From NCBI GenBank assembly GCA_017451645.1, contig JAFTNZ010000012.1:1-64000 (forward strand): DNA of 64,000 bases, read 5' to 3'. Both the position numbers and the translations under genes were made by a program. Below, piece by piece: positions 1 through 64,000 of the stretch; the first letter of the stretch is position 1; every line of letters starts with the position of its first letter. The notes beneath the pieces were generated by a model. It had not been told where the DNA came from, ran no database searches, and saw only the letters and a list, made by a program, of their open reading frames with translations. This DNA is from Bacteroidaceae bacterium. Its GTDB lineage: Bacteria > Bacteroidota > Bacteroidia > Bacteroidales > Bacteroidaceae.

Positions 1-1
1 G

Positions 2-280
2 ATACGGGAAGAGTACCGGAAGGCCGTCCCTTACCGGTCGGGAATGAAATGGGGACTGAAGGTGGGCAACCGGATGACCGTCCCGCCCATCTACCGGAAC
101 ATCCGACCGCCCATAGGGAAATACTGTGCGGTGGAGAAGAATTACAGCCAGTGGGGTGTCATCTCCATCGACGGGAGCATACTGATTGAGGAAAAATATC
201 CGGATGTGTCCGTAGAACAGGACGGGACAGTGTGGCTGACATCGGTGACGGGCAAGAGAACGAGAGTGAAACTGGAGTAA
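2..280 (+). CDS. WG-repeat-like protein, C-terminal part
   Basis: The reading frame is open from the left edge, so this is the last 92 codons of a longer gene; the internal ATG at 44 is probably not the start. The visible protein has one clear WG-type unit (around 'QWGVISIDG', then 'LIEEKYPDV'), the hydrophobic/Gly pattern of WG-containing repeats common in Bacteroidales surface or periplasmic proteins. No catalytic motif is visible and the N-terminus, with any signal peptide, lies outside the window. It converges on the HlyD-like gene with a 10-bp gap and is not part of that operon. WG assignment is moderately secure; function unknown. Confidence 0.6.
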   Translation: MREEYRKAVPYRSGMKWGLKVGNRMTVPPIYRNIRPPIGKYCAVEKNYSQWGVISIDGSILIEEKYPDVSVEQDGTVWLTSVTGKRTRVKLE

Positions 281-290
281 GCCCCCCACG

Positions 291-1544
291 TTATTTCCCG
301 ATTACCAGCACTTCGGCTTCACCGAATTGGTCGTATCCGGTGGTAATGATGCGGTCGCCCGGCTGCAATCCGCTTGTGATTTCGTACTGCTGTGGATTCT
401 GTCGTCCGATGGTGATTGGGACGCGGTAGGCTTTGTCGCCAGCCTCGTTGAGCTTATAGATCCATTGGCCTCCGGTAGCTTGATAGAAGTTTCCACGTGG
501 GATGATGACAGCTTCTTCAGGTTGTCCTAATTCTATCTGTACGCGAAAACTCTTCCCGACACGTACATTCTCGGGCATCTCACTGCCAAATACGAGATCG
601 ACATCGAAGCTGCGGTCTTTTACTTCGGGCACCACTTTGGTAATCTTCAGCGGATAGCGTTTCCCCTGATAGAGAATGGTGGCCGGAAGTCCTGTGGTGA
701 TGCGGTCGATGTAGTATTCGCTCAAAGATGTGTGAATCTTGTATTGGTCGAGCACCTTGATTTCACCAACATTGCCGTTGGTGCCCACCTGCTGTCCGGG
801 AGTAACCTTGATGAAACTGAGCTGCCCGCTGATGGGGGCTCGTACGATGAGACGTTCCTGACGTTCGAGAGCACGGTTGAACTTTTTGCGTGCACGCTCA
901 AGGTCGCTGTGGAGCATCTCTTTGCGGATAAGGGTGACGGTAGAGTCGTGGCGGAGGCTTTCCAATTGCAGGGCAGCTGTCTGGGTGTTGTAGTTGTATT
1001 CGTCTTCAGCCACCTCGAGTTCGGCCTTGCTCTTTATCCCCATGTTGAACTCTTCTTTGGCCAACTCGTAATTCTTTTTCAGCCTCTTCTGGTTGTAGAT
1101 GGCTTGTAGCATCTGTTGTTTCAAAGAGAGGCTCTTCCGCTCCATCTCGATGACATTTTCCCTGTAGCTGCTCACCTGCTTTTCGTATTCATCACGCTGG
1201 TCGTCGATAGTACGGGTCAGTTCCGGATTGGCCAGTACAAGGATGGTGTCCCCTTTAGTAAGCATGGTGCCTTCTTCGGCAACGATGCGTTCCACGCTTC
1301 CTCCCTCTTGGGTGTTGACCTGTATGGTGAGGATAGGTTGTACCAGTCCCTCCACATCGACATACTCCAGAAAACGTCCGCTCTCTACGGTGGCCACTTG
1401 GGTGCTTTCTGTGTCGATGCGTAGCTTGCGTGGGCCTACGGAGATGGTGATGACATAGATGACGAATGCCATGAAGATGGCTCCGGCAATGAGATAATAA
1501 CGGTAGCGGATGTACCAAGGTCTTTTTTTCAATTGAATGTCCAT
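291..1544 (-). CDS. HlyD-family periplasmic adaptor (membrane fusion) protein
   Basis: A 417-aa membrane fusion protein that should bridge an inner-membrane exporter to a TolC channel. It has a basic N-terminus, one membrane segment (about residues 17-35), a lipoyl-like half-motif near residues 74-110 ('GGSVERIVAEEGTMLTKGD'), a long coiled-coil hairpin (about 115-240), the second lipoyl half ('VRAPISGQLSFIKVTPGQQV') and beta-barrel/membrane-proximal domains to the C-terminus. It lies 28 bp downstream of the tolC-like gene on the same strand, so the two form an operon. No ABC, MFS or RND pump gene follows; the next gene runs the other way. The exported substrate is unknown. Confidence 0.9.
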   Translation of the reverse strand: MDIQLKKRPWYIRYRYYLIAGAIFMAFVIYVITISVGPRKLRIDTESTQVATVESGRFLEYVDVEGLVQPILTIQVNTQEGGSVERIVAEEGTMLTKGDTILVLANPELTRTIDDQRDEYEKQVSSYRENVIEMERKSLSLKQQMLQAIYNQKRLKKNYELAKEEFNMGIKSKAELEVAEDEYNYNTQTAALQLESLRHDSTVTLIRKEMLHSDLERARKKFNRALERQERLIVRAPISGQLSFIKVTPGQQVGTNGNVGEIKVLDQYKIHTSLSEYYIDRITTGLPATILYQGKRYPLKITKVVPEVKDRSFDVDLVFGSEMPENVRVGKSFRVQIELGQPEEAVIIPRGNFYQATGGQWIYKLNEAGDKAYRVPITIGRQNPQQYEITSGLQPGDRIITTGYDQFGEAEVLVIGK

Positions 1545-1572
1545 AATGTGGTCAGTGATTTAGGATGTTTGA

Positions 1573-3069
1573 TTATTGTTCTGAGGTATATGAGGGAGCT
1601 AATTTATATGAGATTTTTTCTCCCCGTTCGAAATCGTATCCGGTGAGGCTCCGCAGGGTGTAATAGAGACTCCAAAAGGTTTTCAGTGTGGAGATGTGGT
1701 TGCGTCGTGCCGCATCTTTTTCAGAAATGGCAGCATTGAGGTCGAGCACAGTGCTCTTCCCCATGAGGTAGAGGCGGCGTGCCACTTCGAAACGCCGCTC
1801 GGCTGTGGTAGCGGTCTTGGCTGCGATGGTCATGTGATTGCCCTGAATGTTGAACTGCCGCACGATGCGTTGTACGTTTTGCTCGAAATTACGTTCGTTC
1901 TGTTCCACTTGAATGTGTGTCAGGTCGCGGTTCGAACGTGCTACTTTGACGCGTCCCTTCCCCTTGCCCCAATCGAGTATGGGCAACGAAAGGCTGATGC
2001 TGGCGTATTGCGAATTGATAGGGTCGTGATAGGCATCCCTCAGGGTGTTTCCTGTCTGTGTGAGTCCGAATTGCAGATAGATGTCGGCTTTCAGTCCGGC
2101 ATTGGCTTTGGCATAGGCCAGGTTACTCTCGCTCTGCAGACGTTGGCGTTGGAAAGTCTCCGGGTCGGGATTGTTCTGATAAGCGTATGCCATGGCTTCG
2201 TCAATGGGGACGATGAATTGGGGGATGGAATCGTCTATTACCACGTGGAGATTGACATCATCCTGAAGATTCAGGTAGGTCCGCAGGGTCTGCATCTGAT
2301 CGTCCACTGACATTTGGGCACTGATCTGTTCCTCTTCGGCATTGAGTTTGTTGATTTCCAACTGCAACATATCGTTCTCGGTGATGGTACCAATGTCGTA
2401 TCGCCCTTTGGCATAGCGGTTGAGGGTGTCGGCAGAGGCCAGGTTGAAGCGTGCTATCTCGAGGTTGGTCTGAGCTGTGGCCAACGAAAAGAAGTAGTTG
2501 CATGCTTGCGAGGCGACCAGTTCCATGGTCTCGTTGTACTGCTTGCATGCTTCGCGATAGACTATAGGTTCGATGCGGCGGTTCCATTTCAGGGTGTTGT
2601 ATCCGAAGAGAGACTGACTGTAGCCCAAGTAAATGGGTGCTGTGTTGTAGAAGGTGCTGTTGCTCTCTTCTCCGAAAAGATCGAGCCGCTCGGCTGATGA
2701 TGTCAGGGTGAAATATCCACCTGTGAAAGTGACATTCTGTTTGATGGCCAGTTGGAGGTCTGTTGTCAGACGGTTTTGCTCCACATAACTTTGTGTCCCG
2801 TCGGAAAGAGTCACTTTGTTGATGCTTCGGGTATAGTCTGGAGTGGAAGTCAGTGTGACAGATGGGAGGTAGTCGGCCTTGTAATACCGGTAGTTCCATT
2901 GGGCTGCATGCAGGCTGTGGCGTGCAGCAAGGGCACTGGGTGACTGCTGTTGGGCCAGACGGATGACCTCCTGAAGAGTGAGAGTCAACTCTTTTTCGGG
3001 AGAATCCTGAGCCTCTATGAGTGCGGCATTGAACAGTAAAGCCGAGGCGATGACGATTGGTCGTTTCAT
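1573..3069 (-). CDS. TolC-family outer-membrane efflux protein
   Basis: A 498-aa outer-membrane channel of the TolC/OEP type. A signal peptide (about residues 1-20, ending '...ALIEAQ') is followed by 'LTLQEVIRLAQQQSP', the usual first helix of OEP domains, and the two long alpha-helical repeats of the family, including 'SLPILDWGKGKGRV' in the second half (compare the 'PIFDGG' signature). It would form the trimeric exit duct for the adaptor encoded just downstream. It is the first gene of the operon, and two palindromes about 100 bp upstream look like the operator. No clear TAnnTTTG promoter box is seen in front of it. Confidence 0.9.
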   Translation of the reverse strand: MKRPIVIASALLFNAALIEAQDSPEKELTLTLQEVIRLAQQQSPSALAARHSLHAAQWNYRYYKADYLPSVTLTSTPDYTRSINKVTLSDGTQSYVEQNRLTTDLQLAIKQNVTFTGGYFTLTSSAERLDLFGEESNSTFYNTAPIYLGYSQSLFGYNTLKWNRRIEPIVYREACKQYNETMELVASQACNYFFSLATAQTNLEIARFNLASADTLNRYAKGRYDIGTITENDMLQLEINKLNAEEEQISAQMSVDDQMQTLRTYLNLQDDVNLHVVIDDSIPQFIVPIDEAMAYAYQNNPDPETFQRQRLQSESNLAYAKANAGLKADIYLQFGLTQTGNTLRDAYHDPINSQYASISLSLPILDWGKGKGRVKVARSNRDLTHIQVEQNERNFEQNVQRIVRQFNIQGNHMTIAAKTATTAERRFEVARRLYLMGKSTVLDLNAAISEKDAARRNHISTLKTFWSLYYTLRSLTGYDFERGEKISYKLAPSYTSEQ

Positions 3070-3170
3070 GTTGTTTTCTTATTTGTCTATAATTTATATA
3101 ATACAAAAACTGTGCCAAAGTGTTAAGTGGTTGGAAATCAGCTGTAAGGTTGTTTGCTGATATTGCGATT

Positions 3171-3209
3171 TTTGTGCGAAATCGCACAAAATATGTGCGA
3201 AATCGCACA
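3171..3209. promoter_or_regulatory. Tandem palindromic operator-like sites upstream of the tolC-hlyD operon
   Basis: Two copies of the palindrome TGTGCGA-AA-TCGCACA sit at 3173-3188 and 3194-3209. The first extends to 9-bp arms (3171-3190). Their starts are 21 bp apart, two helical turns, so two dimers would bind the same DNA face. They lie between the tolC start (3069) and the manA promoter (3260), so they could control either or both genes; a TetR/MarR-like repressor of the efflux operon is the simplest inference. No regulator gene is next to them. Confidence 0.65.
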
Positions 3210-3259
3210 AAAATACAGTGTTTTGGGGTGGCTTTTTCCTAATTCATTACAATGAATAG

Positions 3260-3290
3260 TTGGACATTTCCTGCATTTTGTTTACCTTTG
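3260..3290 (+). promoter_or_regulatory. Bacteroidales-type promoter of manA
   Basis: TTG at 3260-3262 and TACCTTTG at 3283-3290, with 20 bp between, match the Bacteroides -33 (TTTG) and -7 (TAnnTTTG) elements. The start codon is 108 bp downstream of the -7 box, leaving a leader of about 100 nt. Confidence 0.6.
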
Positions 3291-3398
3291 CCGCGTCATC
3301 GGAGTCAATAAGGAATCGGGGGAGAGGTGTGCGATGTGGGACGGCTTCGTGAATGAGAAAAGACATTGAATAATTTTTAGAACCCATCTTGAAAGCGT

Positions 3399-4448
3399 AT
3401 GGTATTGTATCCGTTTTTATTTCGATCCAATTTGCACAAGGTTGTGTGGGGAGGAAATTGTCTGAAGCCTTGGAAAGGAATGGCAGCCGACGATGAACCC
3501 ATCGGAGAATCGTGGGAGGTGAGTGTAGTGCCCTCAAGCGTGAGTGTCATAGCCAATGGCCCTTTTGCCGGAAGGAGTCTGGCGGATGTCATTGAGGAAT
3601 ACACAGAAGAGATTTTGGGAAAAGAGGTGGCGGACTGCCATCACGGTAAGCTGCCTCTGTTGGTCAAATTCATTGATGCGGCCAAAGATTTGAGCATTCA
3701 GGTGCATCCGGATGATGAGATGGCCATGTGTGAGCATGGCAAATTGGGAAAAACGGAAATGTGGTATATCATCCATGCGGAACCGGGAGCTTATCTGTAT
3801 GCCGGATTCAAGGAGGATATAGATGCAGAAGACTACAGACGGCGGATAGCGGACGGAAGCATTACTGAAGTATTGGCGCGGCATGAAGTGAGGACGGGGG
3901 ATGTCTTCTACATACCGGCAGGTAGGGTGCATGCCATTTGTGGTGGTATCCTGTTGGCAGAAATACAACAGAGCAGTGATGTGACCTATCGAATCTATGA
4001 CTACAACAGACCCGGTACGGACGGGAAGATGCGTGAACTGCATACAGAACTGGCCGCCCGTGCTCTGGACTATCATGTGGAAAGTGAGTACCGGACGATT
4101 TATCCGATGCGCGAGAATAGTGCAAATCTGGTGCTTGATACCCCTTACTTCACTGTCAGAGTCAATGAACTGACCCGGCCTATCCATCGGGATTTGATGA
4201 AATATGATTCGTTCATCATCTCGATGTGCCTGCAAGGCAGTTGCCTTATCAAAGTGAGGAGTACGGGGGACGAAATCCAACTCAAAGAGGGACACAGTTG
4301 CCTGATACCGGCCTGCATAGCTGACTATGACATTGTGCCCGACCCGACAGAGCCGGTATGCCGGGTGCTGGACACCTTTATTAATAATAAGGAAAAGGGA
4401 TTGCTGAAACTGATAACCCGTTTCCTGCACGGTACGAGGAGACCCTGA
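3399..4448 (+). CDS. manA: Mannose-6-phosphate isomerase, class I
   Basis: A 349-aa phosphomannose isomerase interconverting mannose-6-phosphate and fructose-6-phosphate in the cytosol, feeding GDP-mannose synthesis or mannose catabolism. The N-terminal 'KVVWGG' signature is present, as are the expected zinc and active-site residues: Gln101 and His103 in 'IQVHPDD', Glu120 in 'TEMWY', and His178 in 'IPAGRVHAI'. Length fits the short Bacillus/Bacteroides class I form. It is transcribed alone from the promoter at 3260-3290 and converges with folA. The start at 3399 gives the usual 'LYPFLF' N-terminus. Confidence 0.93.
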   Translation: MVLYPFLFRSNLHKVVWGGNCLKPWKGMAADDEPIGESWEVSVVPSSVSVIANGPFAGRSLADVIEEYTEEILGKEVADCHHGKLPLLVKFIDAAKDLSIQVHPDDEMAMCEHGKLGKTEMWYIIHAEPGAYLYAGFKEDIDAEDYRRRIADGSITEVLARHEVRTGDVFYIPAGRVHAICGGILLAEIQQSSDVTYRIYDYNRPGTDGKMRELHTELAARALDYHVESEYRTIYPMRENSANLVLDTPYFTVRVNELTRPIHRDLMKYDSFIISMCLQGSCLIKVRSTGDEIQLKEGHSCLIPACIADYDIVPDPTEPVCRVLDTFINNKEKGLLKLITRFLHGTRRP

Positions 4449-4457
4449 CGGGTTGTC

Positions 4458-4949
4458 CTATCTCTTCCGTTGATAATCTATAAACGAGTAGGCATGGGAA
4501 TGACGTTCGTCTGCAGGGAACGTCTCATTGCCACTTTCTATCCAATGCTCCGGATTGATGGGAGGAAAGAATGTATCTGCCTTTTCAGGAATATCTTCGA
4601 CCAAAGTGACAAGCAGACGATCGGCCAAGGGGAATGCCTGTTCGTAAATTGTGGCTCCACCGATGATGTAAATGTCTTCATCATCAGTGCAATGTTGCAG
4701 AGCCTCGTCCAACGAGGCGAAGCATTCGGCACCTGCAAAGGTGCAGGAAGTCTGCCTTGACAAGACAATGTTCCGGCGGTTGGGAAGAGCTCCCTTAGGC
4801 AATGACTCGAAAGTGCGCCGTCCCATGATGATGGTATGGCCCGTGGTCAGTTGTCTGAACCTTTTCATGTCATTGGGGAGCCAATATATCAGTTTGTTTT
4901 CATGGCCTATGGCGCCATTCTTTGCAATGCAGACAATGATGGAAATCAT
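4458..4949 (-). CDS. folA: Dihydrofolate reductase
   Basis: A 163-aa chromosomal-type DHFR that reduces dihydrofolate to tetrahydrofolate with NADPH. It shows the N-terminal 'IVCIAKNGAIGHENKL', the catalytic acid Asp27 in 'WLPNDMKRF', the 'MGRRTFESLP' cofactor loop, and 'YIIGGATIYEQ' near residue 95. It lies 22 bp downstream of thyA on the same strand; the pairing is functional, because thymidylate synthase makes the dihydrofolate this enzyme recycles. It ends 9 bp from manA, convergent, with no obvious terminator hairpin in that gap. Confidence 0.95.
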   Translation of the reverse strand: MISIIVCIAKNGAIGHENKLIYWLPNDMKRFRQLTTGHTIIMGRRTFESLPKGALPNRRNIVLSRQTSCTFAGAECFASLDEALQHCTDDEDIYIIGGATIYEQAFPLADRLLVTLVEDIPEKADTFFPPINPEHWIESGNETFPADERHSHAYSFIDYQRKR

Positions 4950-4971
4950 GTGATTACGGATTAATGGAATT

Positions 4972-5769
4972 TTATACTGACACTTTCCCCTTGATGTGCG
5001 GATGCGGGTCGTATCCCTCTAACTGGAAATCTTCGTATTTGAAATCAAAAATACTTTTCACATCAGGGTTGATGTGCATGGTCGGGAGCGGACGCGGAGT
5101 GCGGGTCAGCTGCAGTTTGACCTGTTCCAGATGGTCGAGATAGATGTGGGTGTCGCCCAAGGTGTGAACAAAATCGCCGGCTTTCAGACCCGTCACTTGC
5201 GCCATCATTTGCAGCAACAGGGCATATGAGGCGATATTGAACGGTACTCCCAAAAAACTATCGGCACTGCGTTGGTAAAGTTGCAGACTCAGTCTTCCGT
5301 CGGCCACATAGAATTGGAAGAAGGCATGACAGGGAGGGAGGTTCATATTGTCGAGATCGGCTACATTCCATGCACTGACAATGATGCGGCGTGAGGTGGG
5401 ATTGTGCCTGATAGTCTCTACAGCTTCCTTTATCTGGTCGATGTGGCCTCCTTTATAGTCGGGCCATGAACGCCACTGGTAGCCGTAGATGTGTCCGAGG
5501 TCTCCTGTCACGGGATCGGCCCACTCATTCCATATACGTACACCGTTCTCTTGCAAGTATTTCACATTGGTGTCGCCTTGCAGAAACCAGAGCAGTTCGT
5601 GAATGATTGACTTCAGGTGCAGTTTCTTGGTGGTAAGCAGAGGAAATCCTTCTTCCAGATTGAACCGCATCTGATGACCGAATACACTGATGATGCCGGT
5701 GCCTGTGCGATCGTCTTTACGCACTCCTTCGTTGAGGATTCGGGTGAGTAAATCGAGGTATTGTTTCAT
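4972..5769 (-). CDS. thyA: Thymidylate synthase
   Basis: A 265-aa ThyA, the standard bacterial length (264), methylating dUMP to dTMP with methylene-tetrahydrofolate. Visible hallmarks are 'DDRTGTG' at residues 19-25, the nucleophile Cys147 in '[12 protein letters not shown]', '[15 protein letters not shown]' for phosphate and dUMP binding, and the '[10 protein letters not shown]' C-terminus. It is the first gene of the thyA-folA operon. A TACCTTTG box on the minus strand (5801-5808), 32 bp upstream of the ATG, is its -7 element and overlaps the promoter of the divergent rRNA methyltransferase gene. Confidence 0.96.
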
Positions 5770-5797
5770 GTTGATGTATTCTTTTTAATGTTTCGTG

Positions 5798-5830
5798 TTG
5801 CAAAGGTACACTTTTTCTTTATCTTTGCAA
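5798..5830. promoter_or_regulatory. Overlapping, symmetric divergent promoters (thyA / RNA methyltransferase)
   Basis: On the plus strand TTG (5798-5800) and TATCTTTG (5820-5827) are 19 bp apart; on the minus strand TTG (5828-5830) and TACCTTTG (5801-5808) are also 19 bp apart. Each -33 triplet abuts the other promoter's -7 box, so the whole is a dyad with ends TTGCAAAG and CTTTGCAA. Two polymerases could not sit here together. Confidence 0.6.
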
Positions 5831-5869
5831 GCAAAAAGAACATGATTCAAGAATCTGCAAGAAATATTT

Positions 5870-7315
5870 ATGGAATTGCCTGTTGAATTTTCCATCTATA
5901 CTCGGCATTTGTTGGGGGAAAGAGCCTATGAAGAATTGGTTGAATCGCTGGCATCGGTGCCATCGGTAAGCATCCGTATCAATCCGGCCAAGTGGCATCA
6001 GCCACTTCCTCAGAAGTGGGAGCGTGTGCCATGGAGTGGGGTAGGGTATTATCTTCCCGAGCGGCCTCATTTTACATTGGATCCGTTGTTTCATGCCGGT
6101 GCCTATTATGTGCAAGAGGCTTCTTCCATGTTTGTGGAACAGGTGTTGCGTACTTTTGTCACCCGGCAGTGTGCCATGCTTGACCTTTGTGCCGCTCCAG
6201 GCGGAAAATCGACATTGGCACGCAGTGTCTTGCCAGAGGGAAGTCTGCTTGTCAGCAACGAGATTGTCCGTTCTCGGGCGCAGGTGTTGGCAGAGAATAT
6301 CATCAAGTGGGGACATCCATCGACGGTGGTCACGTGTAATGCTCCTGCAGATTTTTCAGCTTTGGAGGAGTGTTTTGATGTGATATTGGCCGATGTCCCA
6401 TGTTCGGGTGAGGGAATGTTCCGAAAGGATGAAGCGTCTATAGCAGAGTGGAGCAGTGGCAATGTGGATGCTTGTTGGCGGCGTCAGCGCGGCATTGTGG
6501 CTGATGTGTGGCCTTGCCTGAAACCCGGTGGCATCTTTATTTATAGCACTTGTACATACAATGCGTTGGAAAATGAGGAGAATGTGCGATGGATAGTACG
6601 GGAATATGGTGCCGAAGTGTTGGAAGTTCCCGTAAGTCCAGAGTGGGGCATTCGGGGAACCTTAACGGATGTCGGATTTCCCGTATATCGTTTCTTCCCC
6701 TCGTGTGTGCGTGGCGAGGGATTCTTTTTAGCTGTTTTGCGTAAGCCTTCCAATTGTTCGACAAGTGGTAAAATAGCTTTTGAAACTGTCGTGCAAAAAC
6801 AGGTTGAAAGCAAAAAAGAGAAGAAAAGTGGCCGCCATGCGCGGAAGGGTAAGATGGGTGTTCCGGTTGTACCTGAGGAGTGTCGCCAATGGCTGGTTGG
6901 GGCAGATAACTATCATTGGCAGGTGGATGAGGGTACGTTGTATGCCTTCCCGAAAGAGTGGGAAGGGATGCTCTCCTTACTGAAGGAACGGCTCTACCTG
7001 CTTCATGCCGGTATTGAAGTTGCCGCATTGAAGGGACATGATTGGACTCCGGCTCATCCGTTGGCTATGAGTACAGAATTACTCCGAGAAAAATTTCAGA
7101 TGGCAGAAGTTTCGTGTGATGAAGCTCTTGCTTACCTGAGGCGGGAGAGTGTGGTGCCGGATGGCGACCTGTCACGTGGATTTGTCCTGTTGACCCATCG
7201 TGGACTTCCTCTCGGATTTGTCAAGCATATTGGTAACCGGTCGAACAATCTCTATCCCAATGAATGGCGTATCCGTAGCAGCTATGGCAAAGGCGAAGTG
7301 GTGATGGAAGGATGA
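5870..7315 (+). CDS. RsmB/NOP-family (RsmF-like) rRNA cytosine-C5 methyltransferase
   Basis: A 481-aa SAM-dependent m5C RNA methyltransferase. Motif I is 'DLCAAPGGKST' (residues 105-115). The two paired cysteines of the family are Cys178 in 'DVPCSGEGMF' (release of product) and Cys228 in 'IYSTCTY' (covalent nucleophile). A basic linker (around residues 310-330) precedes a C-terminal RNA-binding part ending 'RSSYGKGEVVMEG'. Size and order match E. coli RsmF (YebU), which modifies 16S rRNA C1407, but the exact target cannot be read from sequence. Monocistronic, convergent with the MATE gene (8-bp gap), driven by the divergent promoter at 5798-5830. Confidence 0.9.
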   Translation: MELPVEFSIYTRHLLGERAYEELVESLASVPSVSIRINPAKWHQPLPQKWERVPWSGVGYYLPERPHFTLDPLFHAGAYYVQEASSMFVEQVLRTFVTRQCAMLDLCAAPGGKSTLARSVLPEGSLLVSNEIVRSRAQVLAENIIKWGHPSTVVTCNAPADFSALEECFDVILADVPCSGEGMFRKDEASIAEWSSGNVDACWRRQRGIVADVWPCLKPGGIFIYSTCTYNALENEENVRWIVREYGAEVLEVPVSPEWGIRGTLTDVGFPVYRFFPSCVRGEGFFLAVLRKPSNCSTSGKIAFETVVQKQVESKKEKKSGRHARKGKMGVPVVPEECRQWLVGADNYHWQVDEGTLYAFPKEWEGMLSLLKERLYLLHAGIEVAALKGHDWTPAHPLAMSTELLREKFQMAEVSCDEALAYLRRESVVPDGDLSRGFVLLTHRGLPLGFVKHIGNRSNNLYPNEWRIRSSYGKGEVVMEG

Positions 7316-7323
7316 ACTTTAGT

Positions 7324-8652
7324 CTATGAACGGATGCGGCAGGCTTTCCGGAACTCAGCATAGAACATCAGTCCGGCACTGGTCAGTCCGAAGGGTAATC
7401 CTAACCAAATGCCTACGGCACCCATCCCGAGTGAAAAGGCAAAAAGCCAACTGGCAGGCAGAGAGATGACAAAATAAGCTATGAATGCGTAGAGCATCAT
7501 GGGCTTGACGTCGGCTATACCACGCAGGGCATTGGCGTATGTAATCTGCATACCATCGCCAATCTGATAAAGTAACATGGGAATGACCAATTGGGCTACA
7601 AGGGCACTGACGGTTGCATCATCGGTGAACCATCCCCCCATCTGATGGCGGAACAAGAAAATGAGTGAACAAGCCAATATGCCCAACAGTATGATGAGAT
7701 GCAGACCGGCTTTAGCGGACTGACGGACATTCGGTGTGTCATTCTGACCATGAAACCATCCCACACGGATTGCTACAGCAGCTCCAACACCGTAGTAAAT
7801 CATGAAACAGAGCGAACTGACTGTGCACATGATCTGGTGAGCTGCTAATGCCGTGGCTCCTATCCATCCCATCATGACGGCTGAGAGACTGAATGCTGCA
7901 GTTTCCATCCCCATCTGTAAAGCAATGGGCCATCCCAAACGGTTGAGTGTCCGGAATTCGCTCCATGTAGTGGCTGTCTGGAAAAAGTGGCGACGATAGT
8001 CCCTGTAACGTGTGGTGCAGAAGAATACTATGGCAGAAGCAACTACCATCAGTATCCGTGAAAGCAAGGTGGCGATTCCTGCTCCCAATAATCCCATTTC
8101 CGGCATTCCACAAAGACCGAAGATGAGTAGGGCATTGCCCAAAATGTTTACGACATTGCCCCCAAGCATAATCCACATAGGGGTGCGTGTGTCCATGATG
8201 CCATCGGCAAATTGCTTGAAGGCATTAAACCATAAAAGGAAAGGGATGCTGGCCAGTAATGTAAGATAGTAGGGGCGCATCAATGGAAGCAGTTCATCGG
8301 GCTGCCCAATCTCTCCGAGAAAGAGGTAGAGTGTGCCCATGGCAAGACAGACAATGAGTGCCAAGGTGGAATTTGCCGGCAGGCTGTTCTTCAATGCCTG
8401 AGTCACTCCGTTGGTATCGCCTGCTCCGTGGCGACTGCTCACTATCGGGGTGAGACCATAAGAGAACCCCATGCTGAAGATAATGGCCAAGTTGAAAACA
8501 TTGTTCACAAATCCTGCAGCAGACAGTTCTGCACTTCCATATCTTCCCACCATGATGGTATCTGCAAAACCTAAAATGATCATCCCCAATTGTCCGATGA
8601 TTATGGGAAAGCCTAATCGGATAAGGGGCTGGTAGTGGTTGTTCTTCGTCAT
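7324..8652 (-). CDS. MATE-family efflux transporter
   Basis: A 442-aa inner-membrane cation-coupled drug/metabolite exporter of the DinF/NorM (MatE) superfamily. About twelve hydrophobic segments are visible in two similar halves. The first half starts 'LIRLGFPIIIGQLGMIILGFADTIMVGRYG', typical of the family, and the second restarts near 'LNRLGWPIALQMGMETAAF'. The start codon abuts the stop of the upstream M16 peptidase gene (8653), so it is the last gene of a four-gene leftward operon. Substrate unknown; linkage to a peptidase and cyclophilin is common in this group but gives no clear job. Confidence 0.92.
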   Translation of the reverse strand: MTKNNHYQPLIRLGFPIIIGQLGMIILGFADTIMVGRYGSAELSAAGFVNNVFNLAIIFSMGFSYGLTPIVSSRHGAGDTNGVTQALKNSLPANSTLALIVCLAMGTLYLFLGEIGQPDELLPLMRPYYLTLLASIPFLLWFNAFKQFADGIMDTRTPMWIMLGGNVVNILGNALLIFGLCGMPEMGLLGAGIATLLSRILMVVASAIVFFCTTRYRDYRRHFFQTATTWSEFRTLNRLGWPIALQMGMETAAFSLSAVMMGWIGATALAAHQIMCTVSSLCFMIYYGVGAAVAIRVGWFHGQNDTPNVRQSAKAGLHLIILLGILACSLIFLFRHQMGGWFTDDATVSALVAQLVIPMLLYQIGDGMQITYANALRGIADVKPMMLYAFIAYFVISLPASWLFAFSLGMGAVGIWLGLPFGLTSAGLMFYAEFRKACRIRS

Positions 8653-9894
8653 TTATTCTTTAACTCTCTTGTACCATATCACACTGCAATTCTCCTTTCG
8701 GAAGAGTTCTTTCGCAACTGCATGTATCTCTTCAGCGGTGATACTGCAATAACGGGACACCTCGTTGTTCAGTTCTTCGGCACAACCAATCAGCTCAAAT
8801 TGTGCCAGATTGATGGCATTGTTGAGGAAATTCATCCCATTGAAAGTGTGTACAGCTTCAAAACGGTTCTTTACTTTTTCCAATTCATCCTGACTCGCTA
8901 ACTGAGACTGCAATAACTCCAGTTCTTGCCAAATGGCCTTTTCTGCTTCATCCAATGATACATCCGGAAGAGGTTTTCCTGTGATTTGCAGGAAACCATC
9001 ATCCATGCTACCTGTAATGTAAGCATCAATCTGGCTGAAGAGAGGCCGTTCCTTGACGAGGTGCTGTATCAGTCTGCTTGATTGGCCGTTGGCCAGCAAG
9101 TCGCTGAGCATATCTGTGGCATAGTAGTGAGGGTGTCTTCTTCCACAAGTACGGAAATTGAGGTATAGGGCATCGAGCGGGACATTCCGCTCTACCTCTA
9201 ATCGCCGTATCTCTGTCTGAAGCGGTTCCTGAGGTAAATTTCGCGGAGTGATATTCCTTTGGGGAATAGGACCGAACCATTTTTCTGCCAACAGAACAGT
9301 CTCTTCGAACGAGATGTGTCCGACAACCGAGAGAATGGCATTGTTGGGGGCATAGTGGCTATAGAAGAATGATTTCACTTCATCTAACGTGGCGGTGGCG
9401 ATGTGGCTGAGCTCTAATCCTATGGTGGGCCAACGGTAAGGGTGCACCGTGTAAACCAAATTACGTACCAGATGATTGACATCGCCATAGGGTTGGTTGA
9501 GATAACGTTGTTTGAACTCTTCCATCACAACTTGCCGCTGAACCTCCAGGCTTTCGGGGGAGAAGGACAATGAGAGCATGCGGTCGGACTCCAACCAAAA
9601 TCCCGTTTCTACATTCTGGCGTGGAAGGGTGAGGTAGTAGTTGGTCACATCATTGGTGGTCCAACCGTTGTTTTCGCCTCCCGCTTCCTGTAGAGGAATA
9701 TCGTAAATGGGAATGTTTACGGAGCCTTCGAACATCAGGTGCTCAAAAAGATGTGCAAAGCCCGTCCGTTCTGGCGACTCATCGCGTGCTCCCACATCAT
9801 AGAGTACATTGATGGCTACCATTTGAGTGGTCAAGTCTTCGCTATGTACGATGCGCAGTCCGTTGTCCAGTGTGTGCCTGTTGACGCTTATCAT
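8653..9894 (-). CDS. M16-family zinc metallopeptidase
   Basis: A 413-aa single-unit M16 (insulinase/processing-peptidase) protein. The inverted zinc motif HxxEH is intact: His48, Glu51, His52 in 'FAHLFEHLMFEG', with the third ligand expected among Glu125/Glu126 in 'VVMEEFKQR'. The R/Y substrate-binding pair expected in a partner subunit is not obvious. No signal peptide is seen ('MISVNRHTLDNGLRIVHSED'), so it is probably cytosolic. It overlaps the cyclophilin gene by ATGA (9891-9894) and abuts the MATE gene, implying translational coupling. Confidence 0.9.
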   Translation of the reverse strand: MISVNRHTLDNGLRIVHSEDLTTQMVAINVLYDVGARDESPERTGFAHLFEHLMFEGSVNIPIYDIPLQEAGGENNGWTTNDVTNYYLTLPRQNVETGFWLESDRMLSLSFSPESLEVQRQVVMEEFKQRYLNQPYGDVNHLVRNLVYTVHPYRWPTIGLELSHIATATLDEVKSFFYSHYAPNNAILSVVGHISFEETVLLAEKWFGPIPQRNITPRNLPQEPLQTEIRRLEVERNVPLDALYLNFRTCGRRHPHYYATDMLSDLLANGQSSRLIQHLVKERPLFSQIDAYITGSMDDGFLQITGKPLPDVSLDEAEKAIWQELELLQSQLASQDELEKVKNRFEAVHTFNGMNFLNNAINLAQFELIGCAEELNNEVSRYCSITAEEIHAVAKELFRKENCSVIWYKRVKE

Positions 9895-10652
9895 TCTACA
9901 ACGCTTACTTTACGGATGATGACATCTTCTTCCGGACGATCGGCCCGACTGGTCTTTACCTGTTGGATGGTATCGACTATCTCCAAACCTTCAATCACTT
10001 CGCCGAAAACGGTGTATTGATTGTCCAAATGAGGTGTTCCTCCGATGGTGGTGTAGGCTTCTTTTTGTTCGTCGGTAAATTTGAAAGGTGGTTCGTTTGC
10101 TGTCTGTGCGTGAGCTTCGGCTATCAGTCGGTCCTGAAGTTGCTGTAAGCTGTCAGTGTCTCCTGATTTACGTATTTTATAGATTTCTTTCATGTGTTGT
10201 CTTACCAGTGAATCGAAAGCCGTCTTCAATCTCATCTGATTGAGCTGCTGTTCCATCGATGTCAATTGGGCAGGGGTGTAAATTTGTCCGGTGACGATGT
10301 AGAACTGGCATCCGGATGAACGTCGTTCGGGGTTTACCTCATCTCCTTGCCGGGCAGCGGAAAGAACCCCTTTTTTGTGGAAATGCTTCGGGTAAACAAA
10401 TTCTGCCGGTAGGGTGTAGCCGGTATCGCCCATACCCAATTGTTTTCCTGCGGGAGCTCCTTTAGAATCGGGGTCTCCTCCTTGTATCATGAAATTTTTG
10501 ATGACGCGATGAAAGAGGGTTCCTTCATAAAAACCATCATGTGCCAACTTGATGAAATTATCACGGTGAGTGGGGGTGTCATCGTATAGCTCGACAGTAA
10601 TGTTTCCCTTTGATGTCTCAATAATCAGTTGTGTTCCTTTTTTGTTTTCCAT
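9891..10652 (-). CDS. Cyclophilin-type peptidyl-prolyl cis-trans isomerase
   Basis: A 253-aa cyclophilin. The fold signatures run from 'IIETSKGNITVELYDDTPTH' through 'YEGTLFHRVIKNFMIQGGDP' (catalytic Arg in 'FHRV', then 'MIQGGDP') to 'GCQFYIVTG' and 'YTVFGEVIEGLEIVD'. A helical insertion of about 75 residues ('PAQLTSMEQQ...' to 'FTDEQKEAY') interrupts the canonical domain, which explains the length above the usual 160-190 aa; this insertion is common in Bacteroidales homologues. No signal peptide, so cytosolic. It lies 13 bp below the beta-helix gene and overlaps the M16 gene by 4 bp. Confidence 0.92.
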   Translation of the reverse strand: MENKKGTQLIIETSKGNITVELYDDTPTHRDNFIKLAHDGFYEGTLFHRVIKNFMIQGGDPDSKGAPAGKQLGMGDTGYTLPAEFVYPKHFHKKGVLSAARQGDEVNPERRSSGCQFYIVTGQIYTPAQLTSMEQQLNQMRLKTAFDSLVRQHMKEIYKIRKSGDTDSLQQLQDRLIAEAHAQTANEPPFKFTDEQKEAYTTIGGTPHLDNQYTVFGEVIEGLEIVDTIQQVKTSRADRPEEDVIIRKVSVVE

Positions 10653-10665
10653 TATTCAATCGTTT

Positions 10666-13176
10666 TTATTTCCATTTGATATTCATTCGCTTGAGTACCG
10701 TAGCACTTGCTCCTGTAGAACCCGTATGCTGTATGCCTGTACCTCCGTATGCCGATGGGATGATTGTTGCTGATAGCGTGACCTTTGTCTTCAAATCGGC
10801 TTTATGTGGCTCCGGTAGCGGGAAGATATTGTGGACATGAGCTGTCAGTTTCTGTCCCTCTGTCTTTAGTCGGATGATGCATCCTTTGCGATAGCAAATG
10901 GATGAGACTGCCGGGCTGATGGGAGTGGCTTCTCCATTGGTGTATTTCATCAGCAGAAAATCTACAGCTTTGTCGTTTTGGGTGGTGCGGATAATGCGTA
11001 AGGCATATCCTGAGAGCGTGTATGTGTCGAATTTGATATAAATATCCATGTATTGTCCGGTAGCACTACCGAATCCCTGTCCGGCGGTTTTGCATGGATC
11101 TGCGTGGAGGGTTATTTCCATGTCGCCGTATTCGCATGGTAATGGTGTGTACAGAAGACGGGCTCCACGTGATTGTTGAATCAGTCCCCATGAATGTGCT
11201 GCCCCATCGACACCGTGTCCGTACGTCCAAGGACATTCTGTAGTGTCCGTCTTCCATTCATAGGCCTGGGTATCAAGAGGCTTATATGTATCTACTGTCC
11301 AAAAACCGGGCAAACGTTGTGGTTGTAACATGGGAGGGAAATCTGAAAAGTCTGTATCAAATGAAGCTACTTTTTTGCCCTTTATCTCAATGGGCTTATC
11401 TGTTGCAGTGGTTGCAGATTCCCCATAGGGACTGCGCTGATGCTTGGGTGTGAGGGTAGCCAGAATGTAGTATCCGTTGTCAGCTGTGGTCAGCCGGTAG
11501 CTTTGCTTAGGGGTGTTTGCGGGGGAGGTGGCAACAGGGATTGCTCCATCGACTCCAGGAGTAAGGTTACGCATCCAGGTGATGGAAGAGTGGTCTTTGC
11601 GTTCTTGCAAGTCAAGTTCATATTGCAGGGTCAGGGAATCTCCTTTTTGGATCAACCGGATAGGTCGGATGATGGCCGGAGGTGGCAATTGGTGCGGATG
11701 CACATGGACTACACAAGCAGCTTCCAATCCAGCGGGAGTGGTAGCTATGATTTGGATATCTTCTGTCTCTTCACTGCTGTTTCTGCCTATGACAAGCAAT
11801 GAACCGTCAGGTTGGTGTACGATTTGGATACACGATGGATTTTTTCCGCTCACATGCCAACGTAAATTTTTCCAGGTTTGGGAAAAATCCGGTTCCTGCA
11901 TGAATCCTCTTGCTGTAGCTATCAGGTGTAAAGTGTCTATGTCCGATTCTATGTTAGCCTGACGATGGTTTAGTGTGAGCGAAATACTCTTTCGGGTGTA
12001 TCTCTCCAACAGGGATTCCGGTTGGTGGGCAGGATTCCATCCGTCCCCGTTATCCGTCAGGTTCAGCAGATTATAAACGACAGTATCTCCTGTCTCTCCG
12101 GGATTGAAAAGGTGCTTGGGAAGTGTCAGTCTGTAGGCTTTCAGCAGTTCCTTTCCTGTCATATCCACAGTCAGATGCTGATGGGCATGATTGATGAAAA
12201 GTGGTTTCCCGTTCTGTGTCAGACCATATTGGTAACTTCGTTGGTCATCGGTAGGATAGGGGGTCCACTCGATAGAAAGATCGGGGTGTTGACACTGCCA
12301 TCGACTATCCACCATTGTGACAGGACTTCCGATTTTTGTGAGATACTGTTTTCCGTCAGTCAATGAATGGAAGTCGCAATCAAGAAATACGGCTCCTGTG
12401 CCTTGTGTGGAATAGAAGGGTTTTCCACTGAAGAACGTGAATCGGCACCGATGATAAATGCCTGTACCACACAGAGCATCGTCCGTACATTCAAAATAGC
12501 AGTTGTCGAAGAATGTACGCTTGGCCCCCACTAATGGACAGAGGTTTAACCGGCTGATAAACCGGCAATTGTAGGCAGCTATCCGATCGCCCTGGCAAAT
12601 GGCTAACTGAGCTTGTACAATGGCATCTGCCCTGCGCCTTCTGTTGAAAGTGGAATCTTCAGGATATATGAGGTCAACGTTGCAATAATTTCCTAACGTA
12701 AGATTTTCTAATGTAATGTCTTCACCTGTCAGATGCAGCATAGTGAAATTTCCTACGGCTCCCTGTGTCTGTCCTCTATTGGACGCAATCACTGTCTGTT
12801 CGGGAGTCTTTCCTAACCCGACCAAACGTAAATGGTCCACTTTAATCTTCAGCCCGTATGGAATGTGTTCACCCGGTAATGGTTTTCTGTCTTCCGAATC
12901 ATCAGGGTTGTCAATCCAGTAAACAGAGGGGGTGATGTGGATGGTCAATGGGTGTTGTTCTGTAAATGTTCCTTTTGGCAACTTGTTCTGTATATCTTCT
13001 GCTGCTAACAAAGCCTCTCTTAATGAATGGAAGTGAATACTGTCCGGAGTGGATTCGGGGGACACTATCCAATGATGTCCGTCGGGGACAGAATCTCCTT
13101 TTGGATGCCGGAAGATGTTTTGTGCTGTACCGTTTACGACAACCAGAAGTATACAGATGAAGAGTGTTCGTTGCAT
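10666..13176 (-). CDS. Secreted right-handed beta-helix (pectinesterase-like) protein
   Basis: 836 aa from the ATG at 13176, which begins a good signal peptide ('MQRTLFICILLVVVNGTAQ'); a longer in-frame ATG at 13239 would bury it and lies upstream of the promoter box. Residues about 60-300 form a pectin-lyase-like parallel beta-helix ('HLTGEDITLENLTLGNYC', 'YNCRFISRLNLC', 'FFDNCYFECTDDALCG'). The middle (about 400-580) looks Ig-like, and the last 200 residues resemble a LamG/concanavalin sandwich. The pectin methylesterase catalytic motifs are not obvious, so enzymatic activity is uncertain; it may bind rather than cleave. A minus-strand TACCTTTG box at 13199-13206 is its -7 element. It heads the operon with the cyclophilin, M16 and MATE genes. 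Confidence 0.75.
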   Translation of the reverse strand: MQRTLFICILLVVVNGTAQNIFRHPKGDSVPDGHHWIVSPESTPDSIHFHSLREALLAAEDIQNKLPKGTFTEQHPLTIHITPSVYWIDNPDDSEDRKPLPGEHIPYGLKIKVDHLRLVGLGKTPEQTVIASNRGQTQGAVGNFTMLHLTGEDITLENLTLGNYCNVDLIYPEDSTFNRRRRADAIVQAQLAICQGDRIAAYNCRFISRLNLCPLVGAKRTFFDNCYFECTDDALCGTGIYHRCRFTFFSGKPFYSTQGTGAVFLDCDFHSLTDGKQYLTKIGSPVTMVDSRWQCQHPDLSIEWTPYPTDDQRSYQYGLTQNGKPLFINHAHQHLTVDMTGKELLKAYRLTLPKHLFNPGETGDTVVYNLLNLTDNGDGWNPAHQPESLLERYTRKSISLTLNHRQANIESDIDTLHLIATARGFMQEPDFSQTWKNLRWHVSGKNPSCIQIVHQPDGSLLVIGRNSSEETEDIQIIATTPAGLEAACVVHVHPHQLPPPAIIRPIRLIQKGDSLTLQYELDLQERKDHSSITWMRNLTPGVDGAIPVATSPANTPKQSYRLTTADNGYYILATLTPKHQRSPYGESATTATDKPIEIKGKKVASFDTDFSDFPPMLQPQRLPGFWTVDTYKPLDTQAYEWKTDTTECPWTYGHGVDGAAHSWGLIQQSRGARLLYTPLPCEYGDMEITLHADPCKTAGQGFGSATGQYMDIYIKFDTYTLSGYALRIIRTTQNDKAVDFLLMKYTNGEATPISPAVSSICYRKGCIIRLKTEGQKLTAHVHNIFPLPEPHKADLKTKVTLSATIIPSAYGGTGIQHTGSTGASATVLKRMNIKWK

Positions 13177-13244
13177 AATGTCAGAATCCTTTTGTCTGCA
13201 AAGGTAGGGATAAACTCTGTAATATGGAAATTTAAACAAAAAAC

Positions 13245-13276
13245 TTTGTCCATAGATTGATTTTTGCGTATATTTG
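13245..13276 (+). promoter_or_regulatory. Promoter of metA-U32 operon
   Basis: TTTG at 13245-13248 and TATATTTG at 13269-13276, 20 bp apart, are full matches to the Bacteroides -33 and -7 elements. The metA start is 29 bp downstream, preceded by AAGGAG (13291-13296), an unusually canonical Shine-Dalgarno for this group. Confidence 0.7.
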
Positions 13277-13305
13277 CGCCTCGTTAAAACAAGGAGAATT
13301 TAAAT

Positions 13306-14223
13306 ATGCCATTGAATTTGCCCGACAAACTGCCGGCTATAGAACTGTTGAAGCAGGAAAATATCTTTGTGATTGATAATTCGCGTGCAACGCAGCAGGA
13401 TATTCGTCCACTGAAAATCGTAGTGCTTAATCTGATGCCGTTGAAAATTACGACGGAAACGGATTTGATCCGACTGTTGTCAAATACACCGCTTCAGTTG
13501 GAGATTTCGTTCATGAAGGTGAAAAGCCACACGTCAAAGAATACTCCTGTAGAACATATGAAAGCTTTCTATCGCGACTTCGAAGTGATGCGTGATGAGA
13601 AATTTGACGGTATGATAATTACTGGCGCTCCTGTGGAACACATGGATTTTGAAGAAGTGGCTTATTGGGATGAAATATCAGAGATTTTCCGGTGGGCACG
13701 CACACATGTGACTTCTACCTTATACATATGTTGGGCCGCGCAAGCCGGGCTTTACTGCCATTATGGTATCCCAAAATACAAACTCGAAAAGAAAATGTTC
13801 GGAATCTTCAAACATCGTGTCAGCAATCCGTTATTGCCGATTTTTCGAGGATTTGATGATGAGTTCTATGTTCCACACAGCCGCCACACTGAGGTGAGGC
13901 GCGAAGATATCCTCAAAGTTAAGGGGCTTGACCTTATTTCCGAATCAGATGAATCAGGAGTCTATATGGTGTTGGCTCGTGGAGGAAGGGAAATCTTCGT
14001 TACCGGTCATTCGGAATATTCTCCATTGACTCTTGATACGGAATACAAGCGGGATCTTGGCAAGGGACTCCCTATTGAACTTCCTGTCAATTACTACCGT
14101 GATGATGATCCGGAGAAAGGGCCTTTGGTGCAATGGCGTGCTCATGCTAATCTCTTTTTCCAGAATTGGCTCAACTATTATGTCTATCAGGAGACTCCTT
14201 TCGACATCAACGAAATAAAATGA
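13306..14223 (+). CDS. metA: Homoserine O-acyltransferase MetA (probably acetyl-specific)
   Basis: A 305-aa MetA, first committed step of methionine synthesis, acylating homoserine. The catalytic residues are in canonical positions: Cys142 in 'YICWAAQAG', and His235 and Glu237 in 'TGHSEYSP'. Residue 111 is Glu in 'TGAPVEHM'. In this family Gly111 is linked to succinyl-CoA use and Glu111 to acetyl-CoA use, so this enzyme is probably an O-acetyltransferase despite its usual 'succinyltransferase' label. Its stop overlaps the U32 start by ATGA (14220-14223). A good promoter and Shine-Dalgarno precede it; no SAM-responsive leader structure was recognised. Confidence 0.95.
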   Translation: MPLNLPDKLPAIELLKQENIFVIDNSRATQQDIRPLKIVVLNLMPLKITTETDLIRLLSNTPLQLEISFMKVKSHTSKNTPVEHMKAFYRDFEVMRDEKFDGMIITGAPVEHMDFEEVAYWDEISEIFRWARTHVTSTLYICWAAQAGLYCHYGIPKYKLEKKMFGIFKHRVSNPLLPIFRGFDDEFYVPHSRHTEVRREDILKVKGLDLISESDESGVYMVLARGGREIFVTGHSEYSPLTLDTEYKRDLGKGLPIELPVNYYRDDDPEKGPLVQWRAHANLFFQNWLNYYVYQETPFDINEIK

Positions 14224-16067
14224 TTTGTCAGCGAGAAATAGAATTATTGGCACCGGCCAAGAATCTGGAATGTGGAATCGAAGCTATACGTCACGGAGCA
14301 GATGCTGTATATATTGGTGCTGCCCGTTATGGAGCACGCGCTTCGGCAGGAAACAGCCTTGATGACATCCGGCTACTGGCAGAATTTGCTCACCTGTATA
14401 GGGCACGTGTCTATGTGACGGTGAATACGATTCTCCGTGATGATGAATTGGCTGACACGGAGCAGATGATACACCAACTTTACAAGATTGGAGTGGATGC
14501 AATCATTGTACAAGATATGGCGGTTGCCCGTATGGAACTTCCTCCTATAGCTCTTCATGCCAGTACGCAGATGGATAACCGTACACCGGCGAAGGTGCGT
14601 TTTCTTGCTGATGCGGGGTTTACTCAAGTGGTGCTTGCACGAGAACTGTCGTTGGATGAAATAGCTGGGATTCATCGTGCGGTACCCGATATTCCTTTGG
14701 AAGTATTTGTCCATGGTGCCTTGTGTGTGAGTTATAGTGGACAATGTTATGTGTCTGAGGCCTGCTATGGTCGCAGTGCCAATAGGGGAGAGTGTGCACA
14801 GTTTTGTCGTTTGCCGTTTCAGATGGAGGACGCTGACGGGAGGGTGATGGCGCGCGACAAGCATCTGCTATCACTGAAAGACCTCAATTTGAGTGACAGT
14901 CTGGAGCAGTTGCTTGATGCCGGTGCATCATCTTTGAAGATTGAAGGGAGGCTCAAGGATGTCACTTACGTAAAGAATGTAGTGGCTTGGTATCGGAAAA
15001 AATTGGATGCCATTATCCGACGCAGGCCGGAGTATCGTCGCGCATCATCCGGCAGGGTTGCTTTAGAATTTCAGCCACAACCTGACAAAAGTTTCAATCG
15101 AGGTTTTACTCACTATTTTCTTGAGGGGCGTGTGCCTGATATCAGTTCGTTTGATACTCCGAAATCGATGGGAGAAGAGATGGGAATGGTGAAAGAAATA
15201 CGTGGGAATTCTTTTACTGTGGCCGGAGTGAAACCCTTCAGCAATGGAGATGGGCTTTGTTATATAGACTCTACTGGTCGTCTTCAAGGATTTCGGGTCA
15301 ATCGTGTGGAGGGTAATCGTCTTTTTCCTCAAGATATGCCTGCTCGTTTGTTGCCCCGTACGCGTCTTTTTCGGAATTTCGACCAGAAGTTTGAACAACA
15401 GTTGTTTCGGCATTCGGCAGAACGTCGTATTTCTGTAGAAATGCTGTTGAAAGAGACACCGTTCGGTTTCTCGCTTACGCTGACAGATGAGGATGATATT
15501 CGGGTTACTGTAGCTTGGGAATATAAAAAAGAGCTGGCTCGTACGCAACAGGTAGAAAATCTTCGTACCCAACTTTCCAAATTGGGTAACACCCCTTTTG
15601 AGCTTTCTGCATTTCAAGTTGAATGGGACGACAATTGGTTTCTTCCTTCATCAGTTGTTGCCGACTGGCGTCGTCAGGCAATAGAGGCTCTGCTTCGTGC
15701 CCGTCGGATAAACTATCATCGTTTGCCTGCCGGAAGGAAAGGAAAGTTTGGAAATAATTATCCTACCGATAGGCTCAATTATTTGGGCAATGTGATGAAT
15801 CATGAAGCAGAAGCTTACTATCGTGCTCATGGCGTTTTGTCCATAGCTCCGGCTTTTGAGGTGTGTCGTCCTGAAGGTGAGCAGGTGGTGATGACTTGTA
15901 AGCACTGTCTGCGTTACAGCATGGGATGGTGTCCTGTACACCATCGCGAATCCTCGCCATATCGCGAACCTTATCATTTGGTTTCGGGTGACGGGCGACG
16001 TTTTCGCTTACAGTTTGACTGTCGTCATTGTCAGATGAAAGTCGTTGGTCCGCTTCCAAAGAAATAG
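14220..16067 (+). CDS. U32-family protein (RlhA/YdcP-like)
   Basis: A 615-aa member of the U32 'collagenase' family. The start at 14220 overlaps the metA stop and gives the standard N-terminus 'IELLAPAKNLECGIEAI'; a longer in-frame ATG at 14166 lies inside metA and is unlikely. The cysteine-rich motif 'CYVSEACYGRSANRGECAQF' near residues 175-195 matches the family's Fe-S ligand region, and a C-terminal pair of Cys clusters ('CKHCLRYSMGWCPVHH', 'CRHCQ') is also present. Length resembles E. coli RlhA, which takes part in 23S rRNA C2501 hydroxylation, rather than the shorter TrhP. RNA modification is thus more likely than proteolysis, but the target is inference. Confidence 0.88.
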   Translation: MICQREIELLAPAKNLECGIEAIRHGADAVYIGAARYGARASAGNSLDDIRLLAEFAHLYRARVYVTVNTILRDDELADTEQMIHQLYKIGVDAIIVQDMAVARMELPPIALHASTQMDNRTPAKVRFLADAGFTQVVLARELSLDEIAGIHRAVPDIPLEVFVHGALCVSYSGQCYVSEACYGRSANRGECAQFCRLPFQMEDADGRVMARDKHLLSLKDLNLSDSLEQLLDAGASSLKIEGRLKDVTYVKNVVAWYRKKLDAIIRRRPEYRRASSGRVALEFQPQPDKSFNRGFTHYFLEGRVPDISSFDTPKSMGEEMGMVKEIRGNSFTVAGVKPFSNGDGLCYIDSTGRLQGFRVNRVEGNRLFPQDMPARLLPRTRLFRNFDQKFEQQLFRHSAERRISVEMLLKETPFGFSLTLTDEDDIRVTVAWEYKKELARTQQVENLRTQLSKLGNTPFELSAFQVEWDDNWFLPSSVVADWRRQAIEALLRARRINYHRLPAGRKGKFGNNYPTDRLNYLGNVMNHEAEAYYRAHGVLSIAPAFEVCRPEGEQVVMTCKHCLRYSMGWCPVHHRESSPYREPYHLVSGDGRRFRLQFDCRHCQMKVVGPLPKK

Positions 16068-16069
16068 TC

Positions 16070-17056
16070 ATGGAAATGAAAAGTTTTTCCTTTATTTCTG
16101 TTTTTTGGTTTGGACTTCTGTTTGTATTAGCCTTTTTATTGGAAGGATGTCGTTATTGTCCGCCGGATTACAATGATTGTTCTATTTCTAAAGATGAGCG
16201 GGACTCGTTGCTCTATCTTTGGGAGCATCATATCACCTTCAATTCCAATTTTGAGGTAACTGTCGATTCTGTTATCCTTCAGGAACGTTTCTTATCTAAG
16301 GATTTTGCGGTACTTCATCGTGAAGACCGTATTGTAGTGGCCGACTTTATGATACTACCACATGACAGCATCGATAGCATATGGGTAAAAGTGGCTCATG
16401 ACCAATTGACGATGGGGTGGATACGCCGTACGGATTTGCTTTCTCAGGTAGTTCCGATAGATCCTGTATCGAAAATTATCCATGCATTCAGTGCCAATTC
16501 CAACCGGTTGGCCGCAGTAACAGGATGGGTATTCCTGTTACTGTTGGTCGTCGGATGGATTGGACGTCATCGTTTAAAACGTATCTTTGACAACAAAGTG
16601 GACAGTCTGTATCCACTTTTGCTTTGTTTGTTGTCGTCATCAATGGCTATGGCTTATACCGGTGTTCAGACCTATGTACCCAAAGATTGGACACATTTTT
16701 ATTACAATCCATCGTTAAATCCATTGCTCCTTCCTATGGGCATTTCTCTTTTTGTCTGCCTCTTTTGGGGAATGGTTGTGGTTAGTGTTGCAGTGATTGA
16801 AGAAGTTTTTCGGAAACTGCCGTTTCTTGGTGTGTGTTATTATGTGTTGTTTTTGATTGTTCTTTGTTTGGCTTGCTACCAGCTTTTTGTGTCTTTCCCA
16901 TCTTTCTATTTCGGTTTGTTCTGCTTGGTGCTTTTGTGGGGATACTTCTTTTTTTGTTGTGTCCGACGCAGATCGAAAATTTATCGTTGCGGATATTGTG
17001 GCAACATTATTTCTCAAAAAGGGAAGTGCCCGCATTGTGGTGTAGTCAATGAATAA
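16070..17056 (+). CDS. Membrane protein with C-terminal zinc ribbon
   Basis: 328 aa starting two bases after the U32 stop; the ATG at 16070 is preferred over 16028, which lies within the U32 gene. The N-terminus is a hydrophobic segment ending 'LAFLLEGCRYCPP', readable as either a lipobox or an ordinary anchor. An extracytoplasmic part of about 120 residues follows, then four hydrophobic segments (about residues 150-300), then a C-terminal zinc ribbon with CxxC pairs ('CGYCGN', 'CPHCG'). The zinc ribbon should be cytosolic. Not recognised as a named family; likely translated with the U32 gene but no function can be given. Confidence 0.8.
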   Translation: MEMKSFSFISVFWFGLLFVLAFLLEGCRYCPPDYNDCSISKDERDSLLYLWEHHITFNSNFEVTVDSVILQERFLSKDFAVLHREDRIVVADFMILPHDSIDSIWVKVAHDQLTMGWIRRTDLLSQVVPIDPVSKIIHAFSANSNRLAAVTGWVFLLLLVVGWIGRHRLKRIFDNKVDSLYPLLLCLLSSSMAMAYTGVQTYVPKDWTHFYYNPSLNPLLLPMGISLFVCLFWGMVVVSVAVIEEVFRKLPFLGVCYYVLFLIVLCLACYQLFVSFPSFYFGLFCLVLLWGYFFFCCVRRRSKIYRCGYCGNIISQKGKCPHCGVVNE

Positions 17057-17085
17057 AGGGAGGAACTAATTTATAGAACCTCCCT
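17057..17085. repeat. Short copy of the CTAATTTATAGAACCTCCCT repeat
   Basis: Directly after the stop codon at 17056, AGGGAGG (17057-17063) pairs with CCTCCCT (17079-17085). The 20 bases at 17066-17085 are identical to the right arm of the 189-bp inverted repeat behind kdsA (21893-21912). It looks like an internally deleted or solo form of that element and could act as a terminator hairpin. Confidence 0.7.
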
Positions 17086-17090
17086 AAAAA

Positions 17091-17118
17091 AATAAGGTGT
17101 ACTCGAATACACCTTATT
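17091..17118. terminator. Bidirectional terminator between zinc-ribbon gene and mscL
   Basis: Perfect 11-bp arms AATAAGGTGTA (17091-17101) and TACACCTTATT (17108-17118) with a 6-nt loop, flanked by A-rich and T-rich runs, lie between convergent genes. Confidence 0.7.
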
Positions 17119-17144
17119 AATATATAACGATGCAGAGTTGCATC

Positions 17145-17609
17145 TTACTTCTTTTCCTTTAAGAGGTCGCGGATTTCAGTGAGGAGCACTTCTTCTTTGC
17201 TGGGAGCCGGAGGTGCGGGAGGAGCTACAGGAGCTTCTTCTTTCTTTTTACGCTCAGTCATCTTCTTGATGAGGCTGACAAAGCAGAAAATAGAGAAGGC
17301 GATGATGAGGAAGTCAAATGTCTGTTGGAGGAAGTTTCCATAATTCAGAGTCACCTCAGCCACAGCAGGAGTAACTACTTCGCCCGCTTCGTTTACCACT
17401 TCAGGTACAGCTTCCTGCATCACCCACTTGAGGTCCTTGAAGTTTACGCCACCTACAGCCAGACCGATAGGAGGCATGATGATATCATTTACGACACTGG
17501 TTACAATTTTACCGAAGGCACCACCTATTACTACACCGACAGCCATGTCGATGACATTACCCTTCATGGCAAACGCCTTGAAGTCTTGCAAAAAAGTACT
17601 TTTTCCCAT
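17145..17609 (-). CDS. mscL: Large-conductance mechanosensitive channel
   Basis: A 154-aa MscL, the homopentameric inner-membrane emergency valve opened by membrane tension under hypo-osmotic shock. The N-terminal amphipathic helix and TM1 ('[21 protein letters not shown]') are diagnostic, followed by 'PPIGLAVGG', a periplasmic loop, TM2 ('[18 protein letters not shown]') and a charged C-terminal helix bundle after a Pro/Ala-rich linker. The loop carries a Val/Glu-rich stretch that makes it slightly longer than in E. coli (136 aa). A minus-strand TATATTTG box (17641-17648) is its -7 element, close to the divergent gapA promoter. Confidence 0.95.
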
Positions 17610-17740
17610 CTTTATAGATATTTATGTTTGAATTTTGCCGCAAATATAAAAACAATTTTGTACTTTTGCACCGCATTTGGGAACAAATGTTGTGAAATAG
17701 AGAAAAAAAGAGATTTTAAGCTTAGTTATAACATTCTTAA

Positions 17741-18766
<1,026 letters not shown>

Positions 18767-18801
18767 TTTTCCGTTTGCTTACAGAGTAATAAAGTAATCA
18801 G

Positions 18802-18829
18802 AGACTGCGTCACGTTGTTGGCGCAGTCT
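18802..18829 (+). terminator. Rho-independent terminator of gapA
   Basis: Arms AGACTGCG (18802-18809) and CGCAGTCT (18822-18829) enclose a 12-nt loop and run into eight T residues (18828-18835), a textbook intrinsic terminator 36 bp after the gapA stop. Confidence 0.85.
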
Positions 18830-18834
18830 TTTTT

Positions 18835-18914
18835 TGCAGCGGGCTGCATGGCCGGTTGCAGCGGGCTGCATCCTCAATACCAGCCCGCTGCGACTGCCAT
18901 TGCAGCCCGCTGCA
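18835..18914. repeat. Cluster of four GC-rich palindromic (REP-like) units
   Basis: The 14-bp palindrome TGCAGC-GG-GCTGCA occurs forward at 18835-18848 and 18857-18870, and in inverted orientation at 18901-18914, with a partial inverted copy at 18881-18891. Forward and inverted units can pair with each other to make a longer hairpin. The cluster abuts the gapA terminator and is followed by a T-rich run, 83 bp before miaA. Its GC content contrasts with the AT-rich flanks. Confidence 0.75.
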
Positions 18915-18996
18915 TTTTTTCTTTATTTTTTCTTCATTCTTTTGTTTGGTTACCATTTTTGTATTACTTTTGTTCTCCATTAAACAAAGAGAGCAA

Positions 18997-19917
18997 ATGA
19001 CGACGTATAATCTGATAACTATTCTTGGTCCTACGGCATCGGGTAAGACTCCGTTGGCGGTGGCATTGGCTCACCGGTTGGGGACGGAGATTATCAGTGC
19101 AGACAGCCGGCAAGTCTATCGTGGCATGGATTTGGGCACAGGGAAAGATTTGTCTGAGTATGTCGTGCAGGGGACTGCTATTCCCTATCATCTGATAGAC
19201 ATTGCCGAACCGGGATACAAATACAATGTCTTCGAGTATCAGCGGGACTTTTTGCAAGCCTATGAACAGATTGTGTCCAAAGGGAAACTGCCTGTTCTCT
19301 GTGGTGGTACGGGGATGTATCTTGAGAGTATTCTCAGAGGATACAAGTTGTTGCCTGTACCTGAAAATCCTGTTTTGCGCAAATCGTTGGAGAATAAGAC
19401 ACTGGCGGAACTGACGGAAATGTTGGGTAAGTACAAGACCCTGCACAACACGACGGATGTTGATACCGTAAAGCGTGCAATCCGAGCCATAGAGATAGAA
19501 GAACACTATCTGCATGCCGATGTCTCAGAGTCGGAGTTCCCTTCGTTGCAGAGTCTGGTTATAGGGGTCAGCATCGATCGATCTTTACGTCGCGAGAAGA
19601 TTACACGTCGCTTGCATCAGCGGTTGGACGAGGGGATGGTAGATGAGGTGCGCCGTTTGTTGGATGAGGGAGTCTCTCCGGAGGATCTTATCTATTATGG
19701 CTTGGAATACAAGTTCCTGACGCAGTATGTCATTGGGCAATTGACGTATGATGAGATGCTCCGTCAGTTAGAGATAGCCATCCATCAGTTTGCCAAGCGT
19801 CAAATGACCTGGTTCCGTGGCATGGAGCGTCGGGGAATCCGGATACATTGGATCGATGCTCTTCGTCCGATGGAGGAGAAAGTGGATGAGATTGTGAGTC
19901 TGCTGACTGAAGGATAA
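18997..19917 (+). CDS. miaA: tRNA dimethylallyltransferase
   Basis: A 306-aa MiaA that transfers a dimethylallyl group to N6 of A37 in tRNAs reading UNN codons. The P-loop is 'GPTASGKTPLA', followed by 'IISADSRQVYRGMDLGTGKD' and the later 'PVLCGGTGMYLESIL' and 'KRQMTWFRGMERRGI' motifs. The ATG at 18997 is chosen because it precedes 'TTYNLITILGPTASGKT'; an in-frame ATG at 18856 would begin inside the palindromic repeats. Bacteroidales often carry two miaA copies, so this may be one of two paralogues. Confidence 0.92.
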   Translation: MTTYNLITILGPTASGKTPLAVALAHRLGTEIISADSRQVYRGMDLGTGKDLSEYVVQGTAIPYHLIDIAEPGYKYNVFEYQRDFLQAYEQIVSKGKLPVLCGGTGMYLESILRGYKLLPVPENPVLRKSLENKTLAELTEMLGKYKTLHNTTDVDTVKRAIRAIEIEEHYLHADVSESEFPSLQSLVIGVSIDRSLRREKITRRLHQRLDEGMVDEVRRLLDEGVSPEDLIYYGLEYKFLTQYVIGQLTYDEMLRQLEIAIHQFAKRQMTWFRGMERRGIRIHWIDALRPMEEKVDEIVSLLTEG

Positions 19918-19962
19918 ACAGAGAGATGACTTATTGTTTTAATTCTTTATATTGAGTGGAAC

Positions 19963-20895
19963 ATGGCTGTAGAAGCTGATAAATGGGGGGTTATATATAA
20001 TCCTAAAGCAGGAAACCGCAAGGTGAAGAAGCGCTGGGGGAAGATACGTGAATACATGGAGAGCCGGAAGGTGAACTTCGACTATGTACATTCCGAAGGC
20101 TATGGTTCAGTGGAACGTCTGGCGCGCATTTTGGCCAATAACGGTTATCGCACGATTGTGATAGTTGGAGGTGATGGAGCACTCAATGATGCCATCAATG
20201 GGATTATGACTTCATCGGCCGAGCGTAGAGAGGACATTGCTTTAGGAATCATTCCAAACGGTATTGGAAATGATTTCGCCCGTTTCTGGGGTATTGAATT
20301 CGATGACTATAAAGAGGCGGTAGATTGGATTATCAATCGTCGGCTCCGATTGGTGGATGTGGGCTATTGTTCCTTTTACAATGGTCAGGAACACGAAAGA
20401 CGCTACTTCCTCAATGCTGTCAACATTGGGTTAGGGGCCCGTATGGTAAACATCTTCAATGGTACCCGTCGCTTTTGGGGAACGGAGAACATCTCCTATC
20501 TGGCTTCGATGTTTCTTCTCCTATTTGAACGCAAATTGTATCGTAGCCATCTGAAAATCAACGGAGAGCATATCCGTGGGCGTATGATGACCATTTGTGT
20601 TGGCAGTGCGCGTGGCTATGGACTTACCCCTAATGCTGTACCTTACAACGGTTGGTTGGATGTGTCTGTCGTATATCGTCCGGAGCTGACGCAGCTTGTT
20701 GCCGGACTGTGGATGTTGCTGAAAGGACGCATCTTGAATCATAAGATGGTGAAACCTTATCGTACCCGCAAGGTGGAAGTGCTCCGTGCTCAGAATGCAA
20801 TGGTCAGTTTGGATGGACGCACCATGCGTTCGAAGGATTTTCCTTTGGAAATCGGAATCTTGCCAGAAGCTGTCACGCTGATTATACCTAAATGA
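19963..20895 (+). CDS. Diacylglycerol/lipid kinase family protein (YegS/DagK type)
   Basis: A 310-aa kinase with the DAGK catalytic domain. The nucleotide-binding glycine motif is 'VGGDGALNDAINGIM' (around residue 68), preceded by 'WGVIYNPKAGNRK' and followed by 'LGIIPNGIGNDFARFWGI'. No signal peptide or membrane anchor, consistent with peripheral membrane action on diacylglycerol or another lipid. It lies 45 bp after miaA and 28 bp before kdsA on the same strand, so the three may be co-transcribed. The exact lipid substrate cannot be told from sequence. Confidence 0.9.
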   Translation: MAVEADKWGVIYNPKAGNRKVKKRWGKIREYMESRKVNFDYVHSEGYGSVERLARILANNGYRTIVIVGGDGALNDAINGIMTSSAERREDIALGIIPNGIGNDFARFWGIEFDDYKEAVDWIINRRLRLVDVGYCSFYNGQEHERRYFLNAVNIGLGARMVNIFNGTRRFWGTENISYLASMFLLLFERKLYRSHLKINGEHIRGRMMTICVGSARGYGLTPNAVPYNGWLDVSVVYRPELTQLVAGLWMLLKGRILNHKMVKPYRTRKVEVLRAQNAMVSLDGRTMRSKDFPLEIGILPEAVTLIIPK

Positions 20896-20923
20896 ATGTC
20901 GAGAAACGATAAATGTATGCAAA

Positions 20924-21724
20924 ATGAATTTTAAGGATTTTACTTCAACTGACAATTTCTTTCTGTTGGCAGGTCCCTGTGTGATAGAGGGCGAAGAGAT
21001 GGCCATGCGGATAGCAGAACATGTGATGGCGGTGACGGAGCGTCTGCACATCCCTTATGTCTTCAAAGGGTCTTATCGGAAGGCTAACCGTTCCCGGATA
21101 GATTCCTTTACCGGAATAGGTGATGAGCAGGCCTTGAAGATTTTGGCCAAGGTGCGTGATACGTTCGGAATACCAGTTGTTACAGACATTCATACGGCTG
21201 AAGAAGCAGCCATGGCTGCGCCGTATGTGGATGTGTTGCAGATTCCGGCTTTCCTTTGCCGGCAGACAGATTTGCTTGTAGCAGCTGCCCGTACAGGCAA
21301 GGTGGTGAATATCAAGAAGGGGCAATTCCTTTCAGCAGGAGCCATGCGTTTTGCAGCAGAAAAGGTGGTGGAAGCCGGAAATTCCAATGTGATGCTGACT
21401 GAGCGTGGCACTACATTCGGTTATCAGGACTTGGTGGTAGATTATCGGGGTATTCCCGAAATGCGTTCGTTCGGGTATCCCGTTATTCTGGACATCACCC
21501 ACTCTCTGCAGCAACCCAACCAGACTACCGGAGTGACAGGGGGGATGCCACAGTTGATAGAGACGGTGGCCAAAGCAGGCATTGCGGTGGGGGCAGACGG
21601 ACTCTTCATTGAAACGCATGAAAATCCGGCTATAGCCAAGAGCGATGGTGCCAATATGTTGCGCTTGGATTTGTTGGAGGGATTGTTGGAGAAACTGGTA
21701 CGTATCCGCGAGGCGGTAAAGTAA
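20924..21724 (+). CDS. kdsA: 3-deoxy-8-phosphooctulonate (KDO-8-phosphate) synthase
   Basis: A 266-aa KdsA that condenses arabinose-5-phosphate with phosphoenolpyruvate, the first dedicated step to KDO for the lipid A inner core. Motifs include 'LAGPCVIEG', 'VFKGSYRKANRSR', 'PVVTDIHT', 'QIPAFLCRQTDLL' and 'GADGLFIETHENP'. Cys19 in 'AGPCVIE' replaces the Asn of the E. coli enzyme, which marks the metal-dependent class (as in Aquifex). The stop codon is immediately followed by, and shares its last A with, the 189-bp inverted repeat. Confidence 0.95.
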   Translation: MNFKDFTSTDNFFLLAGPCVIEGEEMAMRIAEHVMAVTERLHIPYVFKGSYRKANRSRIDSFTGIGDEQALKILAKVRDTFGIPVVTDIHTAEEAAMAAPYVDVLQIPAFLCRQTDLLVAAARTGKVVNIKKGQFLSAGAMRFAAEKVVEAGNSNVMLTERGTTFGYQDLVVDYRGIPEMRSFGYPVILDITHSLQQPNQTTGVTGGMPQLIETVAKAGIAVGADGLFIETHENPAIAKSDGANMLRLDLLEGLLEKLVRIREAVK

Positions 21725-21912
21725 GGGAGGTTCTATAAATTAGTTTCTTCGTTTATTTGGGGTGGTTTTCTGCTTGGACGATTTGCTTGTCTTTTTGGTA
21801 TTTTCCTTCTTATCTCCTTGATACGTAGCCCGCTACGCATCTTCGTAGATAAGAAGGAAAATCCTCAAAAATCCGAAGCAAATCCTCGCAAGCTAATTTA
21901 TAGAACCTCCCT
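21724..21912. repeat. 189-bp near-palindromic inverted-repeat element
   Basis: The outer 20-bp arms AGGGAGGTTCTATAAATTAG (21724-21743) and CTAATTTATAGAACCTCCCT (21893-21912) are exact complements. Further exact nested arms lie at 21780-21788/21876-21884 (9 bp) and 21800-21815/21847-21862 (16 bp), with an apical CGTAG/CTACG hairpin (21824-21837). The element encodes nothing obvious. It sits exactly between the kdsA stop and the shared terminator. A MITE-like insertion or a large structured RNA tail are both possible. Confidence 0.8.
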
Positions 21913-21916
21913 AAAT

Positions 21917-21952
21917 AAAAATCGGATAAAGCCATTGACTTTATCCGATTTT
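21917..21952. terminator. Bidirectional terminator between kdsA and the Crp/Fnr gene
   Basis: Arms at 21918-21931 (AAAATCGGATAAAG) and 21939-21952 are exact 14-bp complements with a 7-nt loop, A-rich on the left and T-rich on the right, between convergent genes. Confidence 0.8.
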
Positions 21953-22642
21953 ACTTATTTTTTTCAGCCGGTCTTCATCAATAAGTTTGATTTTCCGTCC
22001 ATCGATGGCTATCAGTTTCTCTGCGGCAAAGTTCGACAGTGTCCGGATGGCATTGGAGGTAGTCATGTTCGACAAATTGGCCAAGTCTTCGCGTGAGAGG
22101 TAGATGCTCAGTGTGGATTCGTCCTCTTCTACTCCGTAGTTCTCTTTGAGGAATAGCAGCGATTCTGCCAATCTTCCACGGATATGTTTTTGTGTGAGGT
22201 TTACAGTCCGTTCATCGGCGATACCCAAGTCCGTGGCAAGCTGGCGGATAAAAAACTGGGCCAAATCATTGTTCTCATGTACCAATTGAGTGATTATGTT
22301 CATCGGAATCATGCAAATGACCGAAGGCTCGAAAGCAGCGGCAGCTGTCACGTAGTCTCCTCCGGAGAAGTAGGCTCGGTAAGCAAAATATTCCATCGGT
22401 TTGATGACCCGGATGATTTGACTCCTGCCACCGACTCCATCCTTGAAAATTTTCACTTTTCCGCTAAGCAGACACATGATGTGTGTCGGCTTTTCCCCTT
22501 CGCAATAAATCAATTCATTTTTTTTGAATCGTTGGACGGTGAACTCCTTGACGAGCATTTCGCGTTGCTCATCATTGAGTGTCTGCCACAGCTCAGCGAT
22601 GCTTTCTATGATTTCTGATACCGAAAAGTCTTTTTTTACCAT
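21941..22642 (-). CDS. Crp/Fnr-family transcriptional regulator
   Basis: A 233-aa regulator with an N-terminal cyclic-nucleotide-binding-like barrel (about residues 25-140; 'LIYCEGEKPTHIMCLLSGKVKIF') and a C-terminal winged helix of the HTH_Crp type (about 170-225; 'LSREDLANLSNMTTSNAIRTLSNF'). No N-terminal cysteine cluster is seen, so it is not an Fnr-type Fe-S oxygen sensor; the ligand is unknown. The last codons overlap the terminator at 21917-21952. A minus-strand TACTTTTG box (22673-22680), 30 bp upstream, is its -7 element. It is not clearly linked to the pectin locus. Confidence 0.9.
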   Translation of the reverse strand: MVKKDFSVSEIIESIAELWQTLNDEQREMLVKEFTVQRFKKNELIYCEGEKPTHIMCLLSGKVKIFKDGVGGRSQIIRVIKPMEYFAYRAYFSGGDYVTAAAAFEPSVICMIPMNIITQLVHENNDLAQFFIRQLATDLGIADERTVNLTQKHIRGRLAESLLFLKENYGVEEDESTLSIYLSREDLANLSNMTTSNAIRTLSNFAAEKLIAIDGRKIKLIDEDRLKKISKIG

Positions 22643-22845
22643 CGAGGTGTTGTAAAATTATGTTTTAGAGCACAAAAGTAGTAAGAAAAAGTCAAAGAGT
22701 AAACTTTTTACCATTAAAAAGTGTCGCTTCTTTTAAAAAAAACATGATTGAACGGATTATTCGTTAAATGATTGGATAAAATCAGCTTCAGTTCAGCTCT
22801 TTTTTCTACTTTTGCAACACGTAATCAAGTTTTTCCCATACGGTA

Positions 22846-25038
22846 GTGAAACGGCTTGTCTTAATCTTTGCAGTTATGTGCCTGATTTTGGGTCATCCTC
22901 TTCCTTCGTGCGCTTCAGACAACGTACGGGGTGGAAGACGTCCGCTCGTCTTTCACGATTCTATATTGGGAAGTGTCTTGACAAAAGCAGCTGAATATTC
23001 GGGCCTTGTGCGCGAGTATGAGTCCGAGGTGTATGTGCGTGGTGTCTATCGGGTGCCCAAGCGTAACGAACTCATTCGTCTCGTGCCCTCTATGTTCCGT
23101 TTTTACAAAGATGTGGATGAATACCTGACTGAGGTCGTCAGTGAAGTGCATTACACTGCTCCCTCCCTTTACGATATGAAAGTGCGTGCACTGACCGGCA
23201 CCTTCCGTCGCAATCGTGCAGGTTTGCGCAACTCTTTGGAATATCTTCACATGAATGTCTATTCTCCCACCTTATTGCCCGACAGGTTAGTCTCTCCGCT
23301 CGATAGTGCAGGCGCCCATCGTTATGCCTATCTGCTCGATTCAGTTGTTTGGGCAGCCGATGGGGTAGCCCGTTACCATATCAGCATCATGCCGCGCAAC
23401 AACAGCTTGCAGCTTGTCAGTGGTTCCATGGTAGTGCGTGGCGATACGTGGGCTGTCACCGGCATCCGATTGAAGGGACAGATTGAGCTGACGGATTTTG
23501 AGGTGGATATTCAGATGGGGGAGGAGGGGACGGAACAGTTCTTGCCCAAGCGCTCGGAAGTGTCGCTCACTTTCCGCTTTCTGGGCAACAGGATTGAAGC
23601 CGGCTATTCGGCCTCTTTCGCCTACCGGCAAATCAGATTGCGTGAAGCTGCAGATCCGCATCTCCCGGTGCAGCAGCAGAACTATGACCTCAGTTCCTCT
23701 TACCGGCTCAAGTGTGATGACTCCGAGTTTGTGTCCGACACGGCCTATATGGCAGCCCATCGTCCTTTGTCGCTGACGGCGCATGAGCAACAGCTCTATG
23801 CTGCCTATTACGCACGTCGTCAGCAACGTATGGATACGGTGCAGGCTTCCAGACGGAAAAGTCTGGCACTGTGGGGAGAAGTGGGCGATGCACTTATCAG
23901 CAGCTATACCATCGATCTTTCCGAATTGGGTAGTGTACGTTGTTCGCCGCTCATCAATCCGTTTTTGATGAGCTATAGCCACAGCAACGGATTCTCTTAC
24001 AGGCAGGAGTTCAAGTACAACCGCATTTTTCCGGATGACAAATGGATGCGCATAGTACCCAAATTGGGCTACAATTTCACCCGCAACGAATTCTATTGGA
24101 GTATCGGGGGAGATTACTATTATGAGCCATCGCATTTGGGGGCTTTGTCTGTGAAGGTGGGTAACGGAAACCGCATCTACACCAGCCGGGTGTTGGATGA
24201 GATAAAGGATTGGAAAGATTCGCTCATCAACTTCAACAAACTTCATCTCGACTATTTCAAGGATATGTATGTGCAGGTGGAGAACCGGTATGAGTTGGCT
24301 AACGGACTACTTTTCTCTGCCGGTCTTTCCATGCATTGGCGCAAGGCTGTACGCCCCTCTGAACTGCCGGCATCCGACACATTGTCGGGCAAAGTCATAC
24401 AACTTCGTCCCACCTACACCAGTTTTGCACCACGTTTCAGGTTGAGCTGGACTCCCGGACAGTATTTCTACATGAATGGCCGTCGGAAAATTCCGCTTTA
24501 TTCCCGCTATCCCACCTTCACGGTAGATTACGAGCGTGGCATCAAGGGAATATTTGGGAGCAATGGCTCCTACGAGCGTATTGAGACGGATGTACAGCAG
24601 CGCATCCGGCTGACTTCTTTGAACAGTTTGTTCTGGCGGATTGGCAGTGGAGCTTTTACCAATCAGCATACGGTCTATTTCGTTGACTTTGCCAATTTCA
24701 GCAGGAGCAATCTGCCGGTGGGGTGGAACGATGACATTGGTGGTGTCTTTCATCTGCTCGATGGCGAATGGTACAACTCCTCCAGGTGGTATGCCCGTGG
24801 ACACATCACCTACGAGGCACCTTTCCTGCTGTTTCCCCATAAGTGGAAACTTACCCGGTCTGTTGATAGCGAACGGATTTACCTGGGTGTACTGCACACC
24901 ACTCATCTTCATCCGTACATAGAGTTGGGTTATGGTATCGGCACTCATGTTTTCGACTTTGGCCTCTTTGTCAGCAATGCTAACGGAGAGTTCAACCAAG
25001 TAGGTTGCAAATTTACGTTTGAGCTTTTCAATCGTTAG
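22846..25038 (+). CDS. DUF5686-like outer-membrane protein
   Basis: 730 aa from a GTG start at 22846, chosen because it begins a signal peptide ('MKRLVLIFAVMCLILG') 31 bp after a TACTTTTG -7 box (22807-22814). The first third contains a DUF5686-like domain ('AAEYSGLVREYESEVYVRG...' to 'SAGAHRYAYLLDSVVWA'). The remainder is rich in alternating aromatic beta-strands ending 'NQVGCKFTFELFNR' with a near-terminal aromatic, fitting an outer-membrane barrel. The usual N-terminal carboxypeptidase-regulatory domain of many relatives is absent. Family assignment is moderate; the role in the envelope is unknown. Confidence 0.7.
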   Translation: MKRLVLIFAVMCLILGHPLPSCASDNVRGGRRPLVFHDSILGSVLTKAAEYSGLVREYESEVYVRGVYRVPKRNELIRLVPSMFRFYKDVDEYLTEVVSEVHYTAPSLYDMKVRALTGTFRRNRAGLRNSLEYLHMNVYSPTLLPDRLVSPLDSAGAHRYAYLLDSVVWAADGVARYHISIMPRNNSLQLVSGSMVVRGDTWAVTGIRLKGQIELTDFEVDIQMGEEGTEQFLPKRSEVSLTFRFLGNRIEAGYSASFAYRQIRLREAADPHLPVQQQNYDLSSSYRLKCDDSEFVSDTAYMAAHRPLSLTAHEQQLYAAYYARRQQRMDTVQASRRKSLALWGEVGDALISSYTIDLSELGSVRCSPLINPFLMSYSHSNGFSYRQEFKYNRIFPDDKWMRIVPKLGYNFTRNEFYWSIGGDYYYEPSHLGALSVKVGNGNRIYTSRVLDEIKDWKDSLINFNKLHLDYFKDMYVQVENRYELANGLLFSAGLSMHWRKAVRPSELPASDTLSGKVIQLRPTYTSFAPRFRLSWTPGQYFYMNGRRKIPLYSRYPTFTVDYERGIKGIFGSNGSYERIETDVQQRIRLTSLNSLFWRIGSGAFTNQHTVYFVDFANFSRSNLPVGWNDDIGGVFHLLDGEWYNSSRWYARGHITYEAPFLLFPHKWKLTRSVDSERIYLGVLHTTHLHPYIELGYGIGTHVFDFGLFVSNANGEFNQVGCKFTFELFNR

Positions 25039-25834
25039 TAAAATTTGATTTTTGTTTCTTCTGTTTTGTCCTGAAACTTCTTACTTCCTCTTATGGTATA
25101 GAAGTTCTCTTTTGCCGTTTTGGGGGGTATTGGAGGTAAGGTGATGGGGAGAAAATCCGTCAGAAGGGCTTAAAATGCGCCGTTATTTTTGTCGGGGTCT
25201 TCTTTTTGTGCAGAAAAAGGTGATTTTGTCAACTCTTTTCAATTTCTGGGATGTAGAGGTTCGAAACGGTCTTATCTGATTGATTTTTCTTTACTTTTCT
25301 TGTCCTTTTTCATTCTGCGCCTTGCATTTTTGATTTTGCTCCTTGCTTATTTTATTTTGCTCCGTTGGGATGCGGTCAATGCGCCTTGCAAAATGTCGTG
25401 TCTGAGTCGCATTTTTCTTTCTTTTGCTTCAATTTACTCCCGAATGGGGTGGATTTTTCTTGTTCTGAGTGTTGGAGAGAAAAATGTTTATAAGGAATTT
25501 TTAATAAGACAGGTTGTTTTCTTGTAAAGATAGTTTAAATTCGGATTGTTTGGGTCGGATTATTTTGTGATTGCTTGTAGGTCCGGATGTTACCGGTTTC
25601 CCGATGAAATCTTCCTTGAATAATGTATTTAACGTTGCGGAAACAAAATTGCGTTACGGGATGTTAAGTTGTCGCGCACGTGTGTTAAAAGAGGTTCAAA
25701 TTTCAAAGAAAAGAGGAACGGGTTCTCTGTTTTAACAAATAAAATGTTTTTCTTTGTATGATTAATGGTAGGATGTGGCGGTTGGTGACCGGAAGCCTCC
25801 TGCATGGCAGAAAAACTGAAATAAAGTAAAAGAT
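25039..25834. other. Long non-coding leader/intergenic stretch before the pectin locus
   Basis: 796 bp with no supported gene. The left half is very T-rich. An open frame at 25189-25527 exists but is low-complexity (Leu/Phe runs) and has no ribosome-binding site. A short direct repeat TGCGCCTTGCA occurs at about 25317 and 25380. No clear TAnnTTTG box or terminator was found. Because it precedes the first gene of the pectin locus, it is the place to expect its control region. Confidence 0.5.
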
Positions 25835-27007
25835 ATGATGAAGACAGGAAAACTGATATTGGGTGTTGTGTCACTCTTTTGTTTGTGCCTCCACCTTTCA
25901 GCTCAGCAGAAGCAGGAGTATAGTGTTCGTTTTGCGGATTCGGAGATGGCCCGTTTCCCTGAAGCTTGGCAGCTCGACCATGGCAAGCGGCTCTTTTTCG
26001 GATATGCTCAGGGGGTAGGGTGCTGTGCTATGCTCAAAGTCTGGAAGCATACGGGCGACCCGAAGTATTACGACTATGTCCACCAGTGGGCCGACTCGAT
26101 TATCTATGCTGATGGAAACATCCATCTTTATACCCCTGAAACCTACAACATTGACTTCATCAACTCGGGAAAAGTCCTTTTCGACATCTACAAGCAGACG
26201 GGCGACAAGAAATATCGCAAGGCAATGGACCTGCTGATCAAGCAGATGAAGAACCATCCGCGCACCTGCGATGGAGGATATTGGCACAAGCTCATCTACC
26301 AGCATCAGATGTGGCTCGACGGACTCTATATGGCTTCACCCTTCTTGGCGCAGTATGGTGCCACTTTCAACAAGCCCGAATGGATAGATGAGGCAGTGAA
26401 TCAGGTAAAACTCTGTCACCTGCATACATACGACAGCAAGACTGGCCTCTATCATCATGCCTGGGATGAGAGCCGCCGTCAGCGATGGGCCAATCCGGAG
26501 ACCGGCCATTCTCCCAATTTCTGGGGACGAAGCATCGGATGGTGGTTCATGGCCATGGTGGATATTCTCGACTTTGTGCCAGAGAGTCACGAGGGGCGCG
26601 ACACCATTATCAGCTACATTCAGGGCTTGGCAGAGGTCTTGCCGGCATACCAGCGCGACGGACTCTGGTATCAGGTGATGGACTGTCCGGAGCGTGAAGG
26701 CAACTTCCCCGAAGCGTCGGTGACTACGCAGTTCATGTATGCCTATGCCAAGGCTGTCAACAAAGGGTATATCGACAAAAAGTACCGCAAAGTGGCCATG
26801 AAGGCTTTCAAGGGGTTGCAGAAGAATCTGCTCGTGGAACTTCCTGACGGCACACTCAGCCTCACCCGTTGCTGTCAGGTGGGTGGATTGGGCGGTAATC
26901 CTTATCGCGACGGCAGTTTTGAATATTATATAGGAGAGAAGATGCGCGACAACGATGCCAAAGCTACGGGGCCTTTCATCATGGGTTTGTTGGAACTGGG
27001 GCTCTGA
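25835..27007 (+). CDS. GH105 unsaturated rhamnogalacturonyl/glucuronyl hydrolase
   Basis: A 390-aa (alpha/alpha)6-barrel GH88/GH105 enzyme that removes the unsaturated uronic acid left at oligosaccharide ends by polysaccharide lyases. A signal peptide (about residues 1-23, 'LCLCLHLSAQ') points to the periplasm. Asp162 in 'QHQMWLDGLYMA' aligns with the general acid/base of YteR-type enzymes, and 'NFWGRSIGWWFMAMVD' is a family hallmark. It is the first gene of the pectin locus and functionally complements the pectate lyase downstream. Rhamnogalacturonan rather than alginate or heparin products fits the context; exact linkage is inference. Confidence 0.92.
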   Translation: MMKTGKLILGVVSLFCLCLHLSAQQKQEYSVRFADSEMARFPEAWQLDHGKRLFFGYAQGVGCCAMLKVWKHTGDPKYYDYVHQWADSIIYADGNIHLYTPETYNIDFINSGKVLFDIYKQTGDKKYRKAMDLLIKQMKNHPRTCDGGYWHKLIYQHQMWLDGLYMASPFLAQYGATFNKPEWIDEAVNQVKLCHLHTYDSKTGLYHHAWDESRRQRWANPETGHSPNFWGRSIGWWFMAMVDILDFVPESHEGRDTIISYIQGLAEVLPAYQRDGLWYQVMDCPEREGNFPEASVTTQFMYAYAKAVNKGYIDKKYRKVAMKAFKGLQKNLLVELPDGTLSLTRCCQVGGLGGNPYRDGSFEYYIGEKMRDNDAKATGPFIMGLLELGL

Positions 27008-27074
27008 CGCGCGCGTGTATAATATATTAAGGTGTAAGACAAAGACAAACAAATAGTATTAATAAACAAAAAGA

Positions 27075-29807
27075 ATGACTATGAGAAAATTTTTATCTCT
27101 GATGCTGTTGGTGCTTGTTGCCGTAGGCGCAAGTGCTCAAAGCCGTAAGTATTGGGATTTCCGGACGTTGAGTCAGGAGACCATTGACAACCTCGTGGCA
27201 GATCCGGCTACGTGGACTATTACGAACAAGGAGGACGGTACGTTCGACCGTGCTGCTGATGCTAAGAAAATTTCTGGTGAACTGACTGCTAATGGAATGC
27301 CTATTAAAGAACTGCAAGGTCTGACATTTGGTACTGCTGGCTTGAGCAACGGCAACAACTTCATGATAGCCACCAACCGTTTCCGTATGACTCGTAACAA
27401 TATGGAAATCATTTTCCCGAAACTTGCTCCCGGACAGACTGTGACAGTGCGCGGACGTTCGGCCAACTCTACAGCTACCAATCGTGGATTTGCAGGTAAC
27501 GACAACTTGGAGTATATTTCCGGTCCTATTGGAGGTATCTGTATAGGTAATCAGGCTGAAGGGTACGGCAGTGCCGACTATCCGGTAGAGGAAGACGGTA
27601 ACTACACACTGGTGTGGAAAGTGCGCGAAGACCTCGGAACGACCGATTCAGTGGATGTAGTCATCAAAATGGTGACCGGTGGTCTGGATATGGCCGAAAT
27701 CTATATCGACAATGGCAATGAGGATGTGATTGAAGAATCCAAGAAGATTGCTTACCTCTACGACTCTTCGAAGGCCAACTATGCTTTGGACAGCGACCCG
27801 ATGTATGAGATTGTCTATGGCTCGGGCAGCTACGAAGTGGAGGCCATCGACATCAAGGACTTCACATCGGATATGACAGACACTATCAGCGCATTGGAGA
27901 CAAACTACGATGTAGTGATGGTTTCAGAAGGTCCGGCCAGTGGTCACAAGTTTGCTTCTGCACTCAAGGAATTGGTGAACCGTGTGCCGATGATGAACAT
28001 GAAATCGTTCTTCTACAAGAGCGGTGTATGGGGCTGGGGAGCAGGTGAAAATCCGAAACCCGCTACCGGTACGATTGTGTTGAGCCATTATGGTGCTTCG
28101 CACAAGGCATTCAAGTCTTTGGGCTTCTCTGCAGGCGATGAAATCGAACTTTGGGTGGCCGACGGCTACGAGGGAAACATCATCCAAGGCTATTCTGTAA
28201 GTGAGGGAAGCTTCATTAATGCAGACTCTGTGTTGGCAACTATTGGAGACGGCATCAAAGCCATCCACGAACATGGCCGTAGCAACATCTACATGCTCTT
28301 CCCCTTCTCCAGCGATGCAGCAATTGCATACGGCGAAGGCTCTCTCGCACCTGGCGACGACCTTCCCACTTTGGTGACAGCCGTTGTTGACTATCTGGCT
28401 GCCTCCAAGTCAACTGTCCGTCAGGCAAACAAGCCCAGCATTGAGCAGACCAACGGCGACGGTGTGACCACCGTGACCATTTCTACCAACGTGGCCGACG
28501 CTACCATCTACTATACCACCGATGGTTCCGAACCTACAGCTGCCAGTGCAGTCTATACCGAACCTTTGACATTCACCGAACCCGTAGTGTTGAAGGCATA
28601 CGTTTCTGCCGTAGGTTATAATGATTCGGATGTGGCTTCTGCTGAAGTGCTCATCAAGGGCCAGTGGGATGCCCCCACCATCAGTGTCACTCGCAATGCT
28701 GACAACAGTGTGATTACGCTGACTGCTGAAGAGGGTGCCAACATCTACTTCAACTTTGTGGATGGGGCTGACTCCATTTTTGCACAGAAATATACCGAAC
28801 CCATCGTGCTGACATGGCCTGCTACCATTGCAGCCTTTGCTGCCGGTGGTGACAACGTAGATTCAGAACTGGTGAAAGAATACGTGAGCATCAACAGCCT
28901 GACTGCCGAAACTATCCGTCTCGACACCCTGGCTCACTTCGATGCCAATCCGACTGACTGGTTCCTGAACGATACAGAAAATGGTGGAACAGGCGAAGCC
29001 AAGGCTTACTATTTCAATGGCAAGAGTGCATGGGACTACTACTCTACAGAGGTTGACTACACTGAAGAAGTGAAGGATGAGACCGGTGTGGTGGTAGAGA
29101 CTGTAACTCACTACAAACCCGATGCAGCTGCTGCCAGAGTTTACAATCCGTTGAACGAAAACGGTTGGGTCATCAAGTCTGCCGGTCAGGTGCTGACGCT
29201 GGAAGGTACATTGGACACCAATGCCGGTGTGGGCAATGGTGCAACCGGACGTTATGCCGAGACAGCTATCGACGCTATCGACGGTGCTCCCAGCAAGGGT
29301 GCTATCACCTTCGGTAAAAAGATGGATGGAAATCCCTATACCGGAACTATCGAGACTACCGCCAAGTATGCCGGTCCGTTCGACGTGCTGGTTGCTGTAG
29401 GTAATGGTAACAAGAGCGGAAAGTCTGAGATGGAAGTACAGATTTCTGCTGATGGTGCCACTTGGACTACTTTGGGCAGCCTCAATCTGGCCGACACTCA
29501 GCGTTACTACAAGAAGACCCGTCTGGTATATAACGAGACTGCAGAAGTTTACGTGCGTGTAGCCCATGTAGGCGGAGGTACCAGCGCTCAGGTCTATGAC
29601 ATCTTCATCTACAACAACGGTGAATACTCTAAGGAATATACTCCCGAAGTCATCGACCAGCCTACAGTGGCAGGTGCTGAGGTAGTAGGTGTACAGATCT
29701 ATAACCTCTCAGGCGTTCAGCAGAACGGATTGGGTAAGGGCTTGAACATTGTTCGTCGCGTTTACTCAAACGGTACAGTTGAAGTACTGAAGGTGATGGG
29801 CAAGTAA
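27075..29807 (+). CDS. Large secreted protein with chitobiase-C-like and sorting-signal-like C-terminus (paralogue 1)
   Basis: 910 aa with a signal peptide (about residues 1-22, 'LLVLVAVGASAQ'). The N-terminal about 220 residues are a beta-rich unit. Residues about 225-450 look like an alternating alpha/beta domain ('KKIAYLYDSS', 'YEVEAIDIKDF', 'YDVVMVSEGP'), possibly ThuA/flavodoxin-like. A CHB_HEX_C-type repeat follows near 475-530 ('ATIYYTTDGSEPT'). Another beta domain precedes a C-terminal 'VQIYNLSGVQQNG...NIVRRV' module resembling Bacteroidetes sorting domains. The next gene is a close paralogue. No catalytic site was recognised; a glycan-binding or structural role is plausible only from context. 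Confidence 0.75.
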   Translation: MTMRKFLSLMLLVLVAVGASAQSRKYWDFRTLSQETIDNLVADPATWTITNKEDGTFDRAADAKKISGELTANGMPIKELQGLTFGTAGLSNGNNFMIATNRFRMTRNNMEIIFPKLAPGQTVTVRGRSANSTATNRGFAGNDNLEYISGPIGGICIGNQAEGYGSADYPVEEDGNYTLVWKVREDLGTTDSVDVVIKMVTGGLDMAEIYIDNGNEDVIEESKKIAYLYDSSKANYALDSDPMYEIVYGSGSYEVEAIDIKDFTSDMTDTISALETNYDVVMVSEGPASGHKFASALKELVNRVPMMNMKSFFYKSGVWGWGAGENPKPATGTIVLSHYGASHKAFKSLGFSAGDEIELWVADGYEGNIIQGYSVSEGSFINADSVLATIGDGIKAIHEHGRSNIYMLFPFSSDAAIAYGEGSLAPGDDLPTLVTAVVDYLAASKSTVRQANKPSIEQTNGDGVTTVTISTNVADATIYYTTDGSEPTAASAVYTEPLTFTEPVVLKAYVSAVGYNDSDVASAEVLIKGQWDAPTISVTRNADNSVITLTAEEGANIYFNFVDGADSIFAQKYTEPIVLTWPATIAAFAAGGDNVDSELVKEYVSINSLTAETIRLDTLAHFDANPTDWFLNDTENGGTGEAKAYYFNGKSAWDYYSTEVDYTEEVKDETGVVVETVTHYKPDAAAARVYNPLNENGWVIKSAGQVLTLEGTLDTNAGVGNGATGRYAETAIDAIDGAPSKGAITFGKKMDGNPYTGTIETTAKYAGPFDVLVAVGNGNKSGKSEMEVQISADGATWTTLGSLNLADTQRYYKKTRLVYNETAEVYVRVAHVGGGTSAQVYDIFIYNNGEYSKEYTPEVIDQPTVAGAEVVGVQIYNLSGVQQNGLGKGLNIVRRVYSNGTVEVLKVMGK

Positions 29808-29825
29808 ACTGTGCCCGAGCGGACT

Positions 29826-29873
29826 TTTGTCATTCTGGACATCGTCGGCACCGACGATGTCCAGAATGACAAA
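29826..29873. terminator. Perfect 23-bp hairpin between the two paralogues
   Basis: Arms 29826-29848 and 29851-29873 are exact complements with only CA between them. The hairpin lies 19 bp after the first paralogue's stop and 49 bp before the second start. It has no trailing T run, so it may cap the upstream mRNA or reduce read-through rather than terminate fully. Confidence 0.6.
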
Positions 29874-29922
29874 GCCGTACTTGGAAGCGACACGTATTGT
29901 TTAATTTTAAAATAGTATCAAA

Positions 29923-32682
29923 ATGAAGAAACTTTTACTTTCTGCACTGGCTCTGGCGATGACCATGGGCGTGAGTGCACAACGGTGGGACTTCACCAAT
30001 TGGAGCGATGAGACTGTCGCCAATCTGAAGGCTGTGAATCCTACGAACACCGAATGGTCGGACATCGAGAAGGCTGCCGATTCGGCTCCTACAGACATTT
30101 CCAAAGAAAACTGCTTCTGGCAGGTGGTGGCTTCTGGCTCCGATGGTATCACCCTTGCGGCCAATGGAGTGAACATCAAAGAGACTGAAGGGCTGATTTT
30201 TACCAACACTTCAGCCCGCTCGTTGGCTATTGCCGTAAACTATCCCGAGACCTCTTTGGGAGCTTACAATGGTCCTTCTTACCTGTGGTTGGGTAGCAAG
30301 AACCAGAATTATATCGTCATTCCCAACGTGGAACCGGGTACGGAAATCAAGATAGGCCTGGAGTCGCACAAGCCGGCTGAGGCTCGTGGTGTGGAACTCT
30401 ATGTAGGCCGTGGCAACAGCGGTACGAAGCTGTTGGCTCCTGATGGTAGCACTGTGGCTACTCCCACTACTTACGAGGATCAGGTGTGGTTGCTCCCTGA
30501 AGAGCTGACTGACACTCCGAACGAAGATGGAACATACGATGTGACCATCCGTAACACCAACGGTTGTCACCTCTACTATATTCAGGTTGGTGATGACGAA
30601 GGTGCCGTGGAAGAGGCCAAGAAGATTGCTTATCTCCACGATTCCTCGAACTCCGATATTGAAAATGACCCCATTTTTGAAGTTATCAACGGTTCGGGCA
30701 GCTACGAAGTGGAAGCCATCGACATCAAGGACTTTACATCGGATATGACGGATACCATCAGTGCATTGGAGACCAACTACGATTTGGTGGTGGTGACTGA
30801 AAGCCCTGCCAGCGGTCATAAGTTTGCCTCTGCACTCAAGGGAATGGTGAACCGTGTGCCGATGATGAACCTGAAATCGTTCTTCTACAAGAGTGGTGTA
30901 TGGGGCTGGGGAGCCGGTGTCAATCCGACATCTACCGGTATCATCATGTTGACTGAAGCCGGTGCCAACCACAAAGTGTTCGGTTCATTGGGCTACGGTG
31001 TAGGCGATGAAATCGAACTTTGGATAGCTGATGGCTACGAAAAGAATATCATTCAGGGTTATAGTGTTGCAGAAGGCAGCCTGATTGCCGAAGACGACGT
31101 ATTGGCCACTGTAGGCGATGGTATCAATGCCATCCACGAGCACGGTTCAAGCAACAAGTATATGCTCTTCCCCTTCTCAAACGATGCAGCTCTTGCTTAC
31201 GGAGCCGGAACGCTTGCTCCTGGTGACGACCTCCCCGCTCTGGTAACTGCTATCGTGGATTATCTGGCTGACTCCAAGTCAAAGGTTCGTCAGGCTGTGA
31301 AACCCACTATCAACCAGACTTATGGTGATGGTGTGACTACGGTGGAAATCACTACCGGAATCGAAGGTGCTGTCATCTACTACACCATCGATGGTTCAGA
31401 ACCTACAACTGCCAGCCCTGTCTATACTAAGGCGTTGACTTTCACAGAGCCTGCTGTAGTGAAGGCTTACATTGCAGCTCCGGGATACAACGACTCTGAG
31501 GTGTCTTCGGCTGAAATCCTTATCAAGAGCCAGTGGGCTGCTCCGACTATCACACTGGAACGTTATGCTGACAGCACCATCGTCAAATTGGAGGGTGCTG
31601 CAGAGGGTGCCAACATCTACTTCAATTTCGTAGGTGGAACAGATGCCGCTACTTCACAGGCATACACCGGACCCGTCAAACTGATTTGGCCGGGCACTAT
31701 CACTGCTTTTGTTTCAGGCGGTGACAATGTAGATTCTGAAATCGTTTCAGAGTATGTATCTATCAACAGCCTGACTGCTGAAACCATCCGCCTCGACACC
31801 ATTGCCCACTTCGATGCCAATCCGACTGACTGGTTCTTGAATGATACAGAAAACGGCGGATCAGGTGAAGCTAAGGCTTATTATTTCAATGGCAAGAGTG
31901 CATGGAACTATTACGGTACAGAAGTTGACTATACTGAGCCGGCCAAGGATGAAGAGGGTAATTTGATTCCTGATTCAGTGATCACTTACTACAAGCCCGA
32001 TCCTGCAGCCGTGAAGGTATTCAATCCGCTGAACGAGAACGGCTGGGTCATCAAGTCTGCCGGTCAGGTATTGACACTGGAAGGCACATTGGATACTCAG
32101 ATTGGTGTAGGTAACGATGCAGCCAATCGTTTTGCAGAAGAGGCCATTGACGCTATCGAAGGTGCACCTTCAAAGAGTGCCATCACATTTGGTGGAAAGA
32201 TGAGCGGTGAACCTTATACTGCTACTATCGAGACCACGGGCAAGTATGCTGCTCCGTTCGATGTGTTGGTAATGGCCGGTAATGGCGATGGCGGTGCCAT
32301 CAATATGAATATTGAGGTAAGTGCTGACGGTACTACTTGGACCAAGATTGGTGATGTAAACTTTGCCGGAACCAAGCGCTATTGGAAGAGAACCCGTGTG
32401 GCTTACAACGAACCCGGTGAGGTATATGTACGTGTGGCTCATGTAGGTGGCAAGACCAAGGCACAGGTTTACGACATCGTGTTGTTCAACAACGGAGAAA
32501 TCTCTAAGGAGTATGCTCCTACTGCCATCGACCTGCCTACAGTGGCCGGTGCTGAAGTTGTGGGTGTACAAATCTATAACCTCTCAGGCGTTCAGCAGAA
32601 CGGATTGGGTAAGGGCTTGAACATTGTTCGCCGCGTTTACTCAAACGGTGCAGTTGAAGTGCTGAAGGTAATGGGCAAGTAA
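29923..32682 (+). CDS. Large secreted protein, tandem paralogue 2
   Basis: 919 aa, signal peptide about residues 1-19 ('LLSALALAMTMGVSAQ'). From about residue 225 it follows the preceding protein closely: the same alpha/beta unit ('YEVEAIDIKDFTSDMTDTIS'), the same chitobiase-C-type repeat ('AVIYYTIDGSEPTT'), the shared 'AHFDANPTDWFLNDTENGG' segment and an almost identical C-terminal module. The first about 200 residues are clearly diverged, suggesting different ligands. The last about 100 bp of the two genes differ at only about four positions, much closer than the middle. Function unknown; probably a secreted or surface accessory of the pectin locus. Confidence 0.75.
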   Translation: MKKLLLSALALAMTMGVSAQRWDFTNWSDETVANLKAVNPTNTEWSDIEKAADSAPTDISKENCFWQVVASGSDGITLAANGVNIKETEGLIFTNTSARSLAIAVNYPETSLGAYNGPSYLWLGSKNQNYIVIPNVEPGTEIKIGLESHKPAEARGVELYVGRGNSGTKLLAPDGSTVATPTTYEDQVWLLPEELTDTPNEDGTYDVTIRNTNGCHLYYIQVGDDEGAVEEAKKIAYLHDSSNSDIENDPIFEVINGSGSYEVEAIDIKDFTSDMTDTISALETNYDLVVVTESPASGHKFASALKGMVNRVPMMNLKSFFYKSGVWGWGAGVNPTSTGIIMLTEAGANHKVFGSLGYGVGDEIELWIADGYEKNIIQGYSVAEGSLIAEDDVLATVGDGINAIHEHGSSNKYMLFPFSNDAALAYGAGTLAPGDDLPALVTAIVDYLADSKSKVRQAVKPTINQTYGDGVTTVEITTGIEGAVIYYTIDGSEPTTASPVYTKALTFTEPAVVKAYIAAPGYNDSEVSSAEILIKSQWAAPTITLERYADSTIVKLEGAAEGANIYFNFVGGTDAATSQAYTGPVKLIWPGTITAFVSGGDNVDSEIVSEYVSINSLTAETIRLDTIAHFDANPTDWFLNDTENGGSGEAKAYYFNGKSAWNYYGTEVDYTEPAKDEEGNLIPDSVITYYKPDPAAVKVFNPLNENGWVIKSAGQVLTLEGTLDTQIGVGNDAANRFAEEAIDAIEGAPSKSAITFGGKMSGEPYTATIETTGKYAAPFDVLVMAGNGDGGAINMNIEVSADGTTWTKIGDVNFAGTKRYWKRTRVAYNEPGEVYVRVAHVGGKTKAQVYDIVLFNNGEISKEYAPTAIDLPTVAGAEVVGVQIYNLSGVQQNGLGKGLNIVRRVYSNGAVEVLKVMGK

Positions 32683-33050
32683 AAAAACTCCCCTCCGCTT
32701 CTGCCTGTATCCCTTAAAATAAGGGAGAGGGGCAGGCGGAGGGGGTTCCTCTATCATCATTGAAAAACGCATCAAGACACTCTCTCCCCGAAGAAAACAG
32801 CTACTCCCCCGGAAAATGAGATTATGCGCAATCCCGTGGCGCGTCATCCAAAGACAGAAAGACGGCATTCAAAAAAGAGACAAAGACAGAAGCCACGAAA
32901 AAAGTAATATATACTGCAAGTGACAGTGAAGTGTATATCCGTGGCCGATTGAATATATATTGAAATAGGAAAGAAGATATACTGACTTTGAAAGACAGAG
33001 TGCAAAACTTCAGAAGACAAAGACAAAAAGATAAAACTAAAAATGTACGT
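32683..33050. other. Intergenic region with large imperfect hairpin
   Basis: A GC-rich hairpin spans 32690-32744 (outer arms CCCCTCCGC and GCGGAGGGG; inner CCCTTA/TAAGGG). It follows seven A residues and lacks a T tail on the plus strand. The remaining about 300 bp hold no recognisable gene and no full promoter; TGACTTTG at 32983-32990 is a near match to a -7 box 60 bp before the lyase start. Confidence 0.5.
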
Positions 33051-36000
33051 ATGAAAAAAACTCTACTGACGACGATGTTGCTTGGTGGAAGCCTTGCAAT
33101 GGCACAAGCCCAGCAATTGGCATTTCCCGGAGCCGAAGGTTTCGGTAAGTATGCTGTAGGTGGCCGTAATGGTTCGGTCTATCATGTGACAAACCTGAAC
33201 GACAGTGGTGCCGGTTCGCTACGCGATGCCGTGAGCAAGTCAAACCGTATCATTGTGTTTGATGTGGCCGGTGTCATCAAATTGGAGAGCCGTCTGGTGT
33301 TCAAGAACAACCTGTATGTAGCCGGACAGACTGCTCCGGGTGAAGGTATCACAGTGTATGGTAACGGAGTCTCCTTCTCAGGAGCCAACAACACGATTGT
33401 GCGTTATCTCCGTTTCCGCATGGGAGTAGGCGGTGATTCGGGCAAGGATGCTGCCGGTGTGTCAAACGGAACAGACATGATATTCGACCACCTCTCCGTA
33501 TCGTGGGGTAGGGATGAGACCTTCTCTATAAGTCCTGATGGAAAAGGAGACTTGAAGAACATCACCATCCAGAACTCCATCATAGCCCAAGGGTTGCAGA
33601 CACACTGTGCCGGCGGATTGGTGCAGGCTGACAACATCACCCTCTATCGTAACCTCTATGTGGATAATGATACCCGAAATGCCAAGATTAAGGGGAAGAA
33701 CCAATATGTGAACAACATTGTCTATAACTGGGCAAGCGGTTGCTTCATCATGGGTGGCGATTCAGAAGGAACGCACTATGCCAATGCACAAAGCAACCTT
33801 TTCATCAATGGACCCAGTGGAGGAGGTAATGCTTTTGGCGGAGCAAACTCAGACTTTCACATTTATGCTACGGACAACTGGCAGGACAAGGACAAGGACG
33901 GAACGTTTGACCCTTACGAAATTCCGAAGAGTGAATACACAGGAGGTCCTACATTCATGACCTCTCCGATGGAATCCTACGACTTGCCTATTGTAGCTGG
34001 AAATACGCTGTTGGAGGAATCTTTGCCCACTGTGGGAGCTTCGTTGCCCTACCGTGACTACGCCGACTGGTATGTGTTGAATGAAGTGAAGTCGCTCGGT
34101 AAGAAAGGTGGTTTTATCTCTCGTGAGGAGAGTCTTCCTTTCGGTGCTCCAACCTCTTGGAGTCTTTGGGGAGGCAATAAAAAGGCCGATACCGATGGCG
34201 ACGGTATGCCTGATGAATGGGAGAGTGCCAACGGTACAGACCCTGCCAAGGACGATGCCATGACTATCGCTGACAACGGCTATGCCAACATCGAGAACTA
34301 CATCAACAGCATCACCGTGGCAGACCGCGAGGCCTATCTGCGCAAACTGATTTGTCTGGAACTGACCACTCAGACACAGGATGCACTCACATTCTCGTGG
34401 TGTAACTACACAGATGGAGAGACAGGTGTCAGTGTTGAACTGCTGCAGGACGGTGAATTCAAGGAAATAGCCCGTTTGGGAGCAGATGCTGAAAGCTACA
34501 AACTGGAAGGATTGGAACCGGAGACTGCTTATACTGTCCGCCTGCGTGCATTCGACGATAACGGCAATTACTCTGAATATTCAGATGAACTGACCATGAA
34601 GACCAAACCGTTGGCAGTAGAGATGGTGGACGTGGAAAACTATGTGGCAGACTACAGTTGGGCTGTGGAGGCCGGAAACTGGGATGTGGCTACAGGTAAC
34701 TGGTATGATGTCAATGAGATAGAGGGAAATTATGAAGATAATTCCAAAGTGCTCTTCCAACCGACCGGAACCGCTTATGTGACATTGAATGAAACTGTTT
34801 CTCCGGCTTCTGTGGTAGTCGGTGGTGCTGATTCCACCATCATTAGCGGTACGGGAGCCATTGCCGGTGCAACATCAGTAAACAAGACAGGTGAAGGGGT
34901 GCTGGTGCTCAATACCATGAACAGTTATACCGGGCAGACGGTGTTGCACGAAGGAACCATCGAATTCAATTCTTTGGCCAACGGAGGTGTAAACAGTGCT
35001 ATCGGTGCCTCTTCTGAATTTGCCCAGAACTGGATTTGGAACGGTGGAACATGGAAATATACAGGTAACAATGCCACCACCAACCGTCAGGCTTTGGCAT
35101 ACGAACAGACAGAGTTCAATATTGCTAATGGAGCAACAATCAAGACTGACGGACACATCGAGGGTGTGGGAGGTCTTACACTGAGCGGTAACGGACAGTT
35201 GACAGTGAACACCACCAAGTTCTTCCAATACGAAGGACCCACTATTCTGCGAGGTGGTGCACTCAATTTGAGTTCGGTGGATGTTTCCAAAGCCGGAATC
35301 GGAAAGTCTTCCAAACTGGTATTTGCCGGCGGTACGCTGACCACCAAAGGAGAAAACAGTAACTACGAGACTTACAGCTTCCCCATTGAAGTGCAGGAGG
35401 GAACGACTTCGATATTCGCTCCCCACCGCAACTGCTACATCAAGAGCAAGGTGACCGGTAACGGAACGTTGCAGCTGAACATCCCTTATCTGAGAGAATA
35501 CATCCAGGGAGACTGGAGCGGCTTTACCGGACGGCTGATTGCCAAGGGTGTGAACAGCAATAATTCTGAAGGTTCGCTCTTCCTGCTCAACGAAAGCAAA
35601 ATCAGCATTCCCAATGGTGTGGTAGAGCTGAAGGGCAATGCCCACATGGCTGGTTGGAGCACCAATTGTGAATTCGAAATTGGCGGTATATCAGGCGATG
35701 CCGGCACTTACATCCGTGGCTCCAGCAAGAATACTGCAGGATTCACCTGCAAGTGGACTGTGGGTGGAGCCAATACGGACGAGACTTTCCGTGGTATCAT
35801 CAACAACTTGTCAAGCAGCAGCACCCGTGAAGGAACCGTGTCTATTGTGAAGAAAGGTAGCGGTGACTGGCGTTTGACGGGAAACAACGTATATAAAGGT
35901 ACTACAACCATCAATGGCGGTCGTCTGATTGTCAACGGTACCCACACCGGGACGGGGGCTGTCACAGTGAACAATGGCGGTACGTTGTCCGGTTATGGAA

Positions 36001-36641
36001 CACTGCCCGGCAAGGTAACAGTGAAGAGTGGCGGTATTGTATCTCCTGGTGACACGTTGGTAAAGACATCCTTCACGTTGAAGTTGAAGGGCGGTCTGTC
36101 AATGGAAAAGGGAGCTGTCATTTCCATGCCAGTCGAAGTCTCTTCATCCGGTTCGGCCACTGTCTGCAAATTGGTTGTCACCGGTATGATGGCTCTGAAC
36201 GGAGTGACGTTGAATCTCGACTTTGCCGGCGGACAAGAGAACATTATCGAGGGTACCAGCTTCTATCTGTTCAATATGGCTAACGTGAGCAGTGTCATCG
36301 GTGATGGCATTGTTGCCATCGAGCCGGCAGTTCCGGGCGAAGGATTGGCATGGGATACATCCAACCTGCTGACGACCGGTCGATTGAATGTAGTAGCTGC
36401 GACCTCTATCGGAGAAAATGTGGCAGAGAATGTGTCTGTATGGCCCTTGACCGTCAGCAACGATTTGCATGTGAAGGCTCCGGAGCACACACAGGTGACG
36501 GTGTATAATCTGGTAGGCAATGTGGTAGCCACTACCACTGTGGCGGGTGACGAAGCTGTCATCAATATGTCAGCCTGTCCGGCAAACCTCTACCTGGTGA
36601 AAGTCGGCGATGGCAAAGTGTATCGTGTAGTGAAGAAATGA
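33051..36641 (+). CDS. Multidomain secreted pectate lyase with PATR repeats and sorting domain
   Basis: 1196 aa; the ATG at 33051 begins a good signal peptide ('LLTTMLLGGSLAMAQAQ'), so the in-frame ATG at 32988 is rejected. Residues about 22-330 are a pectate-lyase beta-helix ('FPGAEGFGKYAVGGRNG', 'NDSGAGSLRDAV', 'NNTIVRYLRFRMG', 'DHLSVSWGRDE'). A Ca-binding TSP3-like segment 'DTDGDGMPDEWE' comes next, then a fibronectin III-like domain (about 460-545). Passenger-associated repeats (about 600-1020) include 'TGEGVLVLNTMNSYTGQT' and 'GSGDWRLTGNNVYKGTT'. A terminal type-9-like sorting domain ends '...NLYLVKVGDGKVYRVVKK'. It would cleave homogalacturonan-type pectin outside the cell. Confidence 0.88.
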   Translation: MKKTLLTTMLLGGSLAMAQAQQLAFPGAEGFGKYAVGGRNGSVYHVTNLNDSGAGSLRDAVSKSNRIIVFDVAGVIKLESRLVFKNNLYVAGQTAPGEGITVYGNGVSFSGANNTIVRYLRFRMGVGGDSGKDAAGVSNGTDMIFDHLSVSWGRDETFSISPDGKGDLKNITIQNSIIAQGLQTHCAGGLVQADNITLYRNLYVDNDTRNAKIKGKNQYVNNIVYNWASGCFIMGGDSEGTHYANAQSNLFINGPSGGGNAFGGANSDFHIYATDNWQDKDKDGTFDPYEIPKSEYTGGPTFMTSPMESYDLPIVAGNTLLEESLPTVGASLPYRDYADWYVLNEVKSLGKKGGFISREESLPFGAPTSWSLWGGNKKADTDGDGMPDEWESANGTDPAKDDAMTIADNGYANIENYINSITVADREAYLRKLICLELTTQTQDALTFSWCNYTDGETGVSVELLQDGEFKEIARLGADAESYKLEGLEPETAYTVRLRAFDDNGNYSEYSDELTMKTKPLAVEMVDVENYVADYSWAVEAGNWDVATGNWYDVNEIEGNYEDNSKVLFQPTGTAYVTLNETVSPASVVVGGADSTIISGTGAIAGATSVNKTGEGVLVLNTMNSYTGQTVLHEGTIEFNSLANGGVNSAIGASSEFAQNWIWNGGTWKYTGNNATTNRQALAYEQTEFNIANGATIKTDGHIEGVGGLTLSGNGQLTVNTTKFFQYEGPTILRGGALNLSSVDVSKAGIGKSSKLVFAGGTLTTKGENSNYETYSFPIEVQEGTTSIFAPHRNCYIKSKVTGNGTLQLNIPYLREYIQGDWSGFTGRLIAKGVNSNNSEGSLFLLNESKISIPNGVVELKGNAHMAGWSTNCEFEIGGISGDAGTYIRGSSKNTAGFTCKWTVGGANTDETFRGIINNLSSSSTREGTVSIVKKGSGDWRLTGNNVYKGTTTINGGRLIVNGTHTGTGAVTVNNGGTLSGYGTLPGKVTVKSGGIVSPGDTLVKTSFTLKLKGGLSMEKGAVISMPVEVSSSGSATVCKLVVTGMMALNGVTLNLDFAGGQENIIEGTSFYLFNMANVSSVIGDGIVAIEPAVPGEGLAWDTSNLLTTGRLNVVAATSIGENVAENVSVWPLTVSNDLHVKAPEHTQVTVYNLVGNVVATTTVAGDEAVINMSACPANLYLVKVGDGKVYRVVKK

Positions 36642-36784
36642 ATATAGAGAACAAGTAATAATGAGGCCGTACTCCCTTCCGTCAGCAGTAGCTGAAGATG
36701 AATTTGGGGATAGTGATTCCCGCAGTCGGTATGCTTCCTGATGGGATGGAGTATGGCTCGAAAGAACAATAAAATACAGAGAGA

Positions 36785-39106
36785 ATGAAAAGTAAAAGAT
36801 TCCTGAAAGGAATGGCTTGGGGGCTCCTGTCTCTGCCCCTTGCACTTTGTTCGTGCGAGGATGAGATGACGGACGATCCACATTACAAGCCACAGGTTCG
36901 TACGGGAAGTGCTTATCAGCAGTTGCAAGAGGACGGGAAATATACCATCTTCTTGCAGGGTGTGGATTTGGCCGGGTTTACGGGGATTGTCGATGGCAAG
37001 AACCTGATGACAGTGATGGCTCCGGATGATGTCGCTTTCCAGAAGTATTTGCAAGAGCAGGGATTCTCCTCTATCCAGGAGATGTATGAACAGAACCCGC
37101 AGTCGGTTATCCGTCTCATCGGATTTCATCTGATGTACTATTCGTACGATTGGAACAAACTCGTCAATTTCCGTCCGTTGGAGGGCGATGGCGCTACAGA
37201 GGAGGAGAGTAACAGGGATGCCGGCCTCTACTTCAAACACCGTACACACAGCAGTTCTCCCATTACTCTGGAGTACAATCCCGTACTGGATACAGAGGTG
37301 AAAGTCTATCATTTCGACCGTCTGTTGCCGGTCTTCTCCAGCCGTCTGTTCCAAACTTTGGGAATCGATGCCAAAACCAACTATGAATATTTCTACCCGA
37401 ACAGCACGTGGACAGGCAGCCGTGAAGGCGGTGGCTTCAATGTAGCCAATGCCAGTGTATTGGATGAAGAGAGCGTAATTACCGACAACGGCTATCTTTA
37501 TCATATTGATCAGGTGCTTGATCCGGTGGAAAGCCTGCATGCGACATTGAAGAGCAATCCCAAGTATTCCAAATACATCGAATTGTATGACAATTACACT
37601 TCGTATGTGGAAAATGTTGATTTGTCAACAGACTTTGGTGGTGGCGATAAGGTCTATCTGCACTCCCACAATGCTTCATTGCCCTTGCCGAATATTGCTT
37701 ATGAATGGATGAGTCCCTATTATCAGAGCTTCTCCACCAACTGTGTGCAGGGATATACTATTTTTGCTCCTACGAATGAGGCCATTACTGAATTCTTCAA
37801 TAGCTATTGGACTGAGGAAGGAGGCTATACGAGTTTCGACGAACTCGACCCGCTGATCAAGGAGTACTTCATCATGCAGACATTTGCCAGTACGTCTTAT
37901 CCTGTTTTCCCATCGATGTTGAAGCCTTCTTATACCACCGTAAATGGGAAACCCTATGTGACGGACTATTATGATATGCCGATAGCCGTTGACCCGGAGA
38001 CTGTGACCGACCGTTGTGTCTGCTCTAACGGTTTCCTTTACGGAATGGATAATATGGCTGTGCCTTCCATCTTCTCGTCCGTGGTGGGAGCGGCTTTCAA
38101 CAATATGGCTTACCGCAATTTCCTTTATGTGCTCTCCACATCTGATCAAATTGGTTCGTTGGCTTCCGATCAGATGTCATTCATTGCGATGATGCCTGAC
38201 ACCACCAAGTTTGCGGTGGATGCAGCCAATATGCCGATTCAGAAGTCTGGAAACTCCTATGTCATCAAGGAATGGGACGATGTGAACGGAGTCTATGGTG
38301 ATATGTCATCTTCTACAGCCCAAGCTATCGTGAATATGCATGTGGCTCCCAATGTGGAAGAATTGCCTCTGACGGGGACAGCTGTGGTTGAGACCAATAC
38401 CCCCTTCAACTATCTCTTTGTGAGGGATGGAAAGGTGACGACAAACTATCTTTTCAACAATTACCTCTCTCCGGAATATGCCGGCGACCCGTTTGTCCCC
38501 TTCAAGAAAGTGTATGAAGGAAGCAATGGTACAGCTTATGCATACGAAGGAAAAGACCTCTTCCAGGCAGGAACGGGTGACGGATTGGAGCACACGTTGT
38601 CAGTCTGCAACGACAAGGACTATCCCTACTACCTCTTCTCGCAATTGTTGCAGAAGGCCGGTATGGTGCAAGAGGGCAAGTTGCCTTCCATCGTTCCTGA
38701 TGAAGAAACGCGCTTTATCGCATTTGTGCCTACCAATGAGGCCATCAAGAACAACATCAAGAATATTCCTGGAGCTTCCAACCTGAAGATAGCAGATGAT
38801 TATCGTATCTCGGGTACTGTGAATACAAGTAATAAGGCACTTTTATCCGCTTACTTGCGTTCTTACTTTATCACCTCCATACTGACACCGTTTGCCAAGT
38901 ATCCTTATGCAGGTGCCGGTGTACAGGGAACGTTTGCCACGTTTGGCTCCAACCAATTGAACCTGGTTGACACGGGCAATTCTTTGCAGGTGAATTTTGT
39001 AGGAGGAGAGAGTGAGACTCCTGTCAATGTGGTGGAAGATTACGGATTCTTGCCGTTTGCCTATCAGGACGGATGTTTCCATTTCATTGAAGATATCCTT
39101 AAATAA
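36785..39106 (+). CDS. Fasciclin (FAS1)-domain surface lipoprotein, first of operon
   Basis: 773 aa with a lipoprotein signal ('PLALCSCEDE', acylated Cys about residue 24) and acidic residues right after it, a context favouring surface export in Bacteroides. Several FAS1 units are visible by their repeating 'TVMAPDDVAFQKYL', 'TIFAPTNEAITEFF' and 'IAFVPTNEAIKNNI' H1-like motifs. It lies 12 bp ahead of susC and is the first gene of the tight operon ending at 54674. FAS1 domains mediate adhesion; here, in the place usually held by SusE/F-like glycan-binding proteins, it is a candidate pectin-binding protein (inference). Confidence 0.85.
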   Translation: MKSKRFLKGMAWGLLSLPLALCSCEDEMTDDPHYKPQVRTGSAYQQLQEDGKYTIFLQGVDLAGFTGIVDGKNLMTVMAPDDVAFQKYLQEQGFSSIQEMYEQNPQSVIRLIGFHLMYYSYDWNKLVNFRPLEGDGATEEESNRDAGLYFKHRTHSSSPITLEYNPVLDTEVKVYHFDRLLPVFSSRLFQTLGIDAKTNYEYFYPNSTWTGSREGGGFNVANASVLDEESVITDNGYLYHIDQVLDPVESLHATLKSNPKYSKYIELYDNYTSYVENVDLSTDFGGGDKVYLHSHNASLPLPNIAYEWMSPYYQSFSTNCVQGYTIFAPTNEAITEFFNSYWTEEGGYTSFDELDPLIKEYFIMQTFASTSYPVFPSMLKPSYTTVNGKPYVTDYYDMPIAVDPETVTDRCVCSNGFLYGMDNMAVPSIFSSVVGAAFNNMAYRNFLYVLSTSDQIGSLASDQMSFIAMMPDTTKFAVDAANMPIQKSGNSYVIKEWDDVNGVYGDMSSSTAQAIVNMHVAPNVEELPLTGTAVVETNTPFNYLFVRDGKVTTNYLFNNYLSPEYAGDPFVPFKKVYEGSNGTAYAYEGKDLFQAGTGDGLEHTLSVCNDKDYPYYLFSQLLQKAGMVQEGKLPSIVPDEETRFIAFVPTNEAIKNNIKNIPGASNLKIADDYRISGTVNTSNKALLSAYLRSYFITSILTPFAKYPYAGAGVQGTFATFGSNQLNLVDTGNSLQVNFVGGESETPVNVVEDYGFLPFAYQDGCFHFIEDILK

Positions 39107-39118
39107 TAGAGAGAGTTT

Positions 39119-42100
39119 ATGAATAAGATAAGATATATAGGATTGTTGATGGCTGCATTGTTGGTTAGTATCAGTGGAGCCTTTGCCCAGAACGTGGTCT
39201 TGACCGGTCAGGTGACAGAAATGCTGGGCGGACAAAAAGAACCGATTATGGGAGCCAATGTAGTGGTGGTGAACAAAGGTGGCCGCTACTTGGGAGGAAA
39301 CATAACGGATATGGACGGAAACTATAACATCACCGTCCCTAAGAATGAGAAGGATCTTCAAATCCGTTTTTCATACATCGGTTTGAAGACCAAGAATGTT
39401 CCCTATACGGGACAGACGACATTGGATGTGACGATGGAAAGTGAAGCCACGGAATTGGAAGTGGCAGAAATCACAGCCAAGAAGATTGAACGTGATGAAA
39501 TGGGTGTGTCGTTCCTCGAACAGACTGCTGCAACACAAAAAGTGTTGATGAATGAACTGGTTGAAACCACTCCTGTAACTTCGGTAGAAGAGGCATTGCA
39601 GGGACAGTTGGCCGGTGTGGATATTACCTTGGGTGGTGACCCGGGAGCACGCAGTGCCATCCGTATCCGTGGTATCAATTCGTTGAGCTCTTCCAGTGAA
39701 CCGCTGATTGTAGTCGATGGTGTGCCTTATCCCACAGAAATTGCCGACGATTTTGAGTTTGCAACGGCTAATGAAGAGGATTTCGGAGCACTCTTGAACA
39801 TTTCGCCTTCCGACATTGAATCTATCGAAGTGTTGAAAGATGCTTCTGCTACAGCAATTTGGGGTACGCAGGGAGCCAACGGTGTCTTGCTGATTAATAC
39901 CAAAAAAGGTACAGTAGGACGTACCCGCTTCAATTTTGTATCCAAGGCTACGGCCAAATTTGAACCGGCTTCTATCCCTTTGCTGAATGGAAAGCAATAT
40001 GTTGCCATGATGCAGGATGCCATCTGGAATGCTGCCAATTCGAAGGGACTCCAACAGGCTGCCTCAGAGTTGGACTTGCTCTACAACACGTATGAAATAG
40101 GCTATAATCCCCAATGGACCTATTTTGATGAATACAATGTGGATGTCAACTGGCTCGATCTGGTGCGTCAGGATGCCTATACGTTTGATAACAGTATCTC
40201 CATGTCGGGTGGTGGCGACAAAGCAACTTACCGTTTCTCATTGGCCTATGTGGATGAGATGGGTACCACGATTGGCACTGATATGGACCGACTGACTGCC
40301 AAGTTGAATATCGGCTACAACTTCTCCGACCGTCTGCGGGTATCGACAGACTTCTCTTTCAGCCAGACCAACAGGCAGGCAAGTGTGGCCGATGTGCGTA
40401 GTGAGGCTATGCGTGCCATGCCTAACAAAAGTCCCTATTACATCGATGATGAGACCGGCGAATACCGTCCTGTCTATTTTGCCCGCGAAGATTACACGGG
40501 AGCAGCTTTTGACAATGACAAGTGGGAAAAGGCCAAAAACTTCAACGCTCTGGCTATGGCCGAAGAGGGATTCAACAAGACCATGCAGCGTGAAGAGAAG
40601 GCTACGTTGAATTGGGAATACCGTTTCCCCTTCAAACTGACTTATAAGGGATACGTTTCTTTGAACATGCGTACGACCAAGAATCGTCAGTTCCTTCCAC
40701 AAGTGGCTACAGGTCTGTTGTGGACTGATGCCAATGCCAATGCCAGCATTGACAATCTGTCAGATGCTTTGACTTTGCAAACCAGCAACACGTTGCTTTA
40801 CATGAACACTTTTGCAGAGAAGCACCAATTGATTGGAACGTATGTGTTCCGCACATCAATGGGTACGAACTCAAGCTACTCCAGCAAAACTTCGGGCAAT
40901 GCCTCATCCAACATCTCTGACCCGACTGCGGGCGGAAAGGTCGCAAGTTTGTCTTCCGGAAAGTCTGAAAGCCGTTCGATATCCTCTATTTTTCAATTGG
41001 TCTATACTTACGACCGCCGATATGTAGCCAAGGCTACCATCAATACGGAAGGAAACTCGGCTATGGGTAAGGACAAACGGTTTGCCAACTTCCCTTCATT
41101 CGGACTCAGTTGGAACATCAGCGAAGAGCATTTCTTAGAGAATGCAACGTGGCTTTCTGACACTAAATTGCGTTTCGGATTAGGATGGAGCGGTAAAGCC
41201 CCGAGCGGTACGGCCTATTATTTGGGAGCTTACCAGGCATTGGGGGCTTACGGTAATATGGCAGCCATCTCGCCCGTGCGTATGCAGCTTGACAAATTGA
41301 AATGGGAATCTACCCGTGAGTGGAACATCGGTTTCGATCTCCGTCTCTTTGACCGTTTCACCCTTAACGTAGATTACTACAATCGCTATACGAGTGACCT
41401 GTTGCGGGAAAAAGTGGGAATCTCTACCATTACCGGTTTCTCACAACTCCGTTGGTACAACTCCGGTGAGTTGAGCAACCAGGGTTTCGAGGTTCGATTT
41501 GACTATCAGGTGTTCAAAAACAAGGATTGGTTAGTGAACGTGAACATGAACGCCAGCCGCAACATCAACAAGGTGGAGAAACTGCCTGTCAACATGAATC
41601 AGGAAAACTACAAACGCGAAAATGGCGCCTATGCTGTGCGTGTAGTAGAAGGAGACCCTGTAGGTTCATTCTATGGTTACCGTTATAAGGGAGTTTATCA
41701 GAATGTGGAAGATACTTATGCCCGTAATGCAGAAGGGGGTATCATGTACGACATCCAAGGCAAGCCGATTGTGATGCAGAATATTGATACCCAGTGCTTC
41801 CCGGGTGATGCCAAGTATGAAGACATCAATCACGACGGTGTCATCAACGAATCGGATATAGTCTATTTGGGTAACTCCAATCCGCTCTTCTTTGGTGGTG
41901 CGAATTTCTCAATCAAGTACAAGAATGTAAGACTGAACGCCAATTTCTTCGGTCGTTTCGGACAGAAGGTCATCAATAATGCACGTATGAATCTGGAAGG
42001 AATGCGTGGTACGGATAATCAGAGTACGGCTGTGCTGAACCGTTGGAGAACTGAAGGTGACGACACCGATATTCCGCGTGCTCTCTATGGCATGGGTTAT

Positions 42101-42376
42101 AACTATTTGGGCTCTGACCGCTTTGTGGAAAACAACTCCTTCATGCGTCTGAAGACCTTGACTCTGTCGTGGGATATGCCCAAAAAATGGTTGAAGAGTG
42201 CCGGCATAGAACGATTGCAACTTTATTGTACGGGATATGACCTGTTCACATGGACTGACTATTCAGGACAAGACCCGGAGGTGGCATTGGATCCAAAGCC
42301 TACCGAACCGGTGGCGGACAACAACAAGGCACCCGTGACCAAGCGTGTGACATTCGGTATTAACTTATCATTCTAA
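39119..42376 (+). CDS. SusC-like TonB-dependent outer-membrane transporter 1
   Basis: 1085 aa. Signal peptide (about 1-24, 'VSISGAFAQ'), a carboxypeptidase-regulatory-like domain (about 28-110; 'LTGQVTEMLGG...GANVVVVN'), a plug domain carrying the SusC signature region 'IRIRGINSLSSSSEPLIVVDG' and 'SIEVLKDASATAIWG', then a 22-stranded barrel ending in aromatic 'VTFGINLSF'. It forms the import barrel for oligosaccharides captured by the SusD lid encoded 19 bp downstream. No N-terminal signalling (STN) domain is visible, so it does not by itself control an anti-sigma factor. Confidence 0.95.
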   Translation: MNKIRYIGLLMAALLVSISGAFAQNVVLTGQVTEMLGGQKEPIMGANVVVVNKGGRYLGGNITDMDGNYNITVPKNEKDLQIRFSYIGLKTKNVPYTGQTTLDVTMESEATELEVAEITAKKIERDEMGVSFLEQTAATQKVLMNELVETTPVTSVEEALQGQLAGVDITLGGDPGARSAIRIRGINSLSSSSEPLIVVDGVPYPTEIADDFEFATANEEDFGALLNISPSDIESIEVLKDASATAIWGTQGANGVLLINTKKGTVGRTRFNFVSKATAKFEPASIPLLNGKQYVAMMQDAIWNAANSKGLQQAASELDLLYNTYEIGYNPQWTYFDEYNVDVNWLDLVRQDAYTFDNSISMSGGGDKATYRFSLAYVDEMGTTIGTDMDRLTAKLNIGYNFSDRLRVSTDFSFSQTNRQASVADVRSEAMRAMPNKSPYYIDDETGEYRPVYFAREDYTGAAFDNDKWEKAKNFNALAMAEEGFNKTMQREEKATLNWEYRFPFKLTYKGYVSLNMRTTKNRQFLPQVATGLLWTDANANASIDNLSDALTLQTSNTLLYMNTFAEKHQLIGTYVFRTSMGTNSSYSSKTSGNASSNISDPTAGGKVASLSSGKSESRSISSIFQLVYTYDRRYVAKATINTEGNSAMGKDKRFANFPSFGLSWNISEEHFLENATWLSDTKLRFGLGWSGKAPSGTAYYLGAYQALGAYGNMAAISPVRMQLDKLKWESTREWNIGFDLRLFDRFTLNVDYYNRYTSDLLREKVGISTITGFSQLRWYNSGELSNQGFEVRFDYQVFKNKDWLVNVNMNASRNINKVEKLPVNMNQENYKRENGAYAVRVVEGDPVGSFYGYRYKGVYQNVEDTYARNAEGGIMYDIQGKPIVMQNIDTQCFPGDAKYEDINHDGVINESDIVYLGNSNPLFFGGANFSIKYKNVRLNANFFGRFGQKVINNARMNLEGMRGTDNQSTAVLNRWRTEGDDTDIPRALYGMGYNYLGSDRFVENNSFMRLKTLTLSWDMPKKWLKSAGIERLQLYCTGYDLFTWTDYSGQDPEVALDPKPTEPVADNNKAPVTKRVTFGINLSF

Positions 42377-42395
42377 CAGAAGGGAGGAAAAAACA

Positions 42396-43994
42396 ATGAA
42401 AAAGATATTTTCCATCATCATGATTAGTGCGGGGCTTCTCTGCTCTTCGTGCAGTGATTGGCTGGATATCCTGCCTAACAACGAGCAGGTGACTGACCAG
42501 TATTGGAAATCCAAAGAAGATGTTGAGGCTGTGGTAGCTTCGGGCTATTACTATATGCGTCAGACCATTACCAAGATGGTACAGTTGGGGGAATTGCGTG
42601 GAGGTACACTCTATACAAAGGGTACTGTTTCTTGGGCTAATGGAGCCGATAAAATGCAAGACTTCAACCTGCAGCCTACACACACCATCTGCAAATATGA
42701 TGACATATATAGGGTGATAGGTATGGCAAACTCTGTGCTGCACTATGCAGCCGGGGTACGCACACTGGATGATACTTATACGGAAGGTGCCTTGAAATCA
42801 CATTTGGCTGAGGCTTACTTCATGCGTGCCTATTGCTATTTCTTGTTAGTGCGAAATTGGCGTGATGTTCCTTTGGTTACCGAAGCTTTTGTGACAGATG
42901 CGGCTGAATACAATTTGCCTAAATCATCGGAGAAAGAAATCATAGCCCAGATCAAGAGAGATTTGTTGACTGCTATCGAGAGCGGAGGCGCCAAGACCAT
43001 TTATGAAGAGGAGTGGCAGACAAAAGGAAGGGCTACCATCTGGGCTTTGTATGCACTGATGGCCGATGTGTGCTTGTGGGATGAGGACTATGACAATGCC
43101 ATCATCTACAGCAATGCCATTCTGGAAGTACCGGAAGGAGATACTTCCATCCGTCCGAGATTCATTCAGGATCAGACCAAATGGTTCGAAATCTTCTATC
43201 CGGGCAACAGCAACGAGTCCATTTTCGAACTGAACTTCGACTACGCTCTCTATCAGGAGACCAACTCATTTGCCAACACACTCAGCATCGCTTCGGCCAT
43301 ATCCAGTGGTTTCGTCCTGACCGAGCGTACAGTGGATAAGGTAAAGCTGGAGGCTGCTGAAGTAATCAAAGCACAAGGCAATGTGGTGCCAGACCGCGTA
43401 GGACGTACCTTGATGGCCAGTGTCATCTATCCCAATATGGTGCATCCTTATAGCGACTACAACCGTCAGCAAGACCTCCTTTTGTGGAAATATCATGGAA
43501 CGAATGTGGTGGATGTGAACAATTTCCGCGAACACCTCGATCCGAACTTCATCATATATCGTGTAGCTGAAATTATCCTGATTAAAGCTGAAGCTCTGAT
43601 TATGAAGGGAGAGTCAGGCAGTGCGGAGTGGGCTTCTGCCGTAGCCCTGATCAATCAGATTCGTGAGCGTGCCATGTTGCCTGGCTATGACGAACTGACA
43701 GCACAAGGATGGTCCAAACTGGAGTTTTTGGATGTGTTGATGAACGAGCGTGAGATGGAGTTCCTTGGCGAAGCCAAACGGTGGTATGACCTGTTGCGTC
43801 TGGCAAGGAAGAACAACTATGCCAAGGAGTATAAGGACTACTTCATGGCTGAAGTGCTCGAAGGAAACACCACGACAAATGACCAGTGGATTCAGTCGGT
43901 GTTGTTGGACAACAATGCCCTCTATTTGCCTATTTCCCAAAGTGAAATTGATGTGAATCCCAACTTGGAGCAGAATGAGTATTACACGAACTAA
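42396..43994 (+). CDS. SusD/RagB-like surface lipoprotein 1
   Basis: 532 aa; lipobox 'GLLCSSCSDWLD' with Cys19. The N-terminal motif 'PNNEQVTDQYWKSKEDVEAVVASGYYYMR' and the later 'AYFMRAYCYFLLVRNWRDVPLVTE' are typical of SusD TPR helices; the C-terminal 'ERAMLPGYDELT...NEREMEFLGEAKRWYDLLRL' is the RagB/SusD C-terminal signature. It forms the hinged lid on the SusC barrel and binds glycan at the cell surface. Tightly spaced on both sides (19 and 10 bp). Confidence 0.95.
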   Translation: MKKIFSIIMISAGLLCSSCSDWLDILPNNEQVTDQYWKSKEDVEAVVASGYYYMRQTITKMVQLGELRGGTLYTKGTVSWANGADKMQDFNLQPTHTICKYDDIYRVIGMANSVLHYAAGVRTLDDTYTEGALKSHLAEAYFMRAYCYFLLVRNWRDVPLVTEAFVTDAAEYNLPKSSEKEIIAQIKRDLLTAIESGGAKTIYEEEWQTKGRATIWALYALMADVCLWDEDYDNAIIYSNAILEVPEGDTSIRPRFIQDQTKWFEIFYPGNSNESIFELNFDYALYQETNSFANTLSIASAISSGFVLTERTVDKVKLEAAEVIKAQGNVVPDRVGRTLMASVIYPNMVHPYSDYNRQQDLLLWKYHGTNVVDVNNFREHLDPNFIIYRVAEIILIKAEALIMKGESGSAEWASAVALINQIRERAMLPGYDELTAQGWSKLEFLDVLMNEREMEFLGEAKRWYDLLRLARKNNYAKEYKDYFMAEVLEGNTTTNDQWIQSVLLDNNALYLPISQSEIDVNPNLEQNEYYTN

Positions 43995-44004
43995 TAATTC
44001 ACAG

Positions 44005-45798
44005 ATGAAAAATATGAAAAAGTTGAAAGACAAGATATGTACAAAGGTTTTTGCGCTGTTGGGGGCAGCATTGATGATTGCCTCTTGCGAAGACCCTTAT
44101 GAAGACAGCACCTATATCAACGAGGACAATTTGCCTCCTTTGGCATTGACTATGGCTGCCGATTCTACCGCAACAGAATGGGTGAAGGTGTTGAGATATG
44201 CTGGTATGTATGATGCACTGAACTATGCATTGGATCCCTTCACTGTGTTGTTGCCTACCGATGAGGCTTTGGAATCGTTCTATACTGCCAAGGGGGTGAA
44301 CTCCATTGATGAGTTGGGAGTGGAATTTGCCAAAGACCTGGTGCTGACTCACACGATTGGAGACTCTCTCAAGGTAGATGATTTTGTGAAGTATATATCG
44401 GTTTCAGGTGGTGCTGGATTAAATAATTTGGCTGGAGAGAAATTGAGCGTCTTCATGGATACTACAGAAGCAGGTAGTTTCTATCTGGTAAATGAAGCAA
44501 AGACCTCTGTCAGTCATGTGTTGCAGGCTGAGATTCCGGCCTATAATGGCTACATTTATCGCATGGATGCTGTCATCAATCCGCTGAACCAGTCAGTGTA
44601 TGACCTTTTGCTGGCAGGTGGAAACACCGGAGATGCCAACCGTTTCGGTATCATGAAGCAGGCTTTGGAACTCACAGGATGGGCGGACTCACTCAGTGTT
44701 ATCCAAGATACCCTTTGGTACACATCCGGGAATTACAGCCTCAAACCTCGCTATTACACCCTGTTGGCTGTGGCTGATGAGACTTTCCAGAAGGATGGCA
44801 TAGGTTCGTTGGATGCCTTGGTTGCCAAGTTGGGTGCTGCGGCTGATTACGACTCTGAAGATAATGAATTGAACAAGTATGTGGCTTACCACATACTGAA
44901 TGCTACCAGTGACTGCTCTGACCTCCTGAATCCGTTGGATGTGTATGTGGAGGATGCAGAGACCGGTGAATTGATTCCTCAGTCAGCAGACTCTGTGAAA
45001 CTGATAGACACCAGTGCAGAAAACCTTATACTACAGTTGACACGCCGAGGAACCGTTCCTGATGTCTCCTATGTCTTTAATGAGCAGGCGGAGGCTGCCA
45101 GATTCCTTCCCTCGAACTCGGATGTCTTGGCCAAGAACGGCTATCTGCATGAACTGGATGCCTATCTGCCGGTGTGGGAACCTGAACAGGCATTGGTTGT
45201 GTGGGATTTGGCTGACTATGTGTCTGTGAAGACCGTTGTGGAGTCTTTCGGTGAAATTTATAGGCCTGTTGAACCTGTATCATCTGAGTGTAAAGTTCCT
45301 TTGACTTCACTGACAGATGTCTATACCTACGAAGTGGGTGGTGATGGAGTAGGGGGTAACACCTATTACAATGTTACCTATGTGAACTGCAAGAAGAATC
45401 TGAGTGAAGCCAATAATTGCGACCGTGTGGTATTCAATCTCGGTTACATGGGATGGGCACAGATGAAGACACCCACTCTGGTGCATGGCAAGTATCGTGT
45501 AGAGTTGGACTTTGTCTATACGTTTGACCACTCATTCATGCGTACGATGTCTGATGGCAGCAACGGTGGATTGTTAAAGATGAGTTTTGATGGTGAGCAT
45601 GAGATTATGACAGCTCCTTATGCCAGTGTTTCCAAGAACTCTGTAGGAGTCTATTCGATTGTACTCTACGATGAAATAGAGTTTGAGACAACATCGAGCC
45701 ATCTGATGAAGTTCATTATAATGGATGCTGCTGCCAGCAACAACAGCAAGTTCAGTCTGCAGATTGATTGCATCCGTTTCATACCAATAACAGAATAA
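44005..45798 (+). CDS. FAS1-domain lipoprotein, second of operon
   Basis: 597 aa from the ATG at 44005, 10 bp after the susD stop; an in-frame ATG at 43975 lies inside susD and one at 44014 is also possible. Lipobox 'ALMIASCEDPYED' with Cys28. One FAS1 unit near residues 55-190 is clear ('DPFTVLLPTDEALESFY') and another near 200-390 is more diverged. The last about 150 residues form a beta-rich jelly-roll-like module ('YRVELDFVYTFDHSFMR'). Probably a surface glycan-binding partner of the SusCD complexes; this is inferred from position and lipidation. Confidence 0.8.
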   Translation: MKNMKKLKDKICTKVFALLGAALMIASCEDPYEDSTYINEDNLPPLALTMAADSTATEWVKVLRYAGMYDALNYALDPFTVLLPTDEALESFYTAKGVNSIDELGVEFAKDLVLTHTIGDSLKVDDFVKYISVSGGAGLNNLAGEKLSVFMDTTEAGSFYLVNEAKTSVSHVLQAEIPAYNGYIYRMDAVINPLNQSVYDLLLAGGNTGDANRFGIMKQALELTGWADSLSVIQDTLWYTSGNYSLKPRYYTLLAVADETFQKDGIGSLDALVAKLGAAADYDSEDNELNKYVAYHILNATSDCSDLLNPLDVYVEDAETGELIPQSADSVKLIDTSAENLILQLTRRGTVPDVSYVFNEQAEAARFLPSNSDVLAKNGYLHELDAYLPVWEPEQALVVWDLADYVSVKTVVESFGEIYRPVEPVSSECKVPLTSLTDVYTYEVGGDGVGGNTYYNVTYVNCKKNLSEANNCDRVVFNLGYMGWAQMKTPTLVHGKYRVELDFVYTFDHSFMRTMSDGSNGGLLKMSFDGEHEIMTAPYASVSKNSVGVYSIVLYDEIEFETTSSHLMKFIIMDAAASNNSKFSLQIDCIRFIPITE

Positions 45799-45813
45799 CC
45801 TTGAATGTGACAT

Positions 45814-47574
45814 ATGAACAAAAGAATAATGAAATGGTATCTGCTTGCAGCATTGGTCTTGCCGATGATGGGCAGCTGTTCCGATGAGTGGGACGACCAT
45901 TATGAAGATACAAAAATTGAAGTGAACAATCCGGCCTTGAAGGAAGTCGAACAGACTACTGAGCAATTCTTGAGCGGAGACGAAACTTTTGCACAAATGT
46001 ATGGTTTCTTAGGTGAACAAGGAATTTTTTCCCGATTGGGTGAAAAGGGTTTGTTGCATACCATGCTGGTGGTGAAGGATGATGCCTTCTCGTTGGAAGG
46101 TATAGATACCGATAATGCCAATGAGTTGTTGCAGTTGGCCAACTCGCACGTGTCAGACATTGCTTTGCCTCCTTCTAACCTTCACGATGGAGACCGTGTG
46201 ATGATGTGGCACCAGAAGTTCGTCTCTGTAGCTGTTGATACAGCCAAAGTCTCAACGGATGTGAGCCGTATCTCATTCGGAGGGAGTGCAGTGAGTGAGA
46301 TAATCAAAACGACTGATGGGTACGTCTATGTCATCGATAAACTGATACATACCCCCAAGTCGTTGAAGGATCTCATTGATGGTTTGGATGAAGAAAATTA
46401 TTCTATATTCAAACAGTTGGTGCTTGCTTCCGGTGGACAGGAATTTGATCGTGCAAACAGCAAGCCTATCGGTGTGGATGCGACTGGAAATACAATCTAC
46501 GACTCAGTGTTCATCTATACCAATGAGTTTTTTGATGCCAAGAATTTCGATCTCAGTTCCGAATCGTTGACTGCTACGGCCCTTGTCTTTTCGGACGATG
46601 TCATTCATGCTGCCATGGCTGATGCTGAAGAGAAACTGGGTGCTTGGGATATGAAAGACCGTAACGGTGACGGACAAGAGTGGACAGAGGAAGACAAGGA
46701 TATCCTTCGTAATTGGATTCTTGAAGTAGCCTTTTTCAATCAGCGTCTCACACCTGCTGAAATGTCAGTTGATGCAGCCAGTCGTCTGACTTCCATTTAC
46801 AACCGCCAATGGCGAACCGAAGTACAGAAGGTGGATGTGGAGAATATGGAAGAGGTGTCGAATGGTGTGGTTTACTACGTGACAGATTTCAAGATTCCTA
46901 ACAATGTACTGATGTACCGCTTGAAGGACTTCTATTACTACTACGAAAATTGCGATGATATCGGAAAAACCAAATATTTTGTTGCTACCAATCTTTCAGG
47001 TTTTTCATGTAATACAGATGTTGCAGCTTGGACACCGCTGGAAGGTGTATGGCCGAAGGTGGAGAACCGTGTGCTGAACTGTAGTGTGACAGATACTTCA
47101 CTTGATGGGTGGACATTGGATTTCACTTTGCTTAAACGAATTTCAAACGAAGATGGCGCTTATGAAGTGAGACCCTATACGATTCCTCCCGGCACTTATC
47201 GCTTGGCTATGGGATTCAAACAGAACCTAGGCCTTGATTTGCAGATTGAGGTGTTGGTGAATGGAGCACCGGTGGCAGAAGCTGCTACTATCAGTGTGGG
47301 TTCAGCCACAACTTATCATTACGATCGTGGAGCCACTTTGTCCGATGGTTATCCTGAAGGTTATGCCGAAGTGAAAGATGAGCTGACCAACAGCAAGAAG
47401 AACAACTACAACACCGATGGTGGATTGGTCTATGAAGAGATTACCATTCCTGATGTGAAGGGAGACGGTGCACCGACAGAAGTAGTGATACGTGTGAAGA
47501 ACAGTAATCTGGCTGGTACGACCAAGACCATGTTCCATCATTGGTGTCTGCGTCCGACAGAAAACAACTATTAA
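45814..47574 (+). CDS. FAS1-like lipoprotein, third of operon
   Basis: 586 aa, starting 15 bp after the previous gene. Lipobox 'LPMMGSCSDEWDDHYED' with Cys22. The N-terminal half has a diverged FAS1-like unit ('LLHTMLVVKDDAFSLE', 'GYVYVIDKLIHTPKSL'). The C-terminal half carries a beta-sandwich-like domain ('GTYRLAMGFKQNLGLDLQIE') similar in layout to that of the preceding gene, so the two arose by duplication or domain sharing. It sits directly before the second SusC and is likely part of that receptor's surface complex. Confidence 0.75.
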   Translation: MNKRIMKWYLLAALVLPMMGSCSDEWDDHYEDTKIEVNNPALKEVEQTTEQFLSGDETFAQMYGFLGEQGIFSRLGEKGLLHTMLVVKDDAFSLEGIDTDNANELLQLANSHVSDIALPPSNLHDGDRVMMWHQKFVSVAVDTAKVSTDVSRISFGGSAVSEIIKTTDGYVYVIDKLIHTPKSLKDLIDGLDEENYSIFKQLVLASGGQEFDRANSKPIGVDATGNTIYDSVFIYTNEFFDAKNFDLSSESLTATALVFSDDVIHAAMADAEEKLGAWDMKDRNGDGQEWTEEDKDILRNWILEVAFFNQRLTPAEMSVDAASRLTSIYNRQWRTEVQKVDVENMEEVSNGVVYYVTDFKIPNNVLMYRLKDFYYYYENCDDIGKTKYFVATNLSGFSCNTDVAAWTPLEGVWPKVENRVLNCSVTDTSLDGWTLDFTLLKRISNEDGAYEVRPYTIPPGTYRLAMGFKQNLGLDLQIEVLVNGAPVAEAATISVGSATTYHYDRGATLSDGYPEGYAEVKDELTNSKKNNYNTDGGLVYEEITIPDVKGDGAPTEVVIRVKNSNLAGTTKTMFHHWCLRPTENNY

Positions 47575-47591
47575 ATCAAGGATATTGAGAT

Positions 47592-50500
47592 ATGAAGAAA
47601 AATAAAATCATGATAACATCCTTGCTGGTGGCTTCGGTGATACCGATGGCCGGTGAGGAATATAAAGGGGAATCTCCATTGACAGCATCTCCTCAGGAGA
47701 CTTCTGTTACAAAGAAAGAGACAGTCCGGCTGAAAGGTGTGGTTCTTGGTGATCGTAAGCAGCCGTTGGCTGAAGTGGTGATCTCATGCAATGGACGCAC
47801 GGCACGTACGACTGCTGAAGGACGTTTTGAGTTGGAGAATGTGAAGCCTATAGCCGATGTTACAGTGTGGGCTGACGGATATTATTCACAGACAATACCC
47901 TTGAACGGGCGTTCTGAATTGACCGTCTATCTGATACCTACCGACAAGTATGGTTACAACGAATCGGCAGTGCAAGTGCTCTCGGATGTGAAAGATGAGG
48001 CCATTCATGAGGCTGGTGACTACAATTTGAACAAACGTAATTTTGCATACGGTTCTATGACCTTGGAGGGAGCCCTGAAAGGAGAAATTCCCGGTCTGCA
48101 AGTGACATCCAAGAGTGGTATGACCGGTGAGGGAGCCTATTTCAATCTCCACGGTGTACGTTCTTTGTTGGCGGACAATGCTCCATTGATAGTTATCAAT
48201 GGTGTGCCCTATATATCGAACAAGAATGAGTCGTCCATGATAGCCGGTTATTCGCGCTCTATCTTTCAGGCATACAATGTGCAGGACATCCAAAACATTA
48301 CTGTGCTGACGGGAGCAGAGGCTTCTCTCTATGGCTCGATGGGTGCTAACGGTGTCATTCTGATAGAGACTGATGGTGCCACATCCGATGATATGGACAC
48401 GAAGATTTCCTATTCAGGTATGTTTGGAATCAATTACAACGACAGCCGTCTGCCGCTGATGAATTCCAAACAATACAAATCCTATCTTTCAGATATGGGT
48501 ATGACCTACTATGATAATATGGAAACCTTCTTCAGTAATTTCCCCTTCCTGCAGGATCCTAATTGTGCATATAGTTACTTATATAATAAGGATACAGACT
48601 GGCAGGATGAGATTTATCGTACGAGTATGAGTCACGACCACCTCTTCCGTGTGGAAGGTGGTGATGCCATCGCCAAGTACGACATATCTTTGGGATATAC
48701 ACGTGATGAGGGTGTCATCAAGAATACCAATTCTGACCGTTATAGCATCCAGATAAATACCAATGTGCTGGTGAGCAAACAGTTTGAGATTGTAGCATCA
48801 GTAGGGATGGCCTATCTGACTGGCAAATATCAGCCACAGGGACTTTCTTTGGAAACCAATCCCATGTTGGCTGCTTATCGCCGTGCTCCAATCTTGAGTC
48901 CGTTCAGTTGTGATATGAACGGTAACCTGCTTGACACCTATTCAAGTTATTATTTTGGAGCGAATACAGGAAGTGATTTCATTGTCAGCAACCCGCTCTC
49001 TATCGTTGAGACTCTGAATGCTGAAAATCATCAGTTTGATGTGAATGGCAAGGTGCAACTCACTTACAAGCCCAATCCTTATTTCTCTGCCAATGCTGTG
49101 GTAGGTCTTTATTATAACTATAATAAGGAGGAAACTTTTGTGCCCGGTATCAACAACACGGATATCGTGCCTGTGTTTGACCAATATGGCAGTGCGGAAA
49201 ACAAAGTGCTTGTAGGAACTTCTGAAACGATGAACTTTTTTACGAACCTGAATGCCGGTTACAAACGCAAATTTGGTGGCAATCTGTTCAATGTTCGTGG
49301 AGGAGTGCAGGTGCTGACTACCAAGAGTGAGTATGATGCCGGTTCTTCGCGTAATACGCCGAATGACTTTTATCAGAATCTGAACGATGCTACAACTTCT
49401 ATCGGACGCTACATTGTGGGCTATAACAATGCTTGGAATTGGATGAATGCCTATCTCCATGCCGACTACACGTTTGACAATCTGGTGCGTGTAGGCGCTA
49501 ATGTATCTATGGATGGAGCCTCTTCTACCGGTAAGGATGCTACCCGTTTGGGATTCTTCCCTTCGGCCAATGTTGTGCTGATGGCCAAGAACTTCAAGTT
49601 CCTCCAGGATATTGAGTTTGTCAACAAATTGGATGTCTATGCGAACTACGGTTTGACAGGAAACAGCCAATACAGTTCCAAGTTAGGAAAGTACTATTAT
49701 GTCAGCAGTTCATATCAGGGTATATCCGGTCTGGTGCGTGCTAATGTTCCTAATACGAAACTTGAGTGGGAGAAAGATTTGCAACTCTCAGTCGGCCTGA
49801 ATGCATCATTATTCTACAACAGATTGAATATTGGTGCCAAATATTATAGCACACAGGCAACAGACGTGTTGATGGTAAGTCCCAATTCATCGGCTTATGG
49901 TACTGGAGCCTATTACTGCAATGATGGTGAAATAGACTCAAAGGGATTGGAACTTTCGTTGAGCCTCACACCAGTCAGAACACGCCATTTTACATGGACA
50001 TTGGGTGGAAATCTCACCACAGTCAAGAATGAAGTGAAGGCTTTGGGTAAGGTAAGTGAAACTCTCTCTACCCTCAGCGATGGTGCAGAAATCCTTACTC
50101 GTGTAGGAGAAACACCTTACAGCTTCTATGGATACAAGGCATTGGGTGTATTCTCTACAACAGAAGAGGCTGTAGCAGCCGGTCTTGTCAACAAGAACGG
50201 AGTGGCTTATGCTGCTGGTGATGTACATTATCAGGATGTCAATCACGATGGTATCATTAACAATAAGGACAAGCAGGTAATCGGCAAGGCTACACCTGAT
50301 TATTTCGGTAGCTTCTACAACCATCTCCAGTACAAAGGTTTTGCACTCGACTTCACATTTGTCTATTCCGTAGGTAACGATGCCTATAATGCTGTGCGTC
50401 GTTTGACAGAATCTGCCAATGATTTTGGTAATCAGAGCAAAGCTGTCATCCGTCGTTGGAACATGGAAGGTCAGGTGACTGATATGCCTCGTGCACAATG

Positions 50501-50786
50501 GGGAGACGTAGTGGGCAACAACGATTTCTCAAACCGTTGGATAGAGGATGCTTCTTATCTGAAGTTGCGTGATGTCACCTTCAGCTATACTTTCAACAAA
50601 CCTGTGTGGGACTTTTTCCAGGGAGGTACGCTCTATGTGACTGGTCAGAATCTGTTGACCTTCACAAAGTATCTGGGTCTTGACCCCGAATTCTCATATT
50701 CATACAATGAGGCGATGCAGGGAGTTGATTATGGCAAAGTCGTTTCTCCCAAATCAGTAAAAGTTGGTGTTAATTTGAAATTCTAA
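47592..50786 (+). CDS. SusC-like TonB-dependent outer-membrane transporter 2
   Basis: 1064 aa. N-terminal signal ('SLLVASVIPMAG'), carboxypeptidase-regulatory-like domain ('LKGVVLGDRKQPLAEVVISC'), a plug with 'GVRSLLADNAPLIVINGVPY' and 'NITVLTGAEASLYGSMGANGV', and a barrel ending 'SVKVGVNLKF'. The plug signature is clearly diverged from that of SusC 1 (for example no 'RIRG' run), so the pairs are not a recent duplication and may take different pectin fragments. Its stop overlaps the next susD start by one base (50786). Confidence 0.93.
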   Translation: MKKNKIMITSLLVASVIPMAGEEYKGESPLTASPQETSVTKKETVRLKGVVLGDRKQPLAEVVISCNGRTARTTAEGRFELENVKPIADVTVWADGYYSQTIPLNGRSELTVYLIPTDKYGYNESAVQVLSDVKDEAIHEAGDYNLNKRNFAYGSMTLEGALKGEIPGLQVTSKSGMTGEGAYFNLHGVRSLLADNAPLIVINGVPYISNKNESSMIAGYSRSIFQAYNVQDIQNITVLTGAEASLYGSMGANGVILIETDGATSDDMDTKISYSGMFGINYNDSRLPLMNSKQYKSYLSDMGMTYYDNMETFFSNFPFLQDPNCAYSYLYNKDTDWQDEIYRTSMSHDHLFRVEGGDAIAKYDISLGYTRDEGVIKNTNSDRYSIQINTNVLVSKQFEIVASVGMAYLTGKYQPQGLSLETNPMLAAYRRAPILSPFSCDMNGNLLDTYSSYYFGANTGSDFIVSNPLSIVETLNAENHQFDVNGKVQLTYKPNPYFSANAVVGLYYNYNKEETFVPGINNTDIVPVFDQYGSAENKVLVGTSETMNFFTNLNAGYKRKFGGNLFNVRGGVQVLTTKSEYDAGSSRNTPNDFYQNLNDATTSIGRYIVGYNNAWNWMNAYLHADYTFDNLVRVGANVSMDGASSTGKDATRLGFFPSANVVLMAKNFKFLQDIEFVNKLDVYANYGLTGNSQYSSKLGKYYYVSSSYQGISGLVRANVPNTKLEWEKDLQLSVGLNASLFYNRLNIGAKYYSTQATDVLMVSPNSSAYGTGAYYCNDGEIDSKGLELSLSLTPVRTRHFTWTLGGNLTTVKNEVKALGKVSETLSTLSDGAEILTRVGETPYSFYGYKALGVFSTTEEAVAAGLVNKNGVAYAAGDVHYQDVNHDGIINNKDKQVIGKATPDYFGSFYNHLQYKGFALDFTFVYSVGNDAYNAVRRLTESANDFGNQSKAVIRRWNMEGQVTDMPRAQWGDVVGNNDFSNRWIEDASYLKLRDVTFSYTFNKPVWDFFQGGTLYVTGQNLLTFTKYLGLDPEFSYSYNEAMQGVDYGKVVSPKSVKVGVNLKF

Positions 50787-52522
50787 TGAAGATTATGATG
50801 ACGAAAATATGCAAAAAGATAGCGTTCCCTCTGATGACACTTTGTCTGGCTATGGGAACCGTTAGTTGTGATGACTTCTTCGAACCAGAGACAGATGATG
50901 TCTTGGATGGTGATGACTATATGGCCGAACAGACCGAAATGTACACCGGATTCTTAGGTATCATGACTCGTATGCAGGCGGTGGGAGACAAGGCCATCTA
51001 CCTGACTGAAACACGTGGCGAATTGCTTGAACCGACTACCTATTCGACCTCAGACCTCATATTTCTCTACAACTACGATGAGGATTTGTCAGGCAATCCC
51101 TATGCCGATCCGGCAGGATATTATGATGTAATTATTGCCTGCAATGATTATCTTGCCAACATCGAAGAGTTTGGCGAGATGTACCCCGAATTGTGGGACG
51201 AAGAGGTGTCTGACGGACTCATCAGTTCCACTATCCGTTTGAAGGTGTGGGCTTACCTCACTTTGGCAGAGGTTTATGGTCAGGCTTTGTGGTTTGACGA
51301 CCCCATTACCGAGATTCAGGATTTGACGAAATTCGAGTTGCTTGACAACGAGGCTGTTGTCGGTAAGTGTCTGACCCTCTTGGAAGAAGGGTACAACGGT
51401 GTGCCTGCCGACATCGTTTTCTCATGGTACACATGGTTGGATCCTGACACACCTTTGGGTGAGAGCGTATATCGTTATTGGGACTATATGATTCCCACAT
51501 ACGAGGGGTTGTATGCCAAATTGGCTTTGTGGAAAGGGGCTTTCCTCCAACGCGACGGTCGGGACGATGAGGCTGTACCTTATTATGAGAATGTGGTGGA
51601 TATGTTGGCAGAAACCATCAACCAGCATATGTTGACGGTGAGCAATCAGGAGTGGAATCGTAGCCAACTTTCTGCACCGCGCAACAAATATTGGGCCAGC
51701 GAAGAGCCGACAAAGTTTCAAGCCGTGTCCGTATTGAAGTATGATTATACAGACAATCAGACAAACAGTCTGATGAAGCATTTCAATACGCAGTATCCGA
51801 ACGACTATCTGCTTTGCCCCTCCGACTTCGGATTGGCACGTTGGAGTGACCCCGTGTTCAACCCGGGAGCATCAACGGGTGATTCACGTTTCGGTGTCAA
51901 CTTCAAAGAAACAGCAGCAGGGTCGGGACAGTACTATGTATCAACTTACGTGCGGACCAACCAGCAACCTTATCAGGATGATACTTACATCTATCTCTTC
52001 CGTGCCGATGAATATCACTTTTTCCTGATCGAAGCATTGAATAACTTGGGACGTTTTGTCGAGGCAGATGTACTGATGAATAAAGGACTTAGTGGATATG
52101 CCGGTTCTGTTGGAGTCAAGTCGGTAGAAGCATGGACTGAATATCAGCAGACAAGTGGGTTGTTCCCCGAGTTCTCAAGTCTGTGGATTGGCGGTTTGGA
52201 TGGCTCTCACAAATATTCTAACGATGGTATCCGCAATGTGCTCGGTCTGAAGGATCGTGCCTTTGTAACCGATGAAGAGGCTGATCCGGCTGAGGCCAAG
52301 AAGGCTAACGATCTTGCCATTGCCGATGAGCATATGTTGGAATTTGCTGTAGAGGGGAAAACCTATCCGGCTCTCATCCGTATAGCTACTCGTTGGAATG
52401 ACTTTTCTATTGTGGCCGATCGGGTGGCTCCCAAGTATGGTGTACGTGCTGCCGAGATTCATGCCAAGATTATGGCTGGCGGTTATTGGGTTCCTTGGGA
52501 TTTGCAGGTAAAGAGTGAATAA
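50786..52522 (+). CDS. SusD/RagB-like surface lipoprotein 2
   Basis: 578 aa; lipobox 'AMGTVSCDDFFEPE' with Cys28. The start shares its A with the susC stop; an internal ATG four codons on is an alternative. N-terminal 'DDYMAEQTEMYTGFLGIMTRMQAVGDKAIYLTETRGELLEPT' and 'LKVWAYLTLAEVYGQALWFDDP' match the SusD helical core; the C-terminus has 'DEHMLEFAVEGKTYPALIRIATRW', a variant of the usual 'E...E.W.RWYDLIR' signature. Lid and glycan-binding partner of SusC 2. Confidence 0.93.
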   Translation: MKIMMTKICKKIAFPLMTLCLAMGTVSCDDFFEPETDDVLDGDDYMAEQTEMYTGFLGIMTRMQAVGDKAIYLTETRGELLEPTTYSTSDLIFLYNYDEDLSGNPYADPAGYYDVIIACNDYLANIEEFGEMYPELWDEEVSDGLISSTIRLKVWAYLTLAEVYGQALWFDDPITEIQDLTKFELLDNEAVVGKCLTLLEEGYNGVPADIVFSWYTWLDPDTPLGESVYRYWDYMIPTYEGLYAKLALWKGAFLQRDGRDDEAVPYYENVVDMLAETINQHMLTVSNQEWNRSQLSAPRNKYWASEEPTKFQAVSVLKYDYTDNQTNSLMKHFNTQYPNDYLLCPSDFGLARWSDPVFNPGASTGDSRFGVNFKETAAGSGQYYVSTYVRTNQQPYQDDTYIYLFRADEYHFFLIEALNNLGRFVEADVLMNKGLSGYAGSVGVKSVEAWTEYQQTSGLFPEFSSLWIGGLDGSHKYSNDGIRNVLGLKDRAFVTDEEADPAEAKKANDLAIADEHMLEFAVEGKTYPALIRIATRWNDFSIVADRVAPKYGVRAAEIHAKIMAGGYWVPWDLQVKSE

Positions 52523-52550
52523 AAGAGAAATTGCATAACTATCAGATTAC

Positions 52551-54674
52551 ATGAAAAATCGCATTATATATATAGGTATAGCCGCTACGTTCAGTTTGGT
52601 AGCTTGCCAGAGTGAAAAGACCCCCATCGACCGTGAGGCGTTGTTGGAACGTAACAATCCGCATGTGACGGCGTTCGACACCCTTTCGTCCCTTTCTGTC
52701 GGTAATGGTGGTTTTGCCGTTACGGTAGATGCTTCGGGGCTCCAGACCTTCCCGAAGGAGTATTCCAAAGGTGTGCCTCTCGGCACACAGAGCGATTGGG
52801 GATGGCATAGTTTTGCCAACCCGCAGAACTTGCTCCATAGCGAGACATTGAAGGATTATGACTATCACGGTCATCCGGCTCCCTATGCAGTCCAATTCAA
52901 TGAAGCCGGTCGTCAGCGCGATGCAGCCAATTGGTATCGTGTGAATCCCCATCGTCTGCATTTGGGTATTGTCGGGTTGGAGTTGCCAGAGGGTACAGGC
53001 TTCGATGCCTTTACTGAGGTAAACCAGACACTTGATCTGATGGACGGAAAGATTCTCAGCTCTTATAAATTGAACGGCAAGCCTGTCAGTGTAGAGACTG
53101 TTTGTCATCCCGAGCGCGACATCATGTCGGCCATGATTGCTGCTACCGAGCCGATGGCTATCAAATTGTGTTATGCTTATCCTACCGGTGCCCATTGCGA
53201 TGATGCCAGCAATTGGGATGCCAACGACAAGCATTCGACCACGTTGATGTCTGGCAGAAAGAATGATGCCATACTCAAGCGTGTCATTGATGAGACTACC
53301 TATTACGTAGTTCTCCAGTGGGAAGGCGATGCCGAATTGACTGAAAAGGCCAAGAATTATTTTGTTCTCAATGCCAAGCAGGATACTTTGAAATTCTCAT
53401 GCGAGTACAGAACTGATCTTCCTTCAGGAGCGGGTGCTTCATTCCCGACTTATGCAGAGGCATCTTCTGCCGCAGCTACCTATTGGAACAGTTTCTGGAT
53501 GAATGGTGGTATGGTTGACTTCTCTGAGTGTACCGACCCCCGCGCTCCCGAGTTGGAGCGTCGTGTGGTGCTCAGCCAGTACTTGATGGCTATTCAGGCC
53601 GCTGGTGACACCCCTCCCCAAGAGACAGGTTTGACCTACAACTCATGGTTCGGTAAGTTCCACCTCGAAATGATTTGGTGGCATCAGTCACATTTCCCCT
53701 TGTGGGGCCATCCCGAGTTGCTCAATCGCACACTGGGTTGGTATCATCGTGCCGAACCTGTTGCCCGTCAGATTGCCGAGCGCCAAGGCTTCGACGGTAT
53801 CCGTTGGATGAAGATGACCGACCCCGATGCCATGGAGGCACCTTCTAAGGTGGGCAGTTTCCTCATCTGGCAACAGCCTCACCTCATTCATTTGGCCGAG
53901 TTGGTATATCGTGCCACCAAGGACGAGGCTGTCTTGAAGAACTACTACGACCTCATCCAGAAGACTGCCGAGTTCATGTACTCCTTCGCCACATACGATT
54001 CTATCAACGACCGCTATATCCTCAAGGGAATCATTGCTGCTCAAGAGACCCTGCGTGCATCAGAGAATGTCAATCCTCCCATGGAACTCTCCAGCTGGCA
54101 CTATGGTCTCAGCACCGCCCAGTTGTGGCGCGAGCGCATGGGCGAACCTCGTGTAGCCGAGTGGGACACCCTGTTGGCCAAACTCTCTCCGTTGGCCAAG
54201 GATGCTGAAGGCAAGCTCTATCTGGCCTCTGAGGATGCCACAGACTCATACACCAACATCCGTTTCATCTCCGACCATCCGGCCGTTACCGGTGCTTTGG
54301 GTATGTATCCCGAGAGCCGTCTGCTCGACAAGGAAATCATGAACAACACTATCGACAAGATTTTCGAAGTGTGGAATTGGGACGAAACTTGGGGGTGGGA
54401 CTATCCGATGATTGCCATGTGTGCCGCCCGTGTGGGCGAGCCGGACAAGGCTGTGGATGCCCTGTTGATGAAGAACCGCACCAACACTTGTCTGGTGAGC
54501 GGACACAACTATCAGGACAAGCGCTTGCGTCTTTATCTGCCCGGTAATGGTGGCTTGCTGACTGCCATGGCCGTCATGTGTGCCGGTTGGGACGGATGCA
54601 CCGAAGACACTCCCGGCTTCCCCAAAGATGGCAAGTGGAATGTGAAGTGGGAAGGCTTGTTGCCTATGCCATAA
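52551..54674 (+). CDS. Six-hairpin glycosidase-like lipoprotein, family unassigned
   Basis: 707 aa; lipobox 'TFSLVACQSEKTP' with Cys19. The N-terminal third is a beta-sandwich-like domain ('LSSLSVGNGGFAVTVDASG'), and the rest looks like an (alpha/alpha)6 toroid of the GH65/GH95 type of architecture. A striking conserved-looking block is 'WFGKFHLEMIWWHQSHFPLW' (about residues 364-383), placed where such enzymes carry active-site aromatics and an acid. It is the last gene of the operon, 28 bp after susD 2, and a strong hairpin follows. A pectin side-chain hydrolase is the likely role; the CAZy family could not be assigned. Confidence 0.65.
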   Translation: MKNRIIYIGIAATFSLVACQSEKTPIDREALLERNNPHVTAFDTLSSLSVGNGGFAVTVDASGLQTFPKEYSKGVPLGTQSDWGWHSFANPQNLLHSETLKDYDYHGHPAPYAVQFNEAGRQRDAANWYRVNPHRLHLGIVGLELPEGTGFDAFTEVNQTLDLMDGKILSSYKLNGKPVSVETVCHPERDIMSAMIAATEPMAIKLCYAYPTGAHCDDASNWDANDKHSTTLMSGRKNDAILKRVIDETTYYVVLQWEGDAELTEKAKNYFVLNAKQDTLKFSCEYRTDLPSGAGASFPTYAEASSAAATYWNSFWMNGGMVDFSECTDPRAPELERRVVLSQYLMAIQAAGDTPPQETGLTYNSWFGKFHLEMIWWHQSHFPLWGHPELLNRTLGWYHRAEPVARQIAERQGFDGIRWMKMTDPDAMEAPSKVGSFLIWQQPHLIHLAELVYRATKDEAVLKNYYDLIQKTAEFMYSFATYDSINDRYILKGIIAAQETLRASENVNPPMELSSWHYGLSTAQLWRERMGEPRVAEWDTLLAKLSPLAKDAEGKLYLASEDATDSYTNIRFISDHPAVTGALGMYPESRLLDKEIMNNTIDKIFEVWNWDETWGWDYPMIAMCAARVGEPDKAVDALLMKNRTNTCLVSGHNYQDKRLRLYLPGNGGLLTAMAVMCAGWDGCTEDTPGFPKDGKWNVKWEGLLPMP

Positions 54675-54698
54675 TCGCTTAAAGAGTCCAGACCTTAT

Positions 54699-54764
54699 AG
54701 GCGCGGATTTCGCGGATTGCACGGATAAAATAAATAACCGTGTTAATCCGTGAAGTCCGCGCCT
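54699..54764. terminator. Large hairpin terminator after the SusCD operon
   Basis: The arms AGGCGCGGATTTCGCGGATT... (54699-54724) and the matching right arm (54738-54764) pair with only a few mismatches and run into CTTTTT, a terminator on the plus strand. The text of the arms resembles a dispersed 'atccgtg..atccgcg' repeat seen in many bacterial genomes. Confidence 0.75.
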
Positions 54765-54842
54765 CTTTTTGGTTGATACTGCAATATATTCAAATAAATA
54801 TCGTACCTTTGTCGCATTCTTAATTAATGAGGAATTACAACC

Positions 54843-55736
54843 ATGAAAAGAAAGTACAGAACAATTGTATTGTTCTCTGTTATGTGTTTGCTGACATTGT
54901 CGTTGTCGGCTCAACGGGAACAACGTAGTCGTATCGTTTCCGATACAATCTTTAGCCGAGTGTTGAATACTGAACGTGCTTATACTGTTTATCTTCCAAA
55001 GAGTTTCAATGCCGACAAGGCGCGCAAGTACCCCATCCTCTACCTGTTGCACGGCATGACGGACACCAATTCCAGCTGGGTAGAGAAGGGGAAAATGAAG
55101 CCTGTGATAGACCGCTTGATAGACCGTGGAGAGATAGACGAACTGATTGTGGTGACTCCGGATGCCGGTGGAAGCGACGTGAACCGCCAACAGAATGGTT
55201 ATTTCGATATGCAGGAATGGGAATACGAGAAGTTTTTCTACACAGAGTTTCTGCCTTATATCGAGGAGACTTACCGTGTCATCGGTGACAAACAACATCG
55301 TGCCATTGCCGGCTTGTCAATGGGTGGAGGTGGTTCGGCCAGCTATGGCCAGCGACACCCCGACATGTTCTGTGCCGTCTATGCCATGAGTGCGTGGTTC
55401 GAAGCAGGAAAACCGGATGCCGAACGGGCATCGGCTGACCCGAACAACAAGGTGAACAAACTGATGAAGGCTGCCTATGAAAACGGCTGTATCCGCTATG
55501 TGGACGAAGCTGATGACAATCGCAAAAAGCAGTTGCGCAGTGTGGCATGGTACGTCGATTGTGGTGATGATGATTTCCTTTTTGACCTGAACATCCGTTT
55601 CTATCAGAGTATGCGCCGGGCAGGCATCCCGTGCCAACTCCGTGTCAAAGACGGTGGTCACGATTGGGAGTATTGGCATCAGGCTCTCTACGATTGTCTG
55701 CCTTTTGTCAATCGCTATTTCAATAAGGTCAGATAA
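54843..55736 (+). CDS. Secreted CE1-type alpha/beta-hydrolase esterase
   Basis: 297 aa with a signal peptide (about residues 1-24, 'LLTLSLSAQ'). The alpha/beta-hydrolase triad is readable: Ser159 in 'AGLSMGG', an Asp among 242-244 in 'DCGDDDFLF', and His273 in 'DGGHDWEYW'. 'YPILYLLHGMTD' supplies the oxyanion segment. The family (esterase-D/CE1-like) removes acetyl or feruloyl groups; on pectin it could de-esterify side chains. It has its own -7 box TACCTTTG (54804-54811), 31 bp upstream, so it is a separate transcription unit behind the operon terminator. Confidence 0.85.
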   Translation: MKRKYRTIVLFSVMCLLTLSLSAQREQRSRIVSDTIFSRVLNTERAYTVYLPKSFNADKARKYPILYLLHGMTDTNSSWVEKGKMKPVIDRLIDRGEIDELIVVTPDAGGSDVNRQQNGYFDMQEWEYEKFFYTEFLPYIEETYRVIGDKQHRAIAGLSMGGGGSASYGQRHPDMFCAVYAMSAWFEAGKPDAERASADPNNKVNKLMKAAYENGCIRYVDEADDNRKKQLRSVAWYVDCGDDDFLFDLNIRFYQSMRRAGIPCQLRVKDGGHDWEYWHQALYDCLPFVNRYFNKVR

Positions 55737-55848
55737 TACAGCCCCCACTTGTTGGGATGTCTTGGGCCATATCTGTTGAGAGTGTCTTTGTGGATTATCC
55801 ATATATTCCAATGGTATTTTTTGAAGGATTATGGTGTGGAGGTCTGAA

Positions 55849-55902
55849 CAGTTAACTCCGTTCACGAATCGCATTTGTTTGGTTCGCGAACGGAATAAAC
55901 TG
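55849..55902 (+). terminator. Hairpin terminator after the esterase gene
   Basis: Left arm 55849-55868 and right arm 55883-55902 match at about 16 of 20 positions (core CCGTTC/GAACGG) with a 14-nt loop, then TTT. The remainder of the 55737-56104 gap shows no gene. Confidence 0.55.
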
Positions 55903-56104
55903 TTTAAAAGAATGTATTACTTTCGCTAAACATACCAAGAGTTTCTTAATCTGCTGAAAAAGACAAGTTGGGAGGTTCTTTTTCATGGACACTCCCCCCT
56001 CTTTTCAGAAAAGCGTCAATTGTGGTAGAAATTCATTTAAACCTTCTCAGATACAAAATGTCAAATAAGAAGAAATACAAATTATCAATCAAGTACCCGC
56101 AAAT

Positions 56105-57751
56105 ATGTATAATTTCAGAGCTTTAGCCATAGCCTTGTGCCTGATAAGTCTGCACATGGGATTGTCTGCACAAGATAGAAAGAGTGAAAACGGATTTCCC
56201 AATCCAATGATGCCTGGCATGATGCCGATGGGTGGGATGATGCCGCCAGGAGGTGGCATGATGCCTTTTGGTGGCGGTCTGAACCATTTCGGGGTGGAGT
56301 TTGCCAAAGAGATGCCACAAGATGAAGATAGGGTGGTGAAGTCGGAGTCTGACACCCTGTACAACTATTATGTAGAGAATGTCAAGTTTGGCCAACCGGC
56401 CCGGATTGTTTTTTCGGATGACAGTGCCGGGGTCACCAATCTTCCCGAGGGCGTGAAGGTCGAAGCAGATGGAGCCTACCTGACCATCACCTCTGAATCG
56501 ACAGCCCCTCTGGCTATCGAGCTTCGTGGAAAGACCGAGAATGGGGCATTGGTGCTGAATGTGAATGCCCCACTCAAGTTGCTGTTCGACAATGTCACCG
56601 TGAAAAGCCAGCGTGGCGATGCCATCTTGTCGCAGGGCAAGAACCATGTCTATGCCGTGTTGGCCGAAGGGAGTGTGAATGAACTTTCCGACTGTCATAA
56701 CCCCGAGATGCCTCCCATGTTCGGATTCCCACCGATGGGTGACCGTCCGGATATGGGCAACAGACCAGACTTCAAACCGGGCGAAATGCCTATGCCATTC
56801 ATGAATCGTGACCGCGAGGAGAATCCCGAAGACTACCATGTGCAGTATGGCATACGCATGAAGAAGCCCATGATGAAGAAGAAACTGAAGATTGACGGCA
56901 CCTTTGTCTGTACGGGTCCATTGACCGTGAGTGGAAAGGGAACCCTGCAAATACAGAGCAATAACAAGGTGGGCCTGAAGAGCAAAGCAAGCCTTATGCT
57001 TCGTCCCGGCAACGACATTACCGTGAGGGCATTGTCCGGCAAAGGGGTGAATGCCAAGAACGAACTCTATATGTATGGCGGCATACTGAATGTGGACTGT
57101 TCATTCAGTGCCGACAAGGCGCTGACTTGCGGGCGTAACATGTATATCCGTGGAGGCCACACCGTGGTCAAGGCAGGCGGTGGCGAGTCGAGCGAAGGAG
57201 TGGAGTCCAAGTTCATCATGCAGATTGATGGCGGTGTGGTAGAAGTCGCTGCCCAGGACGATGCCATCAATGCCCAAGGCGATTTGATTATAAACGGAGG
57301 AGAAGTGAAGGCATATTCGATGGTGAACGATGCCATTGATGCCAACTGCAACATCGTCATCAACGGCGGCGATGTGTTTGCCAGTGGCAATGGGATGCCG
57401 GAAGGCGGACTGGACTGTGCCGACGAAGAAGGCTACCGTCTGTTCATCAACGGAGGAACAGTGGTTGCCGTCGGTGGCCGGCACTCCATGCCCGACAAGC
57501 AGTCGCGCCAACCCTCCATACAGTGGCGGTCAGGCAATCTGGAGGCAGGCAAAGAATATGCGGTAAAGGGCGTCTGTGTGTACAAGTCCGACCGTGCTTA
57601 TCAGATGGGCGGTGGCACCATCCTGTTCTCATCACCCGAGTTGCAGGCGGGAAAGCCTTATACCCTCACCATTGATGGAGCAGAAGCAGAGCGGATAGAG
57701 TCTCTCTCCGCACCATTTGGCACAGCAGGCGGCGGCAGATGGCCGATGTGA
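56105..57751 (+). CDS. Cthe_2159-like beta-helix carbohydrate-binding protein
   Basis: 548 aa with a signal peptide (about residues 1-22, 'ISLHMGLSAQ'). A Met/Pro/Gly-rich stretch (about residues 31-60, 'PMMPGMMPMGGMMPPGGG') leads into repeating beta-helix rungs such as 'AILSQGKNHVYAVLAEGSVN', 'GKGTLQIQSNNKVGLKSKA', 'AINAQGDLIINGGEVKAYS' and 'AIDANCNIVINGGDVFASG'. This is the pattern of the Cthe_2159 family (PF14262), whose founding member binds polygalacturonic acid and cellulose. In this locus it would be a pectin-binding accessory. No catalytic motif is seen. A second MPG-like patch ('FGFPPMGDRPDMGNRPDF') interrupts the helix near residue 205. Confidence 0.8.
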   Translation: MYNFRALAIALCLISLHMGLSAQDRKSENGFPNPMMPGMMPMGGMMPPGGGMMPFGGGLNHFGVEFAKEMPQDEDRVVKSESDTLYNYYVENVKFGQPARIVFSDDSAGVTNLPEGVKVEADGAYLTITSESTAPLAIELRGKTENGALVLNVNAPLKLLFDNVTVKSQRGDAILSQGKNHVYAVLAEGSVNELSDCHNPEMPPMFGFPPMGDRPDMGNRPDFKPGEMPMPFMNRDREENPEDYHVQYGIRMKKPMMKKKLKIDGTFVCTGPLTVSGKGTLQIQSNNKVGLKSKASLMLRPGNDITVRALSGKGVNAKNELYMYGGILNVDCSFSADKALTCGRNMYIRGGHTVVKAGGGESSEGVESKFIMQIDGGVVEVAAQDDAINAQGDLIINGGEVKAYSMVNDAIDANCNIVINGGDVFASGNGMPEGGLDCADEEGYRLFINGGTVVAVGGRHSMPDKQSRQPSIQWRSGNLEAGKEYAVKGVCVYKSDRAYQMGGGTILFSSPELQAGKPYTLTIDGAEAERIESLSAPFGTAGGGRWPM

Positions 57752-57873
57752 CTCTATCTTGAAATATATTTGCAAATATGGTTGTCCGGTAAACCTTTGA
57801 GGTTTAAACAAGATTCAGGTTCATGTCGTCTCTTTCACCCTGAGTGCAGTCGAAGGGTTTCAGCGTATAGCAA

Positions 57874-57915
57874 AGACTCCCCTTTCACCTGAGCAGCAGG
57901 GTGAAAGGGGAGTCT
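57874..57915. terminator. Bidirectional terminator at the end of the pectin locus
   Basis: Exact 16-bp arms AGACTCCCCTTTCACC (57874-57889) and its complement (57900-57915) flank a 10-nt loop between convergent genes. Just upstream, 57836-57856 carries the common 'CACCCTGAG...CGAAGGGT' intergenic motif. Confidence 0.8.
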
Positions 57916-57927
57916 TGTCAGAACATG

Positions 57928-58218
57928 CTATTTGTTTATGGCCACCAGTGCTTGTTCTTCTCTATCGTATCGCACGGGGCGATGGGCTATGGAGAGAACT
58001 TTCCCGTGAGTCTCCGTTTGGACGATGGCCGATAGGTCGATACCGCGTCGTTGCAGTTCGCCGATGAGGGCTGTCGTGAAGTATGAGCGCTCAGCCGTCC
58101 ATCCACGTGAGGTGGCCAGAGAGTTGAAGTTGTTTACAAGTTGGTCGTTTGTTTCGTTTTGAAAACGGGCTTCATAGAAGCTGATACGCGTTTGAGCGTA
58201 AGAATCAATGTTTGTCAT
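57928..58218 (-). CDS. Small conserved-looking protein of unknown function
   Basis: 96 aa from the ATG at 58218 ('MTNIDSYAQTRISFYEARFQ'); a longer frame starting at 58380 would include the promoter and is rejected. The protein is predicted soluble and mostly helical ('NDQLVNNFNSLATSRGWTAERSYFTTALIGELQRRGID'), without signal peptide or known motif. A minus-strand TACCTTTG box (58337-58344) implies a leader of about 110 nt that can form a hairpin around GAGCAGTG/CACTGCTC (58303-58321). Base composition matches the left-hand genes, so it marks the last 'native' gene before the AT-rich island. I do not recognise the family. Confidence 0.65.
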   Translation of the reverse strand: MTNIDSYAQTRISFYEARFQNETNDQLVNNFNSLATSRGWTAERSYFTTALIGELQRRGIDLSAIVQTETHGKVLSIAHRPVRYDREEQALVAINK

Positions 58219-58396
58219 AATCGGATGTTTTTTTGACGTTAATAATAGAGAATTATTGTCCACATCGTAACTTGACCACCGTGGCATCCCTGCTCGGTTG
58301 GTGCAGTGGTTACACTGCTCGTGATGTTTTCGGTGCCAAAGGTACGGATTTATTTTGAAAACCCTGTTATGAATCTGCAAAAAACAACGGATATAT

Positions 58397-58427
58397 TTTG
58401 TGTTCCAATGGGTTTATGGTAACTTTG
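58397..58427 (+). promoter_or_regulatory. Promoter of the lipoprotein-YbjQ operon
   Basis: TTTG (58397-58400) and TAACTTTG (58420-58427), exactly 19 bp apart, are full matches to the Bacteroides -33/-7 elements, 42 bp before the probable start. Confidence 0.65.
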
Positions 58428-58469
58428 TGGGCGGAATGTAAATATACATAAATGTGTAATAAGTCTTTA

Positions 58470-59543
58470 ATGAAAAGGAAAATAGAATATAGATACGTTA
58501 TACTTCTTATTTTTGTAATGAATGCTATTTCATGTAATAAGAATGTGCAAATATTTTATTCCATTGATCAAATAACAGGTGATACAATTGTGAGTTATGT
58601 TTGTTCTGTAGCGGATGAACAAACGGCTTTTTCCTCATCTGCAAAGATTGTAGTAATGGATAGTATAGTCGATAAAGATGATATTTGTAAAGTTCTCTCT
58701 AATAGCAATATATTTCGTTTATTTGAATTTAATAGTGAAGTATTAGATTTGGAATTCAAATTGTATAATCATAAAGGTTGTTTTACAAACTATATACTAT
58801 ACAATGATAGCAATTATTACCTAGAAGGAAGAGTATATGTAAGTCCGATAAAAATTTCTGAAACGGATTATGATTATTATATCTCAAGTTTACAACTATG
58901 GGAAAATGAATATGAGAAAATAAAAAGGCAAAGCAAACAGGAAGCAGAAGAACTTCAAATGAAATATATAAAGGATTCATTGGAAATCGTATTACGTGAT
59001 TCTGTTTCTAAAGAGTTTGCTGCGAAAAAGGTCAAATTGTCTTTTATGGGATATAAATTAGGTGGTCCTTTTTATAATTCAGGTGCTCCTAATATTGCAA
59101 CAATTATTTCTAGTCAAAAAATCTTAGATGAAAATATTGATGATGTGAAAATTTCTCATTATAATAATATTATATATGAGATCAGAGTCTTTTTAAACGG
59201 ATATACGGAAAAATATGGTATACCTATTTATACATATGATGCAATTCTGGAGCTTTATCGAAGAAAGTATGGAAATAATTATGGTGGATGTAAATGGGCT
59301 TTTCAGAACTCATCTATTACAGTTGATTCTATAAACGAAGATTTTTTTGATGTTAAGAAATTGACGGATTTTCGTTCTGTAAAAAGTAGAAAAAGTAGAA
59401 TTAAACAAATTGTTATTACTTATTTTGATTATGATGCATATTCTATTGTGGATGAAATGCGAAAAAAAGACGAGCTCTTATTAAAGGAAAAAATAAAAGA
59501 AGAAAATAAAAGAAAATATCAAATACTAATAGATAATATTTAA
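58470..59543 (+). CDS. AT-rich-island lipoprotein of unknown function
   Basis: 357 aa from 58470 (an ATG six codons earlier, 58452, is an alternative). The start gives a short basic N-terminus, a hydrophobic core and 'MNAISCNKN', a plausible lipobox with Cys22. The body has beta-rich and mixed segments with no recognised domain; the last about 30 residues are a highly charged helix. The gene is very AT-rich (many AAA, ATA, TTT codons) unlike the left 58 kb. Its stop is one base from the start of the YbjQ/SHOCT gene, so the two are co-translated. Function unknown. Confidence 0.7.
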   Translation: MKRKIEYRYVILLIFVMNAISCNKNVQIFYSIDQITGDTIVSYVCSVADEQTAFSSSAKIVVMDSIVDKDDICKVLSNSNIFRLFEFNSEVLDLEFKLYNHKGCFTNYILYNDSNYYLEGRVYVSPIKISETDYDYYISSLQLWENEYEKIKRQSKQEAEELQMKYIKDSLEIVLRDSVSKEFAAKKVKLSFMGYKLGGPFYNSGAPNIATIISSQKILDENIDDVKISHYNNIIYEIRVFLNGYTEKYGIPIYTYDAILELYRRKYGNNYGGCKWAFQNSSITVDSINEDFFDVKKLTDFRSVKSRKSRIKQIVITYFDYDAYSIVDEMRKKDELLLKEKIKEENKRKYQILIDNI

Positions 59544-59544
59544 T

Positions 59545-60294
59545 ATGATAATTACCACTACTTCAAATATTGAAAATTATAATATAGAACGTTATATTGG
59601 ACTTGTTAATGCTAGTCAAGTTGTAGGCGCTAATTTTTTCTCAGATTTAAAAGCTTCTCTTAGTGATTTCTTTGGAGGAACATCTGGTGCATATAGAGAA
59701 GAATTGGAAAAACTCTATGAAAAGATAACGGATGTAATTAAAAAGGATGCGGAGTCTAAAGGAGCCAACGCAGTAATAGGATATCAAATAGATTTTGATG
59801 AAATTTCAGGACAAAACAAAAGCTTGTTTATGGTTACTGCGATAGGAACTGCAGTAGTTGTTTCCGTTGATAGATATGAAGTATATAAGAAACTTCATGA
59901 ATTAAAAGTTTATTTAGATGATGGTTTGTTAACAGAGGAAGAATATAAGCGAGAGGAAAAACGAATAAAAGCATCTATTTGTAATTTTATAGAATCTGAA
60001 AGTAAAGAATTGAAGCGTAAAGAAGAAGAGAAAATATGTATTCAAGAGCAACTTCGAGAAACTATAAAAAGGAAAGAAGAAGAGGAAAATAATAAAATGG
60101 CGGTTTTGTCGGTTGAGAAATCTAGTATCAAAAAGTTAAATGATTTCGTCGTAGGGGAAATAATTGAAATTGTGGACTCTGAAGAATATGTTTGTATAGA
60201 CTGTTTTACTCAAGATGGTAGAATTTTGTGTAAGATGAACAATGAATACAAATTGTTTTCTTTTGAAGAAGTATCTAAAGTAAATATAGAATAA
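59545..60294 (+). CDS. YbjQ/UPF0145-like domain protein with SHOCT-type segment
   Basis: 249 aa. The N-terminal about 110 residues fit the YbjQ (UPF0145) fold: 'TTTSNIENYNIERYIGLVNA', then a helix 'YEKITDVIKKDAESKGANAVIGYQ' and 'MVTAIGTAVVV'. A short SHOCT-like segment follows ('LKVYLDDGLLTEEEYKREEKRI', about 123-144), then a charged coiled coil and a small C-terminal beta domain. YbjQ proteins are pentameric and often envelope- or metal-associated, SHOCT segments are oligomerisation modules; no biochemical role is established. Coupled to the upstream lipoprotein gene. Confidence 0.75.
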   Translation: MIITTTSNIENYNIERYIGLVNASQVVGANFFSDLKASLSDFFGGTSGAYREELEKLYEKITDVIKKDAESKGANAVIGYQIDFDEISGQNKSLFMVTAIGTAVVVSVDRYEVYKKLHELKVYLDDGLLTEEEYKREEKRIKASICNFIESESKELKRKEEEKICIQEQLRETIKRKEEEENNKMAVLSVEKSSIKKLNDFVVGEIIEIVDSEEYVCIDCFTQDGRILCKMNNEYKLFSFEEVSKVNIE

Positions 60295-60682
60295 GATTGG
60301 ATAGATGTTGAATTGTAGAAAAAAATTAAAATCTTGTAAATATGAGGAAAGAGAAAAATGTAAAAAATAGAATCGTATTATCAAGAGTACATAAGAAATA
60401 ATTCTGACTCTATGCTTAATATGAATACAAATAAGTTGATGTAAAAAGTGTTAAAAGGTTCTGGCGTAAAATGTAAAGAATTTGAAAGGTAGTGCTCATT
60501 CAATAGGGAATACATAGATTCTCTTCAGTTGAAGTTTAAAACAATTGTAGATAAAATATTCTGTATTTGGTAAGATCAATGAGATAGAAAAATACATTAA
60601 TACGGGAAGTTGGACAAACTTTTGCAAACCTTGTTTTGTAAGGTTTTTAAGGGGGAATTGTTCATAAAATAAAAATTGAAGT
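60295..60682. other. AT-rich intergenic region before the HEPN-TIR pair
   Basis: 388 bp without a supported gene or a full TAnnTTTG promoter. One 7-bp hairpin, AAACCTT/AAGGTTT (60626-60646), is followed by TTAAGGGGG and lies 37 bp before the HEPN gene; it could be a weak terminator or a leader hairpin. Confidence 0.45.
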
Positions 60683-62617
60683 ATGGATGAGAATATTTTT
60701 GATAACGAAAAAGGACAAATTAAGGAATCCATTCGGTATTGGAAGAAATATTGGAATCATTATGCAAATCAATTATGCAGTTCAAATGATTACAATATTA
60801 CTATAGATAGTCCTCATTTATTAATTGATAATATCATTTCAGAGATAGAATATAATGATTTAAAGAATAAAGAGAATAGAACGTTGTTTAAAAAACAACT
60901 TGGTAAATGGCTAAAAAATGAGAATGTGTTTTCTTCTTTATTTGGTAAGAAAGTGAAATTATTATTGGAAAGATTTGATGACTCTTCTTGTATACAGTAT
61001 TTGTTACAGATTTGTAGACAAATAAAAGATGAATTAATTGAAGGTAAATATTTAGACGCTTTATTAAATCATTTAGCTGTTGTTATTGATGAATCAATAT
61101 TGTTAAATTATAAAAACAAGGATGAAATTAGCAAATATACAGACTTGGTTATTGCTGAATTTATAGTTAATGGGATTGTTGCAGAAGATTTGACGGGAAT
61201 TATAAGAGATATTGAAGCTCTTGATTTTGCGGATTTTAATCCCAATGATTATAAAAATGAAGAAGAATACTATAAATCTGTAAATGAATATTTTAAGAAT
61301 AAAACTATATATCAAGAACTCGATGTTGTCCGGAAATATTATAAGATAAACCCTAAACAATGTTTTGTTTTAGTCAGACTTGAGGGTATTAAAGGAGAAA
61401 TAGATATTTATATTGATGATATTAATATTTATTCTCCATATATAAAGCAATATATCGTTGAAAGTAAGTGCTTTTGTGATATTGAGAAAATATCAGATGA
61501 AAGGAAATTTGTAAATGTAGCTATTCCAGTTGAACACAGAATGGTGTATTCATCATATGCGTATGCTATAAATAGATTGGAATCAATTCTAGATATTTTA
61601 GAGTTGACATATAATAATTCTAAACCTATTAAATATGACAAGCATAGGTTGTGTCTCATAGATGAAGAGGGATATGTCCAAGCTGGCTATGTTTCAATTG
61701 ATGAATTAGAATATGATGAAAATGATTATATAGTTTCTGAAGCATCTGCATCAGAAGTACACAAATCCCAAAAGAGTATTTGGGATTATGAGGCACATAG
61801 AGATTATTTATTGTCCTTGGATATTTCGGAAAAGAAAGATGATTTTGAATTAATAGAGAAACGTATCAAAACATTAAAGAACTCAACAAAACTTTCAAGA
61901 GCAGCACATTGGTATCAAAAGGGGAAAAATTCAGAATCGTTAGAAGATAAACTCCTTTTTCATTGGATTGCTATTGAAAGTCTTTTAAAATCATCAGAAA
62001 AGACTTACCACAATATAATTATAGGAGATAAAAACGTCTCTTTACTTAAAGTAATTCAGAGAATTAGTTCTTCAGTTATGCTCAATAAGTTCTTTGAAGA
62101 GTATTATGTTGATATTTATAATTTATTGTTTATCCTTACTAAACATTGTGACAACTATCTGAAAATATCGATTGACTTACAGAATCGAATATTTCCACAG
62201 AATGATGAAGATAAGGATTATAAAAAATATCTTTGTAACTTTTTAAATAGTTTAGAAAAGTTAGAAGAAAACATAAATAATGAATTATATAAAAGTAAAT
62301 TAAGAGAGCTTAATCTGTTTTATCAAAATGATAAAGGAATAAGAGCGAAAGAACAAGAATTTAGTAATGATATTTTGTTAATTTATAGATTGAGGAATTT
62401 AATTGCTCATAATGCTGTTTTTCCTAAATATGTGATTAAGTATTATGCGAATAAAATAGAGATAATAAGTGGAAGTATTATTGAGTTATTAATTGAAAAG
62501 TCTCAAAATACAAATTGGAACTTAGATGATATACTTATTGATGTATCGATAAGGCATGAAGACTTTAAGTCTAATATAAATGAAAAGATAAAAGCGTTAA
62601 AGCTGATTACGCATTAA
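60683..62617 (+). CDS. HEPN-domain protein, candidate RNase effector
   Basis: 644 aa, no signal peptide. The C-terminal third is helical and fits an ApeA-like HEPN domain: 'AAHWYQKGKNSESLEDKLLF' then 'WIAIESLLKS' (about residues 405-435) and, at its end, the Rx4H motif Arg571-Asn572-Leu-Ile-Ala-His576 in 'YRLRNLIAHN', the typical active site of HEPN ribonucleases. The N-terminal about 400 residues are novel to me: acidic, mixed helix/strand, with no recognised nucleotide- or DNA-binding motif; they may sense infection or inhibit the RNase. AT-rich. Its stop is 53 bp before the TIR gene on the same strand. Confidence 0.7.
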   Translation: MDENIFDNEKGQIKESIRYWKKYWNHYANQLCSSNDYNITIDSPHLLIDNIISEIEYNDLKNKENRTLFKKQLGKWLKNENVFSSLFGKKVKLLLERFDDSSCIQYLLQICRQIKDELIEGKYLDALLNHLAVVIDESILLNYKNKDEISKYTDLVIAEFIVNGIVAEDLTGIIRDIEALDFADFNPNDYKNEEEYYKSVNEYFKNKTIYQELDVVRKYYKINPKQCFVLVRLEGIKGEIDIYIDDINIYSPYIKQYIVESKCFCDIEKISDERKFVNVAIPVEHRMVYSSYAYAINRLESILDILELTYNNSKPIKYDKHRLCLIDEEGYVQAGYVSIDELEYDENDYIVSEASASEVHKSQKSIWDYEAHRDYLLSLDISEKKDDFELIEKRIKTLKNSTKLSRAAHWYQKGKNSESLEDKLLFHWIAIESLLKSSEKTYHNIIIGDKNVSLLKVIQRISSSVMLNKFFEEYYVDIYNLLFILTKHCDNYLKISIDLQNRIFPQNDEDKDYKKYLCNFLNSLEKLEENINNELYKSKLRELNLFYQNDKGIRAKEQEFSNDILLIYRLRNLIAHNAVFPKYVIKYYANKIEIISGSIIELLIEKSQNTNWNLDDILIDVSIRHEDFKSNINEKIKALKLITH

Positions 62618-62670
62618 TTAAAAGTAAAATTAGGTTACCAGCAAATAATCTAAACGAAGTATAATTAATA

Positions 62671-63417
62671 ATGGATTTGAATAGAATGAACGAAATTAAA
62701 AACATATTAAACTCATGTATGTCTATTCTAAAAATAGTAAGAATTGATTACAACTCTTCAATTGGTCAAAGAACTAGAAGTTTAGTATCTGAAATAAATA
62801 GACTAATACCTCTTTTAGAAAAAGAGGAACCATATATAACTAACATATTAAAGGTGTCTTTAATGAATCTATCACCAAATGGATATAATATTAATGCTTA
62901 TGTTTTTGGCGATATTCGTACTGCGATAAATATTTTAAATAATAAATATAACAACGAGCAATCTAACAACTCGCTAAAAGACATCAAAACTTCAAATCAG
63001 AATAGTCGAAAGAGGATTTTTATAAGCCACTCGTCAAAGGATAAATATATAGTAGAGAAGTTTGTTGATCATATTTTAATGTTAGGAATTGGACTATCTG
63101 CAGAAGATGTATTTTGTACTTCAATTGAAGATATGGCTATAAAAAATGGTGAAGACATAAGAAACCATATTCATACAAACATTCAAAATGTAGAATTTTC
63201 CATATTGCTGATTTCTAAGCATTACAAGAATAGTGAGATTTGCATTAATGAAATGGGGGCAGTTTGGGCTTATAATAACAATGTTCGTCTATATTTGCTT
63301 CCTGATGTGGATTTTAATGAGATAGGTTGGCTTTGTGACACGAAGAAAGCTGATAATTTGTTTGATTCAATAGTCCTTGATGCGTTAAAAATGGAATTTC
63401 AACATTCTATTCATTGA
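62671..63417 (+). CDS. TIR-domain protein, candidate NADase effector/signal generator
   Basis: 248 aa. Residues 1-100 are helical and unrecognised. Residues about 114-245 form a bacterial TIR domain: beta-A 'RIFISHSSKDKYIVEKFV', the BB-loop region 'VFCTSIEDMAIKNGEDIRNH', 'FSILLISKHYKNSEICINE' with Glu194 in 'CINEMGAVW' at the expected catalytic position, and 'VRLYLLPDVDF'. Bacterial TIR domains of this kind cleave NAD+ or make cyclic ADP-ribose signals in defence systems. It follows the HEPN gene by 53 bp. No ThsA, SIR2, pVip or Argonaute partner lies in the window, so it is not a recognisable Thoeris or SPARTA locus. Confidence 0.8.
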   Translation: MDLNRMNEIKNILNSCMSILKIVRIDYNSSIGQRTRSLVSEINRLIPLLEKEEPYITNILKVSLMNLSPNGYNINAYVFGDIRTAINILNNKYNNEQSNNSLKDIKTSNQNSRKRIFISHSSKDKYIVEKFVDHILMLGIGLSAEDVFCTSIEDMAIKNGEDIRNHIHTNIQNVEFSILLISKHYKNSEICINEMGAVWAYNNNVRLYLLPDVDFNEIGWLCDTKKADNLFDSIVLDALKMEFQHSIH

Positions 63418-63479
63418 AAGATAAAGGTGTAACATGGAGTCGGCAAAGAGAAATTTTCTTAAATTGTCAAAAATGATAG

Positions 63480-63617
63480 CATACAATATTTATATTACCC
63501 ATAAACATCACTGAACTATTAGAAAAGAACCGTATAGAATTCAATTGTATAGAGTATAAGCGTGGTTGGAATCCTACAGCTTTCTATTATTATAAGCAAA
63601 AGAACGAGAACCTATAA
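63480..63617 (+). pseudogene. Remnant of an AlbA_2/COG2865-type gene (1)
   Basis: Between two in-frame stops the translation reads 'NITELLEKNRIEFNCIEYKR' then 'GWNP' (from 63504), matching the N-terminus of AlbA_2-domain ATP-binding proteins (typical '...NRIEYKRGWNP...'), with an internal partial duplication of 'RIEF/CIEY'. It has no start codon, stops after 38 codons and then drifts into unrelated 'FYYYKQKNENL'. Clearly a broken fragment; the parental protein's role is unknown. Confidence 0.55.
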
Positions 63618-63624
63618 TTGAATT

Positions 63625-63913
63625 ATGAACGAAAACAATAACATTATCATATATCAGAGTGAGGATGGAAAGACCCACATTGAAGTGAAGTTGGAAGAGA
63701 ATACGGTATGGCTTACGCAGCAACAAATTGCTGATCTGTATCAAACTTATAGAAGCAATATAACAGAACACTTTTACATATATATGAAGAAGGAGAGTTG
63801 GATGAAAAAGCAACTTGTCGGAAATTCCGACAGGTTCGACAAGATGGTAATAGGCAAGTAGAGTATGAACTTACTTTCTATAATCTTGATGCGATTATTT
63901 CTGTTGGCTATCC
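63625..63913 (+). pseudogene. RhuM-family gene remnant with 2-bp frameshift
   Basis: The frame at 63625 encodes the RhuM N-terminus ('IIYQSEDGKTHIEVKLEENT', 'VWLTQQQIADLYQT'). Homology then continues in another frame from 63783 ('YEEGELDEKATCRKFRQVRQ', 'YNLDAIISVGYP'). Removing one AT from the (AT)4 tract at about 63778-63785 would restore the full reading frame up to 'ISVGYP', where the match ends abruptly. RhuM-type genes are usually found on genomic islands and next to restriction or toxin loci; their function is not settled. This copy is inactive as it stands. Confidence 0.7.
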
Positions 63914-63979
63914 AAGGAAAGTTGGCGTGACGAATATCTGAAATGGATATGTGGGTTTCACAATGTAATTGCGTATTAA
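63914..63979 (+). pseudogene. Remnant of an AlbA_2/COG2865-type gene (2)
   Basis: In a different frame, directly after the RhuM break, the translation reads 'KESWRDEYLKWICGF' (63914-63958), the hallmark start of AlbA_2 transcriptional-regulator/ATPase-like proteins, followed by unrelated 'HNVIAY' and a stop. It has no start of its own; a deletion seems to have fused RhuM to it. The last 21 bases of the window show no feature. Confidence 0.6.
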
Positions 63980-64000
63980 AGGCAGATTGATAGAATAAAA

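Follow-up and report, generated by a model that had tools for sequence, protein, structure and literature searches.

Do a HEPN gene and a TIR gene that lie side by side in a bacterial genome form a single defence system, or are they separate effectors that share a genomic address? This question is raised by the final kilobases of a 64,000-nucleotide stretch of DNA from a Bacteroidaceae bacterium (contig JAFTNZ010000012.1, positions 1 to 64,000; hereafter "the window", meaning the whole stretch analysed). A reading of the sequence alone had proposed that the two genes constitute a candidate undescribed two-gene system, with a likely novel N-terminal region in the HEPN protein. Below, we discuss the family relationships of each protein and the neighbourhoods of their relatives, which point to a different answer: the locus probably holds two abortive-infection effectors that belong to known kinds and sit next to each other on one mobile island, rather than a new two-part system.

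The HEPN–TIR locus and its AT-rich island

Both reading frames are open over their entire length, as had been reported, with GC contents of 26% and 29%. The HEPN gene (60683..62617, forward strand) encodes a 644-aa protein, which we assign below to a divergent branch of the ApeA family and which carries the HEPN residues W428, E432, R571, N572 and H576. The TIR gene (62671..63417, forward strand) encodes a 248-aa protein in which an N-terminal region of approximately 106 residues precedes an SpbK-like TIR domain (approximately residues 107–240) with a catalytic-type glutamate, Glu194. The two genes are separated by an intergenic gap of 53 bp (62618..62670), and a search of positions 60250–63700 found no terminator-like hairpin, with 0.5 expected by chance. 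The motifs named in the sequence-only reading are likewise in place: RNLIAH, an Rx4H motif, occupies residues 571–576 of the 644-aa protein, and the TIR glutamate, within an NEMG sequence, is residue 194 of the 248-aa protein, whose TIR domain is significant in Pfam (TIR_2, 1.8e-9, 38.5 bits against a cut-off of 28).

The pair sits in an AT-rich island (58250..64000, edges approximate), in agreement with the earlier description. Measured in 500-base steps, GC content stays at 0.23–0.34 from approximately 58.25 to 64.0 kb, compared with 0.477 for bases 1–58000. Further along the contig it is back at 0.49 by 64.25 kb, which places the right edge at approximately 64.2 kb, just past the window. 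The assembly that contains the window comprises 2.5 Mb and is 73% complete. Mobile-element debris had also been described beside the pair, and here one of the two names holds. The broken frames at 63422..64000 (forward strand) include a RhuM-family remnant, one broken piece of which matches Pfam at 1e-9; the second remnant, which we take to be AlbA_2-like, matches nothing in Pfam at E values up to 1, leaving that name unconfirmed. The same island also contains a gene (59545..60294, forward strand) for a 249-aa protein with an N-terminal YbjQ domain, which shows no sign of belonging to the HEPN–TIR pair.

A candidate Bacteroidales branch of ApeA

The 644-aa protein scores above the cut-off of no family in Pfam, NCBIfam or PADLOC; a match to Pfam MauJ stays below it (E 0.061, 14.6 bits). 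Its relatives are rare in the collections searched. Besides the window copy, they were found in two of 393 genomes of its order (G417 and G676, at 45% and 32% identity), and a scan of an 84,980-species collection, which depends on short conserved patterns and can miss distant relatives, returned the same two and no others. No relative was accepted from 296 genomes of the phylum, and the family profile found none in 395 genomes of the class. Plasmids and phages searched by tblastn, as well as viral contigs scanned with the sequence or with alignments, yielded no relatives, and a single-sequence scan of genome contigs gained nothing. One candidate from the phylum search, a match in G263 (E 1.4e-4, 21 bits), was dropped because its frame reads as a putative histidine-kinase-like protein. 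Both relatives retain the arginine and histidine of the HEPN motif (R571 and H576), together with W428 and E432, so that all three family members have them.

Searching the PDB with the three-protein profile gave a sole match at E up to 10, namely Ec4ApeA (9hxm, E 0.67), in three weak colinear segments, the last of which ends in yrlRNliaHNA against YLLRNTIVHNA. Matches of the single HEPN sequence to Dps-type PDB entries (E approximately 0.1) vanish when the family profile is used. An ApeA profile was then assembled from L027, which encodes a 609-aa exact copy of Ec4ApeA residues 1–609, and nine relatives, all from plasmids, which had been collected by tblastn with a piece of Ec4ApeA, a piece of Ec2ApeA and L031 as queries; plasmid locus L033 was excluded because its gene is in fragments. 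Compared by hhalign, the HEPN family profile matches the first five ApeA proteins at 75.6% (E 2.4e-5) and all ten at 97.9% (E 5.9e-13, score 107.8). The latter alignment covers 533 columns at 16% identity, beginning close to the N-terminus and taking in the HEPN motif. The window sequence by itself matches the ApeA profile at 92.9% (E 3.8e-7).

Several controls bear on this match. Firstly, 60 column-shuffled ApeA profiles, the like-for-like control for the score of 107.8, have a mean score of 17.0 and never exceed 25.1; reversing the profile gives 20.8. Secondly, 28 real decoy proteins (ORFs of at least 300 aa from L011–L015) score at best 21.2; because these are single sequences and not profiles, the appropriate comparison is with single ApeA sequences, which score 28.6–49.4 (3.7–78.9%) against the window family. 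Finally, five other Pfam HEPN_Apea proteins from Bacteroidota (five of the six matches over the cut-off) reach a score of 14.9 with the window family and of 20.6 with the ApeA set; the match is therefore specific to the E. coli ApeA family rather than one shared by HEPN proteins in general. The HEPN call of the sequence-only reading, for which no family model scores above cut-off, is supported by the residues themselves: W377, E381, R508 and H513 do not vary among the ten ApeA proteins and correspond to W428, E432, R571 and H576.

The divergence is large enough to escape most direct comparisons. BLASTP of the window protein against Ec4ApeA reaches E 0.004 over 32 residues only, and hmmsearch, run from the ApeA profile with a search space of 100,000, detects the G417 relative at 1.6e-7 and the window protein at 0.0011, with a best single domain of 0.13. 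Even with the limit relaxed to E 10, the PADLOC ApeA model gives no match to the window protein. Nor does it detect L031, a relative of Ec4ApeA at 38%, and it returns 0 matches in 149 genomes of the class, a search in which the control was silent too. Scanning viral contigs with a piece of Ec4ApeA was without result.

On the strength of these alignments, the most plausible assignment of the 644-aa protein is to a divergent ApeA branch within Bacteroidales. It is colinear with Ec4ApeA over most of its length, shares the C-terminal HEPN domain with an RNxxxH motif and the W-x-x-x-E segment, and is of similar size (644 aa, against 609 aa for the Ec4ApeA gene and 619 residues for the PDB chain). 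Further solved structures are those of Ec1ApeA (9hxn), Ec2ApeA (9hxb and 9hxi) and Ec3ApeA (9hxj). Unlike these E. coli proteins, the window protein is very diverged, carries short inserts at approximately residues 336–368 and has a TIR gene directly downstream. The alignment also bears on the N-terminal region of approximately 400 residues that had been put forward as novel. This region aligns with ApeA, and the profile alignment and its controls speak against a novel sensor at the N-terminus of the HEPN protein, suggesting that its supposedly novel sensor half is of the ApeA type.

ApeA is named as a HEPN-domain defence in excerpts of PMC7699616 and PMC10952713. The Pfam HEPN_Apea family (PF18739) and the ApeA/BMEI1217 HEPN family, as presented in an excerpt of PMC3710099, have the HEPN motif and the ApeA name in common with the window protein; the HEPN_Apea proteins of Bacteroidota differ, however, in that they do not align with the window family and hardly align with the Ec4ApeA set. 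Because the same excerpt gives ApeA-NTD1 as mostly beta strands, the ApeA name may span more than one N-terminal type, and we claim kinship only with the E. coli ApeA proteins of the PDB. So read, the window protein would extend ApeA to a rare and far-diverged branch in Bacteroidales, one that the PADLOC 2023 and NCBIfam 2026 models miss. ApeA relatives were otherwise met on plasmids, mostly enterobacterial, plasmids being the whole scope of that search.

An SpbK-like TIR protein

The best named match of the 248-aa protein is PADLOC spbK (107.7 bits, 1.9e-31), and the structure of SpbK from Bacillus subtilis (9phb) matches it at 2.7e-19. The chain numbering of 9phb is offset by 24 residues, such that chain E216 is E192 of the paper, and it is this catalytic-type E192 with which E194 of the window protein aligns. 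Further residues named as functional in SpbK are retained as well, with S121 and S122 corresponding to S121 and S122, T150 to T148 and I157 to I155, and so are the interstrand-interface residues, with N193, G196 and W199 corresponding to N191, G194 and W197. Two positions are changed: D158 in the BB loop of SpbK is replaced by a glycine (G160), and Y188 by an isoleucine (I190). ThsB, the TIR protein of Thoeris, also has the TIR domain in common, but its PADLOC match (1.6e-9) is far weaker than that of spbK.

SpbK and the window TIR protein share a common layout, in which a C-terminal TIR domain with a catalytic glutamate and most of the named active-site and interface residues follows a short N-terminal region. 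The first 110 residues are colinear with SpbK, although not significantly so (hhalign E 0.054; a 5.7-bit segment in the structure match). Used alone, the N-terminus of the TIR protein found no SpbK match in the PDB, and plasmid searches with the SpbK N-terminal piece and with the window TIR N-terminus were both without result. Because the N-terminal similarity is not significant, we term the protein SpbK-like and not SpbK; its TIR domain, going by sequence comparison, is SpbK-like.

Predicted activities and triggers

From the similarity to ApeA and SpbK, whose mechanisms are both carried over here, we infer the enzyme activities of the two proteins, their triggers, the independence of the two genes and their function in defence. 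In the 644-aa protein, the N-terminal and middle regions would hold the enzyme inactive and sense infection. A dimer of the C-terminal HEPN domain would then cut cellular RNA, and growth would stop. If the protein is ApeA-like in this respect, its trigger would be deoxydinucleotides arising from the degradation of DNA during infection, which reportedly activate ApeA, to go by the title of a 2026 preprint cited in PMC13405049. An excerpt of PMC11706625 describes deoxydinucleotide nucleases near defence genes and, within that excerpt, mentions neither ApeA nor HEPN.

The 248-aa protein would act as an SpbK-like TIR NADase. Its N-terminus may bind a phage component, which for SpbK is the portal protein, and the TIR domains would cluster head to tail, leading to NAD+ depletion. 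For SpbK, an excerpt of PMC12847820 describes this sequence of events as binding of the portal protein by the N-terminal domain, clustering of the TIR domains and activation.

Conservation of the pairing and alternative readings

The three ApeA-like loci, a small sample, have three different neighbours: a TIR gene, a Fic gene and a retron-like cluster. In G417, a Fic-family gene (Pfam Fic, 1.1e-18) lies 2 bp downstream of the ApeA-like gene. In G676, the ApeA-like gene is overlapped or abutted upstream by a gene for a 340-aa protein (locus L017) and belongs to a cluster with an ATPase (PDC-M62A), an HNH protein (PDC-M62B) and a retron-like reverse transcriptase (RT_VI, 2.5e-71); the alignment of the 340-aa protein with the window HEPN family is not significant. 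TIR relatives are absent from the 20-kb stretches at both loci (0/2).

The TIR side gives a similar picture. Relatives of the TIR protein were found in five further genomes of 395 and four further genomes of 198 at E up to 1e-8, as well as in 20 plasmid records and three phage records at E up to 1e-5, and scans of viral contigs with the sequence or with alignments returned nothing. Neighbourhoods were compared at 14 of these loci, comprising all nine genomic ones, five of the 20 on plasmids and none of the three on phages; several end at contig ends, and L050 (3.5 kb) includes almost nothing upstream of its TIR gene. Neither an ApeA-like nor a window-HEPN-like frame occurs at any of the 14 (best E 0.15 and 1.3). 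No partner is conserved in these few loci, and homologues of the two proteins are, within small samples, largely not neighbours, which speaks against the undescribed two-gene system that had been proposed. Because the HEPN relatives have different neighbours and none of the 14 TIR-relative loci has an ApeA-like gene, we regard the two genes as probably independent.

The principal alternative is a functional two-gene module, in which one protein senses and the other is the effector, or in which the TIR product or the loss of NAD+ licenses the HEPN RNase. The shared strand, the 53-bp spacing and the lack of a terminator-like site between the genes fit co-transcription. In addition, a scan for RNx(I/V/L/F)-H-type motifs in frames of at least 150 residues found candidates at two of the 14 TIR-relative loci. 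At L047, an Abi-like frame, so identified by reading, lies approximately 2 kb from the TIR gene. At L048, a gene for a 395-aa protein with an RNSIVH motif ends 6 bp before the TIR gene; of all the TIR relatives, the product of this one matches deepest into the N-terminus (residues 37–239, 36% over the MAFFT alignment). A form of the module in which the HEPN family is exchangeable and the TIR protein the constant part would accommodate this second pair. Against it, a HEPN-motif gene lies directly upstream at only one of the 14 loci, and TIR is absent at both other ApeA-like loci. The 395-aa protein, which matches MauJ below the cut-off (24.7 of 28 bits) and DzbB weakly, has no detectable relation to the window HEPN family (hhalign score 13.7), and the N-termini of the window and L048 TIR proteins are not significantly alike (E 0.052). 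Moreover, ApeA is a single-gene defence. SpbK is likewise presented as a one-protein defence in an excerpt of PMC12847820. On balance, we consider a two-gene module unlikely.

The HEPN-then-TIR order thus recurs once, with a HEPN candidate that has no detectable relation to that of the window; a single recurrence does not suffice to assert a module, yet it keeps the idea from being set aside. The L048 pair is the hint for a related reading, in our view distinctly unlikely, in which an ApeA-like HEPN RNase would work in concert with a TIR NADase and HEPN subunits could be swapped between families; a sensor of DNA degradation, for example, might fire both RNA cleavage and NAD+ depletion. The L048 pair itself sits in a restriction-modification-like cluster. 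Among the literature matches listed for two-gene systems, and among those listed for deoxydinucleotides and HEPN, no title names a HEPN–TIR pair, in a search scope outside which most subscription journals and preprints fall. With two neighbouring effectors as our preferred reading, the locus offers a test case: ApeA-like and SpbK-like effectors that lie side by side could be layered or no more than neighbours.

The HEPN and TIR proteins could also serve a larger system as its effectors, with the sensor encoded at another site; Thoeris-like and retron-like systems are examples. The ATPase, HNH and retron-like reverse transcriptase cluster around the G676 relative, with its overlapping 340-aa gene, and the weaker ThsB matches of the TIR protein (the best being the 1.6e-9 given above) are consistent with such an arrangement. 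We nevertheless hold it to be highly improbable, as inspection by eye of the ORFs at 52–64 kb and in the next 20 kb revealed no reverse transcriptase, ATPase or HNH protein. A search of the window's genome for a ThsA-type STALD protein found none, with a control that was silent and an assembly that is 73% complete. Lastly, that one or both genes are non-functional remnants of a decaying island, as the broken RhuM-type and other frames at 63.4–64 kb might suggest, is scarcely credible, since both frames are full length with their catalytic residues kept and conservation within the family peaks around the HEPN motif (73.3% at residues 556–600 against 29.5% at residues 441–555 in the comparison with G417).

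Genomic neighbors of ApeA-like genes

The Fic-family gene in L016 (G417:C66), the locus of one relative of the window's HEPN protein, is another effector-type neighbor of an ApeA-like gene. Within this locus (7713-11041), the ApeA-like gene is followed after a 2-bp gap by the gene for the 457-aa Fic-family protein, whose PADLOC matches are PDC-S04 and SoFic. At the locus of a second relative, L017 (G676:C1), the ApeA-like gene adjoins a cluster (3504-10954) encoding an ATPase (PDC-M62A), an HNH protein (PDC-M62B), a retron-like RT (best match RT_VI) and a 340-aa protein. This 340-aa protein ends in a HEPN-type RNKIVH motif and has no Pfam match at E 0.1 and no PADLOC match at E 0.01. On enterobacterial plasmids, an Ec4ApeA-type gene, its product annotated as a hypothetical protein, adjoins an anti-phage gene annotated ppl at L027, L028 and L036, three of the 10 plasmid loci examined that carry an intact ApeA gene.

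Genomic neighbors of TIR-domain genes

Among the loci with relatives of the window's TIR protein, L048 (G422:C22, 6862-8829) encodes, 6 bp upstream of the TIR gene, a 395-aa protein with an RNSIVH motif, which matches MauJ and DzbB, both weakly. This pair shares its cluster with genes for an Eco57I/type IIG-like methylase and a helicase, and with a NERD gene. On a Priestia megaterium plasmid (L038), about 5 kb holds three TIR-domain genes and one macro-domain gene.

The AT-rich island that carries the HEPN/TIR pair in the window also encodes, at 58452-60294, a 363-aa protein with no family match and one of 249 aa that combines a YbjQ domain with a charged C-terminal half; the gene for the latter starts one base past the stop of the former.
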